From positions 3,720,001-3,784,000 of the forward strand of contig NZ_LT629787.1 in the NCBI RefSeq assembly GCF_900105655.1: DNA of 64,000 bases, written 5' to 3'. Of the stretch, positions 1-64,000 are shown piece by piece. The stretch comes from Halopseudomonas salegens (GTDB lineage Bacteria; Pseudomonadota; Gammaproteobacteria; Pseudomonadales; Pseudomonadaceae). The stretch's first letter is position 1. Each line of letters opens with the position of its first letter. A program made the translations under genes and the position numbers. A model generated the notes under the pieces. That model had not been told where the DNA came from. It worked only from the letters and a program-made list of their open reading frames with translations, and did no database searches.

Positions 1-621
1 GTGGTGCAGGAACACGGTCGGGTCAATCTGATCTTCAACAATGCCGGGGTCGCGCTCAGCGTGCCGGTGGAAACCGCTCGCATTGAAGACTTCGAGTGGC
101 TGATGAACATCAACTTCTGGGGCGTGGTACACGGTACCCAGGCCTTCCTGCCGCATTTGCGGGCCTCCGAAGACGGCCACGTGATCAACATTTCCAGCCT
201 GTTCGGGCTGATTGCCGTACCCACCCAGGGCACCTACAACGCCAGCAAGTTTGCCGTGCGCGGTTATACCGAAGCCCTGCGCATGGAGCTGGAGATGGCC
301 GAAGCCCCGGTCAGTGTCACCTGTGTGCACCCCGGCGGCGTTGCCACCCGGATTGCCGACAGTGGGCGGGTGGATGCCAGCGTTACCGATGTCACTGGCG
401 AGAGCGCTGAAGAAGCCCGCGCCAATGCGCGCAAGGCGATTCAGACCACCACACCGGCCTCGGCAGCCGAGCAGATCCTGCGTGGTGTCGAGCGCAATGC
501 CCGGCGCGTGCTGGTCGGTCCGGATGCGCGCTGGCTGGATCGTCTGGTCCGACTGCTGGGTAGCAGCGCCTACCAGCCGGTACTCCTGTGGATTCTGCGC
601 AAACGCAAAAGCAACGTCTGA
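1..621 (+). CDS. Short-chain dehydrogenase/reductase, 5' end cut by window
   Basis: The last 206 residues of a classical SDR oxidoreductase. The reading frame is open at base 1, and the N-terminal Rossmann TGxxxGxG motif is missing, so the true start lies upstream. Visible family marks are NNAG (residues 13-16 of the visible part), the serine of the INISS segment, and the YNASK catalytic Tyr/Lys pair (79-83). The C-terminus carries a basic tail (RKRKSNV). SDRs use NAD(P)H to interconvert alcohols and ketones or aldehydes; the substrate cannot be read from sequence. The gene ends 33 bases before the P450 gene on the same strand, so the two are probably co-transcribed and may act on the same substrate. 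Confidence 0.9.
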   Translation: MVQEHGRVNLIFNNAGVALSVPVETARIEDFEWLMNINFWGVVHGTQAFLPHLRASEDGHVINISSLFGLIAVPTQGTYNASKFAVRGYTEALRMELEMAEAPVSVTCVHPGGVATRIADSGRVDASVTDVTGESAEEARANARKAIQTTTPASAAEQILRGVERNARRVLVGPDARWLDRLVRLLGSSAYQPVLLWILRKRKSNV

Positions 622-654
622 ACCACGCCTGTCGTCTGCCAGAGAAGAATAACA

Positions 655-3600
655 ATGACCGATATCAGCATTCCGCAGCCCAAGCCAGCTCCCTGGCTGG
701 GCAATTTGCCCGACATTGATCCGCAAACGCCGATCCAGTCGATGATGCAACTGGTCCGTGAATACGGCCCGCTGATGCGGCTGGATTTCCCCGTTGGCCG
801 CGTGCTGATGCTCAGCTCGCAGGCGCTGGCCAACGAAGTCTGTGACGAAAGCCGCTTTGCCAAGAAAGTGCATGCTTCCCTGCAGCAATTGCGCGCGATT
901 GGCGGTGACGGCCTGTTTACCGCCTACAACGACGAGCCGAACTGGGGCAAGGCGCATCGCATCCTGATGCCGGCTTTCGGCCCCATGGGGCTGCGCGACA
1001 TGTTTGAGCCCATGCTGGATATCGCCGAGCAGATGCTGACCCGCTGGGAGCGTTTTGGCGCCCATGTCGAACTGGATGCCGCCGAACAGATGACCCGTCT
1101 GACGCTGGATACCATCGCCCTGTGCGGCTTTGACTATCGCTTCAACAGCTTCTATCGGGATGACCTGCATCCCTTTGTCGATGCCATGATGAGCAGTCTG
1201 ACCGAGGCGGGTATCCGCTCGCGGCGGCCACCCTTTATCAACAAGCTGCGCAAGAAGGCCGCGCGCCAGTTTGATAAGGATACCGAGCTGCTCTATGGGG
1301 TCTCGGACCAGTTGATTGCCGAGCGGCGCAAGCGCCCGGTCGACAAGCCGGACCTGCTCAACCGCATGCTCGAAGCCGTCGACCCGGTTACCGGCGAGCG
1401 GCTGTCGGATGAGAATATCCGCTATCAGATGGTTACCTTCCTGATCGCCGGGCATGAAACCACCAGTGGACTGTTGTCTTTTGCACTGTATTTTCTGCTC
1501 AACAATCCGGAGGCGCTGCGCAAGGCGCAGGCCCAGGTTGATGCGGTGATGGGTGAATCCATCCCGACCCTGGATCACCTCTCACGGCTGCGCCATGTCG
1601 AACAGATCCTGATGGAAACCCTGCGCCTGTGGCCCACTGCGCCGGCCTTTGCCGTCAGCCCGCATGAAGACACCCTGCTGGCCGGCAAATACCCGGTCAC
1701 GCCGCGTGACGTGCTTATGGTCATGTTGCCGATGCTGCACCGTGACCCTGCTGTCTGGGGCGATGATGCCGATGCCTTCCGCCCCGAGCGGTTTGACCCC
1801 GAGCTGGAAAAGGCCTTGCCGCCGAATGCCTGGAAGCCCTTTGGCAACGGCATGCGCGCCTGCATTGGTCGCCCCTTCGCGATGCAGGAAGCCATGCTGG
1901 TGCTGAGCATGCTATTGCAGCGCTTTGACATAGAAGCGGTGGACCCGAACTACCCGCTGCAGATCAAGGAAACCCTGACCCTGAAACCCGAAGGTTTCCA
2001 GATCCGGGTACGCCGCCGCAACAACCAGCCGCAGCGCTGGGCCGGCGTGGTGGCTACGCCACAGGAAGCGCCAACCGCCAAAACCACTGCGCACGCGGAG
2101 ACTAGCGCCAAAGGCGTACCCTTGCTGGTCCTGTACGGCTCGAATACCGGCAGTGCCGAAGCCTTTGCCCGCCGTATCAGCGAGGAAGCCGCCCACAATG
2201 GCTTTGCTGCGCGCTGCCATAGTCTGGACGAGCAGACCGGCAGCTTGCCGACCGATGGCCCGGTATTGCTGTTGAGCGCCTCCTACGAAGGCGAACCACC
2301 GGACAATGCCCGGCGTTTTGTTGACTGGCTGGCGGATCAGCCGGCGGACAGCCTGACCGGTGTGCGCTATGCCGTGTTCGGCTGCGGCAACCGCCAGTGG
2401 GCATCAACCTACCAGGCGATTCCGCAAAAGCTGGATGACTGCCTGCAGCGGGCCGGGGCCGAAGCCCTGTTGCCGCGCGCCGAAGCCGATGCCAATGCCG
2501 ATTTCTTCGCCACCTTTGATGACTGGTATCGCGGCCTGTGGCCGACGCTGGCAGAGGCCTGCGGTATTGAATCAGTCGCCCAGGCACCCAGCATCAGCCT
2601 GCAGGCCTCAAGCCAGTCGCGCTGTCGGGCGCTGAATCAGCCGCAGATGCAGCTGGCGCAGGTGCTGGACAACCGTGAACTGGTCGCGACGGCCAATGCC
2701 AACAGCGCCCCGGACGGGCGCAAGCGGAATATCCAGCTGGCCCTGCCCGACGGTATGACCTACCAGACCGGGGATTATCTGACAGTACTGCCGAGCAATC
2801 CGCCGGCTCAGGTCCAACGGGTGTTGCGGCGCTTCGGCCTGACCGCCGATACCCGCATCAGCGCCGATGCCGTGCCCGGATTCTGGAATGCCACGCAATC
2901 GCTGGGCGATCTGCTCAGTCATTATCTGGAACTGGCGCAACCGGTCAGCCGTCAGCAATTGCAGCAGCTCTGTGCTGCCACCCGCTGTCCGCCGGAAAAA
3001 GCGGAACTGGAGGCCTTGCTGGCCCCCGAGGTGTTCCAGCGCGAGCTGGCCCAGCCACGTGTGAGCGTGCTGGAGCTGCTGGAGCGGGTACCGGGGTGCG
3101 AGCTCTCGCTGGCCGATTATCTGGCCATGTTGCCGCCGCTGCGCCCGCGCCAGTACTCGATTTCATCCGCGCCCGCGCAGCACCCCGGCCAGTGCAGCCT
3201 GACCCTGTCGGTACTGCAGGGCAAAGCCTGGTCCGCGCAGGATGATTTTGTCGGTGTGGCGTCCAACTGGTTGGCGGGACTGCGCCCCGGTGATCGTTTG
3301 CCGGTGCTGGTGCAGGCGTCCAGCTTCCATCCCCCGGCCGAGGTGCAGCAACCGATAATCATGGTGGCTGCCGGAGCCGGACTGGCGCCGTTCCGTGGCT
3401 TTATCCAGCAGCGCGCCGCCAACTGGCCTGAAGGACAAGCGCCAGATCTGTTGTTTTTCGGTTGCCGCAACCCGGAGGCCGATCTGCTCTATAGCGATGA
3501 GCTGGAAGCCTGGCAGGCAGACGGGGTAATCAGCCTGCATACCGCCTTCAGCCGGCGTGACGGCGAATACATTCAGGCGGTGTTATGGCGTGAGCGGGAA

Positions 3601-3792
3601 CAGGTGATGGACCAGCTGGCAGCGGGCGCCAGCCTGTACGTCTGCGGCGAGGGCGAAAAAATGGCTCCGGCCGTGCGCGATACCCTGATCCGCGCCTGGG
3701 CCGAACGCGAAGGCGTTGACCAGGCCGCAGCCGCTACCTGGTTTGCCGGCCTGCGTGAGCGAGGGCGTTATGCAGAGGATATTTTCGCCTGA
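655..3792 (+). CDS. Bifunctional cytochrome P450/NADPH-P450 reductase (CYP102 type)
   Basis: A self-sufficient 1045-residue monooxygenase fusing a heme P450 to a diflavin reductase, close in length to P450 BM3. The heme domain (about 1-460) has the I-helix AGHETTS at 265-271, the ExxR of METLRLWP, and FGNGMRACIG with heme-ligating Cys403. The FMN domain (about 488-630) opens with LYGSNTGSAEAFA. The FAD/NADPH part has RQYSISSAP near 830 and a typical CGEGEKMA segment near the end. Phe88 matches BM3 Phe87 and Arg49 matches BM3 Arg47. The stretch carrying BM3 Tyr51 is one residue shorter and has no tyrosine (GRVLMLSSQ), so carboxylate anchoring may differ and the substrate is uncertain. AGAGAAG sits before the ATG. 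The gene follows an SDR and ends flush against convergent ggt. Confidence 0.96.
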   Translation: MTDISIPQPKPAPWLGNLPDIDPQTPIQSMMQLVREYGPLMRLDFPVGRVLMLSSQALANEVCDESRFAKKVHASLQQLRAIGGDGLFTAYNDEPNWGKAHRILMPAFGPMGLRDMFEPMLDIAEQMLTRWERFGAHVELDAAEQMTRLTLDTIALCGFDYRFNSFYRDDLHPFVDAMMSSLTEAGIRSRRPPFINKLRKKAARQFDKDTELLYGVSDQLIAERRKRPVDKPDLLNRMLEAVDPVTGERLSDENIRYQMVTFLIAGHETTSGLLSFALYFLLNNPEALRKAQAQVDAVMGESIPTLDHLSRLRHVEQILMETLRLWPTAPAFAVSPHEDTLLAGKYPVTPRDVLMVMLPMLHRDPAVWGDDADAFRPERFDPELEKALPPNAWKPFGNGMRACIGRPFAMQEAMLVLSMLLQRFDIEAVDPNYPLQIKETLTLKPEGFQIRVRRRNNQPQRWAGVVATPQEAPTAKTTAHAETSAKGVPLLVLYGSNTGSAEAFARRISEEAAHNGFAARCHSLDEQTGSLPTDGPVLLLSASYEGEPPDNARRFVDWLADQPADSLTGVRYAVFGCGNRQWASTYQAIPQKLDDCLQRAGAEALLPRAEADANADFFATFDDWYRGLWPTLAEACGIESVAQAPSISLQASSQSRCRALNQPQMQLAQVLDNRELVATANANSAPDGRKRNIQLALPDGMTYQTGDYLTVLPSNPPAQVQRVLRRFGLTADTRISADAVPGFWNATQSLGDLLSHYLELAQPVSRQQLQQLCAATRCPPEKAELEALLAPEVFQRELAQPRVSVLELLERVPGCELSLADYLAMLPPLRPRQYSISSAPAQHPGQCSLTLSVLQGKAWSAQDDFVGVASNWLAGLRPGDRLPVLVQASSFHPPAEVQQPIIMVAAGAGLAPFRGFIQQRAANWPEGQAPDLLFFGCRNPEADLLYSDELEAWQADGVISLHTAFSRRDGEYIQAVLWREREQVMDQLAAGASLYVCGEGEKMAPAVRDTLIRAWAEREGVDQAAAATWFAGLRERGRYAEDIFA

Positions 3793-6275
<2,483 letters not shown>

Positions 6276-6339
6276 TCAAGGACGTGAACTGCAGATGGTA
6301 GCCCAACGCCAAAGCGGGGCCAAGCGGCTAAATGGTTTC

Positions 6340-6361
6340 GGCCGGGCATGCTGGCCCGGCC
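6340..6361 (-). terminator. GC hairpin downstream of the GMC oxidoreductase gene
   Basis: A perfect 8-base-pair stem (GGCCGGGC / GCCCGGCC) with a 6-base loop lies ten bases past the GMC oxidoreductase stop. No clear T run follows on either strand, so termination is an inference from position. Confidence 0.4.
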
Positions 6362-6370
6362 GGAGTGCTG

Positions 6371-7963
6371 TCAGGCCACCAGGTCATCACTCAACTGACT
6401 GGCCAGGCGGCCAACCAGACCGTAGATCGACAGCTGGGGATTGGCGCCGACGCTGGTCGGGAACAGTGAGCCGTCGAGCACCGAGAGGTTGCTCAGTTGA
6501 TGATGTCGGCCCTGGCTGTCGACCACCGCCTGCTGGGGATCTTCACCCATGGCACAGCCTCCCATCACGTGTGCGCTGGCCAGGCGGACGTCGTAAATGC
6601 GATAGCTCAATTGCTCGATCTGCGTTTTGTAGTCGGCGAGGTTGCGGCTCAGACGGCCGTGCGCATGGACCGGCAACACGGCTTTGGCGCCCGCAGCAAA
6701 CTGGATTTCGCCCATGGCTTGCCAGGCCCGACGGGCGCCTGCCCAGAGATAGTCATTCAACGGGTAATCCAGTGTCGGGCTGCCATCCTTGCGCAGCACC
6801 ACCTGGCCGCCCTGACTTTGTCCGTGAAAGCCGTCACGCATCAAGGCAATCATCACATTACTGTAGGCCAGACGTTGCATGCGTTCGAGGCTCTGCTGGC
6901 CGTGCCCGCCCAGGGTTGCAGAGATCAGGCTGGGTTGCATTGGCGGTACTTCCAGCTTGAAGCCCATGGGGCCGGTGGGGCCCTGATCCCACTGGAATTC
7001 ATCGGAATAGATGGATTGCGGCGCACCGTAAAAGCCGTCAATGCGTTTATCGAACTGTGCTACCGAGAAGTTGACTGGATGCAGGAAGGTGCGCTTACCC
7101 AGCCGGCCATGGGGGTCAGGCGCTGCCGAGCGCAGCAACAGGGCCGGCGAGTTGATGCCGCCGCCGGCGAGCACCACATGCCTGGCTCGAAGAGTCACAC
7201 GAGGCCCGTCGGCGCGGGTCATGGTGTGGTTCATGCCACGGGCTTCCACGCCGGTGACCTGATCGCCGTCGAATACCAGACGTTCGGCGCGCAGACGATG
7301 AATCAGGTGCGCGCCAGCATCCAGTGCTGCGGGCACACTGGTAACCAGCATGGATTGTTTGGCATTCAGCGGGCAGCCGGTACCGCAATAACCCAGATTG
7401 GCACAGCCGCGCACATTCCGTGGAATCACCGCCCAGTGCAAGCCGAGCTGTTCGCAGCCGGATTTCAACACATCATTGTTGGCATTGGGTGGCACGGCCC
7501 AGGGAGCAATACCCAGGCGCTCTTCGGCGCGCTGGAACCAGGGGGCCATACTGGTGCTGTCCAGCCCCTTGACCTGATGTGCTTCGGCCCAGTGCTGCAA
7601 GGTGGCTTCCGGGGTACGGAAGCTACTGGTCCAGTTGACCGTGGTGGTACCGCCAACAGCGCGGCCCTGCAGGATGACAATGCCGCCATCACTGGTCGAG
7701 CGAGCGCTGCCTTCCTGATACAGCTCGGCATAGGCCTTGGCTTCGTCGCCCTTGAAACTGCTGGAAGTAAACAGCCCGCCCTCTTCAACCATGAGGACGC
7801 GCAAGCCGGACTGGGCGAGAATTTCTGCGCTGGTCGCGCCGCCGGCACCGGTGCCGATGATGAGCACATCGGCGTCAAAGCTGCTGTCGGTTTCCAGGCT
7901 GGTAGCATCGGTGACCTGCCAGCCACGGGCAATGCCCTGGGTATAGATATCGGGTATCGACAT
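6371..7963 (-). CDS. GMC-family FAD-dependent oxidoreductase
   Basis: A 530-residue flavoprotein of the glucose-methanol-choline family, which oxidises alcohols. The FAD-binding motif VLIIGTGAGGATSAE is near residues 33-47, followed by VEEGG. A cysteine-rich segment (GCANLGYCGTGCP) is typical of the long-chain-alcohol / cholesterol-oxidase-like branch. The catalytic His region reads SAHVMGGCAMG, and GANPQLSIYGL lies near the C-terminus. It has no signal peptide; the small Tat-exported partner gene ends 13 bases upstream, which is the usual arrangement for membrane-linked GMC dehydrogenases with a small subunit. With the aldehyde dehydrogenase it could form an alcohol-to-acid route; the substrate is unknown. 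Confidence 0.92.
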   Translation of the reverse strand: MSIPDIYTQGIARGWQVTDATSLETDSSFDADVLIIGTGAGGATSAEILAQSGLRVLMVEEGGLFTSSSFKGDEAKAYAELYQEGSARSTSDGGIVILQGRAVGGTTTVNWTSSFRTPEATLQHWAEAHQVKGLDSTSMAPWFQRAEERLGIAPWAVPPNANNDVLKSGCEQLGLHWAVIPRNVRGCANLGYCGTGCPLNAKQSMLVTSVPAALDAGAHLIHRLRAERLVFDGDQVTGVEARGMNHTMTRADGPRVTLRARHVVLAGGGINSPALLLRSAAPDPHGRLGKRTFLHPVNFSVAQFDKRIDGFYGAPQSIYSDEFQWDQGPTGPMGFKLEVPPMQPSLISATLGGHGQQSLERMQRLAYSNVMIALMRDGFHGQSQGGQVVLRKDGSPTLDYPLNDYLWAGARRAWQAMGEIQFAAGAKAVLPVHAHGRLSRNLADYKTQIEQLSYRIYDVRLASAHVMGGCAMGEDPQQAVVDSQGRHHQLSNLSVLDGSLFPTSVGANPQLSIYGLVGRLASQLSDDLVA

Positions 7964-7976
7964 GGGGAATTCCTGG

Positions 7977-8507
7977 TCAGATGGCCGGCGGGCCGGGGTA
8001 TTCGATGCTGTCCCATGTGGCAGGCAGCGCGTACCAGGCCATGAGCAACAGTTGCGTCAGTGCGTTATGGCCTTGGCGCAGCAAGGCCAGACGGCTGTCA
8101 CGCCAGCGTTGCAGGAAGTGGGCAACCTGCTCTGGCTGGGCCTTTTCCCAGCTGCCCCAGATGCCGGTCATTGGGCCTCGGGTTACCCCCATGTTGAGCA
8201 GGTCGAGCATTTCATACAGGTCCTGATGAATCTGTGTGGACATGTATGACAGGCTCCAGTCCAATTGGCGCAGGGCTGCTGGCACTTGCGCAGGCATGGC
8301 CGGGTGGGCACCAATCAGGGCGGGCAGTATGACACCGAGAATAACCAGATCGTTGCTTCGCAGCACCTGATAATCGGTCGCTGGGTCACTGCTGCTGCAA
8401 CGGGTCAGAGTGGCGGTAACGCCAACAGTGGTAAGCACCAGACTGGCGCCGGCACCCAGTTTAAGCAGCTCGCGGCGGCTCAACCGGGCTTGGGTAATAG
8501 AGGACAT
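7977..8507 (-). CDS. Twin-arginine-signal small protein, probable GMC dehydrogenase partner
   Basis: A 176-residue protein. The start was placed at MSSITQ (8507) rather than an upstream in-frame ATG, because GAGG precedes it and the Tat motif SRRELLKLG then falls at residues 10-18, followed by a hydrophobic stretch ending near TATLTRC. The mature part is helical with no recognised domain. Position resembles subunit III of gluconate 2-dehydrogenase-type complexes, which assist export of a GMC flavoprotein; that role is inferred only from the Tat signal and the neighbouring GMC gene. The cysteine after the signal is not in a good lipobox. Confidence 0.8.
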   Translation of the reverse strand: MSSITQARLSRRELLKLGAGASLVLTTVGVTATLTRCSSSDPATDYQVLRSNDLVILGVILPALIGAHPAMPAQVPAALRQLDWSLSYMSTQIHQDLYEMLDLLNMGVTRGPMTGIWGSWEKAQPEQVAHFLQRWRDSRLALLRQGHNALTQLLLMAWYALPATWDSIEYPGPPAI

Positions 8508-8644
8508 CGTTAACCTCACTTGTGTGGCTGGACCACTTTTTTGTTGTTCTTTACCTGCAATTTGGCCAGCAAATTTCTGGCAATCAGGCTGAAGCACGGA
8601 GCTGGTTCAATCAGTGTTTCCTTTGCCTTGACGTAACAGCACTC

Positions 8645-10084
8645 TTACCGAATAAACAGCTTGTACACCCACTGCAGCAACTTCCCTCCATAGGGCGGAT
8701 AGATAGGCCGTGCACCGTTGAAGCGTTGCTTGATATACACACCCTTGGCCTTGCTGAAGGTCAGAAAGCCTTCGTGGCCGTGGTAGTGGCCCATACCAGA
8801 GGGGCCGACACCGCCAAAGGGCATGTCATCCTGGGCAACGTGCAAAATGGTGTCGTTGATACACATGCCGCCAGCATGCGTCAGCTCGCTGATGCGTTGC
8901 TGCTCGTGGCGGTCATAACCAAAGTAATACAGCGCCAGGGGGCGCGGGCGGTCGGCAATGTAATCCAGCGCCTGCTGCAGGTCCGCGTAGGGCACGATAG
9001 GCAGAATCGGGCCAAAGATCTCTTCCTGCATCAGCGTCATCTGGTTATCGCTGTCCAGTACCAGCGTCGGCGGAATGATGCGCGTATCGCTGAAGTCTTC
9101 ATTGGCCGGGTTGATCGGAATCAGCCGCGCACCCTGGCTTTCGGCCTGTTGCAGCCAATTGCTCAGGCGCTGGTATTGGCATTGATTGACGATCCAGGTG
9201 TAATCCGGGTTATCGCGCAGGGTCGGATACATCGTGCTCAGGCGCTTGCTCAGCGCCTCGGTCAGCTCGGCTACCTTGCTTTCAGGGCAAAGCACATAGT
9301 CCGGCGCCACGCAGGTTTGCCCGGCGTTGAAGCCCTTGCCAAAGGCAATGCGTTCGGCGGCATCGGCAATCGGCATATCCGGCGCAATCAGCGCCGGTGA
9401 CTTGCCACCCAGCTCCAGCGTCACCGGCGTCAGGTTCTCCGCCGCCGCGCGCATCACATGGCGGCCGATTTCAGTGCCGCCGGTAAACAACAAATGATCA
9501 AAGGGCAGTTTGGAGAAGGCCTGGCCCACGTCAACCTCGCCGGTGATCACCGCGACTTCATCCTCACCGAAACAGCTGGCCAGCATTTGCCGCAGGACAG
9601 TGGCCGTTTCCGGAGTGGATTCGCTCATCTTGATCATCGCCCGGTTACCCGCAGCCAGCGCGCCCACCAATGGGCCGAGGGCCAGATAGAGCGGGTAATT
9701 CCAGGGCACGATAATGCCGACCACGCCCAGCGGCTGATACACCACCCGCGCCTTGCCCGGCTGAAAGGCCATACCCACCTGGCGCCGCGAGGGCTTCATC
9801 CAGCCGCGGATACGCTTGGTGCTGTACTTGATGGCTTCGACCGAGGGTAGCAATTCGGCCAGCAAGGTTTCATCGGCGCTGCGGCGGCCAAAGTCACTGC
9901 TGATCGCTTTGATCAGGGGCTGTTGATAATCGATCAGCGCCTGTTTCAATTGCTTCAGGGCATTGATGCGCTGTTCAGCGGATGGCATCGGGGCGGCACG
10001 AAAGGCTTTTTGCTGCTGCTGGAAAATCCTGTGCATGGCATCGATGGCATCTGTGCTTTCAGGTGTTGGCTGCGCGGCGTTCAT
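8645..10084 (-). CDS. Aldehyde dehydrogenase (coniferyl aldehyde dehydrogenase type)
   Basis: A 479-residue NAD(P)-dependent aldehyde dehydrogenase of the CalB-like, membrane-associating branch. LELGGKSPAL carries the general-base Glu and FNAGQTCVAPDY the catalytic Cys. The C-terminus (YGGKLLQWVYKLFIR) is amphipathic and basic, as in fatty-aldehyde-type relatives. It is the first gene of the minus-strand set aldehyde dehydrogenase / Tat protein / GMC oxidoreductase, and is divergent from a TetR regulator over a 131-base gap holding a likely operator. Likely role: oxidising the aldehyde made by the GMC enzyme. Confidence 0.93.
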   Translation of the reverse strand: MNAAQPTPESTDAIDAMHRIFQQQQKAFRAAPMPSAEQRINALKQLKQALIDYQQPLIKAISSDFGRRSADETLLAELLPSVEAIKYSTKRIRGWMKPSRRQVGMAFQPGKARVVYQPLGVVGIIVPWNYPLYLALGPLVGALAAGNRAMIKMSESTPETATVLRQMLASCFGEDEVAVITGEVDVGQAFSKLPFDHLLFTGGTEIGRHVMRAAAENLTPVTLELGGKSPALIAPDMPIADAAERIAFGKGFNAGQTCVAPDYVLCPESKVAELTEALSKRLSTMYPTLRDNPDYTWIVNQCQYQRLSNWLQQAESQGARLIPINPANEDFSDTRIIPPTLVLDSDNQMTLMQEEIFGPILPIVPYADLQQALDYIADRPRPLALYYFGYDRHEQQRISELTHAGGMCINDTILHVAQDDMPFGGVGPSGMGHYHGHEGFLTFSKAKGVYIKQRFNGARPIYPPYGGKLLQWVYKLFIR

Positions 10085-10172
10085 AAAGCCTCCGGGGCGT
10101 GGTCAGCAGCCTTGGGGCACGCCGGGTTTCGGCTATTGCGCAGGTGCTGTATTGTTATGCTGAAAAATAATT

Positions 10173-10188
10173 TAGAGTAAATGCTCTA
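10173..10188. promoter_or_regulatory. Probable TetR operator between the aldehyde dehydrogenase and regulator genes
   Basis: The imperfect palindrome TAGAGTAAATGCTCTA (5-bp perfect arms TAGAG / CTCTA) lies in the AT-rich divergent intergenic region, 28 bases before the regulator's ATG. TetR-family proteins commonly bind such sites in their own divergent promoter. The link to this regulator is inferred from position. Confidence 0.55.
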
Positions 10189-10215
10189 TTCTGTCAAATA
10201 GCTGCGGAAACATTG

Positions 10216-10872
10216 ATGAAAACCCGTGAACGCATCCTGCAAGCCAGCCTCGCGCTGTTCAATGAACAGGGTGAGCGCCAGGTGACGACCAATCATATTG
10301 CTGCTCATCTGGGCATTTCGCCGGGGAATCTTTACTACCACTTCCGCAACAAGGAGCAGATCGTTGCCGAACTGTTCAGTCGCTATGAAACCCAGCTTGC
10401 CGACAGTCTGGCCTTGCCGGTTGATCGTGGCCTGGTTGCAGAAGACAAGGTGCATTATCTGGAGACCCTGTTTCAGGGGATCTGGGATTACCGTTTCCTG
10501 TACCGGGAACTGGAGCATTTGCTGCTCAGCGATCCGGCGTTGTCAGCACGCTTCCGTCCTTTCGCCCAGCGCTGTATTGCCCAGGGCCGGGCGATCTATC
10601 AGGGGCTTGTTGATGGCGGGATTCTCTGTGCCGAACGTACCGATCCACAGGCAATGGCGATCAACAGCTGGTTGTTGTTGACCAACTGGGTATCCTTCTT
10701 GTGCTCGGTCGTCAGCAATGAGCCAGGTCAGGCACTGGACCAGCGCTTGTTGCGTCGGGGGGTCCATCAGGTATTGGCGCTGGAGCGCGGCTTGCTCACG
10801 CCGGAAGCTGCAGTTGTAGTCGAACAGGCGATGGCGGACTTCTATCAGCCGTTGCCGGGACTGGATGCCTGA
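10216..10872 (+). CDS. TetR-family transcriptional regulator
   Basis: A 218-residue repressor-type regulator. The N-terminal helix-turn-helix is clear (TTNHIAAHLGISPGNLYYHF, about residues 25-44); the C-terminal ligand domain is not assignable. The ATG at 10216 was chosen over the TTG one codon upstream. It is divergent from the aldehyde dehydrogenase/Tat/GMC genes and probably controls them. Its 3' end overlaps the convergent hydrolase gene by 28 bases. Confidence 0.93.
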   Translation: MKTRERILQASLALFNEQGERQVTTNHIAAHLGISPGNLYYHFRNKEQIVAELFSRYETQLADSLALPVDRGLVAEDKVHYLETLFQGIWDYRFLYRELEHLLLSDPALSARFRPFAQRCIAQGRAIYQGLVDGGILCAERTDPQAMAINSWLLLTNWVSFLCSVVSNEPGQALDQRLLRRGVHQVLALERGLLTPEAAVVVEQAMADFYQPLPGLDA

Positions 10873-11849
10873 ATCACGCTGGCCAGCCAACCGGGAAAGC
10901 GCTGCTCCAGATAATAGCGTGGCCGCCATGGCGGGCCTTCAACAAAGCCGACATGTCCGCCAGTGGGGTAAAGCTCCATTTGCGTGTCTGGGGCCAGCTC
11001 TGCTTGCTCGGGAATGCTGTATGGATACACAAAAGGATCGTCCAGCGCCTGGATAATCAGCGTGGGTACGCGGATGGCGGAGAGAAAGTAGCGGCTGCTG
11101 CAGCGACGGTAGTAATCCTCTGCACTGGCAAAGCCATGCAGGGGGGCGGTTATGCGATGATCGAAATCCCAGAAGCTGTCCATGTCTTCCAGCGAACCAA
11201 TCGCCTCAAGGCGCGCATGTTCCGCGTGCAGGCCCTGATGGGCAAACAGCCGCTGCTTGTTGCGTGTGTAGGCCAGCAGGTCTCGCAAAAAGCGCGCCTG
11301 ATAAATGCGTGAAAAGCCCTGACCGATGCGGTCGGCGCACTGGTCGAGGCGAAAGGGTACCGAGACGGCGGCAGCGGCTTTCAGCCGGCAGTCGGCACCG
11401 CATTCGCCGAGGTATTTGAGCAATACATTGCCGCCCAGCGAATAACCGACGGCGGCCAGGGTGCGCCCGAGTTGTTGCTGGCTGAGATAATCCACCACTT
11501 CGGCGAGGTCTTCGCTGGCGCCGGAATGGTAACTGCGCGCCCGCTGGTTGGGTTCGCCGGAGCAGCCACGCCAGTTCACCGCCACGCTGGGCCAACCCTG
11601 CGCTGCCAAGGCCTGTTGCTGGCCAAGGATATACAGCGAATTGGAACTGCCTGTCAGACCGTGCAGCAGAATCACCAGCGGTGCATCGGGGTTATCCGGG
11701 CCGTACCAGTCCAGATCCAGAAAGTCGCCATCGCTGAGGGTCAGGCGTTGCCGCTGGCGGTGGAGTTGCGGTGCGCGGCGGAAAAACGGACTGAACAGGG
11801 TCTGACTGTGCCCGCCGGGCAGCCAGCGCGACGGGCGGAACAGGCTCAT
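10845..11849 (-). CDS. YheT-family alpha/beta hydrolase
   Basis: 334 residues. The N-terminal PGGHSQTL motif is characteristic of the YheT/ABHD1-3 group. LLHGLTGSS forms the oxyanion region, GYSLGG carries the nucleophile Ser, and the C-terminal GGHVGF carries the catalytic His. Esterase or lipase-like chemistry is expected; the substrate is unknown. The start at 11849 (MSLFRPSRW) forms an ATGA overlap with the rsmD stop and is preferred over the ORF start five codons upstream. It is the last gene of a four-gene coupled run. Confidence 0.92.
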   Translation of the reverse strand: MSLFRPSRWLPGGHSQTLFSPFFRRAPQLHRQRQRLTLSDGDFLDLDWYGPDNPDAPLVILLHGLTGSSNSLYILGQQQALAAQGWPSVAVNWRGCSGEPNQRARSYHSGASEDLAEVVDYLSQQQLGRTLAAVGYSLGGNVLLKYLGECGADCRLKAAAAVSVPFRLDQCADRIGQGFSRIYQARFLRDLLAYTRNKQRLFAHQGLHAEHARLEAIGSLEDMDSFWDFDHRITAPLHGFASAEDYYRRCSSRYFLSAIRVPTLIIQALDDPFVYPYSIPEQAELAPDTQMELYPTGGHVGFVEGPPWRPRYYLEQRFPGWLASVIQASSPGNG

Positions 11850-12439
11850 GCCTGGCGTTGCCACAGGCTGTACCAGACCTTGCCGGCGCGCTTTTCCCGG
11901 TGCAGGTGCCAGTTAGCCGGCAGGGCAAGCTGTGCCGGGCTTTGCTCGCTTTCCAGGTAAACCCAGGCGCGGCTGGTCAGCCAGCCATTGGTTTCCAGCG
12001 CCTGGCAGGCCGGCAGCAACAGATCCTGATGAAAGGGCGGATCAAGAAAGGCCAGCTCATAGGGTTCAGCCGGGGGCAGCGCCACCAGGCTCAGGGCATC
12101 CTGCTGGCGAACGTCGGCGCGATCACACTTCAGCGTTTGCAGGTGCTCGCGCAGGGTGCTGACTACCTCGCGGCTAAGGTCACAGGCGAGCACTTCGGCA
12201 GCGCCCCGTGACAGGGCTTCGAGCGTCAGTGCGCCACTGCCGGCAAACAGATCAAGACAGCGCGCGTTTTCCACCTGGCCGCCAAGCCAGTTGAACAGAG
12301 TTTCACGCACCCGATCCGGGGTAGGTCGCAGGCCAGGCTGAACGACAAAGTCGAAGCGGCGGCTGCGCCATTCGCCGGCAATAATGCGTACCTGACTGCG
12401 TTCCGGCTTTTTCGGACTACCGGGTTTGCGTGCGCTCAT
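11846..12439 (-). CDS. rsmD: 16S rRNA (guanine(966)-N(2))-methyltransferase
   Basis: A 197-residue SAM-dependent methyltransferase acting on G966 in the 30S subunit. LDLFAGSGALTLEALSRGA is the SAM-binding motif I and LAFLDPPFHQ the catalytic DPPF motif IV. RIIAGEWRSRRF near the N-terminus is typical of RsmD. The ATG overlaps the stop of the upstream M16 gene in an ATGA. Confidence 0.96.
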   Translation of the reverse strand: MSARKPGSPKKPERSQVRIIAGEWRSRRFDFVVQPGLRPTPDRVRETLFNWLGGQVENARCLDLFAGSGALTLEALSRGAAEVLACDLSREVVSTLREHLQTLKCDRADVRQQDALSLVALPPAEPYELAFLDPPFHQDLLLPACQALETNGWLTSRAWVYLESEQSPAQLALPANWHLHREKRAGKVWYSLWQRQA

Positions 12440-13920
12440 GCGTCGTCCTCATCCAATGGCGGGCCCAGGGTTATGGTCAGGCGCTGTTCGGCAGGGAGGT
12501 GTTGTTGCAGTGCTGTGCGGATATCTTCAGCACTCAGCGCTTCAATCTCTTTGATAAATTGCTGCATCTGGTTGGCTGGCAGGTCATAGAAGCCGTTGGC
12601 TGCCAGCTGGCTGACAATGGCGCTATTACTCGAGGTACCCAGTACAAACTGGCCAAGCAACTGGCGTTTGGCGCGCGCCAGTTCATCGTCGCTGGGACCT
12701 TCGGCAATGAACTGATCCAGCGTCTGGTTGATGACGTCGAGGGCTTCGCGGGCCTGATCGCTGCGCGTCTGCATGCTGATCATGAAGGGACCTCTGGCCG
12801 CCATGGGGGTAAACCCGCTGCTGACTGAATAGGATAGCCCGCGCTGTTCCCTGATCTGTTCCATTAGTCGCGACCCGAATCCGGAACCACCAAGAATCTG
12901 GTTGGCGACGTAGAGTGCGGGGTAATCGGGGTCATGCCGGGTGACACCGTGCTGGCCGATCAGGATATGGGTTTGCTGGCTGTCGAAGTCGACATGCCGG
13001 TGGTCGCCCGCGACCTCGGGCAGAGCAGGCAACTCGTCGGCGACACGGCCTTGTGGCAGCGCATCAGCCAGCTGTTGGGCAATCTGCTCGGCCTCGTTGC
13101 GGTCCAGGTCGCCAACCAGAGCAATGGTCAGGTTGCTGGCGTTGTAAAACTGCTTGTGAAAGTCGTGCAGTGCCTGCGGTGTCAATGCCGCCAGGCTGTC
13201 CACACTGCCTTGCGGCAAATGACCATAGGGGTGGTCCGGATAGAGTGCGCTCCAGAAGGCTTCACTGGCCAGAGCCGCGGGCCGCTGCTGGCGGAGCTGC
13301 AGGCCGGCCAGATACTGCTCGCGTAGCCGCTCGAAAGCGTCTTCGGGAAAGCTTGGGGCTGCTACTACCTGAATAAAAAGATCCAGCGCCGCTTGCCGTT
13401 GCTCCATCGCGCTCAGGCTGCGCAGGTTGGCGGTAGCCATATCGCGATGTGCGCTGTTGTCGAACTGGGCGCCCAGCTCTTCAAAGCCGGTGGCAATGGC
13501 CCCGGCATCCAGCTCGCCACTGCCTTCTCCAAGCAGACTGTTGGTCAGGCTGGCGATACCGGGTTGATCGCCATCACGGCTGGCCCCGGCGGCAAACACC
13601 AGGCGCAGGTCGAACATCGGCAACTCCGGTGCCGGCATGAAGTACACCAGCCCGCCCTGGGTCGTGCGCCAGCTCTGCAAATCGAGCTCACGACTGGGCA
13701 GTGGTTGATCATCCACCAGTACGCTCAGCGATTCCAGGCGGGGCAGGTCGGCTGCATTCAGGCCGGGAATCTCGAGGTCATTGACCGATGCTGGTTCCAT
13801 TTCACTGGTCGGTGAAACAGGTTCGCGTTTCTCGGTTTCCCGCCACAGCAGCAGGGCGACCACGATCAGCATAACAATGGCGCCGACCCAGCGCGCCGGT
13901 GACATGGGTTGTACGGACAT
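12436..13920 (-). CDS. M16-family peptidase-like protein lacking the zinc motif
   Basis: A 494-residue M16B-type protein with an N-terminal membrane anchor (AIVMLIVVALLLW). The position where active M16 enzymes carry HxxEH reads GIASLTNSLLGEG, so it is expected to be non-catalytic. The later EQRGLSYSVSSGF segment is the Arg/Tyr substrate-binding feature found in the C-terminal halves of these enzymes. It probably pairs with the active M16 protein encoded just upstream, as in two-subunit M16B proteases. The ATG at 13920 makes an ATGA overlap with that gene; the TTG one codon earlier is less likely. Confidence 0.92.
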   Translation of the reverse strand: MSVQPMSPARWVGAIVMLIVVALLLWRETEKREPVSPTSEMEPASVNDLEIPGLNAADLPRLESLSVLVDDQPLPSRELDLQSWRTTQGGLVYFMPAPELPMFDLRLVFAAGASRDGDQPGIASLTNSLLGEGSGELDAGAIATGFEELGAQFDNSAHRDMATANLRSLSAMEQRQAALDLFIQVVAAPSFPEDAFERLREQYLAGLQLRQQRPAALASEAFWSALYPDHPYGHLPQGSVDSLAALTPQALHDFHKQFYNASNLTIALVGDLDRNEAEQIAQQLADALPQGRVADELPALPEVAGDHRHVDFDSQQTHILIGQHGVTRHDPDYPALYVANQILGGSGFGSRLMEQIREQRGLSYSVSSGFTPMAARGPFMISMQTRSDQAREALDVINQTLDQFIAEGPSDDELARAKRQLLGQFVLGTSSNSAIVSQLAANGFYDLPANQMQQFIKEIEALSAEDIRTALQQHLPAEQRLTITLGPPLDEDDA

Positions 13921-15275
13921 CAACGGGACTCCTTCAAATGGGCAGGCAATACGTGACTGCGGGTCAGGCGCTCGGGTTGCAGGTAACGACGAGCGACGTC
14001 ACTGACCTGTTCGGGCGTGATTGCCTGCAAGCGCTCGATATCCTCGTCCAGCAGGCTCCAGGGCAGGCCGACACTTTCCAGTTGGCCGATCAGGCGCGCC
14101 TGATGGCTGATGCTGTCTTGAGCGAAGACCAGTTGGGCGATGACCTGATTGCGCACGCGGTCCAGTTCATCCGCACTCGGTGGTTCGGCTTGCAGGCGTT
14201 CGATCTGTGCGTGAATACCGGCTTCCAGTTGTTCCAGGTCGGCATCGCGCGACTGGTTGGGAATGCCGCTGAACAGGAACAGGGTATCGCCGCGGCTGAA
14301 CGCGTCGTAATTGGCGCCCACCGAGGTGGCAATGCCGCTACCGCGCTCCAGTTCACTGGCCAGCCGCGCGCTATGGCCGGCATCCAGTACACCATTCAGC
14401 AGGCGCAAGGCATAGGCTTCCCAGTCTTCTTCGGCGGTGACCAGGCCAGGGACGTTGTAGGCCATCAGCAGGGTCGGCAATTGCACGTTGAGGTACTGTG
14501 TAATGCTGCGCTCGCCACCGGCAGGCAGCTCCAGCGGTGGCCGACGCGGCGGCACAGGGCCGGCCGGAATCGGGCCAAAATAAGTTGTTGCCAGTTCTCG
14601 GGCCGTAGCCAGATCAATATCCCCGGCAAGCACCAGAATGGCGTTGCCCGGATGGTAATGCAGGTCGTACCAGGTACGCAGGTCGTCGACCGTCAGGCGC
14701 TCGATATCATGCATCCAGCCAATGATCGGCTGACTGTAGGGGCTGGCCATATAGGTCTGGGTCAGAAAACGCTCGTAGGCCAGCGAATTGGGGTTGTCAT
14801 CCACCCGCAGGCGACGCTCTTCCTTGATTACTTCCAGTTCGGACAAAAATTCGTCTTCCGGCAGGGTCAGGCCGCGCATGCGCTCGGCTTCGAGTTCCAG
14901 CGCGATCGGCAGCAGGTCGCGACTGAGCAACTGGTAGTAACCGGTATAGTCGCGTCCGGTAAAGGCGTTTTCCTGTGCACCGAGTGCACTCAGCAGCCGT
15001 GAGGCCTGGCCGGGTTCGACGTTGTCGCTGCCCTTGAACATCATGTGCTCGAGTACGTGGGAGATGCCGGTCAGCCCCGGTGGTTCGTCACTGCTGCCGA
15101 CCCGGTACCAGAGCTGGGAAACCACCACCGGGGCGCGTCGGTCCTCGCGCACGACGACCTTGAGGCCGTTATCCAGAGTGAATTCATGGGTACTGTCTGG
15201 CGCTGCTGCCAACAGCGGGCTGCTGACGAGTAGCAGCAGCAAAGGCAAACAGATTCTAAAACTCGCGCGCAACAT
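13920..15275 (-). CDS. M16-family zinc peptidase, catalytic subunit
   Basis: A 451-residue exported zinc peptidase. A signal peptide (LPLLLLLVSSPLLAAA) precedes the inverted zinc motif HVLEH at 73-77, and the third ligand Glu lies in the VIKEERR segment. It is the first gene of the minus-strand run M16-M16-rsmD-hydrolase, each pair joined by a 4-base overlap. It is divergent from ftsY over 117 bases. P. aeruginosa has the same order around ftsY (from memory). Substrate unknown. Confidence 0.94.
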   Translation of the reverse strand: MLRASFRICLPLLLLLVSSPLLAAAPDSTHEFTLDNGLKVVVREDRRAPVVVSQLWYRVGSSDEPPGLTGISHVLEHMMFKGSDNVEPGQASRLLSALGAQENAFTGRDYTGYYQLLSRDLLPIALELEAERMRGLTLPEDEFLSELEVIKEERRLRVDDNPNSLAYERFLTQTYMASPYSQPIIGWMHDIERLTVDDLRTWYDLHYHPGNAILVLAGDIDLATARELATTYFGPIPAGPVPPRRPPLELPAGGERSITQYLNVQLPTLLMAYNVPGLVTAEEDWEAYALRLLNGVLDAGHSARLASELERGSGIATSVGANYDAFSRGDTLFLFSGIPNQSRDADLEQLEAGIHAQIERLQAEPPSADELDRVRNQVIAQLVFAQDSISHQARLIGQLESVGLPWSLLDEDIERLQAITPEQVSDVARRYLQPERLTRSHVLPAHLKESR

Positions 15276-15392
15276 TCGATGTCGTCCCGTTCAGTCGAGG
15301 GTCATACCGCCAAGGGCGGAAGTGGGGTAGGATAACTCATCCTTCAATGCGACCGCGAAAGCGAATCGCCTGACTCTAGATAGTGAACATCC

Positions 15393-16589
15393 ATGTTTGG
15401 TTCCAAAGACAAAGCAACACCGCCTGGCAACGCGGCGGACGGGCAGGATGCCGGCAAGCAGGAAAAAAAAGGCCTGTTTGGCTGGATCAAGAAAAAGGGT
15501 GATGACAGTGCAGACCCGCCTGTCGAACAATCAGCCAGCGCTCCATCCGCAGAGCCCGGCGAACCCTCGACCGGTGACGCCGCTGCGCGCCAGGTAGCGG
15601 CCGAACTCTTCTCCGGGCTGGCCGAAGAGCAACCGCCCGCCGCAGAAAAACCTGCCGAGAGCGAACCCAAAGGCTTCTTCGCCCGCATGAAGCAGGGACT
15701 CTCCAAGACCAGCAACAATCTTGGCGAGGGTATGGCGAATCTGTTCCTCGGCGAGAAAGACATCGACGACGAACTGCTGGAAGAAATGGAAACCCGCCTG
15801 CTGATGGCCGATGTCGGTATCGAGGCAACCATGTTGATCATGGAGTCTCTGCAGGGCAAGGTGCGCCGCCGTGAATTGTCCGACCGCAAGGCGCTGTACC
15901 GCGCGCTGCAGAATGAACTGGAAGCGCTGCTCAGCGATGTTGCCAAGCCGATGCAGGTCGACAGCGCGAAAAAGCCCTATGTGATCCTGGTGGTCGGCGT
16001 GAACGGCGTCGGCAAAACCACCACCATCGGCAAACTGGCCAAGCGGCTGCAAAGCGAAGGCAAGCAGGTCATGCTGGCTGCCGGCGACACCTTCCGCGCC
16101 GCTGCCGTCGAGCAGTTGCAGGTCTGGGGCGAACGCAACCAGATTCCGGTCGTTGCCCAGCACACCGGTGCCGATTCCGCCTCGGTGGTTTTTGATGGGC
16201 TGCAAGCGGCGAAATCGCGGGGCATGGATGTGCTGATCGCCGATACCGCCGGCCGTCTGCACAACAAAGACAACCTGATGGACGAGCTGAAAAAGGTCAA
16301 ACGGGTAATGGCCAAGCTGGACGGCGAAGCCCCGCACGAAGTGCTGCTGGTGCTGGATGCCGGTACCGGCCAGAACGCCATCAGCCAGACCAGGTTGTTC
16401 AACGAGGCCGTCGACCTGACCGGCCTGGTACTGACCAAGCTGGACGGTACCGCCAAGGGCGGGGTGATCTTTGCCCTGGCCAAGCAGTTTGGCTTGCCGA
16501 TCCGTTACATTGGTGTCGGTGAGCAGATTGATGATCTGCGCCCGTTCACTGCACCTGAATTCGTCAAGGCACTGTTTGGCCGCGAGTAA
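15393..16589 (+). CDS. ftsY: Signal recognition particle receptor FtsY
   Basis: A GTPase receptor that docks SRP-ribosome complexes at the inner membrane. It has 398 residues: an acidic/basic A domain (about 1-100, rich in K, E and P), then the N domain and the G domain. GTPase motifs are GVNGVGKTTT (about 202-211), DTAGRL and TKLDGTAKGG. It is followed after 3 bases by ftsE, giving the usual ftsY-ftsE-ftsX operon. Confidence 0.97.
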   Translation: MFGSKDKATPPGNAADGQDAGKQEKKGLFGWIKKKGDDSADPPVEQSASAPSAEPGEPSTGDAAARQVAAELFSGLAEEQPPAAEKPAESEPKGFFARMKQGLSKTSNNLGEGMANLFLGEKDIDDELLEEMETRLLMADVGIEATMLIMESLQGKVRRRELSDRKALYRALQNELEALLSDVAKPMQVDSAKKPYVILVVGVNGVGKTTTIGKLAKRLQSEGKQVMLAAGDTFRAAAVEQLQVWGERNQIPVVAQHTGADSASVVFDGLQAAKSRGMDVLIADTAGRLHNKDNLMDELKKVKRVMAKLDGEAPHEVLLVLDAGTGQNAISQTRLFNEAVDLTGLVLTKLDGTAKGGVIFALAKQFGLPIRYIGVGEQIDDLRPFTAPEFVKALFGRE

Positions 16590-16592
16590 GCG

Positions 16593-17261
16593 ATGATTCG
16601 TTTCGAGCAAGTAGGCAAGCGCTACCCCAACGGCCATATGGGCCTGGACGGGGTGAGTTTTCATATCCGCCGCGGTGAGATGGTGTTTATCACCGGTCAC
16701 TCGGGCGCCGGCAAGAGCACCCTGCTCAAGCTGATCATGTGCATGGAGCGCCCGAGCAGCGGCCAGGTGCATATCGGCGGGCAGGATCTGCGCGATCTCG
16801 GCAGTAACGATATTCCCTACCTGCGTCGGCAGATCGGCGTGGTGTTCCAGAATCACCAGTTGCTGTTTGACCGCACCGTGTTCGATAACGTCGCCCTGCC
16901 ATTGGTGATCAACGGCACCCCGACCGATGAAGTGGGCCGCCGGGTGCGCGCCGCGCTGGACAAGGTGGGCCTGCTGAACAAGGAAAAGAGCTACCCGATT
17001 GCCCTCTCTGGCGGTGAGCAGCAGCGCATCGGCATCGCCCGCGCCGTGGTGCACAAACCGGCCCTGCTGCTGGCCGATGAGCCGACGGGTAACCTGGATC
17101 CGTCGCTGTCGGCGGAGATCATGGCGTTGTTCGAGGACTTCAATCGGGTCGGCGTTACGGTAATGATTGCCAGTCATGACTTGCCGTTGATTGCTCAACT
17201 GGATCACCGCATGCTGACCCTGGATCAAGGTCAGTTGGTGACCGACGGGGAGCAGGCATGA
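16593..17261 (+). CDS. ftsE: Cell division ATP-binding protein FtsE
   Basis: A 222-residue ABC ATPase that with FtsX controls periplasmic amidases during septation. Walker A is GHSGAGKST, the signature LSGGEQQR and Walker B LLADEPTGNLD. Its stop overlaps the ftsX start in an ATGA. Confidence 0.97.
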   Translation: MIRFEQVGKRYPNGHMGLDGVSFHIRRGEMVFITGHSGAGKSTLLKLIMCMERPSSGQVHIGGQDLRDLGSNDIPYLRRQIGVVFQNHQLLFDRTVFDNVALPLVINGTPTDEVGRRVRAALDKVGLLNKEKSYPIALSGGEQQRIGIARAVVHKPALLLADEPTGNLDPSLSAEIMALFEDFNRVGVTVMIASHDLPLIAQLDHRMLTLDQGQLVTDGEQA

Positions 17262-18265
17262 GCGCAGACAAGAAAGCTCCGGAGCGCAAGGAAGCGCGAC
17301 GCAAAAGTGCCAGCGGCGCCGCCCGGTCACGGCGTGACTGGCGCCATCCGTTGCGTGGCTGGGCGGCCAGCCATCGGGACAGTGCCCAACAGGCTGTTAC
17401 TCAGTTGCGCCGTTACCCGTTCAGCAGTGCCATGACAATTCTGGTAATTACCATTGCGCTGGCCCTGCCGATGGGGCTGTCGGTGCTGATCAATCAGATC
17501 GGCCAGCTGGGTATCGATTGGCAAAGCTCTACTCAGCTGTCGGTGTTTCTCGAAGATCGCGTCAGCCAGGAAGAGGCTGACACGCTGAGTGCCGACATGG
17601 CCGCTCTGCCTGGCGTCGCCAGTACGGAGCTGCTGGATCGCACCCTTGCGCTGGCCGAGTTCCAGCAACATTCCGGCATGGGCGATGCCTTGCAACAGCT
17701 GGATTACAATCCTTTACCGCATGTCATTGTGGTCACGCCGACCTCGCTCACTGGTGGCGCGACCGCGCTGGAACCTTTGCGTGATCGCCTGGCCCAGCTG
17801 GAAGGGGTCGAGCTGGTTCAGATTGACCTGCTCTGGGTTGAGCGTCTGGCAGCCATTCTGAACATGCTGGAGCGTTTCGTCGGCGGTCTGGCCCTTATGT
17901 TGGTGCTGGCGCTGTTGCTGGTGATTGCCAATACCATCCGCCTGGCGATTGAAAGCCGACGTGACGAGATTCAGGTGGTCAAACTGGTCGGTGGCACCGA
18001 TGCCTTTGTGCGCCGGCCTTTTCTGTATATCGGCGTGCTCTACGGGCTGATAGCCGGTTTGTTGGCCTGGTTGCTGCTGAGCATCGGCCTTTTCTGGCTC
18101 AACCGCACCGTGCGTGAGGTCGCCAGGCTGTACAACAGTGATTTCGGCCTGGGTCTGATGCCCTTTGGTGACGGGCTGACATTGCTCGCCGGCGCCATGT
18201 TGCTGGGCCTGGTTGGCGCCTGGTTGGCAGTTGGTCGGCATATTCGGGCCATTGAGCCGCAGTAG
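17258..18265 (+). CDS. ftsX: Cell division protein FtsX
   Basis: A 335-residue permease-like partner of FtsE. A basic N-terminal cytoplasmic tail (about 1-55) is followed by TM1 (SAMTILVITIALALPMGLSV), a periplasmic domain, and three further membrane segments, two around LALMLVLALLLVIA and GLIAGLLAWLLLSIGLF. In P. aeruginosa the next gene is rpoH (from memory); here a convergent recN follows 46 bases later. Confidence 0.96.
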   Translation: MSADKKAPERKEARRKSASGAARSRRDWRHPLRGWAASHRDSAQQAVTQLRRYPFSSAMTILVITIALALPMGLSVLINQIGQLGIDWQSSTQLSVFLEDRVSQEEADTLSADMAALPGVASTELLDRTLALAEFQQHSGMGDALQQLDYNPLPHVIVVTPTSLTGGATALEPLRDRLAQLEGVELVQIDLLWVERLAAILNMLERFVGGLALMLVLALLLVIANTIRLAIESRRDEIQVVKLVGGTDAFVRRPFLYIGVLYGLIAGLLAWLLLSIGLFWLNRTVREVARLYNSDFGLGLMPFGDGLTLLAGAMLLGLVGAWLAVGRHIRAIEPQ

Positions 18266-18283
18266 GCTGGAGGGCTCCCAGCC
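18265..18283 (+). terminator. Hairpin at the end of ftsX
   Basis: GGCTGG / CCAGCC arms with a 7-base loop begin at the last base of the ftsX stop. There is no T run, so this may be a weak or Rho-assisted end of the ftsYEX operon, in the 46-base gap before convergent recN. Confidence 0.35.
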
Positions 18284-18311
18284 TCGCTATCAGCCTGCTG
18301 GTCTGATTTTC

Positions 18312-19982
18312 TCAGTTGACGGCAGACAACAGTTTTTTCGCGTGGGCCAGCGACTCTGCCGTCATGTCCAGGCCTCCGAGCATGCGGGCAATCTCCTCGG
18401 TGCGCTTGTCGCTGTCGAGACGGTCAATACAGGTCCGGGTTGAATGCTTGCTCTGCTCCTTGCGCACAAACAGGTGCTGGTGGCCTTGCGCGGCGACCTG
18501 GGGTAGATGCGTAACGGTAATGACCTGGCCATTGGCACCCAGTTGACGCAATAACTGCCCGACAATTTCTGCGGTGGGTCCGCCAATCCCGACATCTACT
18601 TCATCAAATACCAGTGTGGGGGTGCGAGAGGTTTGTGCGGTGACCACCTGAATCGCCAGGCTGATTCGCGACAGCTCGCCGCCCGAGGCCACCTTGGCTA
18701 GCGGTTTGCAGGGTTGGCCGGGGTTGCTGCTGACCAGAAATTCGACGCTTTCCAGGCCTTGCGGCGGATAGCGCTCGGCATCCAGGGCTGTCAGTTGCAG
18801 TTCGACCCGCCCGCCCGGCATGCCCAGTTGCTGGATATTGCTGCTGACCGCCTTGGCCAGCTTGCTGGCTGCTTTGCTGCGCGCGGCACTCAGTTTGTCA
18901 GCCAGTTGCCGATAGTGTTCGCGGTAGGCCTGAAGCTCTTCCTGCAGGCGTTCGGTATCGGCATCCTGTTGCTGAAACCGTTCCAGTTCGTCGCTCAGTT
19001 GCTGTTGCAGCTCGCCCAGTTGCTCGGGCTGGATACGGTGTTTGCGGGCCAGTTCATAAAGGGCACTCAGGCGTTCTTCCACGTCCTGCTGGCGAGCGGG
19101 GTCGGCTTCGAAATGATCCAGGTAGCGGTTCAGCTCGCCCATGGCTTCTTCGACCTGTATCTGCGCGCTGGCCAGCAGGTTCTGAGCTTCCTGCAGGTGG
19201 CGGCTGTGTTCGCTGATGCCATCGAGCCGGCTCAGGCTGGCATTCAGTGATTGCAGTACGCTGCCACTGTCGCTTTCGCTGCACAGGCTGGTGATCTGCT
19301 GGCAGTTATGCAGAATCTGTTCGGCATTCGCCAGTTCACGCTGCTCCAGTTCCAGTTGGGTCAATTCGCCTTCCTGCAGGCCGAGATTGTCGAGCTCTTC
19401 CAGCTGGTAGCTGAGCAGCTGCTGACGCGCGCTCTGCTCCTCGTTGCTCTGGCTGGCCTGCTGCAAGGCCTGCTCGGTCTGCCGGCAGCGTTGGGCTGCC
19501 AGCTGCACCTGGCGCGCCAGATCGCCGTGGCCGGCATAGTCATCGAGCAGGCGGCGGTGGGAGTCTGTTTTCAACAGTGACTGATGTTCGTGCTGGCTGT
19601 GAATATCAATCAGCATCTCGCCGAGGCTGCGCAAATCCTGTTGCGGGCAGGGGCTGCCATTGATGTAGCCGCGGGAGCGACCCTCAGCGGTAATCACCCG
19701 ACGCAGGATGACCTGATCATCGCTGTCCAGGTCGCGCTCCTGCAACCAGCTCCGGGCTTCGCTGATGTTGCTGATGTCAAAGGTGGCGAGGATGTCGGCC
19801 TTGTCGCTGCCGGGACGCACGGCACCGCTGTCGGCGCGGTCGCCCAGGGTGAGCGCCAGGGCGTCGAGCATGATGGATTTGCCCGCGCCGGTTTCTCCCG
19901 AGACCACGGTCATGCCCTGCTGAAAGTCCAGTTCCAGGTGGTCGACAATGGCGTAATTGTTCACCGCAAGGTGCACCAGCAT
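18312..19982 (-). CDS. recN: DNA repair protein RecN
   Basis: A 556-residue SMC-like ATPase for double-strand-break repair. It has Walker A GETGAGKSIMLDAL near 29-42, two coiled-coil arms rich in Q, E and L, a conserved SGGELSR signature in the C-terminal head and the VFDEVDVGIGG Walker B. It is divergent from grpE, with a LexA box 25 bases ahead of its ATG, so SOS control is likely. Confidence 0.97.
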   Translation of the reverse strand: MLVHLAVNNYAIVDHLELDFQQGMTVVSGETGAGKSIMLDALALTLGDRADSGAVRPGSDKADILATFDISNISEARSWLQERDLDSDDQVILRRVITAEGRSRGYINGSPCPQQDLRSLGEMLIDIHSQHEHQSLLKTDSHRRLLDDYAGHGDLARQVQLAAQRCRQTEQALQQASQSNEEQSARQQLLSYQLEELDNLGLQEGELTQLELEQRELANAEQILHNCQQITSLCSESDSGSVLQSLNASLSRLDGISEHSRHLQEAQNLLASAQIQVEEAMGELNRYLDHFEADPARQQDVEERLSALYELARKHRIQPEQLGELQQQLSDELERFQQQDADTERLQEELQAYREHYRQLADKLSAARSKAASKLAKAVSSNIQQLGMPGGRVELQLTALDAERYPPQGLESVEFLVSSNPGQPCKPLAKVASGGELSRISLAIQVVTAQTSRTPTLVFDEVDVGIGGPTAEIVGQLLRQLGANGQVITVTHLPQVAAQGHQHLFVRKEQSKHSTRTCIDRLDSDKRTEEIARMLGGLDMTAESLAHAKKLLSAVN

Positions 19983-20006
19983 GGGCTCTCTCCTTCGAAA
20001 TCCGGT

Positions 20007-20022
20007 CTGGTTATTTATACAG
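20007..20022 (-). promoter_or_regulatory. LexA (SOS) box of recN
   Basis: On the minus strand the sequence reads TACTGTATAAATAACCAG. Its core matches the gammaproteobacterial LexA consensus CTGT-N8-ACAG with a single mismatch (CCAG for ACAG). The site sits just upstream of recN, a well-known SOS gene. Confidence 0.75.
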
Positions 20023-20070
20023 TACTTTTTCCATGTCTGGCAAGCGCTGGAAAATCCCCTGGCGTTAACC

Positions 20071-20099
20071 CTTGAAGCCTGGGTTGCATGTCCCCATAT
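20071..20099 (+). promoter_or_regulatory. Sigma-32-type heat-shock promoter of grpE
   Basis: CTTGAA (20071-20076), a 15-base spacer, then CCCCATAT (20092-20099), a near-perfect match to the sigma-32 consensus (CTTGAAA / CCCCATnT). It lies 57 bases upstream of the grpE start. Confidence 0.82.
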
Positions 20100-20155
20100 A
20101 GGTCATCAGTCAACGCTCAAACGGGCTTGTCGCCCAAGCATTACAGGAGATCAGT

Positions 20156-20731
20156 ATGGCGGATGAACAGAAGCAGGATCAGCAGGCAGCCGAGCCGATC
20201 GAGCAGGAGGATGCGGCGTCAGAGAATGATCTTGAGGCTCGCGTCGAGAGCCTGGAAGAACAGCTGGCCGAGGCGCAGGATCAGGTAATGCGTGCTGCGG
20301 CTGATGTGCAGAATGCTCGCCGCCGGGCAGAACAGGATGTCGAGAAAGCGCACAAGTTTGCACTGGAAAAATTCGCCCATGACCTGTTGCCGGTGCTCGA
20401 TAGCCTGGAACGCGGGCTGGAATTGTCTGACCCGAACGATCCGGCGATCAAGCCGATGCGAGAAGGCATCGAGCTGACCCTGAAGATGTTTGCCGACACG
20501 CTGGCTCGCTTCAACCTGGCCGTCGTCAACCCTGAGGGTGAGCCCTTCAATCCTGATCTGCATCAGGCGATGGCCATGGAAGAAAGTGACAAGGTTGAAC
20601 CCAATACCGTGCTCAAGGTGTTCCAGAAAGGGTACACCCTGAGCGGACGCTTGCTGCGTCCGGCCATGGTGGTGGTAAGCAAGGCGGCCAGCGCCAAGCC
20701 GGAAACGCCGACAATTGATGAGCAGGCTTGA
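20156..20731 (+). CDS. grpE: Nucleotide exchange factor GrpE
   Basis: A 191-residue DnaK cochaperone that releases ADP from DnaK. An acidic N-terminus is followed by a long helix (about 25-75) and the C-terminal beta domain with [29 protein letters not shown] precedes the ATG. It heads grpE-dnaK-dnaJ and has its own heat-shock promoter. Confidence 0.97.
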
Positions 20732-20754
20732 AATCAGCCGCAGCGGCCCCATTA
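20727..20754 (+). promoter_or_regulatory. Second sigma-32-type promoter, ahead of dnaK
   Basis: CTTGAA (20727-20732) overlaps the grpE stop codon. After a 14-base spacer comes CCCCATTA (20747-20754), about 67 bases before the dnaK ATG. The CCCC also begins a GCCCC/GGGGC hairpin. This would let dnaK be induced independently of grpE. Confidence 0.72.
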
Positions 20755-20820
20755 ACGGGGCATGACAGTTAAACCCTGCCGCCGGGATTCCGCGGCCAAG
20801 TGATTTGGAGAGTGAAGATT

Positions 20821-22737
20821 ATGGGCAAGATTATCGGTATCGACCTGGGGACTACCAACTCCTGTGTTGCCATTATGGAAAACGGCACGGCGAAAGTCAT
20901 TGAAAACGCGGAAGGTGCGCGCACCACGCCGTCCATCGTCGCCTACAGTAACGACGGTGAGACCCTGGTCGGCCAGTCTGCGAAGCGCCAGTCGGTCACC
21001 AACCCGCACAATACCTTGTTCGCGGTGAAGCGCCTGATCGGCCGTCGGTTTGACGAAGAAGTCGTGCAGAAAGACATCAAGCTGGTGCCTTACAAAATCG
21101 TCAAGGCGGATAATGGCGATGCCTGGGTAGAAGCCAAGGGCGAGAAAATGGCACCACCGCAGGTGTCTGCCGAAGTGCTGAAGAAAATGAAGAAAACCGC
21201 CGAAGACTACCTCGGCGAGCCGGTTACCGAAGCGGTGATTACCGTGCCGGCCTACTTCAATGACAGCCAGCGTCAGGCGACCAAGGATGCTGGCCGTATC
21301 GCCGGCCTGGAAGTCAAGCGCATCATCAACGAGCCAACGGCTGCTGCACTGGCCTACGGCATGGACAAGGCGCGTGGCGATTCCACCATTGTGGTCTATG
21401 ACCTGGGTGGCGGTACTTTCGACGTATCCGTGATCGAAATTGCCGAAGTGGATGGCGAGCACCAGTTCGAAGTGTTGGCGACCAACGGTGATACTTTCCT
21501 CGGTGGTGAAGATTTCGACATCCGGTTGATCGATTACCTGGCTGACGAATTCAAGAAAGACAGCGGTGTGGATCTGCACAATGATCCGCTGGCCCTGCAG
21601 CGTCTGAAAGAAGCCGCAGAGAAAGCCAAGATCGAGTTGTCTTCCAGCCAGCAGACCGAAGTCAACCTGCCGTACATCACGGCTGATGCTTCTGGTCCCA
21701 AGCACCTGGCGGTCAAAGTGACGCGTTCCAAGCTGGAGTCGCTGGTTGAAGATCTGATCACCCGCAGTCTCGAGCCGTGCAAGGTAGCGATGAAAGACGC
21801 CGGTATCGACATGAGCGAGCTGAGCGAAGTGATTCTGGTCGGCGGTCAGACCCGTATGCCGATGGTGCAGAAGGCCGTTACCGAATTCTTCGGTAAAGAG
21901 CCACGTAAAGATGTGAACCCGGATGAAGCGGTAGCCGTAGGTGCGGCTATTCAGGGTGCGGTTCTGTCTGGTGATGTGAAAGACGTGCTGCTGCTCGACG
22001 TGACGCCGCTGTCACTGGGTATCGAAACCATGGGCGGTGTGATGACCTCGTTGATCGAGAAAAACACCACTATCCCGACCAAGAAGTCGCAGGTGTTCTC
22101 GACCGCTGATGACAACCAGACGGCAGTAACCATTCACGTGCTGCAGGGTGAGCGCAAACAGGCCGGACAGAACAAGTCACTGGGTCGTTTCGACCTGGCC
22201 GACATTCCGCCGGCACCGCGCGGCATGCCGCAAATCGAAGTCAGCTTTGACCTCGACGCCAACGGCATCCTTAACGTCTCGGCCAAAGACAAGGCGACCG
22301 GCAAGGAGCAGTCGATTATCATCAAGGCCTCGTCCGGTCTGACCGATGAAGAGATCGAGAAGATGGTGCAGGACGCCGAGGCGAATGCCGAGGAAGATCG
22401 CAAGTTCGAAGAGCTGGTGACGACTCGCAACCAGGGTGACCAGTTGCTGCACGCGACACGCAAGACACTGACCGAAGCCGGTGACAAGGCGACCGATGAC
22501 GAAAAAGCGGCCATCGAGTCGGCTCTGAGTGAGCTGGAAGAAACGCTCAAGGGTGATGACAAGGCGGCCATCGAAGCCAAGATCAACGCGTTGTCCGAAG
22601 CCTCTGCGCCACTGGTGCAGAAGATGTATGCCGAACAGGCACAAGGGGCTGAAGGTCAGGCACAGGATGCTGCTGGCGATAACAACGCTGATGATGTCGT
22701 TGACGCGGAGTTTGAAGAGGTCAAGGACAACAAGTAA
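20821..22737 (+). CDS. dnaK: Chaperone protein DnaK (Hsp70)
   Basis: A 638-residue Hsp70 that binds unfolded polypeptides in an ATP cycle with DnaJ and GrpE. The start is [15 protein letters not shown] (ATG 20821, RBS GGAG); an upstream in-frame GTG at 20800 would only add non-conserved residues. Phosphate loops GIDLGTTNS and [10 protein letters not shown], the linker region ([14 protein letters not shown]) and an acidic C-terminal tail ([13 protein letters not shown]) are typical. Confidence 0.98.
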
Positions 22738-22758
22738 GTCCTTGTACGACCGAGCCAG

Positions 22759-22793
22759 GCAACGCGGGATTCATTCCCGCGTTGCTGTTTGTG
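22759..22793 (+). terminator. Hairpin between dnaK and dnaJ
   Basis: A perfect 11-bp stem (GCAACGCGGGA / TCCCGCGTTGC) with a 5-base loop is followed by TGTTTGTG. It probably works as a partial terminator or mRNA-stabilising structure that lowers dnaJ relative to dnaK. Confidence 0.6.
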
Positions 22794-22822
22794 GCACAGG
22801 CCCATATTGAGGGAAACCAAGA

Positions 22823-24780
<1,958 letters not shown>

Positions 24781-24808
24781 GAGCGTCTCTGGTCGTCAGG
24801 CAGGCAAT

Positions 24809-24843
24809 AAAAAACCCGGCTGCGTGAGCAAGCCGGGTTTTTT
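24809..24843. terminator. Bidirectional intrinsic terminator after dapB
   Basis: AAAAAACCCGGCT and AGCCGGGTTTTTT form a perfect 13-bp inverted repeat with a 9-base loop and T runs on both strands. It ends the grpE-dapB unit and the convergent gene at 24858-25622. Confidence 0.92.
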
Positions 24844-24857
24844 GTGGCTGGCTGGGC

Positions 24858-25622
24858 TCAACCGGTAGTGCTGATACGGAGTTGTTCGCGAGCCAGATTG
24901 TTCAGGGTGTCGGTATTGCGCAGCAGGTAAAAAGCAGCAATGGTCGGCACCCAGTCCTGATAGTAGGTGATCAGGCGGGGCTGGATGAAGCTGTATTGCT
25001 GGTCCAGTTGGGATATCGCAGCAGCCTGCTCGGGCAGCAGGCTGCGCATGGTGCTGAAGCGTTCGACGATGCTGGCATTCATGTCGCTGAAGATGCCTTC
25101 GTGGGTGTCCATGAAATAGACGCCGATCGAGCTGAACATGTTGTTCTGATAAAGCAGCAGGATCTGGTTGGTTTCCAGGCTTTGCTGATGCAGTACGGCA
25201 AGGCGTTCGTCGGCCAGATCGGCATGCTCGGCATAGCGTTCGGCAAGCACCTCGTCCAGCTGGGCATGCGTCTGCATGATGCGGTTGACCGTGGCAAGGT
25301 TGTAGTGCGCCTCGTCTTCCGGCTGGTTTTCCAGGTCACGAATCATGCCGGTGAACTGGTCAAAAACAGTCCTCAAATCGCTGGGATTGTCGATCTGGCG
25401 GATGCGGCTGTCCATGCCGTCCAGGGCCTCGTGGTAAGCCTCCCGGTGGCCGGGTTCACGCACGCGCTGATAAAGGTTGTTGTCGATCAACAGATAGGTG
25501 GCAGCCTTGTAACCCTCACTGCGAATTTCGTGCAGGGTCTGCAGGGTCTGCAGATCAGCCTTGACCAGTGGTGCCAGGCAGAGCAACCCTACCGCTAACA
25601 AATACTTCAGGTGCTTTGACAT
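24858..25622 (-). CDS. Uncharacterised exported helical protein
   Basis: A 254-residue protein that I do not recognise. An N-terminal signal peptide is clear (KYLLAVGLLCLAPLVKA, cut near KADLQ). The mature part has no cysteine and looks almost wholly alpha-helical, rich in D, E, L, Q and R, with repeated NxxxxxR/ExR patterns. A helical-bundle periplasmic domain, as in sensory proteins or pilus-related transducers, is possible but unsupported. It is a single-gene unit, convergent to dapB and divergent from carA, inserted where P. aeruginosa has dapB next to carA (from memory). Confidence 0.85.
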   Translation of the reverse strand: MSKHLKYLLAVGLLCLAPLVKADLQTLQTLHEIRSEGYKAATYLLIDNNLYQRVREPGHREAYHEALDGMDSRIRQIDNPSDLRTVFDQFTGMIRDLENQPEDEAHYNLATVNRIMQTHAQLDEVLAERYAEHADLADERLAVLHQQSLETNQILLLYQNNMFSSIGVYFMDTHEGIFSDMNASIVERFSTMRSLLPEQAAAISQLDQQYSFIQPRLITYYQDWVPTIAAFYLLRNTDTLNNLAREQLRISTTG

Positions 25623-25988
25623 GCTCGATTCCCTCGGGGCGTTCTTGTTGTTCTGTGCTGGTCATCTGCAAACACATTCCATGGCGCAGACGCCTTTTAA
25701 TACAGACTGACGTGCAGTTTTAGCACAGTTGGCGAACAGAATGAATACTTTCGGTCGGTTGTTGGTCAGGCAAGCAGGCACCGAAACAGAGCCTTGCCTG
25801 TCCATTGATGGGCAAATGGCCGGTGTGGTGTGGATATTTATGCCCTCAGCCGGTAAACTTGCGGGCTAATCTGTCTTTCAGCGCGTATCTGACAATGCCT
25901 TGATGCGGGATGAAGTGGTCATACACCTCATTCCCGCTTTTGTGCAGCCCGCGTTTGGTGAAACGTGTCAGCTCAATCGGAGGTTTTC
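25623..25988. other. 366-base intergenic region upstream of carA
   Basis: A non-coding divergent region between the unknown exported protein and carA. It must hold promoters for both. The only strong structure seen is the hairpin at 25905-25937. No convincing coding frame, riboswitch or ArgR site was identified by eye. Confidence 0.6.
25905..25941 (+). promoter_or_regulatory. Terminator-like hairpin in the carA leader
   Basis: GCGGGATGA-(A)GTG pairs with CAC-(C)TCA-TTCCCGC around a short loop. The 3' arm ends at 25937 and is followed by TTTT, 48 bases before the carA start. This has the form of an attenuator, and pyrimidine/arginine control of carAB would suit it. A short leader frame (ATG 25904) runs through the hairpin, but it continues past the carA start and has no evident ribosome site. 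Confidence 0.5.
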
Positions 25989-27125
25989 TTGTCCAAGCCA
26001 GCCATTCTAGCCCTTGCCGATGGTAGTGTTTTTTACGGTGAGGCCATCGGCGCCGACGGCCACAGTGTCGGCGAGGTCGTGTTCAATACGGCCATGACCG
26101 GTTACCAGGAGATCCTGACCGATCCGTCCTATTCCCGTCAGATCGTGACCCTGACCTATCCACACATCGGCAATACCGGGGTTACCCCTGAAGATGTCGA
26201 GTCTGACCGCGTGCACGCCGCCGGGCTGGTTATCCGTGACCTGCCGCTGATGGCCAGCAGCTGGCGCAGCAAGCAATCGCTGGATGACTACCTGCGCGAC
26301 AACGGCATTGTCGCCATTGCCGGTATCGATACCCGTCGACTGACGCGGATTCTGCGTGAGAAGGGCTCGCAAAACGGTTGCATCATTGCCGGTGATCAGG
26401 TCGACGCCGATCAGGCACTCGGGCTGGCGCGTGATTTCCCGGGTCTCAAGGGCATGGATCTGGCCAAAGAGGTCACCGTCAAGGACAGCTACCAGTGGCG
26501 CTCCGGTGTGTGGGCGTTGGCGAGCGATAGTCACCCGGAGCACGCGGATGCCGATCTGCCTTATCACGTGGTGGCCTATGACTACGGCGTCAAGCAGAAC
26601 ATCCTGCGCATGCTGGTTGCACGTGGCTGCCGCCTGACCGTGGTGCCGGCGCAGACGCCGGCCAGCGAAGTGCTGGCACTGCAGCCTGACGGCGTATTCC
26701 TGTCCAACGGCCCGGGTGATCCGGAGCCCTGTGATTATGCGATCACGGCCATTCGCGAGGTGCTCGAGACCGACATGCCGGTATTCGGTATCTGCCTGGG
26801 CCATCAGCTGCTGGCGCTGGCCTCCGGCGCCAAAACCCTGAAAATGGGCCACGGCCATCACGGGGCCAACCACCCGGTGCAGGATCTGGACAGCGGTGTG
26901 GTGATGATCACCAGTCAGAATCACGGGTTTGCTGTCGATGAAACCAGCCTGCCGGCTAACCTGCGTGCCACGCACAAGTCATTGTTTGACGGCACCCTGC
27001 AGGGTATCGAGCGTACCGACAAGGCTGCATTCAGTTTTCAGGGTCACCCGGAAGCCAGCCCGGGCCCGCACGATGTTGCGCCGCTGTTCGACCGTTTCAT
27101 TGCTGCCATGGCCGCCCGCCGCTGA
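25989..27125 (+). CDS. carA: Carbamoyl-phosphate synthase small subunit (TTG start)
   Basis: The glutaminase subunit that supplies ammonia to CarB for carbamoyl phosphate, feeding arginine and pyrimidines. The class I amidotransferase domain carries [11 protein letters not shown] with the nucleophile Cys and later a HPEASPGP His/Glu site. The start was set at TTG 25989 ([12 protein letters not shown]): it follows GGAGG by five bases and gives 378 residues, the length I recall for P. aeruginosa. The GTG at 25965 would add eight residues and has no ribosome site. carB follows 24 bases later without the extra gene found between them in P. aeruginosa. Confidence 0.95.
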
Positions 27126-27149
27126 GCCCTCAAGGATTTGTAGACGACT

Positions 27150-30100
27150 ATGCCAAAACGTACTGACATCAAAAGCATTCTGATCATCGGCGCCGGCCCT
27201 ATTGTGATTGGCCAGGCCTGTGAGTTTGACTATTCCGGCGCTCAGGCGTGCAAGGCGCTGAAGGAAGAAGGCTTCCGCGTCATTCTGGTCAACTCCAATC
27301 CGGCGACCATCATGACCGACCCGGCGATGGCCGATGCCACCTATATCGAACCGATCAAGTGGCAGACTGTCGAGAAAATCATTGCCAAGGAGCGTCCGGA
27401 CGCGGTGCTGCCGACCATGGGTGGCCAGACGGCACTGAACTGCGCTCTGGATCTGGAAAAACACGGCGTACTCGACAAGTACAATGTCGAGATGATCGGT
27501 GCCAACGCCGATACCATCGACAAGGCGGAAGACCGCTCACGCTTTGACAAGGCGATGAAATCCATCAACCTCGAGTGCCCGCGTTCGGGTATCGCCCATA
27601 ACATGCAGGAAGCCTACGGCGTGCTCGATCAGGTTGGCTTTCCGTGCATTATCCGGCCGTCCTTCACCATGGGTGGCACGGGTGGCGGTATCGCTTACAA
27701 CCGTGAAGAGTTTGAAGAGATCTGTACCCGCGGTCTGGATTTGTCGCCGACCAACGAGCTGTTGATTGATGAGTCGCTGATCGGCTGGAAGGAATACGAG
27801 ATGGAGGTGGTCCGTGACAAGAAGGACAACTGCATCATCGTCTGTTCGATCGAGAACTTCGACCCCATGGGTGTGCACACAGGGGATTCCATTACTGTCG
27901 CGCCGGCGCAAACGCTGACCGACAAGGAATACCAGATCATGCGTAACGCCTCGCTGGCGGTATTGCGTGAGATCGGCGTGGAAACCGGTGGCTCCAACGT
28001 TCAGTTCGGTATCTGCCCGGATACCGGCCGCATGGTCGTGATCGAAATGAATCCACGGGTATCGCGCTCTTCAGCGCTGGCGTCCAAGGCGACCGGTTTC
28101 CCGATCGCCAAGATCGCTGCCAAGCTGGCCGTGGGCTACACGCTGGACGAGCTGCACAACGATATTACCGGTGGTCGCACCCCGGCGTCCTTCGAACCGG
28201 CGATCGATTACGTAGTGACCAAGATCCCGCGTTTTGCCTTCGAGAAATTCCCCAACGCCGATGCGCGCCTGACCACGCAGATGAAGTCGGTCGGCGAGGT
28301 GATGGCGATTGGGCGCACTTTCCAGGAATCGCTGCAGAAAGCGCTGCGTGGCCTGGAAGTCAGTGCCATGGGGCTGGATCCCAAGGTCGAGCCTACCGAT
28401 GCCGAGGCGCGCACGCAGATCACCCGTGAGCTGACCGTGCCGGGTGCTGACCGCATCTGGTATCTGGCGGATGCCTTCCGCATCGGCATGAGCCGTGAAG
28501 ACGTATTTGCCCTGACCAAGATCGATCCCTGGTTCCTGATCCAGCTGGAAGACCTGGTCGCCGAAGAAAAGGCCATTGCCACCGGTGGTCTGGCTGATCT
28601 GGATTACACCCTGATGCGCCGTCTCAAGCGCAAGGGGTTCTCCGATGCGCGCCTGGCAGAACTGCTGGCGGTGAGCGAGAAGAGTCTGCGTAACCATCGC
28701 CACAAGCTGAAGGTGCTGCCGGTGTACAAGCGGGTGGATACCTGCGCCGCCGAGTTTGCTACCGATACGGCCTATATGTACTCGACCTATGAAGAAGAGT
28801 GCGAAGCCAATCCGACCAGCCGTGACAAGATCATGGTGCTGGGTGGCGGCCCCAACCGCATTGGTCAGGGTATCGAGTTTGACTACTGCTGCGTGCATGC
28901 TGCGCTGGCCATGCGCGAGGACGGTTATGAAACCATCATGGTCAACTGCAACCCGGAAACCGTCTCTACCGACTATGACACTTCCGATCGCCTGTATTTC
29001 GAGCCGGTCACCCTGGAAGACGTGCTGGAAATCGTCCGGGTCGAGAAGCCCAAGGGCGTGATTGTGCAGTATGGCGGTCAGACCCCGCTGAAACTGGCGC
29101 GTGCGCTGGAAGAGGCCGGTGTGCCGATTATCGGTACCAGCCCGGAAGCGATTGACCGCGCCGAAGATCGCGAGCGCTTCCAGCAGATGGTCGAGCGGCT
29201 GAAGCTGTTGCAGCCAGCCAACGATACCGTACGCAGTGAAGAAGAAGCGATTCGTGCGGCGAACAAGATCGGTTACCCGCTGGTCGTGCGTCCGTCTTAT
29301 GTGCTGGGCGGCCGGGCGATGGAAATCGTTTACCAGGAAGATGAACTCAAGCGTTATCTGCGTGATGCGGTGAAAGTGTCCAACGACAGCCCGGTGCTGC
29401 TGGATCACTTCCTCAACTGCGCCATCGAAGTGGACATTGATGCGGTATCCGACGGTACCCACGTAGTCATCGGTGCAATCATGCAGCATATCGAACAGGC
29501 CGGCGTACACTCGGGTGATTCCGCCTGCTCGCTGCCGCCTTACTCCTTGCCGGCTGCAGTGCAGGACGAGATTCGCGAGCAGGTGCGCAAGATGGCACTG
29601 GAGCTTGGCGTGGTCGGCTTGATGAATGTGCAGATGGCAGTGCAGGGTGAGACCATCTATGTGATCGAGGTCAACCCGCGCGCGTCGCGTACCGTGCCTT
29701 TTGTGTCCAAGTGCATCGGTCAGTCATTGGCCAAGATCGCCGCCCGTGTCATGGCCGGCAAGACCCTGGCCGAAGTCGGCTTCACTGAAGAAGTGGTGCC
29801 GACCTACTTCAGCGTCAAAGAGGCGGTGTTCCCGTTCGCCAAGTTCCCGGGCGTGGATCCTATCCTTGGTCCGGAAATGAAGTCGACAGGTGAGGTGATG
29901 GGCGTCGGTGACAGCTTTGCCGAGGCCTTCGCCAAGTCCCAGGTGGGTGCCGGCGAGCGTTTGCCGACCGAGGGTTGCGTGTTCATCAGTGTGCGTGAAG
30001 ACGATAAGCCCTTTGTGGCCGATGTCGCCCGTGATCTGGTCGAGCTTGGATTTGAGGTGGTCGCTACCAGCGGCACGGCGAAAGTGATCGAGGCGGCCAA

Positions 30101-30365
30101 TATTCCGGTACGTCGGGTCAACAAGGTGACCGAAGGCCGTCCGCATATTGTCGACATGATCAAGAATGATGAAATCAGCCTGGTGATCAATACGACCGAG
30201 GGCCGGCAGTCGATTGCCGATTCCTACTCCATTCGACGCAATGCCCTGCAGCACAAGGTCTATTCGACCACTACGCTGGCGGGTGGCGAGGCGATTTGCG
30301 AGGCATTGAAGTTTGGTCCCGAGCGGGCGGTGCGTCGCCTGCAGGATCTGCACGCGGGGATTTGA
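27150..30365 (+). CDS. carB: Carbamoyl-phosphate synthase large subunit
   Basis: A 1071-residue enzyme making carbamoyl phosphate from bicarbonate, ammonia and two ATP. Two homologous ATP-grasp halves are visible ([22 protein letters not shown] at the start and [19 protein letters not shown] near 556-575), followed by the C-terminal allosteric MGS-like domain ([14 protein letters not shown] onward). It is the second gene of carAB; greA follows after 4 bases. Confidence 0.98.
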
Positions 30366-30369
30366 TGCG

Positions 30370-30843
30370 ATGAAATATCCAATGACCAAAGAGGGTGCAG
30401 AAGCCCTCGAAGTGGAACTCAAGCACCTCAAGAGTGTGATGCGTCCGCAAATCAGCAAGGCAATTGCCGAGGCGCGTGAGCTGGGTGACCTCAAGGAAAA
30501 TGCGGAATACCATGCCGCGCGGGAACAGCAGGGTATGGTCGAGGCGCGCATCCGTGATATCGAAGGTCGTCTGGGTAATGCCCAGATCATCGATATCACC
30601 ACCATTGCGCATACCGGCAAGGTGATATTCGGTACCACGGTCACCATTGCCAATGTGGACACCGACGAAGAGGTGGTTTACCAGATCGTGGGTGAAGATG
30701 AGGCGGAGATCAAGAAGCGCAAGATTTCGGTTACCTCACCCATTGCCCGTGCCCTGATCGGCAAGGAAGAGGGTGACGTGGTGACAGTGCAGACCCCGGG
30801 TGGTCTGGTGGAGTACGAAATCGTCGAGGTCAGCCACCTGTGA
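30370..30843 (+). CDS. greA: Transcription elongation factor GreA
   Basis: A 157-residue factor that rescues backtracked RNA polymerase by stimulating transcript cleavage. The coiled-coil carries [15 protein letters not shown], whose acidic tip residues enter the polymerase channel. The start was placed at [11 protein letters not shown] (30370) because the longer frame runs back into carB. The stop overlaps the next gene. Confidence 0.97.
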
Positions 30844-31256
30844 GTACGCCTGCGGCCATGCCGGGTTTGCGCGGCGGCCGCATTGCCTGGCAATTGAGTC
30901 AGACCCTGTGGGTAGGGGGTGCCTGGGTATTGCACTTTGTGCTCATGCCGGCCTTGCAGCAATACGGTCTGGCGCCTCGATTGCAGCAGGATCTGGCGGA
31001 ATACCTGTATCCACTGATGACCGGATTTGCAGCCGTGTGCATCGCGCTGCAGTTGGCTCTGGTTGCCTGGTTGTTGCGCCGGCGCTTCTGGTCTGACCTG
31101 CGCGCGCAATTGTTGTTGCTGGCGGCCGTCGCCTGCGCCGCATTTTTCGTTCTGCGCGGACTGGGCGAGGTAGACTACTTGAGTGGCCTGGCGTATCTGG
31201 TCATGGCCTTTGCCGGGCTGGTGCTGCTGTTGCAGCGCCGCCCGGACGAAGAGTGA
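30840..31256 (+). CDS. Small integral membrane protein (DUF4149-like)
   Basis: 138 residues with about four membrane segments (for example [19 protein letters not shown] and [18 protein letters not shown]). The GTG start overlaps the greA stop in a GTGA. A protein of this kind follows greA in pseudomonads (from memory, DUF4149); no function is known. It abuts convergent yhbY with no gap. Confidence 0.8.
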
Positions 31257-31571
31257 TCAGAGCTCTTTGTAACGCAACAGGTTGGACAGGTTGCGGTTCG
31301 GCTCGGGGTTGCGTTTGAGCAGTACCGCCATTTTCCCGATCACCTGAACCAGTTCAGCGCCGGTCTGTTTGCACAGCTCGGCGATCAACGCCTGTTTGGC
31401 TTCACGGTCGCTGACGTTGATGCGAATCTTGATCAGTTCATGGTCGTTGAGTGCACGTTGCAGTTCGGCGATAACGCCTTCACTGGCGCCCTGTTCACTG
31501 ACCAGTACCACCGGTTTGAGATGATGGGCGATGCGTTTGAGATCTTTTTTCTGTGCCGAGCTGAGCGCCAT
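31257..31571 (-). CDS. yhbY: RNA-binding protein YhbY (CRM domain)
   Basis: A 104-residue CRM-domain protein associated with 50S ribosome precursors. It carries LKPVVLVSEQGASEGVI and a KIRINV-type strand; the usual GxxG loop reads QVIGKMAVL. The start at MALSSAQKK (31571) was chosen over the much longer frame, which would extend through non-coding sequence. Confidence 0.92.
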   Translation of the reverse strand: MALSSAQKKDLKRIAHHLKPVVLVSEQGASEGVIAELQRALNDHELIKIRINVSDREAKQALIAELCKQTGAELVQVIGKMAVLLKRNPEPNRNLSNLLRYKEL

Positions 31572-31941
31572 AAGAATCCGTACAATGTGATGAAAGGGCT
31601 GAAAAGTCGGCCCGGTAAAAGTAGTTCCCAGTATAACCGGCGGATGCCTGCGATGCATAAGGGATTCCCGGTACTGTCGAAAACTGACGGAAAGCGTGCG
31701 GCTGGACCTTGATGTTTCCATCATCACCCCAAGTATAGAGGGGTATGACGGTGGCAGGGTGGCGCTGTGTACCTTGAAATCCGGCAAGCCGACGAACCTT
31801 TGAGGGGATGGGCTGTTTCGCGACATAGCGGGTTACAGCCACAAGCTGCCGAGCGGTTGAAACTGGTGTAAGGTATTAGGGTCATAGAACTGAATTCAGA
31901 CAGGCAGCGACGGAGTTCCGGCGCACCACGAGGGTAGTAAT
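31572..31941. other. 370-base gap between yhbY and ftsH; no rlmE gene
   Basis: In P. aeruginosa and E. coli rlmE (ftsJ/rrmJ) lies directly upstream of ftsH. Here the gap is too short for its roughly 210 codons, and no frame resembles it. A sigma-32-like element is at 31708-31736; the remainder looks like a leader. The minus-strand open frame crossing it is a spurious extension of yhbY. Confidence 0.7.
31708..31736 (+). promoter_or_regulatory. Sigma-32-like promoter upstream of ftsH
   Basis: CTTGAT (31708-31713), a 13-base spacer, then CCCCAAGTAT. This agrees with the sigma-32 consensus less well than the grpE and dnaK sites. ftsH is heat-shock controlled in E. coli from a promoter ahead of rlmE. 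Confidence 0.5.
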
Positions 31942-33891
31942 TTGAACGACATGGCGAAAAACCTGATTCTGTGGTTGATCATTGCCGCGGTGCTGGTCAC
32001 GGTAATGAACAACTTCAGCAGCAGCCCCGAGCCGCGCACAGTGAACTATACCGAGTTTCTTGAATTGGTCAGGGATCGCCAGGTCGAGCGTGTAACCGTG
32101 GATGGGCATACCATTGTTGGCCAGCGTCGGGATGGCGGTGAATTCCGCACCATTCGTCCGGCGATTCAGGATGCCGGCCTGATCGGCGATTTGCTGGACA
32201 ACGACGTTGTGGTTGAGGGCAAACAGCCTGAACAACAGAGCATCTGGACGCAGCTGCTGATTGCCAGCTTCCCGATTCTGATCATTATTGCGATTTTCCT
32301 GTTCTTCATGCGCCAGATGCAGGGCGGCGGCGGTGGTCGTGGTGGCCCGATGAGCTTCGGCAAAAGCAAAGCCAAAATGCTGGCAGAGGATCAGGTGAAA
32401 ACGCGGCTGGCCGACGTTGCCGGCTGTGATGAAGCCAAGGAAGAAGTGGGTGAGCTGGTCGACTTCCTGCGCGATCCAGGCAAGTTTCAGCGCCTGGGTG
32501 GTCATATTCCCCGTGGCGTATTGATGGTGGGTCAGCCGGGTACCGGTAAAACCTTGCTCGCCAAGGCGATTGCCGGCGAAGCGCGGGTCCCCTTCTTCAC
32601 TATTTCCGGCTCGGATTTCGTGGAAATGTTCGTGGGTGTCGGTGCCAGCCGCGTGCGCGACATGTTCGAGCAGGCCAAGAAGCATGCCCCCTGCATTATT
32701 TTCATCGACGAAATCGATGCTGTTGGTCGTCACCGGGGTGCCGGTATGGGCGGCGGGCATGACGAGCGTGAACAGACGCTGAACCAGTTGCTGGTTGAAA
32801 TGGACGGTTTTGAGGCCAACGACGGCATTATCGTGGTCGCTGCGACCAACCGCCCGGATGTGCTGGATCCAGCATTGCTGCGTCCAGGTCGCTTTGACCG
32901 CCAGGTGGTTGTCGGGCTGCCGGATATTCGTGGTCGTGAGCAGATTCTGAAGGTTCACATGCGCAAGGTGCCGATGGGTGATGACGTCAAGCCTGCGGTG
33001 ATTGCTCGCGGCACGCCCGGGTTCTCCGGTGCCGATCTGGCCAACCTGGTCAATGAAGCCTCTCTGTTTGCCGCTCGTGCCAACAAGCGGTTGGTCGATA
33101 TGAAGGAATTCGAGCTGGCCAAGGACAAGATCATGATGGGCGCCGAGCGCAAATCCATGGTCATGTCGGAGAAGGAAAAGCTGAATACCGCCTATCACGA
33201 GTCAGGCCATGCGATTGTCGGCCGCCTGGTGCCTGATCACGATCCGGTCTACAAGGTATCGATCATTCCCCGTGGCCGGGCCCTGGGTGTGACCATGTTC
33301 CTGCCTGAAGAAGATCGTTACAGCCTGTCCAAGCGGGCGTTGGAAAGCCAGATCTGCTCACTGTTCGGTGGTCGTATTGCCGAAGAAATGACCCTGGGCT
33401 TTGATGGTGTGACTACCGGCGCTTCCAACGATATCCAGCGCGCTACCCAGTTGGCCAAGAACATGGTGACCAAGTGGGGTCTGTCGGAAAAAATGGGGCC
33501 GCTGCAATATGCCGAAGAAGAGGGTGAAGTCTTCCTCGGCCGCAGCTCCGGTAGCAGTCAGAGCAGTTTCTCCGGTGAAACCGCCAAGATGATTGACCAG
33601 GAAGTTCGTCGCATCATTGATGAATGTTACGGTACGGCCAAGCGTTTGCTGGATGAAAACCGTGACAAGCTGGAGTTGATGGCTCAGGCATTGATGAAGT
33701 ACGAAACCATTGATACCGAACAGATTGACGAGATCATGTCGGGCAAGGCCCCCAAACCGCCGAAAGACTGGTCAGACGACAAGCCTTCCGGTCCGTCGGC
33801 TGCCGCTGGTGATGCGGGCGAGGATGATGCCGAAGAAGACCGCAGCCGAGATCGCAATGATCCTATCGGCGGCCCGGCCGGGGAACACTGA
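31942..33891 (+). CDS. ftsH: ATP-dependent zinc metalloprotease FtsH (TTG start)
   Basis: A 649-residue membrane-anchored AAA protease that degrades misfolded membrane proteins and regulators. Two N-terminal TMs (about 5-23 and 105-125) flank a periplasmic domain. Walker A is GQPGTGKT (197-204, with Gln198 where Pro is usual), followed by the SRH and the zinc site HESGH (419-423; Ser replaces the common Ala). The TTG at 31942, seven bases after GAGGG, gives [13 protein letters not shown], resembling E. coli MSDMAKN; the ATG at 31951 is the alternative. folP follows after 6 bases. Confidence 0.97.
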
Positions 33892-33897
33892 CGCTCC

Positions 33898-34752
33898 ATG
33901 GCTGATGCAGTACGTGCTCGCTGGCTGCCGTGTGGCAGTCAGCGGCTAGATCTTTCTACCACCCAGGTCATGGGTGTTCTCAATGTCACGCCAGACTCGT
34001 TTTCCGATGGCGGCCACTTCAGCAAGCTTGATGCGGCTTTGTATCGCTGTGAGCAGATGCTGGATGAAGGTGCCACCTTGATTGATGTGGGTGGCGAGTC
34101 TACGCGTCCCGGGGCAGAGCCGGTCAGCGCTACGGAAGAGCTGGATCGGGTGGTGCCGGTGGTTGCGGCCCTGCGCGAACGCTTTGATGTGGTGGTATCC
34201 ATGGATACCAGTACGCCCGAGGTTATGCGTGCCGGCGCTGCCGCAGGCGCCGGAGTCATCAACGATGTGCGCGCTTTGCGTCGTTCTGGCGCTCTGGCTG
34301 CCGCTGCCGAGACGGGTCTGGCGGTCTGTCTGATGCATATGCAGGGTGAGCCGGGATCCATGCAGGCAGCTCCGCACTATGAAGATCTGCTGGCTGAGGT
34401 CAGTGCTTTTCTTGGTGAGCGGGTGGCAGCTGCCCGCGCAGCCGGCGTGTCGGAAGAGGCGTTGGTGATCGATCCCGGTTTCGGTTTTGGCAAAACCCTT
34501 GAGCACAACTTGCAGCTTTTTGCCCGGATGTCCGAGGTGGCACCCTTGCAGCGCCCGCTGCTGGTCGGGGTATCCCGCAAAAGCATGATCGGCAATGCCT
34601 TGCAGCGCCCGCTCGAACAGCGTCTGGCTGGCGGGTTGGCGCTGGCCAGCCTGGCGGTCACTCTCGGCGCGCGGATTATCCGCACCCATGATGTGGCAGC
34701 CACTCTGGATGCGGTGCGCATGACCGAAGCGGTACTGGCCTCGCGCGGCTGA
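33898..34752 (+). CDS. folP: Dihydropteroate synthase
   Basis: A 284-residue folate enzyme joining p-aminobenzoate to the pterin pyrophosphate; the target of sulfonamides. Signatures are [15 protein letters not shown] and [11 protein letters not shown], with SRKSMIG in the C-terminal half. It lies between ftsH and glmM in the usual order. Confidence 0.97.
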
Positions 34753-34828
34753 GTTGCTGCCAGTTTTGCGCCGATCTGCGACAATAACGGCAAACGGCAG
34801 CCACGCCGAATCGCTACAGGAACACAGC

Positions 34829-36172
34829 ATGCAGAAAAAATACTTTGGCACCGACGGTATTCGCGGTCAGGTCGGCCAACACCCGATAACACCCGAATTC
34901 ATGCTCAAGCTGGGCTGGGCAGTAGGTACTGCCTTCGGTGGTGAAGTCGACTGCAAGGTCGTGATTGGCAAGGATACGCGCATTTCCGGCTACATGTTTG
35001 AGTCTGCGCTGGAGGCGGGGTTGTCGGCGGCAGGCGCCGAGGTGAAGTTGCTTGGCCCGATGCCTACTCCGGCGATTGCTTATCTGACGCGTACTTTTCA
35101 GGCTGACGTCGGTATCGTTATCAGCGCCTCGCACAATCCCTTTTATGACAACGGCATCAAGTTCTTCTCCGCGTCGGGCAGCAAGTTGCCCGACGAGATG
35201 GAGCTGGAAATCGAGCGCCTGGTTGACGGGCCCATGTCCGTGGTCGATTCCTCCCTGCTGGGCAAGGTGGCACGGATAGATGATGCCTCCGGGCGCTATA
35301 TCGAGTTTTGCAAAAGCAGCGTGCCGGTGGGTACCAGTTTTCGCGGTATGAAAATAGTGCTCGACTGTGCCCATGGTGCGACCTACAAGGTGGCGCCCAG
35401 TGTGTTTGCCGAGCTGGGTGCCGATGTCAGTGTGATCGGGGCAACGCCGGATGGGCTGAACATCAATGCCGAGGTTGGCTCGACGCATACACAGGCATTG
35501 CGCACCGCAGTCCTCAAGCAGGGTGCCGATCTCGGGATCGCCTTTGATGGTGACGGTGACCGGGTGATGATGGTGGACAGTCAGGGCAACGAGATTGATG
35601 GCGATCAGCTGCTCTACATCATGGCCATGGATCTGCACGAGCGTGACCTGTTGCGTGGCGGTGTAGTTGGCACGCAAATGAGCAATCTGGGTCTGGAATT
35701 GGCGCTGGGCAAACAGGGTATCGAGCTGGTGCGCGCCAGGGTGGGCGACCGCTACGTCATGAGCGAGTTGCGTACACGGAACTGGATATTGGGTGGTGAG
35801 TCCTCTGGGCATCTGGTGTGCCTGAACAAGACGTCGACCGGTGATGGGATTATCGCCGCCTTGCAGGTGCTCAAGGCGCTGGAGCGTAGTGGCAAGAGCC
35901 TGCCCGAGGCGCTGTCGGGCATGCAGAAGTGCCCGCAGACGCTGATCAATGTCCGCTACCAGGCCGGCACCCAGGCACCGCTGGATGATCCCGGTTTGCA
36001 AGATGCGGTGGCCGCTGCAGAGCAACGCCTGGCTGATCGCGGTCGTGTGTTGTTGCGGTTGTCGGGGACCGAGCCGCTGATCCGCGTCATGGTCGAAGGA
36101 CAGGATGCGATCGAGGTCAGGCATGAGGCTGCCGCGCTGGCTGAGCGAGTGCGCCTGTTGTTTGCTGAATAA
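34829..36172 (+). CDS. glmM: Phosphoglucosamine mutase
   Basis: A 447-residue enzyme converting glucosamine-6-phosphate to glucosamine-1-phosphate for peptidoglycan and LPS. The active-site phosphoserine loop is [15 protein letters not shown], the metal-binding loop DGDGDR, and the sugar-binding loop GGESSGH. The start at [13 protein letters not shown], preceded by CAGGAA, removes 25 non-conserved residues of the longer frame. Confidence 0.97.
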
Positions 36173-36244
36173 ACCCGGGCGAGCGGTTGTGTCGCTGCAG
36201 CAACTTGGTTAAGATTGGCGCCCGCTTGAGCAGAGAGGTTGGGC

Positions 36245-37006
36245 ATGCGCCGTCCGCTGGTAGCAGGTAACTGGAAAATGCACGGTACCCGGCAGTCTGT
36301 CGATCGTCTGCTGGACGAGCTCTGTCGGGAGGATTGGCCTGAACAGGTTGACCTGATGATTGCGCCGCCAGCGCTGTATATCGAGCGCTGTCTCTCGGCT
36401 CTGGCATCGACACCGTTGCGCCTGGCGGGTCAGACCAGTGCCTGGCAAGCCGAGCCGGGCGCTCTGACCGGCGAGATATCGCCGGCCCAGCTGCGTGATG
36501 CAGGTTGTGAATATGTATTGGTAGGCCACTCCGAGCGGCGCAGTCTGTTTGCCGAAACAGATGAGTCGATCTGCCGCAAGTTTGCGGCGGCGCTGGCATG
36601 TGGCTTGCGCCCCGTGCTGTGTGTGGGTGAGACGCGCGAGCAGCGTGATGCCGGGGCAACGGCCGAGGTGGTTGGGTCTCAGCTACAAGCCGTGCTGGAT
36701 GTGTTTGGCGTCGGTGGGTTGGCTCAGGGTGTGATAGCCTACGAACCGGTTTGGGCTATTGGCACCGGCTTGACGGCCAGTCCTGACCAGGCGCAGGACG
36801 TACATGCCATGGTTCGCGCTCGTCTGGCCTTGCTGGATGATGAGCAGGCGCAGGCAGTACAGATAGTTTATGGCGGCAGTGTCAAGGCGGATAACGCCGA
36901 AGAGCTGTTTGCCATGCCGGATATCGATGGCGGGCTGGTTGGTGGGGCCTCGCTCAATGCAGAAGAATTTGGTGCGATTGCGCGCGCCGCGGGAAAAGCA
37001 TCATGA
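36245..37006 (+). CDS. tpiA: Triosephosphate isomerase
   Basis: A 253-residue glycolytic isomerase. NWKMHG holds the substrate Lys, GHSERR the catalytic His, and [10 protein letters not shown] the catalytic Glu; YGGSVK is the phosphate loop. The ATG at 36245 follows GAGAGG by six bases; the TTG two codons earlier is rejected. Its stop overlaps the secG start (ATGA). Confidence 0.97.
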
Positions 37007-37377
37007 TTGAAACCGTTATTGTTATTGTCCACCTGGTCGTCGCCATTGCGTTGGTTGGCCTGGTGTTAATGCAGCAGGGAAAGGGAGCCGAAACCGGTGC
37101 ATCCTTTGGTTCTGGCGCTTCAGGTACGGTTTTTGGCAGCCAGGGCGCGGCAACCTTTCTAAGTCGCTTGACTGCTGTGCTGGCTGCTGTATTCTTCGCA
37201 ACCTCGCTGGGTCTGGCTTATTATGCCAGTACGCAGGCAAGTCAGATTCGTGACGGTGGTTTGCCGGATCCGGTGCTGCTGACCGAGCCTCAGCCTGCGA
37301 TCAGTGATGATGTGCCTGTTCTGGAAGAGCAGGATACGGAAGCTCCGGCTACCGGTGATGTACCCTCGGTTGACTGA
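37003..37377 (+). CDS. secG: Protein translocase subunit SecG
   Basis: A 124-residue component of SecYEG with two TMs (about 1-20 and 53-75) separated by [20 protein letters not shown], the conserved SecG loop. The acidic, proline-containing C-terminal tail is longer than in E. coli. It is coupled to tpiA and followed by tRNA-Leu 18 bases later. Confidence 0.95.
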
Positions 37378-37395
37378 AGGGTCGACACAGTTTTT

Positions 37396-37480
37396 GCGGA
37401 AGTGGTGGAATTGGTAGACACGCTATCTTGAGGGGGTAGTGCCTTCGGGTGTATGGGTTCGAGTCCCATCTTCCGCACCA
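37396..37480 (+). tRNA. tRNA-Leu (anticodon GAG)
   Basis: An 85-base class II tRNA with encoded CCA. Acceptor arms are GCGGAAG / CTTCCGC; the anticodon stem CTATC / GGTAG encloses the loop TTGAGGG, giving GAG. The long variable arm is TGCCTTCGGGTGT, and the T arm ATGGGTTCGAGTCCCAT. Confidence 0.97.
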
Positions 37481-37487
37481 ATCTCTC

Positions 37488-37507
37488 AGAGCCTCTTATG
37501 GGGCTCT
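37488..37507 (+). terminator. Weak hairpin after tRNA-Leu
   Basis: AGAGCC / GGCTCT arms with an 8-base loop are followed by TGTCTTG. It may mark the 3' end or a processing site of the secG-tRNA transcript. Confidence 0.35.
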
Positions 37508-37580
37508 TGTCTTGCAGGGGGCGTTTGCGCCGGTTGTCATGTTTGGCTTCCGGGCGTATAATTCATGCCCTCGGATTCGA

Positions 37581-37657
<77 letters not shown>

Positions 37658-37664
37658 GTTTAAG

Positions 37665-37685
37665 GCCCCTGTTCAGGGGCTTTTT
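37665..37685 (+). terminator. Intrinsic terminator after tRNA-fMet
   Basis: GCCCCT / AGGGGC with a 4-base loop is followed by TTTTT. It is well placed to end the tRNA transcript, with rimP beginning about 150 bases later. Confidence 0.8.
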
Positions 37686-37833
37686 ATTAGGGGTTTTGTC
37701 TGTCCCGGCGGCGTTTCCGATCGGGGTTTTGGCGTACCCCGGAAGTCTGGACCCTATGCTTGGCATCAGGGTGGCCAGAGTCGTGATGGGCCAAGGGCCC
37801 ATTTTTTGTTGGTGGAGAAAGAGGCAAGTCAAT

Positions 37834-38289
37834 TTGGCTGGCAAGCAGACCGAACTGGAAGCATTGTTGGTACCCGGCATAGAATCGCTGGGCTATCAGT
37901 GCTGGGGTATTGAATATCTGTCGCAAGGGCGGCATACCCTGCTGCGGGTGTATATCGATCATGCCGATGGTATCGATGTCGAAGCCTGTGCAGCCGTCAG
38001 CCGACATCTGAGCGGTCTGCTCGATGTGGAAGACCCGATCAGCAATGACTATACCCTGGAGGTTTCTTCCCCAGGCATGGACCGGCCCCTGTTTACCCTT
38101 GAACAATATCAGGCGCACATTGGCGAACAGGTCAAGGTCAAACTGCGCAGTCCCTATGAAGGGCGCAGGAATTTTCAAGGCATCATTCGCGGCACTGAAG
38201 CCGATGAGGTGGTGCTGCAGGTGGATGATCACGAATATCTGTTGCCGATTGATACGATCGACAAGGGCAATATCATACCCCGTTTTTGA
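37834..38289 (+). CDS. rimP: Ribosome maturation factor RimP (TTG start)
   Basis: A 151-residue factor for 30S assembly. Conserved segments are [29 protein letters not shown] and YEGRRNFQG. The start was set at TTG 37834 ([12 protein letters not shown]), nine bases after GAGG; it aligns in length with P. aeruginosa RimP as remembered. The longer open frame would run back through the tRNA genes. First gene of rimP-nusA-infB-rbfA-truB. Confidence 0.93.
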
Positions 38290-38333
38290 GGTGGGCTAAC
38301 CGCCCCTCTGGATGGCTTTAGGCGAGGCATACG

Positions 38334-39815
38334 ATGAGCAAAGAAGTGCTGCTGGTTGTGGAATCCGTTTCCAACGAAAAAGGCGTGCCACCCGGCGTAA
38401 TTTTTGAGGCCCTGGAACTGGCATTGGCCACGGCAACGAAAAAGCGCTACGAGGACGAAGTCGATGTGCGCGTCGAGATCAACCGTCAGACCGGTCTGTA
38501 CGACAGCTACCGTCGCTGGACAGTGGTCGCCGATGAAGATTTTGAAGAGCCGGAAATGCAACTGACACTGGATCAGGCGCAAGAGCGTGATCCGTCGTTG
38601 GAGATTGGCGCGGTTATCGAAGAAAAAATCGACTCGATCGAGTTCGGCCGTATTGCCGCACAAATCGCCAAGCAGGTCATCGTGCAGAAAGTGCGCGAAG
38701 CCGAGCGGGCCCAGGTCGTCGATGCCTACCGCGAACGGGTTGGCGAAATCCTCAGCGGCACAGTGAAGAAAGTCACCCGTGACAGCATTATTGTTGATCT
38801 GGGCAACAATGCCGAAGCGGTATTGCCGCGCGAGGAAATGATTCCGCGCGAGACTTTCCGCAGCGGCGTGCGTATCCGTGCCCTGCTCAAGGATATTCGT
38901 ACCGAGAACCGTGGTCCGCAACTGGTGCTGTCACGCGCTTGCCCGGAAATGATCATGGAGCTGTTCCGCATCGAAGTGCCGGAAATCTCCGAAGGCCTGA
39001 TCGAACTCATGGGGGCTGCCCGTGACCCGGGGTCGCGGGCCAAGATTGCCGTGCGCTCGAAAGACAAGCGCATTGATCCCCAGGGTGCCTGCATCGGTAT
39101 GCGCGGTTCGCGCGTGCAGGCGGTAACTGGTGAGCTGGGCGGCGAGCGTGTGGATATCGTGCTCTGGGACGATAACCTGGCTCAGTTTGTCATCAACGCC
39201 ATGGCGCCGGCTGAAGTCGCTGCCATTATTGTCGACGAAGATACCCACGCAATCGACATTGCGGTCGGGGAAGACAATCTGGCGCAAGCCATTGGCCGTA
39301 GCGGTCAGAATGTTCGTCTGGCCAGCCAGTTGACTGGCTGGACGCTGAACGTGATGACCGAGGATGACATTCGCGCCAAGCAGGAAGCCGAGACAGGCGA
39401 TATTCTGCAGCTGTTCATGGACGAGCTGGATGTGGAAGACGACCTGGCCAGTGTGCTGGTTGAAGAAGGCTTTACCAGTCTGGAAGAAGTGGCTTACGTG
39501 CCAATGGAAGAGATGCTCGAAATCGACGGTTTTGACGAAGATATCGTCACTGAGCTGCGTGCCCGGGCCAAGGATCGTCTGTTGACCAAGGCGATCGCCA
39601 ACGAGGAGAAGCTTGAAGAGGCCCAACCGGCCGATGACCTGCTGGGGATGGACGGTATGGAACGCGCCCTGGCATTCCAACTGGCGGCCAATGGCATTGT
39701 GACCATGGAAGACCTGGCCGAACAGTCGGTGGATGACTTGCTGGATATTGACGGTATGAACGAAGAGCGGGCCGGCGCCTTGATCATGGCCGCTCGTGCC
39801 CCCTGGTTTGCATAA
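38334..39815 (+). CDS. nusA: Transcription termination/antitermination protein NusA
   Basis: A 493-residue RNA-polymerase-binding factor controlling pausing, termination and antitermination. The N-terminal polymerase-binding domain is followed by an S1 domain (about 135-200), two KH domains (including [21 protein letters not shown]), and two C-terminal acidic repeats (about 365-490) as in the 495-residue E. coli protein. Confidence 0.98.
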
Positions 39816-39875
39816 CCGGTCGGTGCTGGAGACAAGCCTGCGGTGACGCATGGATCCGACTGAGGAGAGACGTGA

Positions 39876-42389
39876 ATGGCTGAAGTAACGGTCAAAGAAT
39901 TAGCCGCTGAAGTAGGTACGCCGGTTGAGCGCCTGCTGCAGCAGATGAAAGAAGCCGGGCTGGAACACAGCAAGGCCGAGCAGAATGTGAGCGACAGCGA
40001 AAAACAGATGCTGTTGACCCACCTGAAAACAGCTCATGGTGGCGAAGCCAGTGGCGAGCCGCGCAAGATTACGCTGAAGCGCAAGACCGTAAGCAAGCTG
40101 CGGGTTGCCGGCAGCAAGACGGTCAACGTTGAAGTGCGCAAGAAGAAGACGTATGTCAAGCGTGATCCGGCCGAGCTGGAAGCCGAGCGCGAGCGTGAGA
40201 TAGCCGAGCAGCGTGATGCTGAAGAAGCGCGCATCAAGGCTGCTGAAGAGGCGAAGACGCGTGCCGAGGAAGAAGCGGCACGCAAGGCTGAGGCGGAGTC
40301 CAAGTCTGCAGCCTCTACGGCCAAGCCAGAGGCGGCAACCGAGCCGACTCCGGCACCGGCGCCCGAACCGGCACCGGTAGCGCCCATTGCTCCCGAGCCA
40401 ATCGTCGAGAAGAAAAAAGAAGAGCCACGGCGCAAACATGCCGCCCCTTCACGTGCTGATGACGACGAAGAACGTCGTCGCAAGCGCGCTGGTGGCCATG
40501 CTGGCAGCAAGGCTCGCAATACCGGCCGCATAATGGATGAAGATGGCGGCGGTGGCCGGCGTCGTGGTGGTGGCAGCAAGCTGAAGGCGAACAAGAAGCG
40601 CAATCAGCATGGCTTCGAGAAGCCGACAGGTCCCGTGGTTCGCGAAGTGGTCATCGGTGAAACCATCACGGTCGCCGAGCTGGCACAGAAGATGTCGGTC
40701 AAAGCAGCCGAAGTGATCAAATACATGTTCAAGAACGGCACCATGGTGACTATCAACCAGGTGTTGGACCAGGATACTGCGGCCATTGTTGCCGAAGATA
40801 TGGGTCACAAGGTCAAGCAGGTGCGTGAGGACGAGATCGAAGATCAACTGGTCGAGACCCATGCCCACGAAGGCGAGCTGGTGTCACGTGCGCCGGTGGT
40901 TACCGTCATGGGTCATGTTGACCATGGCAAGACCTCGCTGCTCGATTATATTCGTCGCGCCAAGGTGGCTTCCGGTGAGGCAGGTGGTATTACCCAGCAT
41001 ATCGGTGCCTATCATGTGGAAACCGAGCGCGGCATGGTCACCTTCCTGGATACCCCCGGTCACGCGGCCTTTACTGCCATGCGTGCTCGCGGTGCCAAAG
41101 CCACGGATATCGTGATTCTGGTAGTAGCCGCCGATGACGGCGTGATGCCGCAGACCGAAGAAGCCGTGGCGCACGCCAAGGCAGCCGGTGTGCCGCTGGT
41201 CGTTGCAGTCAACAAGGTCGACAAGGAAGATGCTGATCCGGACCGTATCAAGAACGGTCTGGCTGCGCTGGATGTGATCCCGGAAGAGTGGGGCGGCGAC
41301 ACCATTTTCGTCCATGTATCGGCCAAGGTCGGTACCGGGATTGACGATCTGCTGGAAGCTGTCCTGCTGCAGGCTGAAGTACTTGAGCTCCAGGCGCAGC
41401 CATCGGCACCGGGTCGTGGTGTGGTGATCGAATCCCGTCTAGACAAGGGGCGTGGTCCGGTGGCTTCCGTACTGGTTCAGACCGGTACCCTGCGCCAGGG
41501 TGATATTGTCCTCGCGGGTGTCAATTATGGCCGCGTGCGCGCCATGCTGGATGAAAACGGTCAGCCGGTGAAAGAAGCGGGTCCGTCGATTCCGGTCGAA
41601 ATTCTTGGCCTGGATGGCACGCCGGATGCCGGTGACGAGCTGAACGTCGTCGCTGATGAACGCAAGGCGCGTGAAATTGCCCTGTTCCGCCAAGGCAAGT
41701 TCCGTGAGATCAAGCTGGCTCGGCAGCAGAGCGCCAAACTGGAAAACATGTTCGAGAACATGGGCCAGGGCGAGAAGAAAACGCTCAATGTGGTGCTCAA
41801 GGCTGACGTGCGCGGTTCACTGGAAGCGCTGCAAAGCTCACTCGGCGAACTGGGTAACGATGAAGTTCAGGTCAAGATCGTTTCCGGTGGTGTCGGTGGT
41901 ATCACTGAAACCGACGCCAACCTGGCACTGGCCTCGAACGCCGTTGTCTTTGGTTTCAATGTGCGGGCTGATGCCTCGGCGCGCAAGATCATTGAGAGCG
42001 AAGGTCTGGACCTGCGTTACTACAGCGTCATCTATGAAATCATTGATGATGTGAAGAAGGCTTTGACCGGGATGTTGGGCAGCGATGTTCGCGAACAGAT
42101 TCTCGGCGTAGCCGAAGTGCGTGATGTGTTCCGTTCACCCAAGTTCGGTGCCGTGGCTGGTTGTATGGTCATCGAAGGCACTGTTTACCGTAACCGCCCG
42201 ATTCGCGTACTGCGCGAAGACGTGGTCATCTATGAAGGCGAGCTGGAATCCCTGCGTCGCTTCAAGGATGACGTCGCCGAGGTGCGTAATGGTATGGAGT
42301 GCGGCATCGGGGTGAAAAACTACAATGACGTTCGCGCCGGTGATCGCATCGAGGTGTTCGAGCGCGTTCAGGTAGCGCGGACCCTCTAA
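39876..42389 (+). CDS. infB: Translation initiation factor IF-2
   Basis: An 837-residue GTPase that delivers initiator tRNA to the ribosome. The N-terminal IF2N domain ([21 protein letters not shown]) is followed by a charged Ala/Glu/Lys/Pro linker (about 90-250), a second IF2N-like domain, and the G domain with GHVDHGKTS (about 346-354), DTPGHAAF and NKVDKED. Domains II-IV close the protein. The short linker explains the length below E. coli IF2-alpha (890). Confidence 0.98.
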
Positions 42390-42398
42390 ACCCAGCTG

Positions 42399-42462
42399 AA
42401 AGCTGGAAGCTGAACACCGGGTGTTGCCTCAGGGCGGCATCCGGTTGCCAGCTTCCGGCTTT
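42399..42462. repeat. Nested inverted repeat between infB and rbfA
   Basis: Arms AAAGCTGGAAGCTG (42399-42412) and CAGCTTCCGGCTTT (42449-42462) pair over 13 of 14 bases. Inside lies a perfect hairpin AACACC-G-GGTGTT (42413-42425). The whole fills the 98-base infB-rbfA gap. It may be a REP-like element or an mRNA-stability structure; it ends just before the rbfA ribosome site. Confidence 0.7.
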
Positions 42463-42487
42463 GTGCTTTCTTGTGAGGAGCACGAAA

Positions 42488-42883
42488 GTGGCCAAAGAAT
42501 ATAGTCGTACCCAGCGCGTTGGTGATCAGATCCAGCGCGAGCTGGCGTTGCTGATTTCGCGTGAGGTCAAGGACCCACGGCTGGGTATGGTGACCGTGAC
42601 TGCGGTGGATGTCAGCCGTGATCTGGCACACGCAAAGGTGTTCATTACCCTGATGGGCAAGGACAGCGATGAGGATATCGCGCAGAATCTGGAGATCCTC
42701 AAGGATGCTGCCGGTTATCTGCGTATGTTGCTCGGCCGCAGCATGAAGCTGCGTAGCGTGCCGCAACTGCACTTCCATTATGATGAAAGTGTTCGTCGTG
42801 GGGTACGCTTGTCGTCATTGATCGAGCAGGCGGTGGCAGAAGATCGCCGGCACCATAAAGATAGTGGCGACAAGGAGTCGTGA
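42488..42883 (+). CDS. rbfA: Ribosome-binding factor A
   Basis: A 131-residue 30S maturation and cold-adaptation factor with a KH-like fold ([31 protein letters not shown]). The start is GTG 42488, seven bases after GAGGAG; the longer frame has no support. The stop region overlaps possible truB starts. Confidence 0.95.
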
Positions 42884-42885
42884 CC

Positions 42886-43803
42886 GTGGGAGTACGTCGC
42901 AAGCGCCGGGATGTCGATGGCGTACTGATTTTTGACAAGCCACTGGGCATGACCTCGAACGCCGCGCTGCAGAAGGTACGCTGGCTGTTCAATGCCAACA
43001 AGGGTGGGCATACCGGGAGTCTTGATCCTTTGGCCACTGGCGTACTGCCGCTGTGCCTGGGTGAAGCGACCAAGTTCTCCCAGTATTTGCTGGATGCCGA
43101 CAAGGCCTATATCACCGAAGGTCGTCTGGGCATGACCACCACCACCGGCGATGCCGAAGGTGAGGTGCTGGAGATCAGGCCGGTGGCTGTCGATCTGGCG
43201 GCGGTCGAGGCGGTCTTGCCGCGTTTTCGTGGCGCCATCGAGCAGGTGCCGCCGATGTATTCGGCACTGAAAAAGGATGGCCAGCCGTTATACAAACTGG
43301 CGCGGGCCGGCGAAACCGTGGAGCGTGCTGCGCGATCTGTTACTATTGATCGATTAACCCTGCTGGGGCTGGATGGTGATCGTCTGCGCTTGCAGGTGCA
43401 CTGCAGTAAAGGCACCTATATCCGCTCCCTGGTGGAAGATATCGGTCAGGCTCTGGGCTGCGGTGCCCATGTTTCGTCCTTGCGGCGGATTCAGGCTGGC
43501 CCTTTTGTCGAGGCTCAGTGCGTGACGCTGGAACAACTGGAAGCCATGCATGCCGACGGCGGCGCCGAGGCGCTGGATAGCCTGTTGCTGCCAATGGATA
43601 GCGGCCTGGAAGACTGGCCAGAAGTACAATTGACCGAGGATACCGCGCATTACCTGAACCATGGACAGGCAGTGCGCGTACCCGGTTCACCGGCCTTTGG
43701 TCTGGTCCGTCTGCGTGATCCGGCCGGGCGCTTTATCGGTATTGGTGAAATGACCGATGATGCACGCGTGGCACCGAAGCGTTTGATGCGCTTCAATGGC
43801 TGA
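42886..43803 (+). CDS. truB: tRNA pseudouridine(55) synthase
   Basis: A 305-residue enzyme forming pseudouridine 55 in tRNA T loops. The catalytic Asp lies in [25 protein letters not shown] precedes it and [13 protein letters not shown] follows. AAGGAG at 42872-42877 is eight bases from GTG 42886 ([12 protein letters not shown]) but only two from GTG 42880, so 42886 is preferred. If 42880 is used the gene overlaps rbfA in a GTGA. Confidence 0.94.
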
Positions 43804-43842
43804 TAATTAAATCGCCTGTGGCTTCGGCTGCAGGAACCGAGT

Positions 43843-43858
43843 TGACCCGTCAGGGTCA
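43843..43858 (+). promoter_or_regulatory. Small hairpin in the truB-rpsO gap
   Basis: TGACCC / GGGTCA with a 4-base loop lies in the 145-base gap. There is no T run. It could be a weak truB end or part of the rpsO leader, which in E. coli is bound by S15. Confidence 0.3.
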
Positions 43859-43948
43859 CAACGAGGGTGGCTGTCAACAGGCACGGTCATTCCTCGCTAT
43901 ATCACACGGGACAAGATCCCGGCCTGTTACCTCAGAGGAAATTTCAAC

Positions 43949-44218
43949 ATGGCACTGAGCGTTGAAGAAAAGGCTGCAATCGTTTCTGACTACCAGCGTG
44001 GCGAAGGTGATACTGGTTCTCCGGAAGTCCAGGTAGCGTTGTTGACGGTAAACATCAACAAGCTGCAGGGTCACTTCAAGGACAACAAGAAGGATCACCA
44101 TTCGCGTCGCGGTCTGATCCGCATGGTTAACCAGCGCCGCAAGCTGCTGGATTACCTGAAGTCGAAAGACACTACGCGGTACAGCGATCTGATTGGCCGT
44201 CTGGGTCTGCGTCGCTAA
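43949..44218 (+). CDS. rpsO: 30S ribosomal protein S15
   Basis: An 89-residue primary 16S rRNA-binding protein of the 30S platform. The [16 protein letters not shown] and [22 protein letters not shown] segments are diagnostic. RBS AGAGGAAA precedes the ATG. It is followed by a hairpin and pnp, the conserved rpsO-pnp pair. Confidence 0.98.
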
Positions 44219-44237
44219 GCGATAGCACCCTTTTGGA

Positions 44238-44264
44238 CATGACCGGGTCCGATTCCCGGTCATG
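44238..44264 (+). promoter_or_regulatory. rpsO-pnp intergenic hairpin
   Basis: A perfect 10-bp stem (CATGACCGGG / CCCGGTCATG) with a 7-base loop and no T run. In E. coli the corresponding gap holds an attenuating terminator and an RNase III site for pnp autoregulation; a similar role is inferred from position. Confidence 0.6.
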
Positions 44265-44312
44265 CCCAGGATTCCGCCCGAAGGCAAGTAGAGAAGAGAG
44301 AGAAGCACCGTG

Positions 44313-46421
44313 ATGAAACCGGTAATCAAGCAATTCAAGTTGGGTGACAGCACTGTCACTCTGGAGACTGGCCGTATGGCCCGCCAGGCTTCTGGCGCCG
44401 TACTGGTCAGCGTCGATGACGCCGTCAGCGTACTGGTCACCGTGGTCGGCGCCAAGAAAGCCGATACCGGCAGGGACTTTTTCCCGTTGTCGGTTCACTA
44501 TGTCGAAAAAACCTATGCCGCCGGCCGTATCCCCGGCGGTTTTTTCAAGCGTGAAGGGCGTCCGTCCGAGAAAGAGACCCTGACCTCGCGTTTGATTGAT
44601 CGCCCGATCCGTCCGCTGTTCCCCGAAGGCTTCATGAATGAAGTGCAGGTTGTCTGCACTGTGGTGTCAACTGACAAGACCACTGACCCGGATATCGCCG
44701 CCATGCTGGGCACCTCAGCTGCGCTGGCCATTTCCGGCATTCCTTTCGAGGGCCCGATTGCGGGCTCGCGCGTCGGGTTTGACGAGAACAACGGTTACAT
44801 CCTCAACCCCAACTATGAGCAGCTGAAGAGCTCGCGACTGGAAATGGTGGTTGCCGGTACCGAAGACGCCGTACTGATGGTTGAGTCGGAAGCGCAAGAG
44901 CTGACCGAAGACCAGATGCTGGGCGCCGTACTCTTTGCCCACATGGAATTCCAGCCGGCCATTCAGGCCATCAAGGAATTGGCAGCCGAAGCTGGCAAGC
45001 CGACCTGGGACTGGCAGCCGGAGCCGGAAAATACCGCGCTGCTGGACGCCGTCAAGGCCCAATTCGGCTCGTCGATTGCTGCGGCTTACACCATCACTGA
45101 CAAGATGGAGCGTTACACCCGTCTTGGTGAGTTGCGTAATCAGGCCATTGAAGCGATTGCTGGCGAGGCAGATGATCAGCCCAGCGCTGGTGAGGTCAAG
45201 GATGCCTTCGGTGAAATCGAATACCGTACCGTGCGTGAAAGTGTGGTCAACGGCAACCCGCGCATCGACGGTCGCGACACCAAAACCGTTCGCCCGCTGA
45301 ATATCGAAGTCGGCGTACTGGGTCGCACCCATGGTTCCGCACTGTTTACCCGTGGTGAAACCCAGGCTTTGGTGGTAACCACGCTGGGTACTGCGCGTGA
45401 TTCACAGCTGCTGGATACGCTGGAAGGTGAGAAGAAAGACCCCTTCATGCTGCATTACAACTTCCCGCCCTATTCGGTCGGTGAGTGCGGTCGTATGGGC
45501 GGCACTGGCCGCCGTGAAATCGGCCACGGTCGTCTGGCCCGTCGTGGTATCCAGGCTGTGATGCCGGATATGGAAGAATTCCCCTATACCATTCGTGTCG
45601 TTTCTGAAATTACCGAATCCAACGGTTCCAGCTCCATGGCGTCAGTCTGTGGTGCTTCGCTGGCGCTGATGGATGCGGGCGTACCGCTGACCGCACCGGT
45701 TGCCGGTATTGCCATGGGTCTGGTCAAGGAAGGCGACAAGTACGCGATCCTGACTGACATTCTGGGTGATGAAGATCACCTCGGCGACATGGACTTCAAG
45801 GTAGCCGGTACCGAGAAAGGTGTGACTGCCCTGCAGATGGACATCAAGATCAACGGTATCACCGAAGAGATCATGGAAACGGCGCTGGCCCAGGCACTGG
45901 AAGCACGCCTGAACATCCTGCAGCAGATGAACCAGGTGCTGCCAGCATCGCGCAAGGAGCTGTCTGCCAACGCCCCGACCATGATCAGCATGAAGATCGA
46001 TTCCGACAAGATCCGTGACGTGATCGGCAAGGGTGGCGCGACCATTCGCAGCATCTGCGACGAGACGGGCGCTTCAATCGATATTACCGATGACGGTACG
46101 GTGAAGATCTTTGCTGCCAGCAAGGATGCGGCGAATGCCGCCAAGGCGCGGGTTGACGGCATCACTGCCGAGGCTGAAATCGGCAAGATCTACAGTGGCA
46201 AGGTCGAGCGCATCGTTGATTTTGGTGCCTTCGTCAACATTCTGCCGGGTAAGGATGGTCTGGTACACATTTCCCAGATTGCCAACACCCGCATCGAGAA
46301 AGTCACCGATGTGCTGCAGGAAGGCCAGGAAGTCCGTGTTCTGGTGCTTGATGTGGACAACCGCGGTCGTATCAAGCTGTCGATGAAAGATGTCGACGCT
46401 GCCGAGGTGAGCGGGGTCTGA
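44313..46421 (+). CDS. pnp: Polyribonucleotide nucleotidyltransferase (PNPase)
   Basis: A 702-residue 3'-5' phosphorolytic exoribonuclease and degradosome component. It has two RNase PH-like halves ([37 protein letters not shown]), then a KH domain ([15 protein letters not shown], about 567-582) and a C-terminal S1 domain ([18 protein letters not shown]). ATG 44313 is preferred to the GTG one codon before. A strong terminator follows. Confidence 0.98.
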
Positions 46422-46447
46422 GACCTGCGCTGATTGGCGGTAACAAG

Positions 46448-46472
46448 AACCCGGCCTATGGCCGGGTTTTTT
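46448..46472 (+). terminator. Intrinsic terminator after pnp
   Basis: AACCCGGCC / GGCCGGGTT with a 3-base loop followed by a T run ends the translation/RNA-decay superoperon. Confidence 0.92.
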
Positions 46473-46565
46473 GTGTCTGCTCAACCGCTTGCGGTGGTGT
46501 ACTTTGCTTTAAAGCGTCAGCCGCGTTTAAATGAGGTACATTTTCCGAATCAGGGTCGAGTCCTT

Positions 46566-46991
46566 ATGCTCTGGTTGTTAACGTTGCATATTGCCGCCTT
46601 GCTGATCTGGGCTGCCGGACTTGTCTATCTGCCTTTGCTGATTGCCGGTACGCGAAGGGACAGTCTGGATCTGGGTGGCGCGCCCACCAACGCCGACTCC
46701 ATTGCCCGCTGGTTGTTCACCCGCATGGCCAGTCCGGCAGCTGCAGTGGCCATTGTCGCTGGTAGCGCTGTATTCCTGATCAACGGCACCACTGATCTCT
46801 GGCTGATGGCCAAGTTGTCCCTGGTTACCCTGCTGGTCGTGGCGCATGCATTGGGTGGCTTCTTGGTGATTCGTCTGGAAGCGGGTAAATCAGTGGTGTC
46901 TGCCAGTTACACCTTGCTTGCCAGCGTGCTCTTGCTGTTGGCAGCCATTCTCTGGCTGGTACTGGCCAAACCGGTATGGGGGTGGAGCTGA
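46566..46991 (+). CDS. CopD/HemJ-like membrane protein
   Basis: A 141-residue protein with four membrane segments. The N-terminal LHIAALLIWAAGLVYLPLL resembles the LH...W.AGL.YLP motif of the CopD/HemJ group. The start at 46566 removes 44 non-conserved residues read through the pnp terminator region. It heads an oxidase gene cluster, so a role in heme or copper supply to the oxidase is plausible but inferred from context. Confidence 0.8.
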   Translation: MLWLLTLHIAALLIWAAGLVYLPLLIAGTRRDSLDLGGAPTNADSIARWLFTRMASPAAAVAIVAGSAVFLINGTTDLWLMAKLSLVTLLVVAHALGGFLVIRLEAGKSVVSASYTLLASVLLLLAAILWLVLAKPVWGWS

Positions 46992-47002
46992 TGGCGCTTG
47001 AT

Positions 47003-47482
47003 TCAGGGCCGGGTGTCGCGATTCTGCGCCCCGTCAATATCAACGCCAACGGCATATTCATACACCAGTTGGCCGCCAAGATAACCCGTTACCGCGATCA
47101 GCAGCCCACTGAGCAGGCTCAGATAAAGGCCCCAGGGAAAGATGCTGTCGCTCACATGCTGCAATCGCAGCGACCAGTTCAGACTGGCCAGCGACAGCAG
47201 CATGATCGCCAGCAAGCCATGACTCCAGCCGCTTACCAGGCGACGAATACGGCGCACAGCGAGCAAATCCAGCATGCCGACCAGCCCGGCCAGGCACCCC
47301 CCGATGGCACCCACACCAGCGAGCCACAGACTGGCTCGTGCCCAGAAAACATCGGCAGTCCAGAGAAATGCCAGATCGCTGCCAATCAGCCCGATCAAGG
47401 CGGCAACCGGGAAATGCACCAGGGCCGGATGCAAGGGGTGACCACGAATGGCCATGCGGCTGGGGATCTGCGTTGTGGGCAT
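47003..47482 (-). CDS. DUF2231-like membrane protein
   Basis: A 159-residue protein with four membrane segments and the IRGHPLHPALVHFPVAALIG motif typical of DUF2231, which often neighbours cytochrome oxidase genes. The start at 47482 (MPTTQIPSR) suits the family; the alternative ATG at 47533, with a better AAGG site, would add 17 residues and overlap the coxB coding start. It is on the opposite strand to the rest of the cluster. Confidence 0.78.
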   Translation of the reverse strand: MPTTQIPSRMAIRGHPLHPALVHFPVAALIGLIGSDLAFLWTADVFWARASLWLAGVGAIGGCLAGLVGMLDLLAVRRIRRLVSGWSHGLLAIMLLSLASLNWSLRLQHVSDSIFPWGLYLSLLSGLLIAVTGYLGGQLVYEYAVGVDIDGAQNRDTRP

Positions 47483-47506
47483 GGGCTGTCTCGTCTGCGC
47501 ACTGTG

Positions 47507-48241
47507 ATGGTTGGAGTCGGCAAAGACCGGCATCGATTGCCTTCAAGGTTAACAGCCTGCACGGTTTTGGCCAGCTCTGTGCTGCTGGCAGGTTGCAGCG
47601 GTCCCTTGTCGACTCTGGATCCGGCGGGCCCGGCAGCGGCTTCGGCAACCCATATATGGTGGGGCATGTTTACCGTGGCCAGTGTCGTGCTCCTGGTGCT
47701 CTGCAGTCTCTGGTGGTATGCCATGCGTCGTTCGCCCAGTGAATTGTCGCCGACGCGGCAGGCACAACTGGAGCGCCGTTGGATTGTCGGCGGTGGCCTG
47801 ATGCTGCCAATGGCCTGTATCGGTGTCTTGCTGCTCTTCGGCATACCGGCCGGGCAGCGCATGTTGCCCTTGCCGGTCGATAGCAGGGAGCCGCTGGTGA
47901 TCGAGGTCACCGGGCATATGTGGTGGTGGCAGGTTGAATACCCCGAGCAGGGCATCGGGTTGCAGAATGTGTTGCATATTCCGGTCGATCACCCGGTGGA
48001 TATCCATTTGCGCAGCGCTGATGTGATCCACGCTTTCTGGGTGCCGCGTCTGGCCGGCAAGCTGGATGCCATTCCCGGGCGCACGAATGTGCTGCGTCTG
48101 CAGGCCAGCCAGAGCGGTGAGTTTCATGGCCAGTGTGCCGAATTCTGCGGGGCTGGCCACAGCCATATGCATTTCCGGGTAATCGCCCATGAGGCAAACA
48201 GCTTCGGGGACTGGATCAAGGAGCAAGGTAGCGATGAGTGA
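47507..48241 (+). CDS. coxB: Cytochrome c oxidase subunit II (CuA), lipoprotein type
   Basis: A 244-residue subunit that receives electrons from cytochrome c. A lipoprotein signal ends in LLAGC (Cys about residue 30), followed by two TMs. The CuA site is complete: DVIHAFWVP supplies a His, and QCAEFCGAGHSHM supplies two Cys, Glu, His and Met. The aromatic GHMWWWQVEYP segment for electron entry is present. No C-terminal heme c motif (CxxCH) is seen, so this is not a caa3-type subunit. The start is uncertain (ATG 47507 or TTG 47537); the stop overlaps the next gene by 8 bases. Confidence 0.92.
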   Translation: MVGVGKDRHRLPSRLTACTVLASSVLLAGCSGPLSTLDPAGPAAASATHIWWGMFTVASVVLLVLCSLWWYAMRRSPSELSPTRQAQLERRWIVGGGLMLPMACIGVLLLFGIPAGQRMLPLPVDSREPLVIEVTGHMWWWQVEYPEQGIGLQNVLHIPVDHPVDIHLRSADVIHAFWVPRLAGKLDAIPGRTNVLRLQASQSGEFHGQCAEFCGAGHSHMHFRVIAHEANSFGDWIKEQGSDE

Positions 48242-50738
48242 ACCCGGCAACACCCGTGCGCATACCATGGCAAAGGTCTGGGCCAATCTGCCGGGCTGGG
48301 GGCAACTGGCGGCGGTCAATCACACCAGTATTGGCCTGCGCTTTATTGCTACCGGCATGTTGTTCTTTCTGGTCGGTGGTGTCTTGGCCATGTTGGTGCG
48401 CTCGCAACTGGCTTTGCCGCAACAGGAACTGATCAGTCCGGAAGCCTACAGCCAGCTGTTTACCATGCATGGCACGGTGATGATGTTCCTGTTTGCCATT
48501 CCGGTGCTGGAAGGCCTGGCGATCTACCTGATCCCCAAGTTTATCGGTGCCCGTGATCTGGTGTTCCCGCGGATCAGCTCGCTGGGCTATTACTGCTATC
48601 TGTTCGGTGGGCTGATTATTCTGTCCAGCCTGTTTTTCGGTGTGGCACCGGATTCCGGCTGGTTCATGTATACCCCGCTGAGCAGTGCCGAGTTTTCCCC
48701 GGGGCCGGGGTCGGATTTCTGGTTGCTGGGGATTACCTTTGTCGAAATATCTGCCATGGCAGCGGGCATCGAGTTGACCGTCTCCATTCTGCGTACCCGC
48801 GCGCCGGGTATGACGCTGAGCAAGATGCCTATCTTCTGCTGGTACATTCTGGCCATGGCGCTGATGATCGTGTTCGGCTTTCCGCCACTGATTCTGGGCA
48901 GCATTCTGCTCGAGCTGGAACGTGCAGGGGGCATGCCGTTTTTCAGTGTCGCCGGGGGCGGCGACCCCTTGCTCTGGCAGCACCTGTTCTGGTTGTTTGG
49001 TCATCCCGAGGTATACATCATCTTTCTGCCGGCGGCGGGCATCGTCTCGACGCTGATTCCGGTGTTTGCCCAGCGCCCGCTGGTGGGGTACCGCTGGGTG
49101 GTGCTGGCGATCCTGCTGACGGGGTTCATCAGTTTCGGACTCTGGGTGCACCATATGTTCACCGTGGGGATTCCCCAACTGGCGCAGCTGTTCTTCTCCC
49201 TGGCCAGTATGCTGGTCGCCATCCCGACGGCGATTCAGGTGTTTGCCTGGCTGGCTACGCTGTGGAGCGGAAAGGTGCGGTTTGAGTTGCCGATGCTGTG
49301 GATATTCGGCTTTCTGGTGATTTTCGTGTGTGGCGGTCTGACCGGCGTCATGCTGGCGCTGGTACCGTTCAACTGGCAGGTGCACGATACCCATTTTGTG
49401 GTTGCCCACCTGCACTATGTGCTGGTCGGCGGCATGTTGTTTCCGCTGCTGGCGGGTCTGTATTACTGGTTGCCACAATTGACCGGTCGCATGCCGAGCA
49501 AGCGCCTGGGCACCTGGGGCTTCTGGCTGATCTTTGGCGGGTTCAATGCCACCTTCCTGTTGATGCACCTGACGGGCTTGTTGGGTATGCCGCGACGGGT
49601 GTACACCTACGAAGCCGGGCTGGGTTGGGACTGGCTCAACCTGTTGTCCTCGATGGGTGGCTTTGTCATGGCCGCGGGCCTGGCGATGGTGCTGCTGGAT
49701 CTGTTGCTGCACAGTCGCTTCGGTCGTCCGGCGGGGCGCAACCCCTGGCAGGCGGATACCCTGGAGTGGGCAACGGATATGCCGCCGACGACGTACAACT
49801 TTGCCAGTATTCCCGAGATCAGCGACCGGCACCCGCTGTGGCGTGATCCAGCCTTGCCGACGCGTATCGCCGATGGTGACTATGGCTTGCCCGATGCCTG
49901 GCATGGCCGGCGTGAAATGGTCGGCACCGATGCCATCAGTGCACGGCTCAAGGAGGTGGTGCACTTGCCGACCAACTCCTGGTGGCCCTTGCTGGCCTCG
50001 CTGGGGCTGGCTCTGGTCTGTATCAGCTTGCTGCTGCGGATCTATCCCCTGGCGCTGGTGGGTTGTGTTCTGGCAGCAATTTTCCTGTTGCGCTGGAGTT
50101 GGGAGAATGGCGTCCAGCGCCATGCTGCGCCGCTGGGTGTGGATGAGCCGGAGCACCCGCCCTTGCATTCGCGTACCCAGGATGGTCCCGGCCGCTGGGG
50201 CATGCTGGTTACCCTGATGGCCGATGCGGCCCTGTATCTGTCACTGCTGTTTGGCTGGTTCTATCTGTGGACGGTAGCGCCCAATTGGCGATTGCCGGAT
50301 CAGCCGGTCTTTGAACTGCTTGGCCTGGTACTCTGCGGGGCTCTGCTGACGGCCGCCTGCTGGCGTTACCAGCATCTGGTTCGGCAGTTGCAACAGGGCA
50401 AGGGTGAGGGCCTGAACTGGGCTGTCATGCAAGTCGCGCTGCTGGGTCTGGCGCATACGCTGGTGCTGATCAAGCTGCTGCTTGATGCTGATCTGCAGCC
50501 ACAAAGCCTGACCCATGACGCGATCATCCTGGTCATGCTCTGCTATCTGTTGTTCCACAGCGGCCTGGCCAGCGTGCTGACCCTGTTGCAAGCCTGGCGG
50601 GTGCGCCTGGGTTATGTCAGTGCGCAATTGCCCTACGAAACCCTGGTACTGCGGCCTTTCTGGCAGTACAGCCTGACGGTGTACTGGGTCAGTGTAGTGG
50701 CCTTTGTGCTATTGCCAACCTGGTGGGGTGCGGCCTGA
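48234..50738 (+). CDS. coxA: Cytochrome c oxidase subunit I fused to subunit III
   Basis: An 834-residue fusion. The N-terminal 560 residues are subunit I: low-spin heme His in TMHG, the Cu-B/Tyr site GHPEVY (His257, Glu259, Tyr261), WVHHMFTVG (His306, His307), and HDTHFVVAHLHYV for the two heme ligands. A linker leads to a subunit III-like membrane domain (about 640-834, GRWGMLVTLMADAALYLSLLFG). All metal ligands and the cross-linked Tyr are kept. The K-channel lysine (PTGIKVF in usual enzymes) is Gln335 in PTAIQVF, and the D-channel FPRLNN is FPRISS (Ser115, Ser116). Start ATG 48234 follows AAGGAG. Confidence 0.94.
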   Translation: MSEPGNTRAHTMAKVWANLPGWGQLAAVNHTSIGLRFIATGMLFFLVGGVLAMLVRSQLALPQQELISPEAYSQLFTMHGTVMMFLFAIPVLEGLAIYLIPKFIGARDLVFPRISSLGYYCYLFGGLIILSSLFFGVAPDSGWFMYTPLSSAEFSPGPGSDFWLLGITFVEISAMAAGIELTVSILRTRAPGMTLSKMPIFCWYILAMALMIVFGFPPLILGSILLELERAGGMPFFSVAGGGDPLLWQHLFWLFGHPEVYIIFLPAAGIVSTLIPVFAQRPLVGYRWVVLAILLTGFISFGLWVHHMFTVGIPQLAQLFFSLASMLVAIPTAIQVFAWLATLWSGKVRFELPMLWIFGFLVIFVCGGLTGVMLALVPFNWQVHDTHFVVAHLHYVLVGGMLFPLLAGLYYWLPQLTGRMPSKRLGTWGFWLIFGGFNATFLLMHLTGLLGMPRRVYTYEAGLGWDWLNLLSSMGGFVMAAGLAMVLLDLLLHSRFGRPAGRNPWQADTLEWATDMPPTTYNFASIPEISDRHPLWRDPALPTRIADGDYGLPDAWHGRREMVGTDAISARLKEVVHLPTNSWWPLLASLGLALVCISLLLRIYPLALVGCVLAAIFLLRWSWENGVQRHAAPLGVDEPEHPPLHSRTQDGPGRWGMLVTLMADAALYLSLLFGWFYLWTVAPNWRLPDQPVFELLGLVLCGALLTAACWRYQHLVRQLQQGKGEGLNWAVMQVALLGLAHTLVLIKLLLDADLQPQSLTHDAIILVMLCYLLFHSGLASVLTLLQAWRVRLGYVSAQLPYETLVLRPFWQYSLTVYWVSVVAFVLLPTWWGAA

Positions 50739-51097
50739 TGCGTGCTGCTCTGCTGGCGCTCTGGCGTCCTGATCATCCGGCGCATGCACTGGTCGGCTTG
50801 TTGCTCTGGTGTCTGTGGTTTGTGCTGCTGTATGCCGGCCTGTCACTGGGTTGTGCCGGGTTGCCGGAAGCCGGAACATGGGCATCGCCCTGGAATGCGA
50901 TCAATCTCGGGCTGGGACTCATGACCTTGCTGTTTCTGGCACTCTATGCCCTGCTGGTCTGGCGTAGCTGGCGTGCTCTGCAGGGCAAACCGCAAGCGCA
51001 GTTCATCGTCTGGTTAGGCTTGCTGGTCAACCTGTTGTCAGCCGCAGCCACTCTGTTTGTGGTCTTGCCCATAGTTTATCTGCCGCCATGTATCTGA
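50738..51097 (+). CDS. Small membrane protein of the oxidase cluster
   Basis: A 119-residue protein with three membrane segments (for example GLLLWCLWFVLLYAGLSLGC and FIVWLGLLVNLLSAAATLFVV). I do not recognise a family. Its ATG overlaps the coxA stop (TGATG) and its 3' end overlaps ctaG, so it belongs to the oxidase operon and may be an accessory subunit or assembly protein. Confidence 0.75.
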   Translation: MRAALLALWRPDHPAHALVGLLLWCLWFVLLYAGLSLGCAGLPEAGTWASPWNAINLGLGLMTLLFLALYALLVWRSWRALQGKPQAQFIVWLGLLVNLLSAAATLFVVLPIVYLPPCI

Positions 51098-51894
51098 TGC
51101 CTGTCTTGTTCGCTGCGCTTTTACTGTCGATCAGTCCGCACGCGACGGCGCACAGCCTGTTTGACAGCCAGGGTCCGGAACAATGGTCAGCCGGGCTTAC
51201 GGCACTGTTGCTCGGCGTATTCTGGGTCCTGTACTGGCAGGGCAGTCGACGACGGTCACCCGGGCGCTGGTCCAGCCTCGTCTTCTATCTGACCTTGTTG
51301 CTGGCGATTCTGAGCCTGCTGGGCCCACTGGATGACTGGGCCAAGACCAGCACTGCGGCGCACATGACCCAGCATATGTTGCTGATGGTGGTGATCGCGC
51401 CGCTGTGGGTGTTATGCCGGCCTTTGCCACAACTGGCCGCCGGCTGGGGGCGGCATTTGCGTGGCCTCTGGCAGCCAGCCCTGCGGATGGCCAGGCATCC
51501 GCTGTATATGGCTTATCTGCACGGATTCTTTATCTGGTTCTGGCATGTGCCGCGCTTCTACATGCTGGCGGTCGAGGATCCCTGGTGGCACCTGATCGAG
51601 CACCTGTGTTTTCTGCTCTCGGCCGGGTTGTTCTGGTGGGCAATCCTGCGTGCCAGTGCGCGCAACCTGCCGTTGGCCCTGCTGGCGTTGTTGTTTACCC
51701 TGATGCATACCGGTTTTCTCGGCGCCCTGCTGACCTTTGCCAGCAGCCCGCTGTACGGCGAGGCGCGTAGCCTGCAGGACCAGCAACTGGCTGGCCTGAT
51801 CATGTGGGTAGCGGCGGCGATTCCCTATCTGATGGCTGCGGCCTGGCTGGCGCGGCGCTGGTACCGGCAACTGCTGGCGCAAGGGCGACTCTAG
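51088..51894 (+). CDS. ctaG: Cytochrome c oxidase assembly protein, CtaG (caa3) type
   Basis: A 268-residue polytopic protein of the Bacillus-type CtaG family, involved in oxidase assembly, presumably Cu-B insertion. His-rich membrane motifs are visible: AAHMTQHMLLMVVIAPL, FFIWFWHVPRFY and WHLIEHLCFLLSAG. No Cox11-type gene is seen in the cluster. It overlaps the preceding gene by 10 bases; the ATG at 51097 is an alternative start. Confidence 0.88.
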   Translation: MYLMPVLFAALLLSISPHATAHSLFDSQGPEQWSAGLTALLLGVFWVLYWQGSRRRSPGRWSSLVFYLTLLLAILSLLGPLDDWAKTSTAAHMTQHMLLMVVIAPLWVLCRPLPQLAAGWGRHLRGLWQPALRMARHPLYMAYLHGFFIWFWHVPRFYMLAVEDPWWHLIEHLCFLLSAGLFWWAILRASARNLPLALLALLFTLMHTGFLGALLTFASSPLYGEARSLQDQQLAGLIMWVAAAIPYLMAAAWLARRWYRQLLAQGRL

Positions 51895-52017
51895 CGTCCC
51901 TTAACAAAGTTCGTCGCATTTCAGAGCCTGAATCAGATGTTCAGGGACACCAGGCTGGGCCTGACCGGGTTTGGCTGGCAGAATAGCCCTCAGTTTCGCG
52001 CCCGGGGAGGCCGCTGT

Positions 52018-52350
52018 ATGCAAATGATCCTGCTGTTGGTTGCACTGATTCTGTTTCTGGTGGTGCCGGTGATGATCGCCGCGCGCCTGGTCAAGGCGGA
52101 GAAAACCGGTTTTATGCCGGCGCTGGTGGCGGTCGTCTTGTTGACCGGGCTGTTTGCCGGGCTGGAAATGCTTGCGCTCAGTGAGTGGGTAACCATGCTG
52201 TTATCGGCACTGATTGGCGCCGGGGTTTTTGCCTTTGCTCTGGGTACCAGTATTTTGCGTGGCTTTTTGATCAGCGTCATTGTGGTGTTGTTGCAGGCAG
52301 CGCTGCTCTATCTGTTGCTGGGTGTCTGGCTGGGTGATGGTGCACTATGA
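52018..52350 (+). CDS. Small integral membrane protein coupled to the hemoglobin gene
   Basis: A 110-residue, almost wholly hydrophobic protein with four membrane segments (ILLLVALILFLVVPVMIAA first). The start at 52018 follows GGGGAGG; the longer frame is not supported. Family unknown. It ends in an ATGA overlap with the truncated hemoglobin gene, so the two are probably translated together. Confidence 0.75.
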   Translation: MQMILLLVALILFLVVPVMIAARLVKAEKTGFMPALVAVVLLTGLFAGLEMLALSEWVTMLLSALIGAGVFAFALGTSILRGFLISVIVVLLQAALLYLLLGVWLGDGAL

Positions 52351-52775
52351 CCGACAAACCCGGATATGGCGAGGCGGATGCCTCCTATCAGGCAGCCGGC
52401 GGCATTGAGGGTATTCGGCGGCTGGTGGATGACTTCTATCAGGTGATGGATACCTGGCCGGATGCAGAACGTATTCGCCGCATGCACCCGGCCGACCTGA
52501 GCCCGGCGCGCGACAAACTGAGCTGTTTTCTGTCCGGTTGGCTGGGTGGCCCAAGGTTGTTTCAGGAGACGTACGGCAGTATCAGTATTCCCGCCTTTCA
52601 TGCCCGCTGGCCAATCGATACGGCAGATGCCGAAGCCTGGCTGGGGTGCATGCAGCAGGCGATTGCGCGACAGCCATGGTCTCCGGCATTCAAGGACTAC
52701 CTGTTGCGACAGCTGGCTGTCCCCGCTCAGCGGGTAGTGCAGGCCGCCCAGGCACGTCAGGCGGCGCAGCAGTAA
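52347..52775 (+). CDS. Group II truncated hemoglobin
   Basis: A 142-residue globin of the 2-over-2 group II (YjbI/GlbO) type. Tyr31 in DDFYQVM fits B10, His85 in PAFHARWPID fits the proximal F8 His, and Trp98 in AWLGCMQ fits the group II G8 Trp. The usual YGHP-L-R-RH segment reads YGSISIPAFH, so the FG region is divergent. Such globins bind O2 or NO. The gene is coupled to a membrane protein and sits just downstream of a terminal oxidase operon, which would fit O2/NO handling at the membrane. It converges on the protease gene with a 9-base gap. Confidence 0.88.
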   Translation: MTDKPGYGEADASYQAAGGIEGIRRLVDDFYQVMDTWPDAERIRRMHPADLSPARDKLSCFLSGWLGGPRLFQETYGSISIPAFHARWPIDTADAEAWLGCMQQAIARQPWSPAFKDYLLRQLAVPAQRVVQAAQARQAAQQ

Positions 52776-52784
52776 ACGGGTTTC

Positions 52785-54782
52785 TTATGGCGTAGTCCAG
52801 GTGTAGTACGCAACGCCTTCATATATATAGGAGGCAAAACGTTCAATCACACTGTCCCGTTCAGCAGCACTCATGGTGTAAAAATGAGAGCGGGTTGCGG
52901 TGTTGTAGAAGCGATACAGCGGCTGGCTGCCAGAGCCGAAACCGGTTTGCGCATGCCAGGCGACACCTTCATAAATATAGCTGGGGAAGCGCTCGATGAC
53001 AGAGTCACGCTCGGCCTGGCTGATGGTATAGAAATGACTGCCGGTTGCTTCGTTGAAGAAGCGATATACCGGACTTAGTCCGCTGCGACTGGCCGGATAA
53101 GCGTAGAAAGCCACCCCCTCATAGATAAAGCTGCTAAAGCGTTCAATAACATTGTCGCGCTCTTCCGCACTGGCGGTGAAGAAATGTGCCCGCGAATTAT
53201 TGTTGTAGAAGCGGTATACCGGGGTTCGCAGGTCTTCAGCTGGCGGCAAGGCGGGGTCAGTCGGTTCCGGTTCGCTGGGTTCACTGGGTTCCTGCGGCGG
53301 TGGTGGCGGTGGCGGCGGAGTGCTGGCATTCAACCATTGCTGCATACCATCCTGATAGGCCAGGTCAAAACGTCCATAAAAATCCGAACCATCGGGTGCA
53401 TCGCAGGAAGAATTGCCCCCGGTTAACTGACCAATCAGAAAACGTTGCCCGTTAGTGGGCCAGAACAGCCCGGAACCACTGCTGCCGGGTTCAACAACCC
53501 CGCTAGACCAGGTGACGCCCAGGTGGGTAGTGTTGGATTGAGGGCCTGACGTGCACTGAGTCAATCCGCACGTAAAGTACTGAGAAAAATTGGCTATGGA
53601 AACCTTCTGCAGGTCGCCCCTCGGGTGATGCAGGCTACCCAGCTCCTGCCCACTGCCGGGCAACGCATTGGTCCAACCCAGGAAGTTGACCCCTGCTGGC
53701 GGGGTGTTGTTCAGCCGCAACAGGGTTGTATCCGTGCTGCTGGCGGTATAGAGCAAGGTACTCCCACCGGTCAATGTCCGCGAGAGGTTGCTCAGGTTGT
53801 CGGAATTGCAGGTGGTACTGCGATAGAACCAGAAGGTTTGCAGGGTAGAGGCTACATTCTGGGTGGACAGGCAGTGGTTGGCGGTCAGGAAGTAGGGGGT
53901 TGAGCTGTTGCTGGTGTCATTCAGCAGGGAACCCGAGCATAGGAAGGAGCTGCCGGTTGACGGGTTGGAAAAGAGCATGCGGGCTACGCCGTTGCTGACC
54001 GTTTCCCATTCTGGCCGACAGATCGAATCGAAGTTACAGCTACCGCTGTCGCCGATGGCTTTCAGCCAGGGGTTGGTTGCCATCGGACTGACGTCCAGAT
54101 GCGACATGTGCGGAACCGAGAGCTGGAGGTCGTCTGGATCAACGCCGGCGGGCAGAATGATTTCCAGCAGAGTACTGTCGCCAGTCTGATAGGGAGCTGC
54201 AAATCGTCTGGCCTGATCGGATTCGGGGGTCTCCGCATGGTTCAGGAAGATGCGGTCAAGCATACTCATGGCGCTGATGGTGGCTGCTTCGTCAGGATTG
54301 CCACCACTGAAGTGAAACTGAATGCGTGGATCAAGATGCTCGATATGCAAAATCAGTCGATTGCCGACAGCACCCGGAGACGTGAACTCGATTGCACTGG
54401 CCAGGCTACCATCATCCAAAGCTTCCCACTCCAGCCTGGCCGCCAGATCGCCGATAGTCTCGGTTTGCTGCACACTGCGGCCGGTGCCGACTTGTAGCGG
54501 GGCAGCCAGTGGATCAGCGGCAGTTGGAGCAGGCTGCTGCTTGTTCTGCACGAAGGGGGGCAATACGACCTTAGCGGGGACCGCTTTGCGTTTGCTGATG
54601 ACGCGCTGGACATCATCCTCGACCCCGTCAGCGGTGGAAGCCTCATTGAACGACGTGTGCAGCGGAGCTACCCACTCGATGGGAGCGGCATTGAGGGTTG
54701 CCGGCACTGCAAGGCTACACAGCAGCGCGAGCGTGATGAAGGCGTAACGCAGGTAATTGTTAGACTGTTGACGCATTGTCAT
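52785..54782 (-). CDS. Secreted lysyl-endopeptidase-like serine protease with C-terminal repeats
   Basis: A 665-residue exported S1-family protease. It has a signal peptide (LRYAFITLALLCSLAVPATLNA), a propeptide-like region to about 245, and a trypsin-fold domain with His303 (TANHC), Asp351 (STDTTLLRL) and Ser435 (EPGSSGSGLF), resembling lysyl endopeptidase / protease IV. A Pro/Glu linker (about 487-520) leads to three tandem repeats of 44-50 residues. Cysteines are concentrated in the catalytic domain, as expected for disulfides. It is a single-gene unit; neighbours do not suggest a specific secretion system. Confidence 0.9.
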   Translation of the reverse strand: MTMRQQSNNYLRYAFITLALLCSLAVPATLNAAPIEWVAPLHTSFNEASTADGVEDDVQRVISKRKAVPAKVVLPPFVQNKQQPAPTAADPLAAPLQVGTGRSVQQTETIGDLAARLEWEALDDGSLASAIEFTSPGAVGNRLILHIEHLDPRIQFHFSGGNPDEAATISAMSMLDRIFLNHAETPESDQARRFAAPYQTGDSTLLEIILPAGVDPDDLQLSVPHMSHLDVSPMATNPWLKAIGDSGSCNFDSICRPEWETVSNGVARMLFSNPSTGSSFLCSGSLLNDTSNSSTPYFLTANHCLSTQNVASTLQTFWFYRSTTCNSDNLSNLSRTLTGGSTLLYTASSTDTTLLRLNNTPPAGVNFLGWTNALPGSGQELGSLHHPRGDLQKVSIANFSQYFTCGLTQCTSGPQSNTTHLGVTWSSGVVEPGSSGSGLFWPTNGQRFLIGQLTGGNSSCDAPDGSDFYGRFDLAYQDGMQQWLNASTPPPPPPPPQEPSEPSEPEPTDPALPPAEDLRTPVYRFYNNNSRAHFFTASAEERDNVIERFSSFIYEGVAFYAYPASRSGLSPVYRFFNEATGSHFYTISQAERDSVIERFPSYIYEGVAWHAQTGFGSGSQPLYRFYNTATRSHFYTMSAAERDSVIERFASYIYEGVAYYTWTTP
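52788..53219 (-). repeat. Three tandem protein repeats (DUF5648-like) in the protease
   Basis: Residues 522-571, 572-621 and 622-665 share the pattern YRFYN....HFYT.S..ERD.VIERF.S.IYEGVA, with 44-50 residues each. This pattern resembles the DUF5648 repeat found at the C-termini of secreted enzymes (from memory). A role in binding the substrate surface or cell wall is inferred. Confidence 0.85.
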
Positions 54783-54882
54783 GACACTCTCGCTACTGAA
54801 GGCAGTAATGAACGTATTCTAATAGCTGTGCCGTCATTGGCACAGCTATTTACTGAAGCCAGCAAGACGATGAGGCGCGGGC

Positions 54883-55098
54883 TTAGCTGCCTTCGATGCG
54901 AAAGCCAAGTTTCACCACGACCTGATAGTGGCCTACCTTGCCGTCGACCACATGGCCACGCGTCTCGACAACTTCAAACCATTCCACATTGCGCACATTC
55001 TTGCTGCATTCGGCGATGGCATTGTTGATTGCGTCTTCAATGCTGTTTTTTGATGAGCCGACAATCTCAACCCTTTTGTAAACATGGTGATCACTCAT
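54883..55098 (-). CDS. Dodecin (flavin-binding protein)
   Basis: A 71-residue protein of the dodecin family, small dodecamers that store or buffer flavins. The characteristic pattern is present: [36 protein letters not shown] and [11 protein letters not shown]. The Trp in VEWFEV fits the flavin-stacking residue. It lies upstream of nothing on its strand except the protease, so it is probably its own unit. Confidence 0.92.
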
Positions 55099-55214
55099 GT
55101 GTTTACTCCGGTTATGAATGTGATTTCAGTATGGCACAGCGGTCATGACCCTGCAGGTGAAGGAAGTATCCTGATATATCAGTCATCGGTCTGGTATTGC
55201 CGGTGGGTGCCCTC

Positions 55215-55880
55215 TCAGTCACTGGCTTCCTGCGGGCGATCGAAACGATCGGCAAAGTCATGATTGACATCACGGTGCTCGGCTTCGTCGGCGCGCACTG
55301 CAATGACCACTTCACGCAGCCGGGCATCGGCAGGAAGCTGCCAATAATCGATGGCGATCCGGGGTGCCGGTACGTTTTCCAGTTTGCCGTTGTCTATTTC
55401 GGCCAGGTACTGGGTATAGCTGTAGACGGCCTCTTCTTCGAAGTAGCCGACCAGGCGGTGGGCGGTGCGTCCGGAAATGACATAGAGCAGGAAAAAACAG
55501 GTAAAGAAAATGCCCTGGGCGAGCAGGATGACCATGCGCTCGAACCAGTTCGGTCGAGCGATTTCCACGAACGTCATCAGGTGCATACGCTCGTTTTCCG
55601 CTTCCGCCAGCAGGGTATGAATCCAGTCGCGGTCATCCTCCAGCCGACGCAGGCTGCGCATGTGGCGAATCATGCCACCGACCATGCCGGGTACCCCGGC
55701 TACGGTTTCCAGCACCACGGCGCGATGACCGTAGCGTTGGGCAAAAAACAGGTCGGCAAAAAAACGCAGCAAGCGGGTGAGCCGAAAGGCAATCTGATCG
55801 GAGAGCCCTTTTGGCGCCCGGTGCTTTGCCAGTGGATCTTCACAGGCGATGGTACTGTTGTCAGGTTGCTGTTGGCTCAT
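55215..55880 (-). CDS. Alternative oxidase (ubiquinol oxidase, di-iron)
   Basis: A 221-residue AOX that oxidises ubiquinol and reduces O2 to water without pumping protons. The di-iron ligands are all in place: Glu58 in [10 protein letters not shown], Glu97 and His100 in NERMHL, a Glu in [10 protein letters not shown] (148-150), and Glu199/His202 in [12 protein letters not shown]. Hydrophobic stretches ([20 protein letters not shown]) fit monotopic membrane binding. The ATG overlaps the BCCT transporter stop (ATGA), so translation is probably coupled. Uncommon in pseudomonads as far as I recall, hence possible horizontal gain. Confidence 0.95.
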
Positions 55881-57511
55881 TCTCGCTCTCCTGATGGTGG
55901 CGCAGCGGTAACCTCTGCCGGATCGGCGGCAAGTGGTGACCCGGGAGATACTTCTGCACCCAGGTGATCATTGGCATCCAGCATACGCATCAAACGCTCA
56001 TGGGTAACGGCCGCATGCAATTCAATTTGTCGCTGTTCGTTGCGTAGAGCAGTGAGCAGGGAAATAGCCATAAAAATCATCAGTAACATGAAGGGCAAGG
56101 CGGCGAGGATGGAAATCGTCTGCAGTGCAACCAGGCCACCGCTGAGCAGCAGTACCCCGGCTACCAATACCTGGATCAGGCCCCATGTCAGACGTGACCA
56201 GCGTCTGGGGGTCAAGACGCCGTGGCTGGTAAACATGCCGAGGACGAAAGTGGCCGAGTTGGCGGAGGTGATGACGAAAAGCGTTATCAATACCAGCATC
56301 AGCAGGCTACTTGCGGCGCTGCCGGGCAGTTGGGCGAGCGTGGCAAACAGGCCGGCACTCATCTCTTCGGCGACCACGGCGCTGATGCCGGCCTCGGCGA
56401 ACAGCTCGAAATACAGTGCCGAGCCGCCAAAGGTGGCAAACCACAGCATGCTCAACAAGACCGGCATACCAATCACGCCGATAACGAACTCGCGCACCGT
56501 GCGGCCGCGTGAAATACGTGCGATAAAACTGCCGACAAAAGGCGCCCAGGACAGTCCCCAGGCCCAGTAGAAAATGGTCCAGCGTTCCACCCAGTCATCG
56601 CCGGTATAGGGCGACATGATCAGGCTCATGCCGATCATGTTGCTGGCGTAGTCGCCCAGCGCTGTAGTCATCACGGCGGTGATGAAGTCGGTTGGCCCAA
56701 CCAGGAAGACGAAGAGCAACAAACCTCCAGCCAGCAACATGTTGGCATCGCTGACATAGCGAATGCCGCTTTCCAGCGGTGCCATGGCACAGAGCAGAAA
56801 GATGATTGCCACACCGGCCAGAATGGCCAGTTGTTGCGGACTGCCAAAGCCGATGCCGGCCACACTGACCAGGCCACTGTTGATCTGGATAACGCCCAGT
56901 CCCAGTGTGGTCGCGACACCGAAGACAGTTGAGACCACGGCAAGAATATTGATTGCATGCCCCCATCCGCCGTCTACCCGTGAGCCCAGGCTTGCGCGGA
57001 AGGTTTCACTGATCAGGCCGGGTCTCTGCTGGCGGAAACGCACGTAGGCGATTGCCAGCCCGACCACAGCAAAGTTGGCCCACTGGTGAAAGCCCCAGTG
57101 AAACAGCGAATATTGCATGGCCAGTTGCGCTGCCCGGGGGCTGCCGGCATCGGCCTGGCCGAAGGGCGGGCTGGCCAGGTGACTCATGGGTTCGGCAACT
57201 GCCCAGAACACCAGGCCAACGCCCATGCCGGCAGAAAAGATCATCCCCAACCAGGCCAGGTAGGAAAACTCTGCTGCTTCGCCGTCCGCGCCGAGGCGGA
57301 TGCGCCCATAGTCACTCAGGCCAATGCCGATACAGAAGAGCAGGAAGCCTGTCGTCGCAAAAAGATACAGCCAGCCGAAGTGCAAGGTGGTGAATTGCAG
57401 TGCTTGCCCAGCCCACTGCGCCAGTTGCTCGGGGTGGCTGGCACCCAGCAGTACAAAGAGCGACAGCAGAATCAGTGAGCAGTAGAACACCCAACCGGGG
57501 CGACGGTTCAT
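55877..57511 (-). CDS. BCCT-family betaine/choline/carnitine transporter
   Basis: A 544-residue secondary transporter with about 12 TMs. Family marks are [17 protein letters not shown] and the [20 protein letters not shown] segment with the aromatic substrate box, then [10 protein letters not shown]. The C-terminal cytoplasmic tail is about 60 residues long and could be regulatory. ATG 57511, five bases after AGGAG, is preferred over GTG 57517. Substrate among glycine betaine, choline or carnitine cannot be decided. It forms an operon with the alternative oxidase. Confidence 0.94.
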
Positions 57512-57584
57512 GAGCACTCCTGTGCATGGTCAGCAATCAGGGAGCAGCCTAACATGCGAGAGCAGCCTGGCTGAATGATCCGGG

Positions 57585-58289
57585 TCAGGTTGGATCCTGC
57601 ACGGCATGGATTTCCCTACTGCTTAATGGCCTGAAGTCACCGGGTGCCAGTGCCGGGTCCAGTTGCAATGGCCCCATGCGCTCACGATGCAGAGCACAGA
57701 CTCGGTTGCCCACCGCATGGAACATGCGTTTGACCTGATGATGACGACCTTCGTAAATACTGAGCAGGGCCTGACAGGGACCGAGAAGTTGCAGTGCAGC
57801 CGGGCGGGTATACAGGTTTTCCCGGGCCAGAAAGATACCATCAGCAAAGCGGGCTGCCGCCTCGGGTGAGATGGGTTCGCTGGTGGTTACCCGGTACACC
57901 TTGGCCAGGTCCGAGCCGGGGGCTGTCAGCCGGCGTGACCATAGACCGTCGTTGGTCAGCAACAGCAAGCCGGTGGTGCTGCGGTCAAGGCGACCGGCCA
58001 GGTGCAGGTGTTCACGCAGTTCGGCAGGCATCAATTCCAGTACGGTCGGGTGTTGCGGGTCCTGAGTGGCACTGAGGTAGCCGGCGGGTTTGTGCAGCAT
58101 CAGGTAATAGCCGGGTTTTGCCACTTGCAGGCAATCGTGGTCAAGGGTGACCTGCATAAAGGAGCTGATGGCCTTCAGGCCATCGCGGCAGATCTGATCA
58201 TCTACCCGTACCCGGCCTTGATGCAACAGGTCGCGTGCGGTCTGTCGACTGATGCCATTCTGGTTGCTGAGGAGTCTGTCCAGACGCAT
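57585..58289 (-). CDS. rsuA: 16S rRNA pseudouridine(516) synthase
   Basis: A 234-residue RsuA/RluB-family enzyme. The N-terminal S4 RNA-binding domain (MRLDRLLSNQNGISRQTARDL start) is followed by the catalytic GRLDRSTTGLLLLTNDG with Asp102, the same number as I recall for E. coli RsuA, and GRHHQVKRMF. It is co-directional with and 73 bases upstream of the BCCT gene. Confidence 0.92.
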   Translation of the reverse strand: MRLDRLLSNQNGISRQTARDLLHQGRVRVDDQICRDGLKAISSFMQVTLDHDCLQVAKPGYYLMLHKPAGYLSATQDPQHPTVLELMPAELREHLHLAGRLDRSTTGLLLLTNDGLWSRRLTAPGSDLAKVYRVTTSEPISPEAAARFADGIFLARENLYTRPAALQLLGPCQALLSIYEGRHHQVKRMFHAVGNRVCALHRERMGPLQLDPALAPGDFRPLSSREIHAVQDPT

Positions 58290-58439
58290 GGGATAAGCTT
58301 TTCTCCCGGTTTCAGTGCGGTTGCACCCTTGCTGACAACTGATCGGTCAACAATGCCCTCAACCGCCAGGGGGCGCAACTCACTGCAGTGCAGGTTGGCT
58401 GCCTGCGGGCAGCCTCAGCGGCCGGATTGATCAATGCGC

Positions 58440-58465
58440 ATGGCACTGTCGCGCGATAGTGCCAT
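58440..58465. repeat. 26-base near-perfect palindrome between metE and rsuA
   Basis: Each half reads from ATGGCACT inward to a GCGC-rich centre, and 12 of 13 pairs are Watson-Crick with one G-T. It lies 57 bases past the metE stop. A 7-bp hairpin (GGCTGCC / GGCAGCC, 58397-58414) and a 10-base palindrome (CACTGCAGTG, 58381-58390) lie nearby. It could end metE transcription, though no T run follows, or be a protein-binding site. Confidence 0.65.
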
Positions 58466-58521
58466 GTCGAGTCTTGTTTGTCGCCGCCCCTTTGGACGGT
58501 CGACAGTTGAATACTCAAGGT

Positions 58522-60813
58522 TCAGGCCGCTGCCTCGGCATGTTTGCTGCGCAGCTGGCGCGCGGCGGTGACCATCGCCTGCAAAGCCGCGCGGGTTTCC
58601 GGCCAGTTGCGGGTTTTCAGACCACAGTCGGGGTTGACCCACAGGCGCTCCAACGGAATAACCCGCTGTGCCTTGTTCAGCAGCTTGACCATGTCGGCTT
58701 GCGATGGCACCCGAGGTGAATGGATGTCATACACGCCCGGACCGATGGCATTGGGGTAGGCGAAATCGGCAAAGGCATCCAGTAGCTGCATATCCGAGCG
58801 CGAGGTTTCAATGGTGATCACATCCGCATCCATGGCAGCAATGGCATCCAGCGTATCGTTGAATTCGCTATAGCACATGTGCGTATGGATCTGGGTGCGG
58901 TCATCGACCCCGCTGGCGCTGAGACGAAAAGCGCGCGCAGCCCAGTCCAGGTAATGCGGCTGGGCTGTGCGTCTTAGCGGCAGGCCTTCACGAAACGCAG
59001 GTTCGTCAATCTGGATAATGCCGATGCCGGCCGCCTCCAGATCAACCACCTCATCACGCACTGCCAGCGCCAATTGCAGGGCACTGGTTTCGCGGCTGAC
59101 ATCCTCGCGAGGGAAGGACCACATCAGCAGGGTCACCGGGCCGGTGAGCATACCCTTGACCGGTTTCCCGCTCAGGCTTTGTGCATAGCGTGTCCATGCG
59201 ACCGTCATCGCTTGCGGACGGCTGACGTCGCCAACGATGATCGGTGGTTTTACGCAGCGTGAACCATAGCTTTGAACCCAGCCAAAGCGGGTAAAGGCAT
59301 AGCCCTCGAGTTGCTCCCCAAAGTATTCGACCATGTCGTTGCGCTCGGCTTCGCCGTGCACCAGTACGTCCAGCCCGAGTGTTTCCTGCTCGGCGATGAC
59401 CTGAGCTATCTCGGCACGCATGGCGTTGTTGTAACTGGCATCATCCAGTTTGCCCTGGCGCCAGGCTTTGCGCTGTTGGCGAATATGGCTGGTCTGTGGA
59501 AAAGAGCCAATGGTCGTGGTGGGTAATAGCGGCAATTGCAGCTTTTCCTGCTGCAGGGCAGCCCGTTCGGTGAACGGCGTTGCCCGTACACTGTGTTCTG
59601 GCGTCAGTGCTTGCAGGCGTTTAGCAACGGTGGAATTGTGCACCCGGGCTGATGTTGTACGGGCTTGCTGTACCGCGACCGAATCAGCCAAAGCTTGCTG
59701 CACATCCGAGCGATCCGGCGTACGCAGGGCCTGGGCGAGCAGGGTGACTTCCTGCAGCTTCTGTTCGGCAAAGGCCAGCCAGCTACGCAGTTCCGCATCC
59801 AGCTCGCTCTCGCGGCCAAGATTCACCGGGCTGTGCAGCAACGAGCAACTGGGTGCTACCCATAGCTGCTCACAGCGTTCGGCAGCTGACGTCAACAGCT
59901 GGAGCGCGTGTTCAAGATCACAGCGCCAGACATTCCGGCCGTTGACCACGCCCAGGGACAGGACCTTGTATGCAGGTAAACGATCGAGCAGCAATGGCAA
60001 CTGCTCGGGCGCGCGCACCAGGTCGGCATGCAGACCAGCCACCGGCAAGCTGCAAGCCAGGCCGAGGTTGTCGTCGAGGCTGTCAAAATAGGTGGCCAAC
60101 AGTAGCTTGACTGGCGCCCGTTGCAGTTGGCTGTAACTGCTTTCAAAGGCGGCTTTCCAGTCGCTGGGCAGGTCCAGTGCCAGAATCGGTTCATCGATCT
60201 GCACCCAGTCGATACCCTGTTCAGCCAGGCGCTGCAGAATACTCTGATATACCGGCAGCAAGCGCTCCAGCAGTTGCAAACGATCAAAGTCGGCGCCCTT
60301 GATCTTGCCCAGCCAGAGCCAGGTCAGCGGTCCGATCACTACCGGTTTGACCCGGTAGCCAAGAGCCTGCGCCTCGGCGACCTCGTCGAACAATTGTGTC
60401 CATTGCAGGCTGAAGGTCTGTTCGATGTGCAGTTCCGGCACCAGATAGTGGTAGTTGGTATCAAACCACTTGGTCATCTCGCAGGCGAAGGTGCCTTCCT
60501 TGTGCGGATGCGTGCCACGGGCCAGATGGAACAGGGTATCCAGGTCAGGCTCGCCAGCATCGGCAAAGCGCTCGGGTATGGCGCCGAGCATCAGGCTCTG
60601 GGTCAGCACCTGGTCATACCAGTGAAAGTCGCCGACGGGTAGCAGATCCAGCCCGGCTTCGGCCTGCTGCTGCCAATGTTCATGGCGTAACGTTCGGCCG
60701 CAGTCTTCCAGTGCGCTGCGCTCGAGCTTGCCGCCCCAGTAGTCTTCAAGGGCAAATTTCAGTTCACGGTCGCGCCCGATCCGCGGAAATCCCAGGTTGT
60801 GGGCAATGATCAT
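58522..60813 (-). CDS. metE: Cobalamin-independent methionine synthase
   Basis: A 763-residue enzyme transferring the methyl group of methyltetrahydropteroyl-triglutamate to homocysteine. The N-terminal [18 protein letters not shown] is diagnostic. Zinc ligands are seen in HTHMCYSEF (His, Cys), [10 protein letters not shown] (Glu) and [13 protein letters not shown] (Cys). RBS AAGGAG precedes the ATG. It is divergent from metR. Confidence 0.97.
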
Positions 60814-60870
60814 GTTGGCTCTCCTTGGGTGGCCATATTGTTGGCAACAAGGGTCGGCTTTTAATCATGT

Positions 60871-60883
60871 TGAATCAAACTCA
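60871..60883. promoter_or_regulatory. Candidate MetR box in the metE-metR gap
   Basis: TGAATCAAACTCA matches the E. coli MetR consensus TGAA-N5-TTCA with one mismatch. A second, perfect palindrome TTGTTGGCAACAA lies at 60838-60850, nearer metE, and could be a further LysR-type contact. Both are in the 114-base divergent region. Confidence 0.55.
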
Positions 60884-60927
60884 TTGTATTAATGCTAAGA
60901 TCAAGTTTTATTCACGTTGGAGGCGGC

Positions 60928-61857
60928 ATGCTGGAATTACGGCACCTGCGTACCCTGGTCAGTTTGCGCGAGGCAGAGAGCCTGGTAGAAGCGGCGGAAC
61001 GGCTGCATCTGACCCAGTCCGCGCTGTCCCATCAGTTGAAAGATCTGGAACAGCGACTGGGTTTGCCATTGTTTGTGCGCAAGACCAAACCGGTACGTTT
61101 CACCAGTGCCGGCCTGCGCCTGTTGCGCCTGGCCGATCAATTACTGCCACAGGTGCGCCAGGCTGAACGGGATTTGCAACGGCTTGCCGGTGGTCAGGCT
61201 GGACGGTTGCATATGGCGATTGAGTGCCACAGTTGTTTCCAGTGGTTGATGCCGACCATTGATCAGTTCCGCATCGCTTGGCCGGAGGTTGAGGTGGACT
61301 TTGCTTCCGGCTATTTCTTTGCTCCGCTGCCGGCGCTGGCACGGGGCGACCTGGATCTGGTGGTGACGTCGGATCCGCAGACCTTGCCAGGTATCAGCTA
61401 TGTCCCGTTGTTCACCTATGAAGCACTCTTGGCGGTGAGCAATCAGCACCCACTGGCCGCGCGCAGTCACGTCGAGCCGGCCGATCTTGCCGGTGAAACC
61501 CTGATCACCTATCCGGTTGAGCGTGAGCGGCTGGATGTGTTCAAGCAGTTTCTTGATCCAGCCGGGGTGGAGCCCTTGAGCGTTCGTACAGCCGAATTGA
61601 CGGTGATGATGCTGCAGTTGGTCGCTTCCGGACGAGGGGTCAGTTGTCTGCCCAATTGGGCATTGGCCGAATACAGCCAGCGCGGCTATGTCAGCGCCCG
61701 TCGTTTGGGGGCCGAGGGTCTGTTCGGCACTCTGTTCGCAGCGGTGCGGGAGGATATGCTGGGCATGTCTTACCTGCAGGACTTTCTGCTGACGGCCAAG
61801 GATACGTCTTTTGCCACGCTCGAAGGTGTCAGTGCCAAACCGGTCAGTCAGGTTTAA
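60928..61857 (+). CDS. metR: LysR-family regulator MetR
   Basis: A 309-residue LysR-type activator of methionine genes that uses homocysteine as coinducer. The winged HTH is LREAESLVEAAERLHLTQSA; VEVDFASGYFFAPLPALARGDLDLVVTSDP fits MetR. ATG 60928 after TTGGAGG is chosen over the upstream ATG at 60892. The divergent metE neighbour supports the name. Its 3' end overlaps the convergent membrane protein gene by 14 bases. Confidence 0.94.
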   Translation: MLELRHLRTLVSLREAESLVEAAERLHLTQSALSHQLKDLEQRLGLPLFVRKTKPVRFTSAGLRLLRLADQLLPQVRQAERDLQRLAGGQAGRLHMAIECHSCFQWLMPTIDQFRIAWPEVEVDFASGYFFAPLPALARGDLDLVVTSDPQTLPGISYVPLFTYEALLAVSNQHPLAARSHVEPADLAGETLITYPVERERLDVFKQFLDPAGVEPLSVRTAELTVMMLQLVASGRGVSCLPNWALAEYSQRGYVSARRLGAEGLFGTLFAAVREDMLGMSYLQDFLLTAKDTSFATLEGVSAKPVSQV

Positions 61858-62191
61858 CCGGTTGCTTGCGCAACAGGTAGCTGGCCGGGTGAATCAGGAC
61901 AAACGCCAGTAATGTCACACCCAGCAAGGCACCCAGCATGGCCACCCAGTCGAAAGTGCTGGCAACATAGGCGAGCCTTGAATGGGTCAAAGCGGGAATC
62001 CACAGCAGCCCGCTGAGACCGGTCAGCGCCGCCAACAACAGGCTGAGGCCTTTGCGGTGCTGCAAAAACCGGTAACCGCGGAGGCGGGCCACAACCTGCA
62101 GCGCAAAAAACACCGCTAGCAACAGGGTAATAAGCCACAGGTATGGCATTACGGCATAGCCGAGAATGGTCAGTGCACCGGTAAAAGTCAT
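61844..62191 (-). CDS. Small membrane protein next to the SQR-like gene
   Basis: A 115-residue protein with about four membrane segments (for example YLWLITLLLAVFFALQVVARL and WVAMLGALLGVTLLAFVLIHP). No family recognised with confidence. It lies 11 bases downstream of the SQR-like flavoprotein on the same strand, so it may anchor or assist that enzyme. Confidence 0.78.
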   Translation of the reverse strand: MTFTGALTILGYAVMPYLWLITLLLAVFFALQVVARLRGYRFLQHRKGLSLLLAALTGLSGLLWIPALTHSRLAYVASTFDWVAMLGALLGVTLLAFVLIHPASYLLRKQPVKPD

Positions 62192-62202
62192 CAGCTCGTC
62201 TC

Positions 62203-63528
62203 CTAGGCGCGGCCTTCCAGCACTGCGTAATAGGCCGGTTGCAGCATCTTGTCTTTCATCGTCCAGGTCACCCAGGATTCTTCGGTCGGGTCAATGAAAG
62301 GGAAAGAGGGCAAGAAGTTCATGTCATAGCCAAACTCCACCAGCATGGCTTTGCCGATGCCGGTAATCATCGGGCATGAGGTGTAGCCGTTGTGCTGGAG
62401 CGGGAGCGGCAGCCCCTGCATCTGTGCCAACAGATTGGCTTCGACCACCGGTGCCTGAGCCTTCACGCTGGCAGCGGTTTTGTTGATCGGTGCACCGATA
62501 ACATCGCCAATGCCGAATACTTCCGGATAACGGCGGTGTTGCAGGGTATGGATATCGACATCCAGCCATTGCCCGATAAAAGGGCCTTCCTGGGCGGCCA
62601 GGCCGCATTGGCGAATCGCGTCCGGCGCACTCATTGGCGGCACCACATGCAGGAAATCAAATGACTGTTCGCTGGTCGAGCCGTCGGTTAGCCGGAAATG
62701 GGCGACTCGGCGTTCAGGTTCAATAGCGGTCAGAGTGTGGAAGTTGTGTTGCTGTACGCCCTGATCGGCAAAACGCTGGATGACGAAGTCATTGACCCAG
62801 GGTTGGCTGAATACGCGGTCACCGGGACAGAAAAAATCCACTGCGTAATTCTCCCGCTGCCCGGTACTTTCAAGTCGTGACAGGGTGGTAAAGGTCATTT
62901 TCAGCGGCGCGCCGGCACACTTCATGGCTGTCGGTGCCATGGTGAACAGGCCTCGTCCCGAGCCCTTGGCGATCCACTGCAGAATCAACTGATTGGTGGC
63001 AGTCGCCGCCTCCAGACTGGCGTAGACACTACCGATACCATGCTTGCCAATCAGCCGGGTATCCATGCCCTCAATCAGGTCGTAATTGAGTTGCAAGCCA
63101 GTGGCCACAATCAGGTAGTCATAACTGAGGTTGTCGCCGTTACTGAGCATGACCTGACGGTTATCCGGATCGAAGTCATGGGCGGAGGCCTTGATCCAGT
63201 TAACGTCAGCAGGTACAAAACGGGCGTTTGGGCGCGTAGTTCCCTGGGGTTGCCAGACCCCGGATGCCACCAGCGTCCAGCCCGGTTGATAATGGTGAAT
63301 CTCGCGCTCATCCACCAGGCTGATGCGCGCACCGTCCAGGCTTCGCGACAGCCGGTTGGCCATCGCCATGCCTCCGGCACCAGCACCGATAATGACAATA
63401 TGCGCCGAAGTCTTGAGACCGCTGGCATAAAGCCCATGGCTGGTCAGCAAGCCACTGGCACCTGCCAGGGCAGCAAATTTGAGTAGCCGGCGGCGGCCGG
63501 GACTGGCGACAGTGGGAGTGCTGATCAT
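62203..63528 (-). CDS. Sulfide:quinone oxidoreductase-like flavoprotein with Tat-type leader
   Basis: A 441-residue FAD protein of the SQR/flavocytochrome c sulfide dehydrogenase group. An N-terminal RRRLLKFAALAGASG looks like a Tat signal. The FAD motif is IVIIGAGAGGMAMA (44-57). The redox Cys pair expected for SQR is present as Cys204 (AMKCAGAPLK) and Cys385 (YTSCPMITG). The third Cys of many bacterial SQRs (VCSxY) is Gly166 in HGIGSVYA. Likely reaction: sulfide to polysulfide with electrons to the quinone pool, but other sulfur or quinone substrates are possible. Confidence 0.85.
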   Translation of the reverse strand: MISTPTVASPGRRRLLKFAALAGASGLLTSHGLYASGLKTSAHIVIIGAGAGGMAMANRLSRSLDGARISLVDEREIHHYQPGWTLVASGVWQPQGTTRPNARFVPADVNWIKASAHDFDPDNRQVMLSNGDNLSYDYLIVATGLQLNYDLIEGMDTRLIGKHGIGSVYASLEAATATNQLILQWIAKGSGRGLFTMAPTAMKCAGAPLKMTFTTLSRLESTGQRENYAVDFFCPGDRVFSQPWVNDFVIQRFADQGVQQHNFHTLTAIEPERRVAHFRLTDGSTSEQSFDFLHVVPPMSAPDAIRQCGLAAQEGPFIGQWLDVDIHTLQHRRYPEVFGIGDVIGAPINKTAASVKAQAPVVEANLLAQMQGLPLPLQHNGYTSCPMITGIGKAMLVEFGYDMNFLPSFPFIDPTEESWVTWTMKDKMLQPAYYAVLEGRA

Positions 63529-63597
63529 GGTGGCTCTCGCTTTATTCTGCTTATACCCCCAAGTGTATGTTCCGGCGTTATCGCTGGCTACTGATGC

Positions 63598-63614
63598 TGA
63601 TCAATAAATGATCA
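63598..63614. promoter_or_regulatory. TGATCA repeat upstream of the SQR-like gene and chemoreceptor
   Basis: Two copies of the self-complementary TGATCA flank ATAAA in the 265-base divergent gap (63529-63793). The arrangement suggests a dimeric regulator site. It does not have the exact 4-base spacing of an FNR/Anr box. Nothing else was seen in this gap. Confidence 0.3.
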
Positions 63615-63793
63615 TTCTTTAGTCGTATACATGCTTCGTCAGTGCTGGCGTTATATTGTCAGATCACCGAAGAGCCGCCCGTTGAATACTGGATTGCTCA
63701 TGGTTATGGATTTCTGCTGGCACCTTGCCTGCTGCTGACTACACTGAAGACTATCTGGACCCGCATTCAGCGGACCTGATCGAGGCACTTGCC

Positions 63794-64000
63794 ATGCTAT
63801 TCCGCACTCTGCCCATCAGCTTGCGTCTGTGGCTGATCCTGGTTTTTTCGTTAGTCCTGCTGTTGGCTCTGGGCAGTCTGTTGCTGGTGCAACTGAATGC
63901 CCAGTTGCATGCCGGCAAGGTCGAGATGACGCGCAATGTGGTGGCCAGCACCAGTGGGGTTCTGGGGCACTATCACCAGCTGGAGCGAAACGGCGAGCTG
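63794..64000 (+). CDS. Methyl-accepting chemotaxis protein, 3' end cut by window
   Basis: The first 69 codons of a gene running off the window. A TM segment (LWLILVFSLVLLLALGSLLL) is followed by a periplasmic start with MTRNVVASTSGVLGHYHQ and ending GEL, which resembles the single-Cache domain found in many chemoreceptors. The signalling domain is not in view, so a histidine kinase or cyclase with the same sensor is also possible. Confidence 0.65.
   Translation, partial: MLFRTLPISLRLWLILVFSLVLLLALGSLLLVQLNAQLHAGKVEMTRNVVASTSGVLGHYHQLERNGEL

What the first reader, a model, noticed from the sequence alone, without database searches (positions are those of the whole stretch)
48234..50738. Oxidase subunit I with Gln at the K-channel lysine and no D-channel asparagines
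All heme and Cu-B ligands and the cross-linked Tyr261 are present. The spacing from His257 to residue 335 (78) equals His284 to Lys362 in Rhodobacter sphaeroides, and residue 335 is Gln (PTAIQVF, codon CAG). The D-channel positions matching Asn139/Asn140 are Ser115/Ser116 and the Asn121 position is Ile97, while the entry Asp (108) and the Glu of GHPEVY remain. With a fused subunit III, this suggests altered proton uptake or pumping in a still-functional O2 reductase.
Basis: partly seen in the sequence, partly recalled or inferred. Interest (0 to 1): 0.72.

Follow-up and report, generated by a model that had tools for sequence, protein, structure and literature searches.

The report
Cytochrome oxidase with rebuilt proton channels
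A group of proteobacteria carries a second oxygen-consuming respiratory enzyme in which the usual proton-carrying lysine is almost always replaced by glutamine and conserved acidic residues appear in or beside the other proton path, so it is a natural test of how proton pumping works.

Summary
Window 48234-50738 encodes an 834-aa COX1-COX3 fusion with all haem and CuB ligands, Tyr261, the Glu of GHPEVY and Asp108, but Gln335 at Rhodobacter sphaeroides (Rs) Lys362, Ser/Ser at Asn139/140 and Ile at Asn121. It is a clade trait: among 361 proteins (window protein plus 360 relatives, three branches) position 362 is Gln in 360. Ser/Asn365 mostly becomes Ala/Val/Cys. Q and K types form two sides of one branch (100/99). 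All 19 genomes that had the Gln motif and were scanned for both also have a Lys motif, so it looks accessory. I read it as an A-type cytochrome c oxidase with rebuilt proton uptake, probably with lowered pumping (Asn207Asp and Asn139Asp uncouple the Rs enzyme). No structure or biochemistry could be run. COX1-3 fusions and coxMNOP are known kinds; I saw no description of this channel change in the listings and passages I read.

The parts
48234..50738 (+). Fused cytochrome c oxidase subunit I + diverged subunit III (COX1-3), 834 aa, 18 hydrophobic segments by simple hydropathy (12 in COX1, one in the linker, 5 in the COX3 part)
49236..49238 (+). Gln335 (CAG) at Rs Lys362 (K-channel)
   Evidence: Gln in 360 of 361 proteins
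49245..49247 (+). Ala338 at Rs Ser365 (lower K-channel); Ala/Val/Cys in 359 of 361 proteins
48771..48773 (+). Glu180 at Rs Asn207 (D-channel neck)
   Evidence: Glu in 346 of 361
48744..48746 (+). Glu171 at Rs Gly198 (three residues before a listed D-channel serine on the same hydrophobic segment)
   Evidence: Glu in 361 of 361
48510..48512 (+). Glu93, four residues before the Asn121 position (Rs 116/117)
   Evidence: Glu in 348 of 361
48522..48524 (+). Ile97 at Rs Asn121
48576..48581 (+). Ser115-Ser116 at Rs Asn139-Asn140
48555..48557 (+). Asp108, D-channel entry (Rs Asp132), kept
49002..49016 (+). His257-Pro-Glu259-Val-Tyr261: CuB ligand, Glu286 equivalent, cross-linking Tyr
47537..48241 (+). 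Subunit II (COX2) with CuA motif CAEFCGAGHSHM at 48134-48169 and a lipobox-like LLAGC; start codon uncertain (candidates 47504-47579); no C-terminal cytochrome c motif here
47003..47533 (-). DUF2231 membrane protein, opposite strand; a relative is found in 77 of 80 loci
46434..46991 (+). HemJ-like (UPF0093) membrane protein, diverged second copy; a relative is found in 78 of 80 loci
50723..51097 (+). Small hydrophobic 124-aa protein; a relative is found in 79 of 80 loci
51088..51894 (+). Caa3_CtaG, putative copper assembly factor; a relative is found in 46 of 80 loci

Best explanation
This is the catalytic subunit of a second, accessory A-type cytochrome c oxidase, one member of a proteobacterial clade. 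Electrons enter from cytochrome c through CuA in subunit II, and O2 is reduced at an ordinary haem a3/CuB/Tyr centre (inferred from complete ligands). The lower K-channel in subunit I is dismantled: Lys362 to Gln and Ser/Asn365 to Ala/Val/Cys (shown by alignment); its entry acid in subunit II is not conserved at its column (shown, but the alignment is gappy there and acids lie nearby). The upper part (Tyr288, Ser299, Thr359) is kept in the fused gamma branch; Ser299 is Ala in the L111-like fused branch, and Thr359 is mostly Ser or Asn in the CoxN-like branch. The D side keeps the Glu286 equivalent (Asp in 9 of 361) and, in the fused branches, Asp132, but in the fused branches replaces Asn121, Asn139 and Asn207 and, in all branches, adds conserved glutamates at 198, about 117 and (mostly) 207. 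The most likely consequence (inferred) is that most protons reach the active site by this rebuilt acid-rich path, perhaps helped by a water/Gln/Thr chain, and that fewer than one proton is pumped per electron.
For: Gln at 362 in 360/361 proteins; Glu at 198 in 361/361, at 207 in 346/361, at about 117 in 348/361; the 25 canonical proteins have Lys, Gly, Asn and Gly/Val/Thr. Loci picked only by the Gln DNA motif: 18 of 19 non-window oxidase loci carry Gln362 and the three Glu in one frame; in the 19th, L090, they lie on two separate frame pieces. Six of the 19 (L084-L088, L106) were already in alignment A1 and L094 is the gene of L109, so 12 are fresh (11 in one frame). One further motif hit, L107, is not an oxidase. 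Known channel residues are modestly over-represented among diverged positions: 6 of 33 against 2.3 expected, P 0.02, and 0.01-0.04 over five cut-offs, uncorrected. Asn139Asp and Asn207Asp uncouple pumping in Rs; Asn139Asp slightly raises activity (PMC6934443, passages). All 19 genomes with the Gln motif that were scanned for both also carry the Lys motif. The window's genome has a canonical Lys-type aa3 subunit I and a third, cbb3-like one (cbb3 by eye).
Against: No structure or activity data. Glu is not Asp, and the Rs mutants are single changes in a different background; PMC6934443 says the equivalent mammalian mutants pump normally. The CoxN-like branch keeps Asn139 (119/120), loses Asp132 (Asn in 119/120), and 15 of 120 lack Glu207, so only Glu198 is universal. 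Position 198 is not in the published D-channel residue list. Subunit II: Asp at the entry column in 16 of 20 canonical proteins; in 84 Gln-type proteins the four commonest states are Leu 36, gap 19, Val 11, Pro 6 (12 not shown), but acids are common a few columns on (Glu 38 and Asp 13 of 84 at one of them). The enrichment test is weak. The Lys motif does not separate aa3 from bo3 oxidases.
Confidence: 0.52

Rival explanations
1. Fully coupled pump with a Lys-free K-path: Gln335, Thr332, Ser272 and water conduct protons to Tyr261, as Lys-free paths do in B-type enzymes, and the acid-rich D path still pumps one proton per electron.
For: Thr359 and Ser299 equivalents are kept in the fused gamma branch (Thr 120/121, Ser 120/121). 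B-type oxidases take up all protons by one path overlapping the K path (PMC6934443, passage). Mammalian equivalents of the decoupling mutants pump normally (same paper). Acids near the K entry of subunit II remain in many relatives.
Against: Positions 362 and 365 are lost together in nearly all members. Ser299 is Ala in 120/120 L111-like proteins, and Thr359 varies in CoxN-like ones (Ser 74, Asn 36, Thr 8, Ala 2 of 120).
Confidence: 0.32
2. Channel drift without functional meaning: an old, long-branched oxidase whose channel letters changed neutrally.
For: Long branch between the Q and K sides; 33 of 451 positions meet the same divergence cut-off, most of them outside the channels.
Against: Near-invariance of Gln362, Glu198, Glu207 and Glu117 over three branches down to 44% identity to the window protein, while positions 121, 139 and 140 vary within the clade.
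Confidence: 0.1
3. It reduces something other than O2, for example NO.
For: Unusual proton paths only.
Against: Tyr288 and all CuB/haem ligands in 361/361; CuA motif in subunit II; CtaG and haem A synthase present.
Confidence: 0.03
4. The rebuilt path moves Na+ rather than, or besides, H+, an adaptation to salt or alkali.
For: Several listed hosts are halophiles or alkaliphiles by name (Halomonas, Thioalkalivibrio, Alkalimonas, Marinimicrobium alkaliphilum); buried carboxylates could hold a cation.
Against: The clade is also found in Pseudomonas, Stutzerimonas, Mesorhizobium and Skermanella. No enrichment was tested. The Ca/Na-site positions (recalled: Rs Glu54, Asp485) are Gln and Thr here.
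Confidence: 0.02

Closest known systems
Proteobacterial COX1-3 fusion proteins of 'COX operon type a' (PMC4013037 and PMC8239418; passages read)
   Same: Fused COX1+COX3 in proteobacteria; PMC8239418 notes their long branches
   Different: Matched here by architecture only; no sequence from these papers was compared. The passages I read do not mention Gln at 362 or the Glu residues. PMC8239418 classifies K-channel variants in a supplementary figure that I could not open.
CoxN of coxMNOP (Bradyrhizobium, recalled; ccaa3 oxidase of Pseudomonas pseudoalcaligenes KF707, PMC5492768, passages read)
   Same: Unfused relatives on the same side of the tree: Gln362 120/120, Glu198 120/120, Glu207 105/120; L113/L114 are followed by a separate COX3-like frame
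   Different: Asp132 is Asn in 119/120 and Asn139 is kept. The label coxMNOP rests on this architecture; no published CoxN sequence was compared, and the L113/L114 subunit II shows one CxxCH motif where KF707 CoxM has two.
Canonical aa3/caa3 oxidase (Rs, Paracoccus; own paralogue L001)
   Same: Fold, redox centres, Glu286, Asp132
   Different: Lys362, Asn121/139/207, Gly198, Ser/Asn365
Thermus thermophilus caa3 (PDB 2yev), fused I+III
   Same: Fusion architecture; aligns over query residues 11-744
   Different: Its residues at 117/198/207/362 were not examined here
Archaeal family A oxidases that lost the K-channel (PMC8239418, passage)
   Same: K-channel loss inside family A; the paper counts seven losses under one hypothesis
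   Different: Archaeal; the replacing residues were not seen by me

Membership tests
CtaD/CoxA cytochrome c oxidase subunit I (TIGR02891) | Score above curated cut-off | tested here: met
   721.1 against 670.75 bits
Heme-copper O2 reductase | Six His ligands and cross-linking Tyr | tested here: met
   All present in the window protein and in 361/361 proteins of the set
A1-type proton-channel signature | GHPEVY Glu (Rs Glu286) and D-entry Asp132 | tested here: met
   Glu259 and Asp108 in the window protein; in the clade Glu286 in 352/361 (9 Asp); Asp132 in 239/361, with 2 Glu, 119 Asn and 1 Ser
A1-type proton-channel signature | Lys362 of the K-channel | tested here: not met
   Gln335; Gln in 360/361
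A1-type proton-channel signature | Asn at 121, 139 and 207 | tested here: not met
   Ile97, Ser115, Glu180
Cytochrome c (not quinol) oxidase | CuA ligands in subunit II | tested here: met
   CAEFCGAGHSHM at 48134-48169
COX1-3 fusion | C-terminal COX3 domain | tested here: met
   Diverged: profile E 2.5e-6, probability 88.7; Pfam COX3 in 1 of 45 members; no PDB hit by single sequence
B-type (SoxB) or C-type (cbb3) | Score above NCBIfam cut-off | tested here: not met
   SoxB 98.4 of 700 bits; ccoN 33.9 of 583 bits
Non-pumping oxidase | Measured pumping near zero | not testable with these tools
   Needs reconstituted enzyme

The most novel reading that the evidence does not exclude
A further natural proton-path design for heme-copper oxidases, beside D+K (A type) and the single K-like path (B type): the Lys-based K path is gone and all protons travel along a new carboxylate-lined path (Glu117-Glu207-Glu198 towards Glu286) that works even where the D-entry Asp is lost (CoxN-like branch). 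Evolution would thereby have fixed changes of the kind that decouple the pump in the laboratory.
Probability: 0.3. Interest if true: 0.75.

Novelty: new variant of a known kind. Interest (0 to 1): 0.55.

Why it matters
How the K and D channels share proton uptake, and what couples O2 reduction to pumping, has been worked out largely from mutants. A natural enzyme, found in several proteobacterial groups, without the K-channel lysine and with an acid at the position whose Asp mutant uncouples the Rs pump makes both questions testable on wild-type proteins. If pumping is lowered, the presence of an aa3-type oxidase gene in a genome need not mean one pumped proton per electron, which would matter for growth-yield models of the bacteria that carry it.

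Tried and rejected
Sequencing error or misalignment at the CAG codon: rejected. Gln tied to subunit III fusion: rejected, since unfused relatives have it. A viral-contig scan with the family profile gave two loci at 40-42% identity (L138, L139), not followed. Sister group outside Pseudomonadota not found: the genome-contig scan kept the best 80 of 593 relatives, all close. Papers: ten searches; in their listings, and in the passages I opened of ten papers (PMC8239418, PMC4013037, PMC6431628, PMC5492768, PMC9145763, PMC9687966, PMC10341450, PMC4550891, PMC5040959, PMC6934443), I saw no description of this clade's Gln362 or Glu residues. Degli Esposti 2020, Han 2006 and Zhu 2010 are not held, so prior description there cannot be excluded.

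On recheck I weakened the claim that the subunit II entry acid is lost (acids lie nearby and the alignment is gappy), and lowered the best explanation from 0.55 to 0.52 and raised the first rival from 0.30 to 0.32 for that reason.

Rows dropped before counts: L026 and L081 have GHPDVY and were missed (Gln found). Nine loci failed a regular expression; eight were shown to have Gln and the ninth is L107. Eleven of 41 loci failed the motif filter: L110 and L112 are clade loci, L102 is a short fragment, and the other eight (L096, L097, L129-L131, L134, L136, L137) are Lys-type or unchecked and perhaps bo3-like, so quinol oxidases are under-represented among the controls. One search thinned 76 rows to 57. 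In one search, rows with too little sequence before CuA (such as L088 and L106) were left out. The 361-protein set is the best 120 hits of each of three searches plus the window protein, so it is weighted to near relatives; the L111 set is mostly alphaproteobacterial where named but includes gammaproteobacteria.
Full report
What is there. Window 48234-50738 (+) encodes one 834-residue protein that scores above the cut-off for cytochrome c oxidase subunit I, TIGR02891. It continues into a strongly diverged subunit III: profile comparison with canonical COX3 gives E 2.5e-6 and probability 88.7, and one of 45 family members, L106, hits Pfam COX3 at 2.4e-11. A single-sequence PDB search with the C-terminal part found nothing related. 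Upstream lies subunit II with a complete CuA motif; its frame overlaps the start of the fusion gene by 8 nt.

In Rs numbering, from an alignment with the PDB 1m56 chain printed: His102, 284, 333, 334, 419, 421 and Tyr288 are kept; Glu286 and Asp132 are kept; Lys362 is Gln335; Asn139/140 are Ser115/116; Asn121 is Ile97.

It is a clade trait. The set has 361 proteins: the window protein plus its 120 best relatives (GAM), 120 relatives of the fused, mostly alphaproteobacterial L111, and 120 relatives of the unfused CoxN-like L114. Position 362 is Gln in 120/121, 120/120 and 120/120, and the redox ligands and Tyr288 are invariant in all 361. Twenty-five canonical COX1 proteins, the genome's own paralogue included, have Lys in 25/25.

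The same comparison shows three glutamates specific to the clade. Glu at Gly198: 121/121, 120/120, 120/120. Glu at Asn207: 121/121, 120/120, 105/120. Glu four residues before Asn121: 121/121, 120/120, 107/120, the rest being 11 Gln and 2 Asp. The canonical set has Gly, Asn and Gly/Val/Thr. Asn207 is on a published list of D-channel residues (PMC10341450, passage). Position 198 is not on that list; it lies next to listed positions 197, 200 and 201. Positive charges also appear next to the D-channel entry: position 126 is Lys in 43 of 48 clade rows and 0 of 28 controls, and position 131 is Arg in 48 of 48 and 1 of 28.

The K side. Besides Lys362, Ser/Asn365 becomes Ala, Val or Cys in 359 of 361. 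In subunit II the column that holds Asp in 16 of 20 canonical proteins shows Leu 36, gap 19, Val 11 and Pro 6 among 84 Gln-type proteins, with 12 not printed; but acids are common a few columns further (Glu 38 and Asp 13 at one column) and the alignment is gappy there. So the entry acid is shifted or lost, not clearly absent. That this column is the Rs Glu101 position is by counting against a recalled sequence. Near the haem, Tyr288 is invariant; Thr359 and Ser299 are kept in the fused gamma branch; Ser299 is Ala in 120/120 L111-like proteins; and Thr359 is mostly Ser or Asn in the CoxN-like ones.

A further check. Apart from the window, 20 loci came up. One (L107) is a chance match, not an oxidase. 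Of the other 19, 18 carry Gln362, Glu198, Glu207 and Glu117 in one frame; in L090 the gene is broken and the same residues sit on two separate pieces. Six of the 19 were already in alignment A1 and L094 is the gene of L109, so 12 are fresh. L147 (a 647-aa frame, too short for the fusion) also keeps Asp132 and Asn139.

Descent. A maximum-likelihood tree without the trait columns puts Q and K types on two sides of one branch (100/99); the CoxN-like pair splits first on the Q side as drawn, with the root at the midpoint only for drawing. The K side includes B. subtilis aa3-600 and one actinobacterial chain. Thermus and archaeal fusions are not in the tree.

Distribution and role. The Gln motif occurs in 12 of 299 genomes across the phylum, in 5 of 274 in the class, one of them the chance match, and in 13 of 195 in the order (slightly wider pattern). 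The 19 different genomes all have the Lys motif too; the extra genome, G314, was not scanned for it. The background is 157 of 299 (Fisher P 4.6e-4, related genomes not independent) and 153 of 195. The Lys motif does not separate aa3 from bo3 oxidases. The patterns miss some family members (G095, G051 and G071), so the counts are lower bounds. The window's genome has a canonical Lys-type subunit I and a third, cbb3-like one (cbb3 by eye), a haem A synthase and, in the window, an alternative oxidase. In KF707 the coxMNOP promoter showed very low activity (PMC5492768, passages).

Gene neighbourhood. Of 80 named loci, relatives of the neighbours are found as follows: HemJ-like 78, DUF2231 77, subunit II 79, small 124-aa protein 79, CtaG 46 (single-sequence search, so lower bounds; the order was printed for 11 loci, in which DUF2231 is on the reverse strand). 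The HemJ-like protein is a diverged second copy: 52 bits, against 181 for another copy elsewhere in the genome.

Mechanism. Shown: complete catalytic centre, loss of Lys362 and Ser/Asn365, exchange of Asn residues on the D side, gain of conserved glutamates. From the literature: in A-type bacterial oxidases the K path delivers about two protons and the D path the other six; Asn139Asp and Asn207Asp in Rs uncouple pumping, while mammalian equivalents do not (PMC6934443, passages). Inferred: protons mostly use the rebuilt path and pumping is lowered. The CoxN-like branch, with Asn at the D-entry in 119/120, suggests that the essential part is the glutamate set with Glu286 rather than Asp132.

How strong. 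The alignment facts are strong. The enrichment of channel positions among diverged ones is weak (6 of 33 against 2.3; P 0.01-0.04 over five cut-offs, uncorrected). No structure prediction could be run. K-channel loss inside family A is known in archaea (PMC8239418, passage), and COX1-3 fusions and coxMNOP are known, so this is a new variant of a known kind, not a new kind.

Noticed in passing
46434-46991 and 47003-47533: A diverged HemJ-like protein (52 bits; the other copy in the genome scores 181) and a reverse-strand DUF2231 membrane protein accompany this oxidase in 78 and 77 of 80 loci; I know of no established role for either in oxidase assembly.
   Followed up: partly
55215-55880 (-): A bacterial alternative oxidase (Pfam AOX, E 2e-87) lies about 4.5 kb downstream beside a BCCT transporter; no relative was found in the 80 related loci, which reach at most 6 kb past the oxidase gene.
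   Followed up: partly
52347-52775 (+): A truncated-haemoglobin-like protein (PF01152) close to the oxidase cluster; no relative found in the 80 related loci.
   Followed up: partly
48405-48407 and 49605-49607: Rs positions 54 and 485, which I recall as part of the Ca/Na site, are Gln58 and Thr458 here; Gln in 48/48 clade rows and Thr in 40/48, against Glu 27/28 and Asp 27/28 in controls.
   Followed up: partly
L113, L114 (CoxN-like, unfused): The D-channel entry Asp132 is Asn in 119 of 120 CoxN-like proteins while Asn139 is kept in 119.
   Followed up: partly
P0099: Single relative with Leu at position 362, otherwise with the three Glu; may be an error or a further change.
   Followed up: no
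GAM set, Rs position 286: Nine of 121 fused gamma proteins have Asp for the Glu of GHPEVY.
   Followed up: no
L090 / L112 (genome G050): The fusion gene is broken into separate frame pieces in this genome, which has two Lys-motif matches.
   Followed up: no
L031 and others: Subunit II carries a C-terminal CxxCH motif in 46 of the 80 named loci but not in the window, so caa3- and aa3-like forms mix within the clade.
   Followed up: partly
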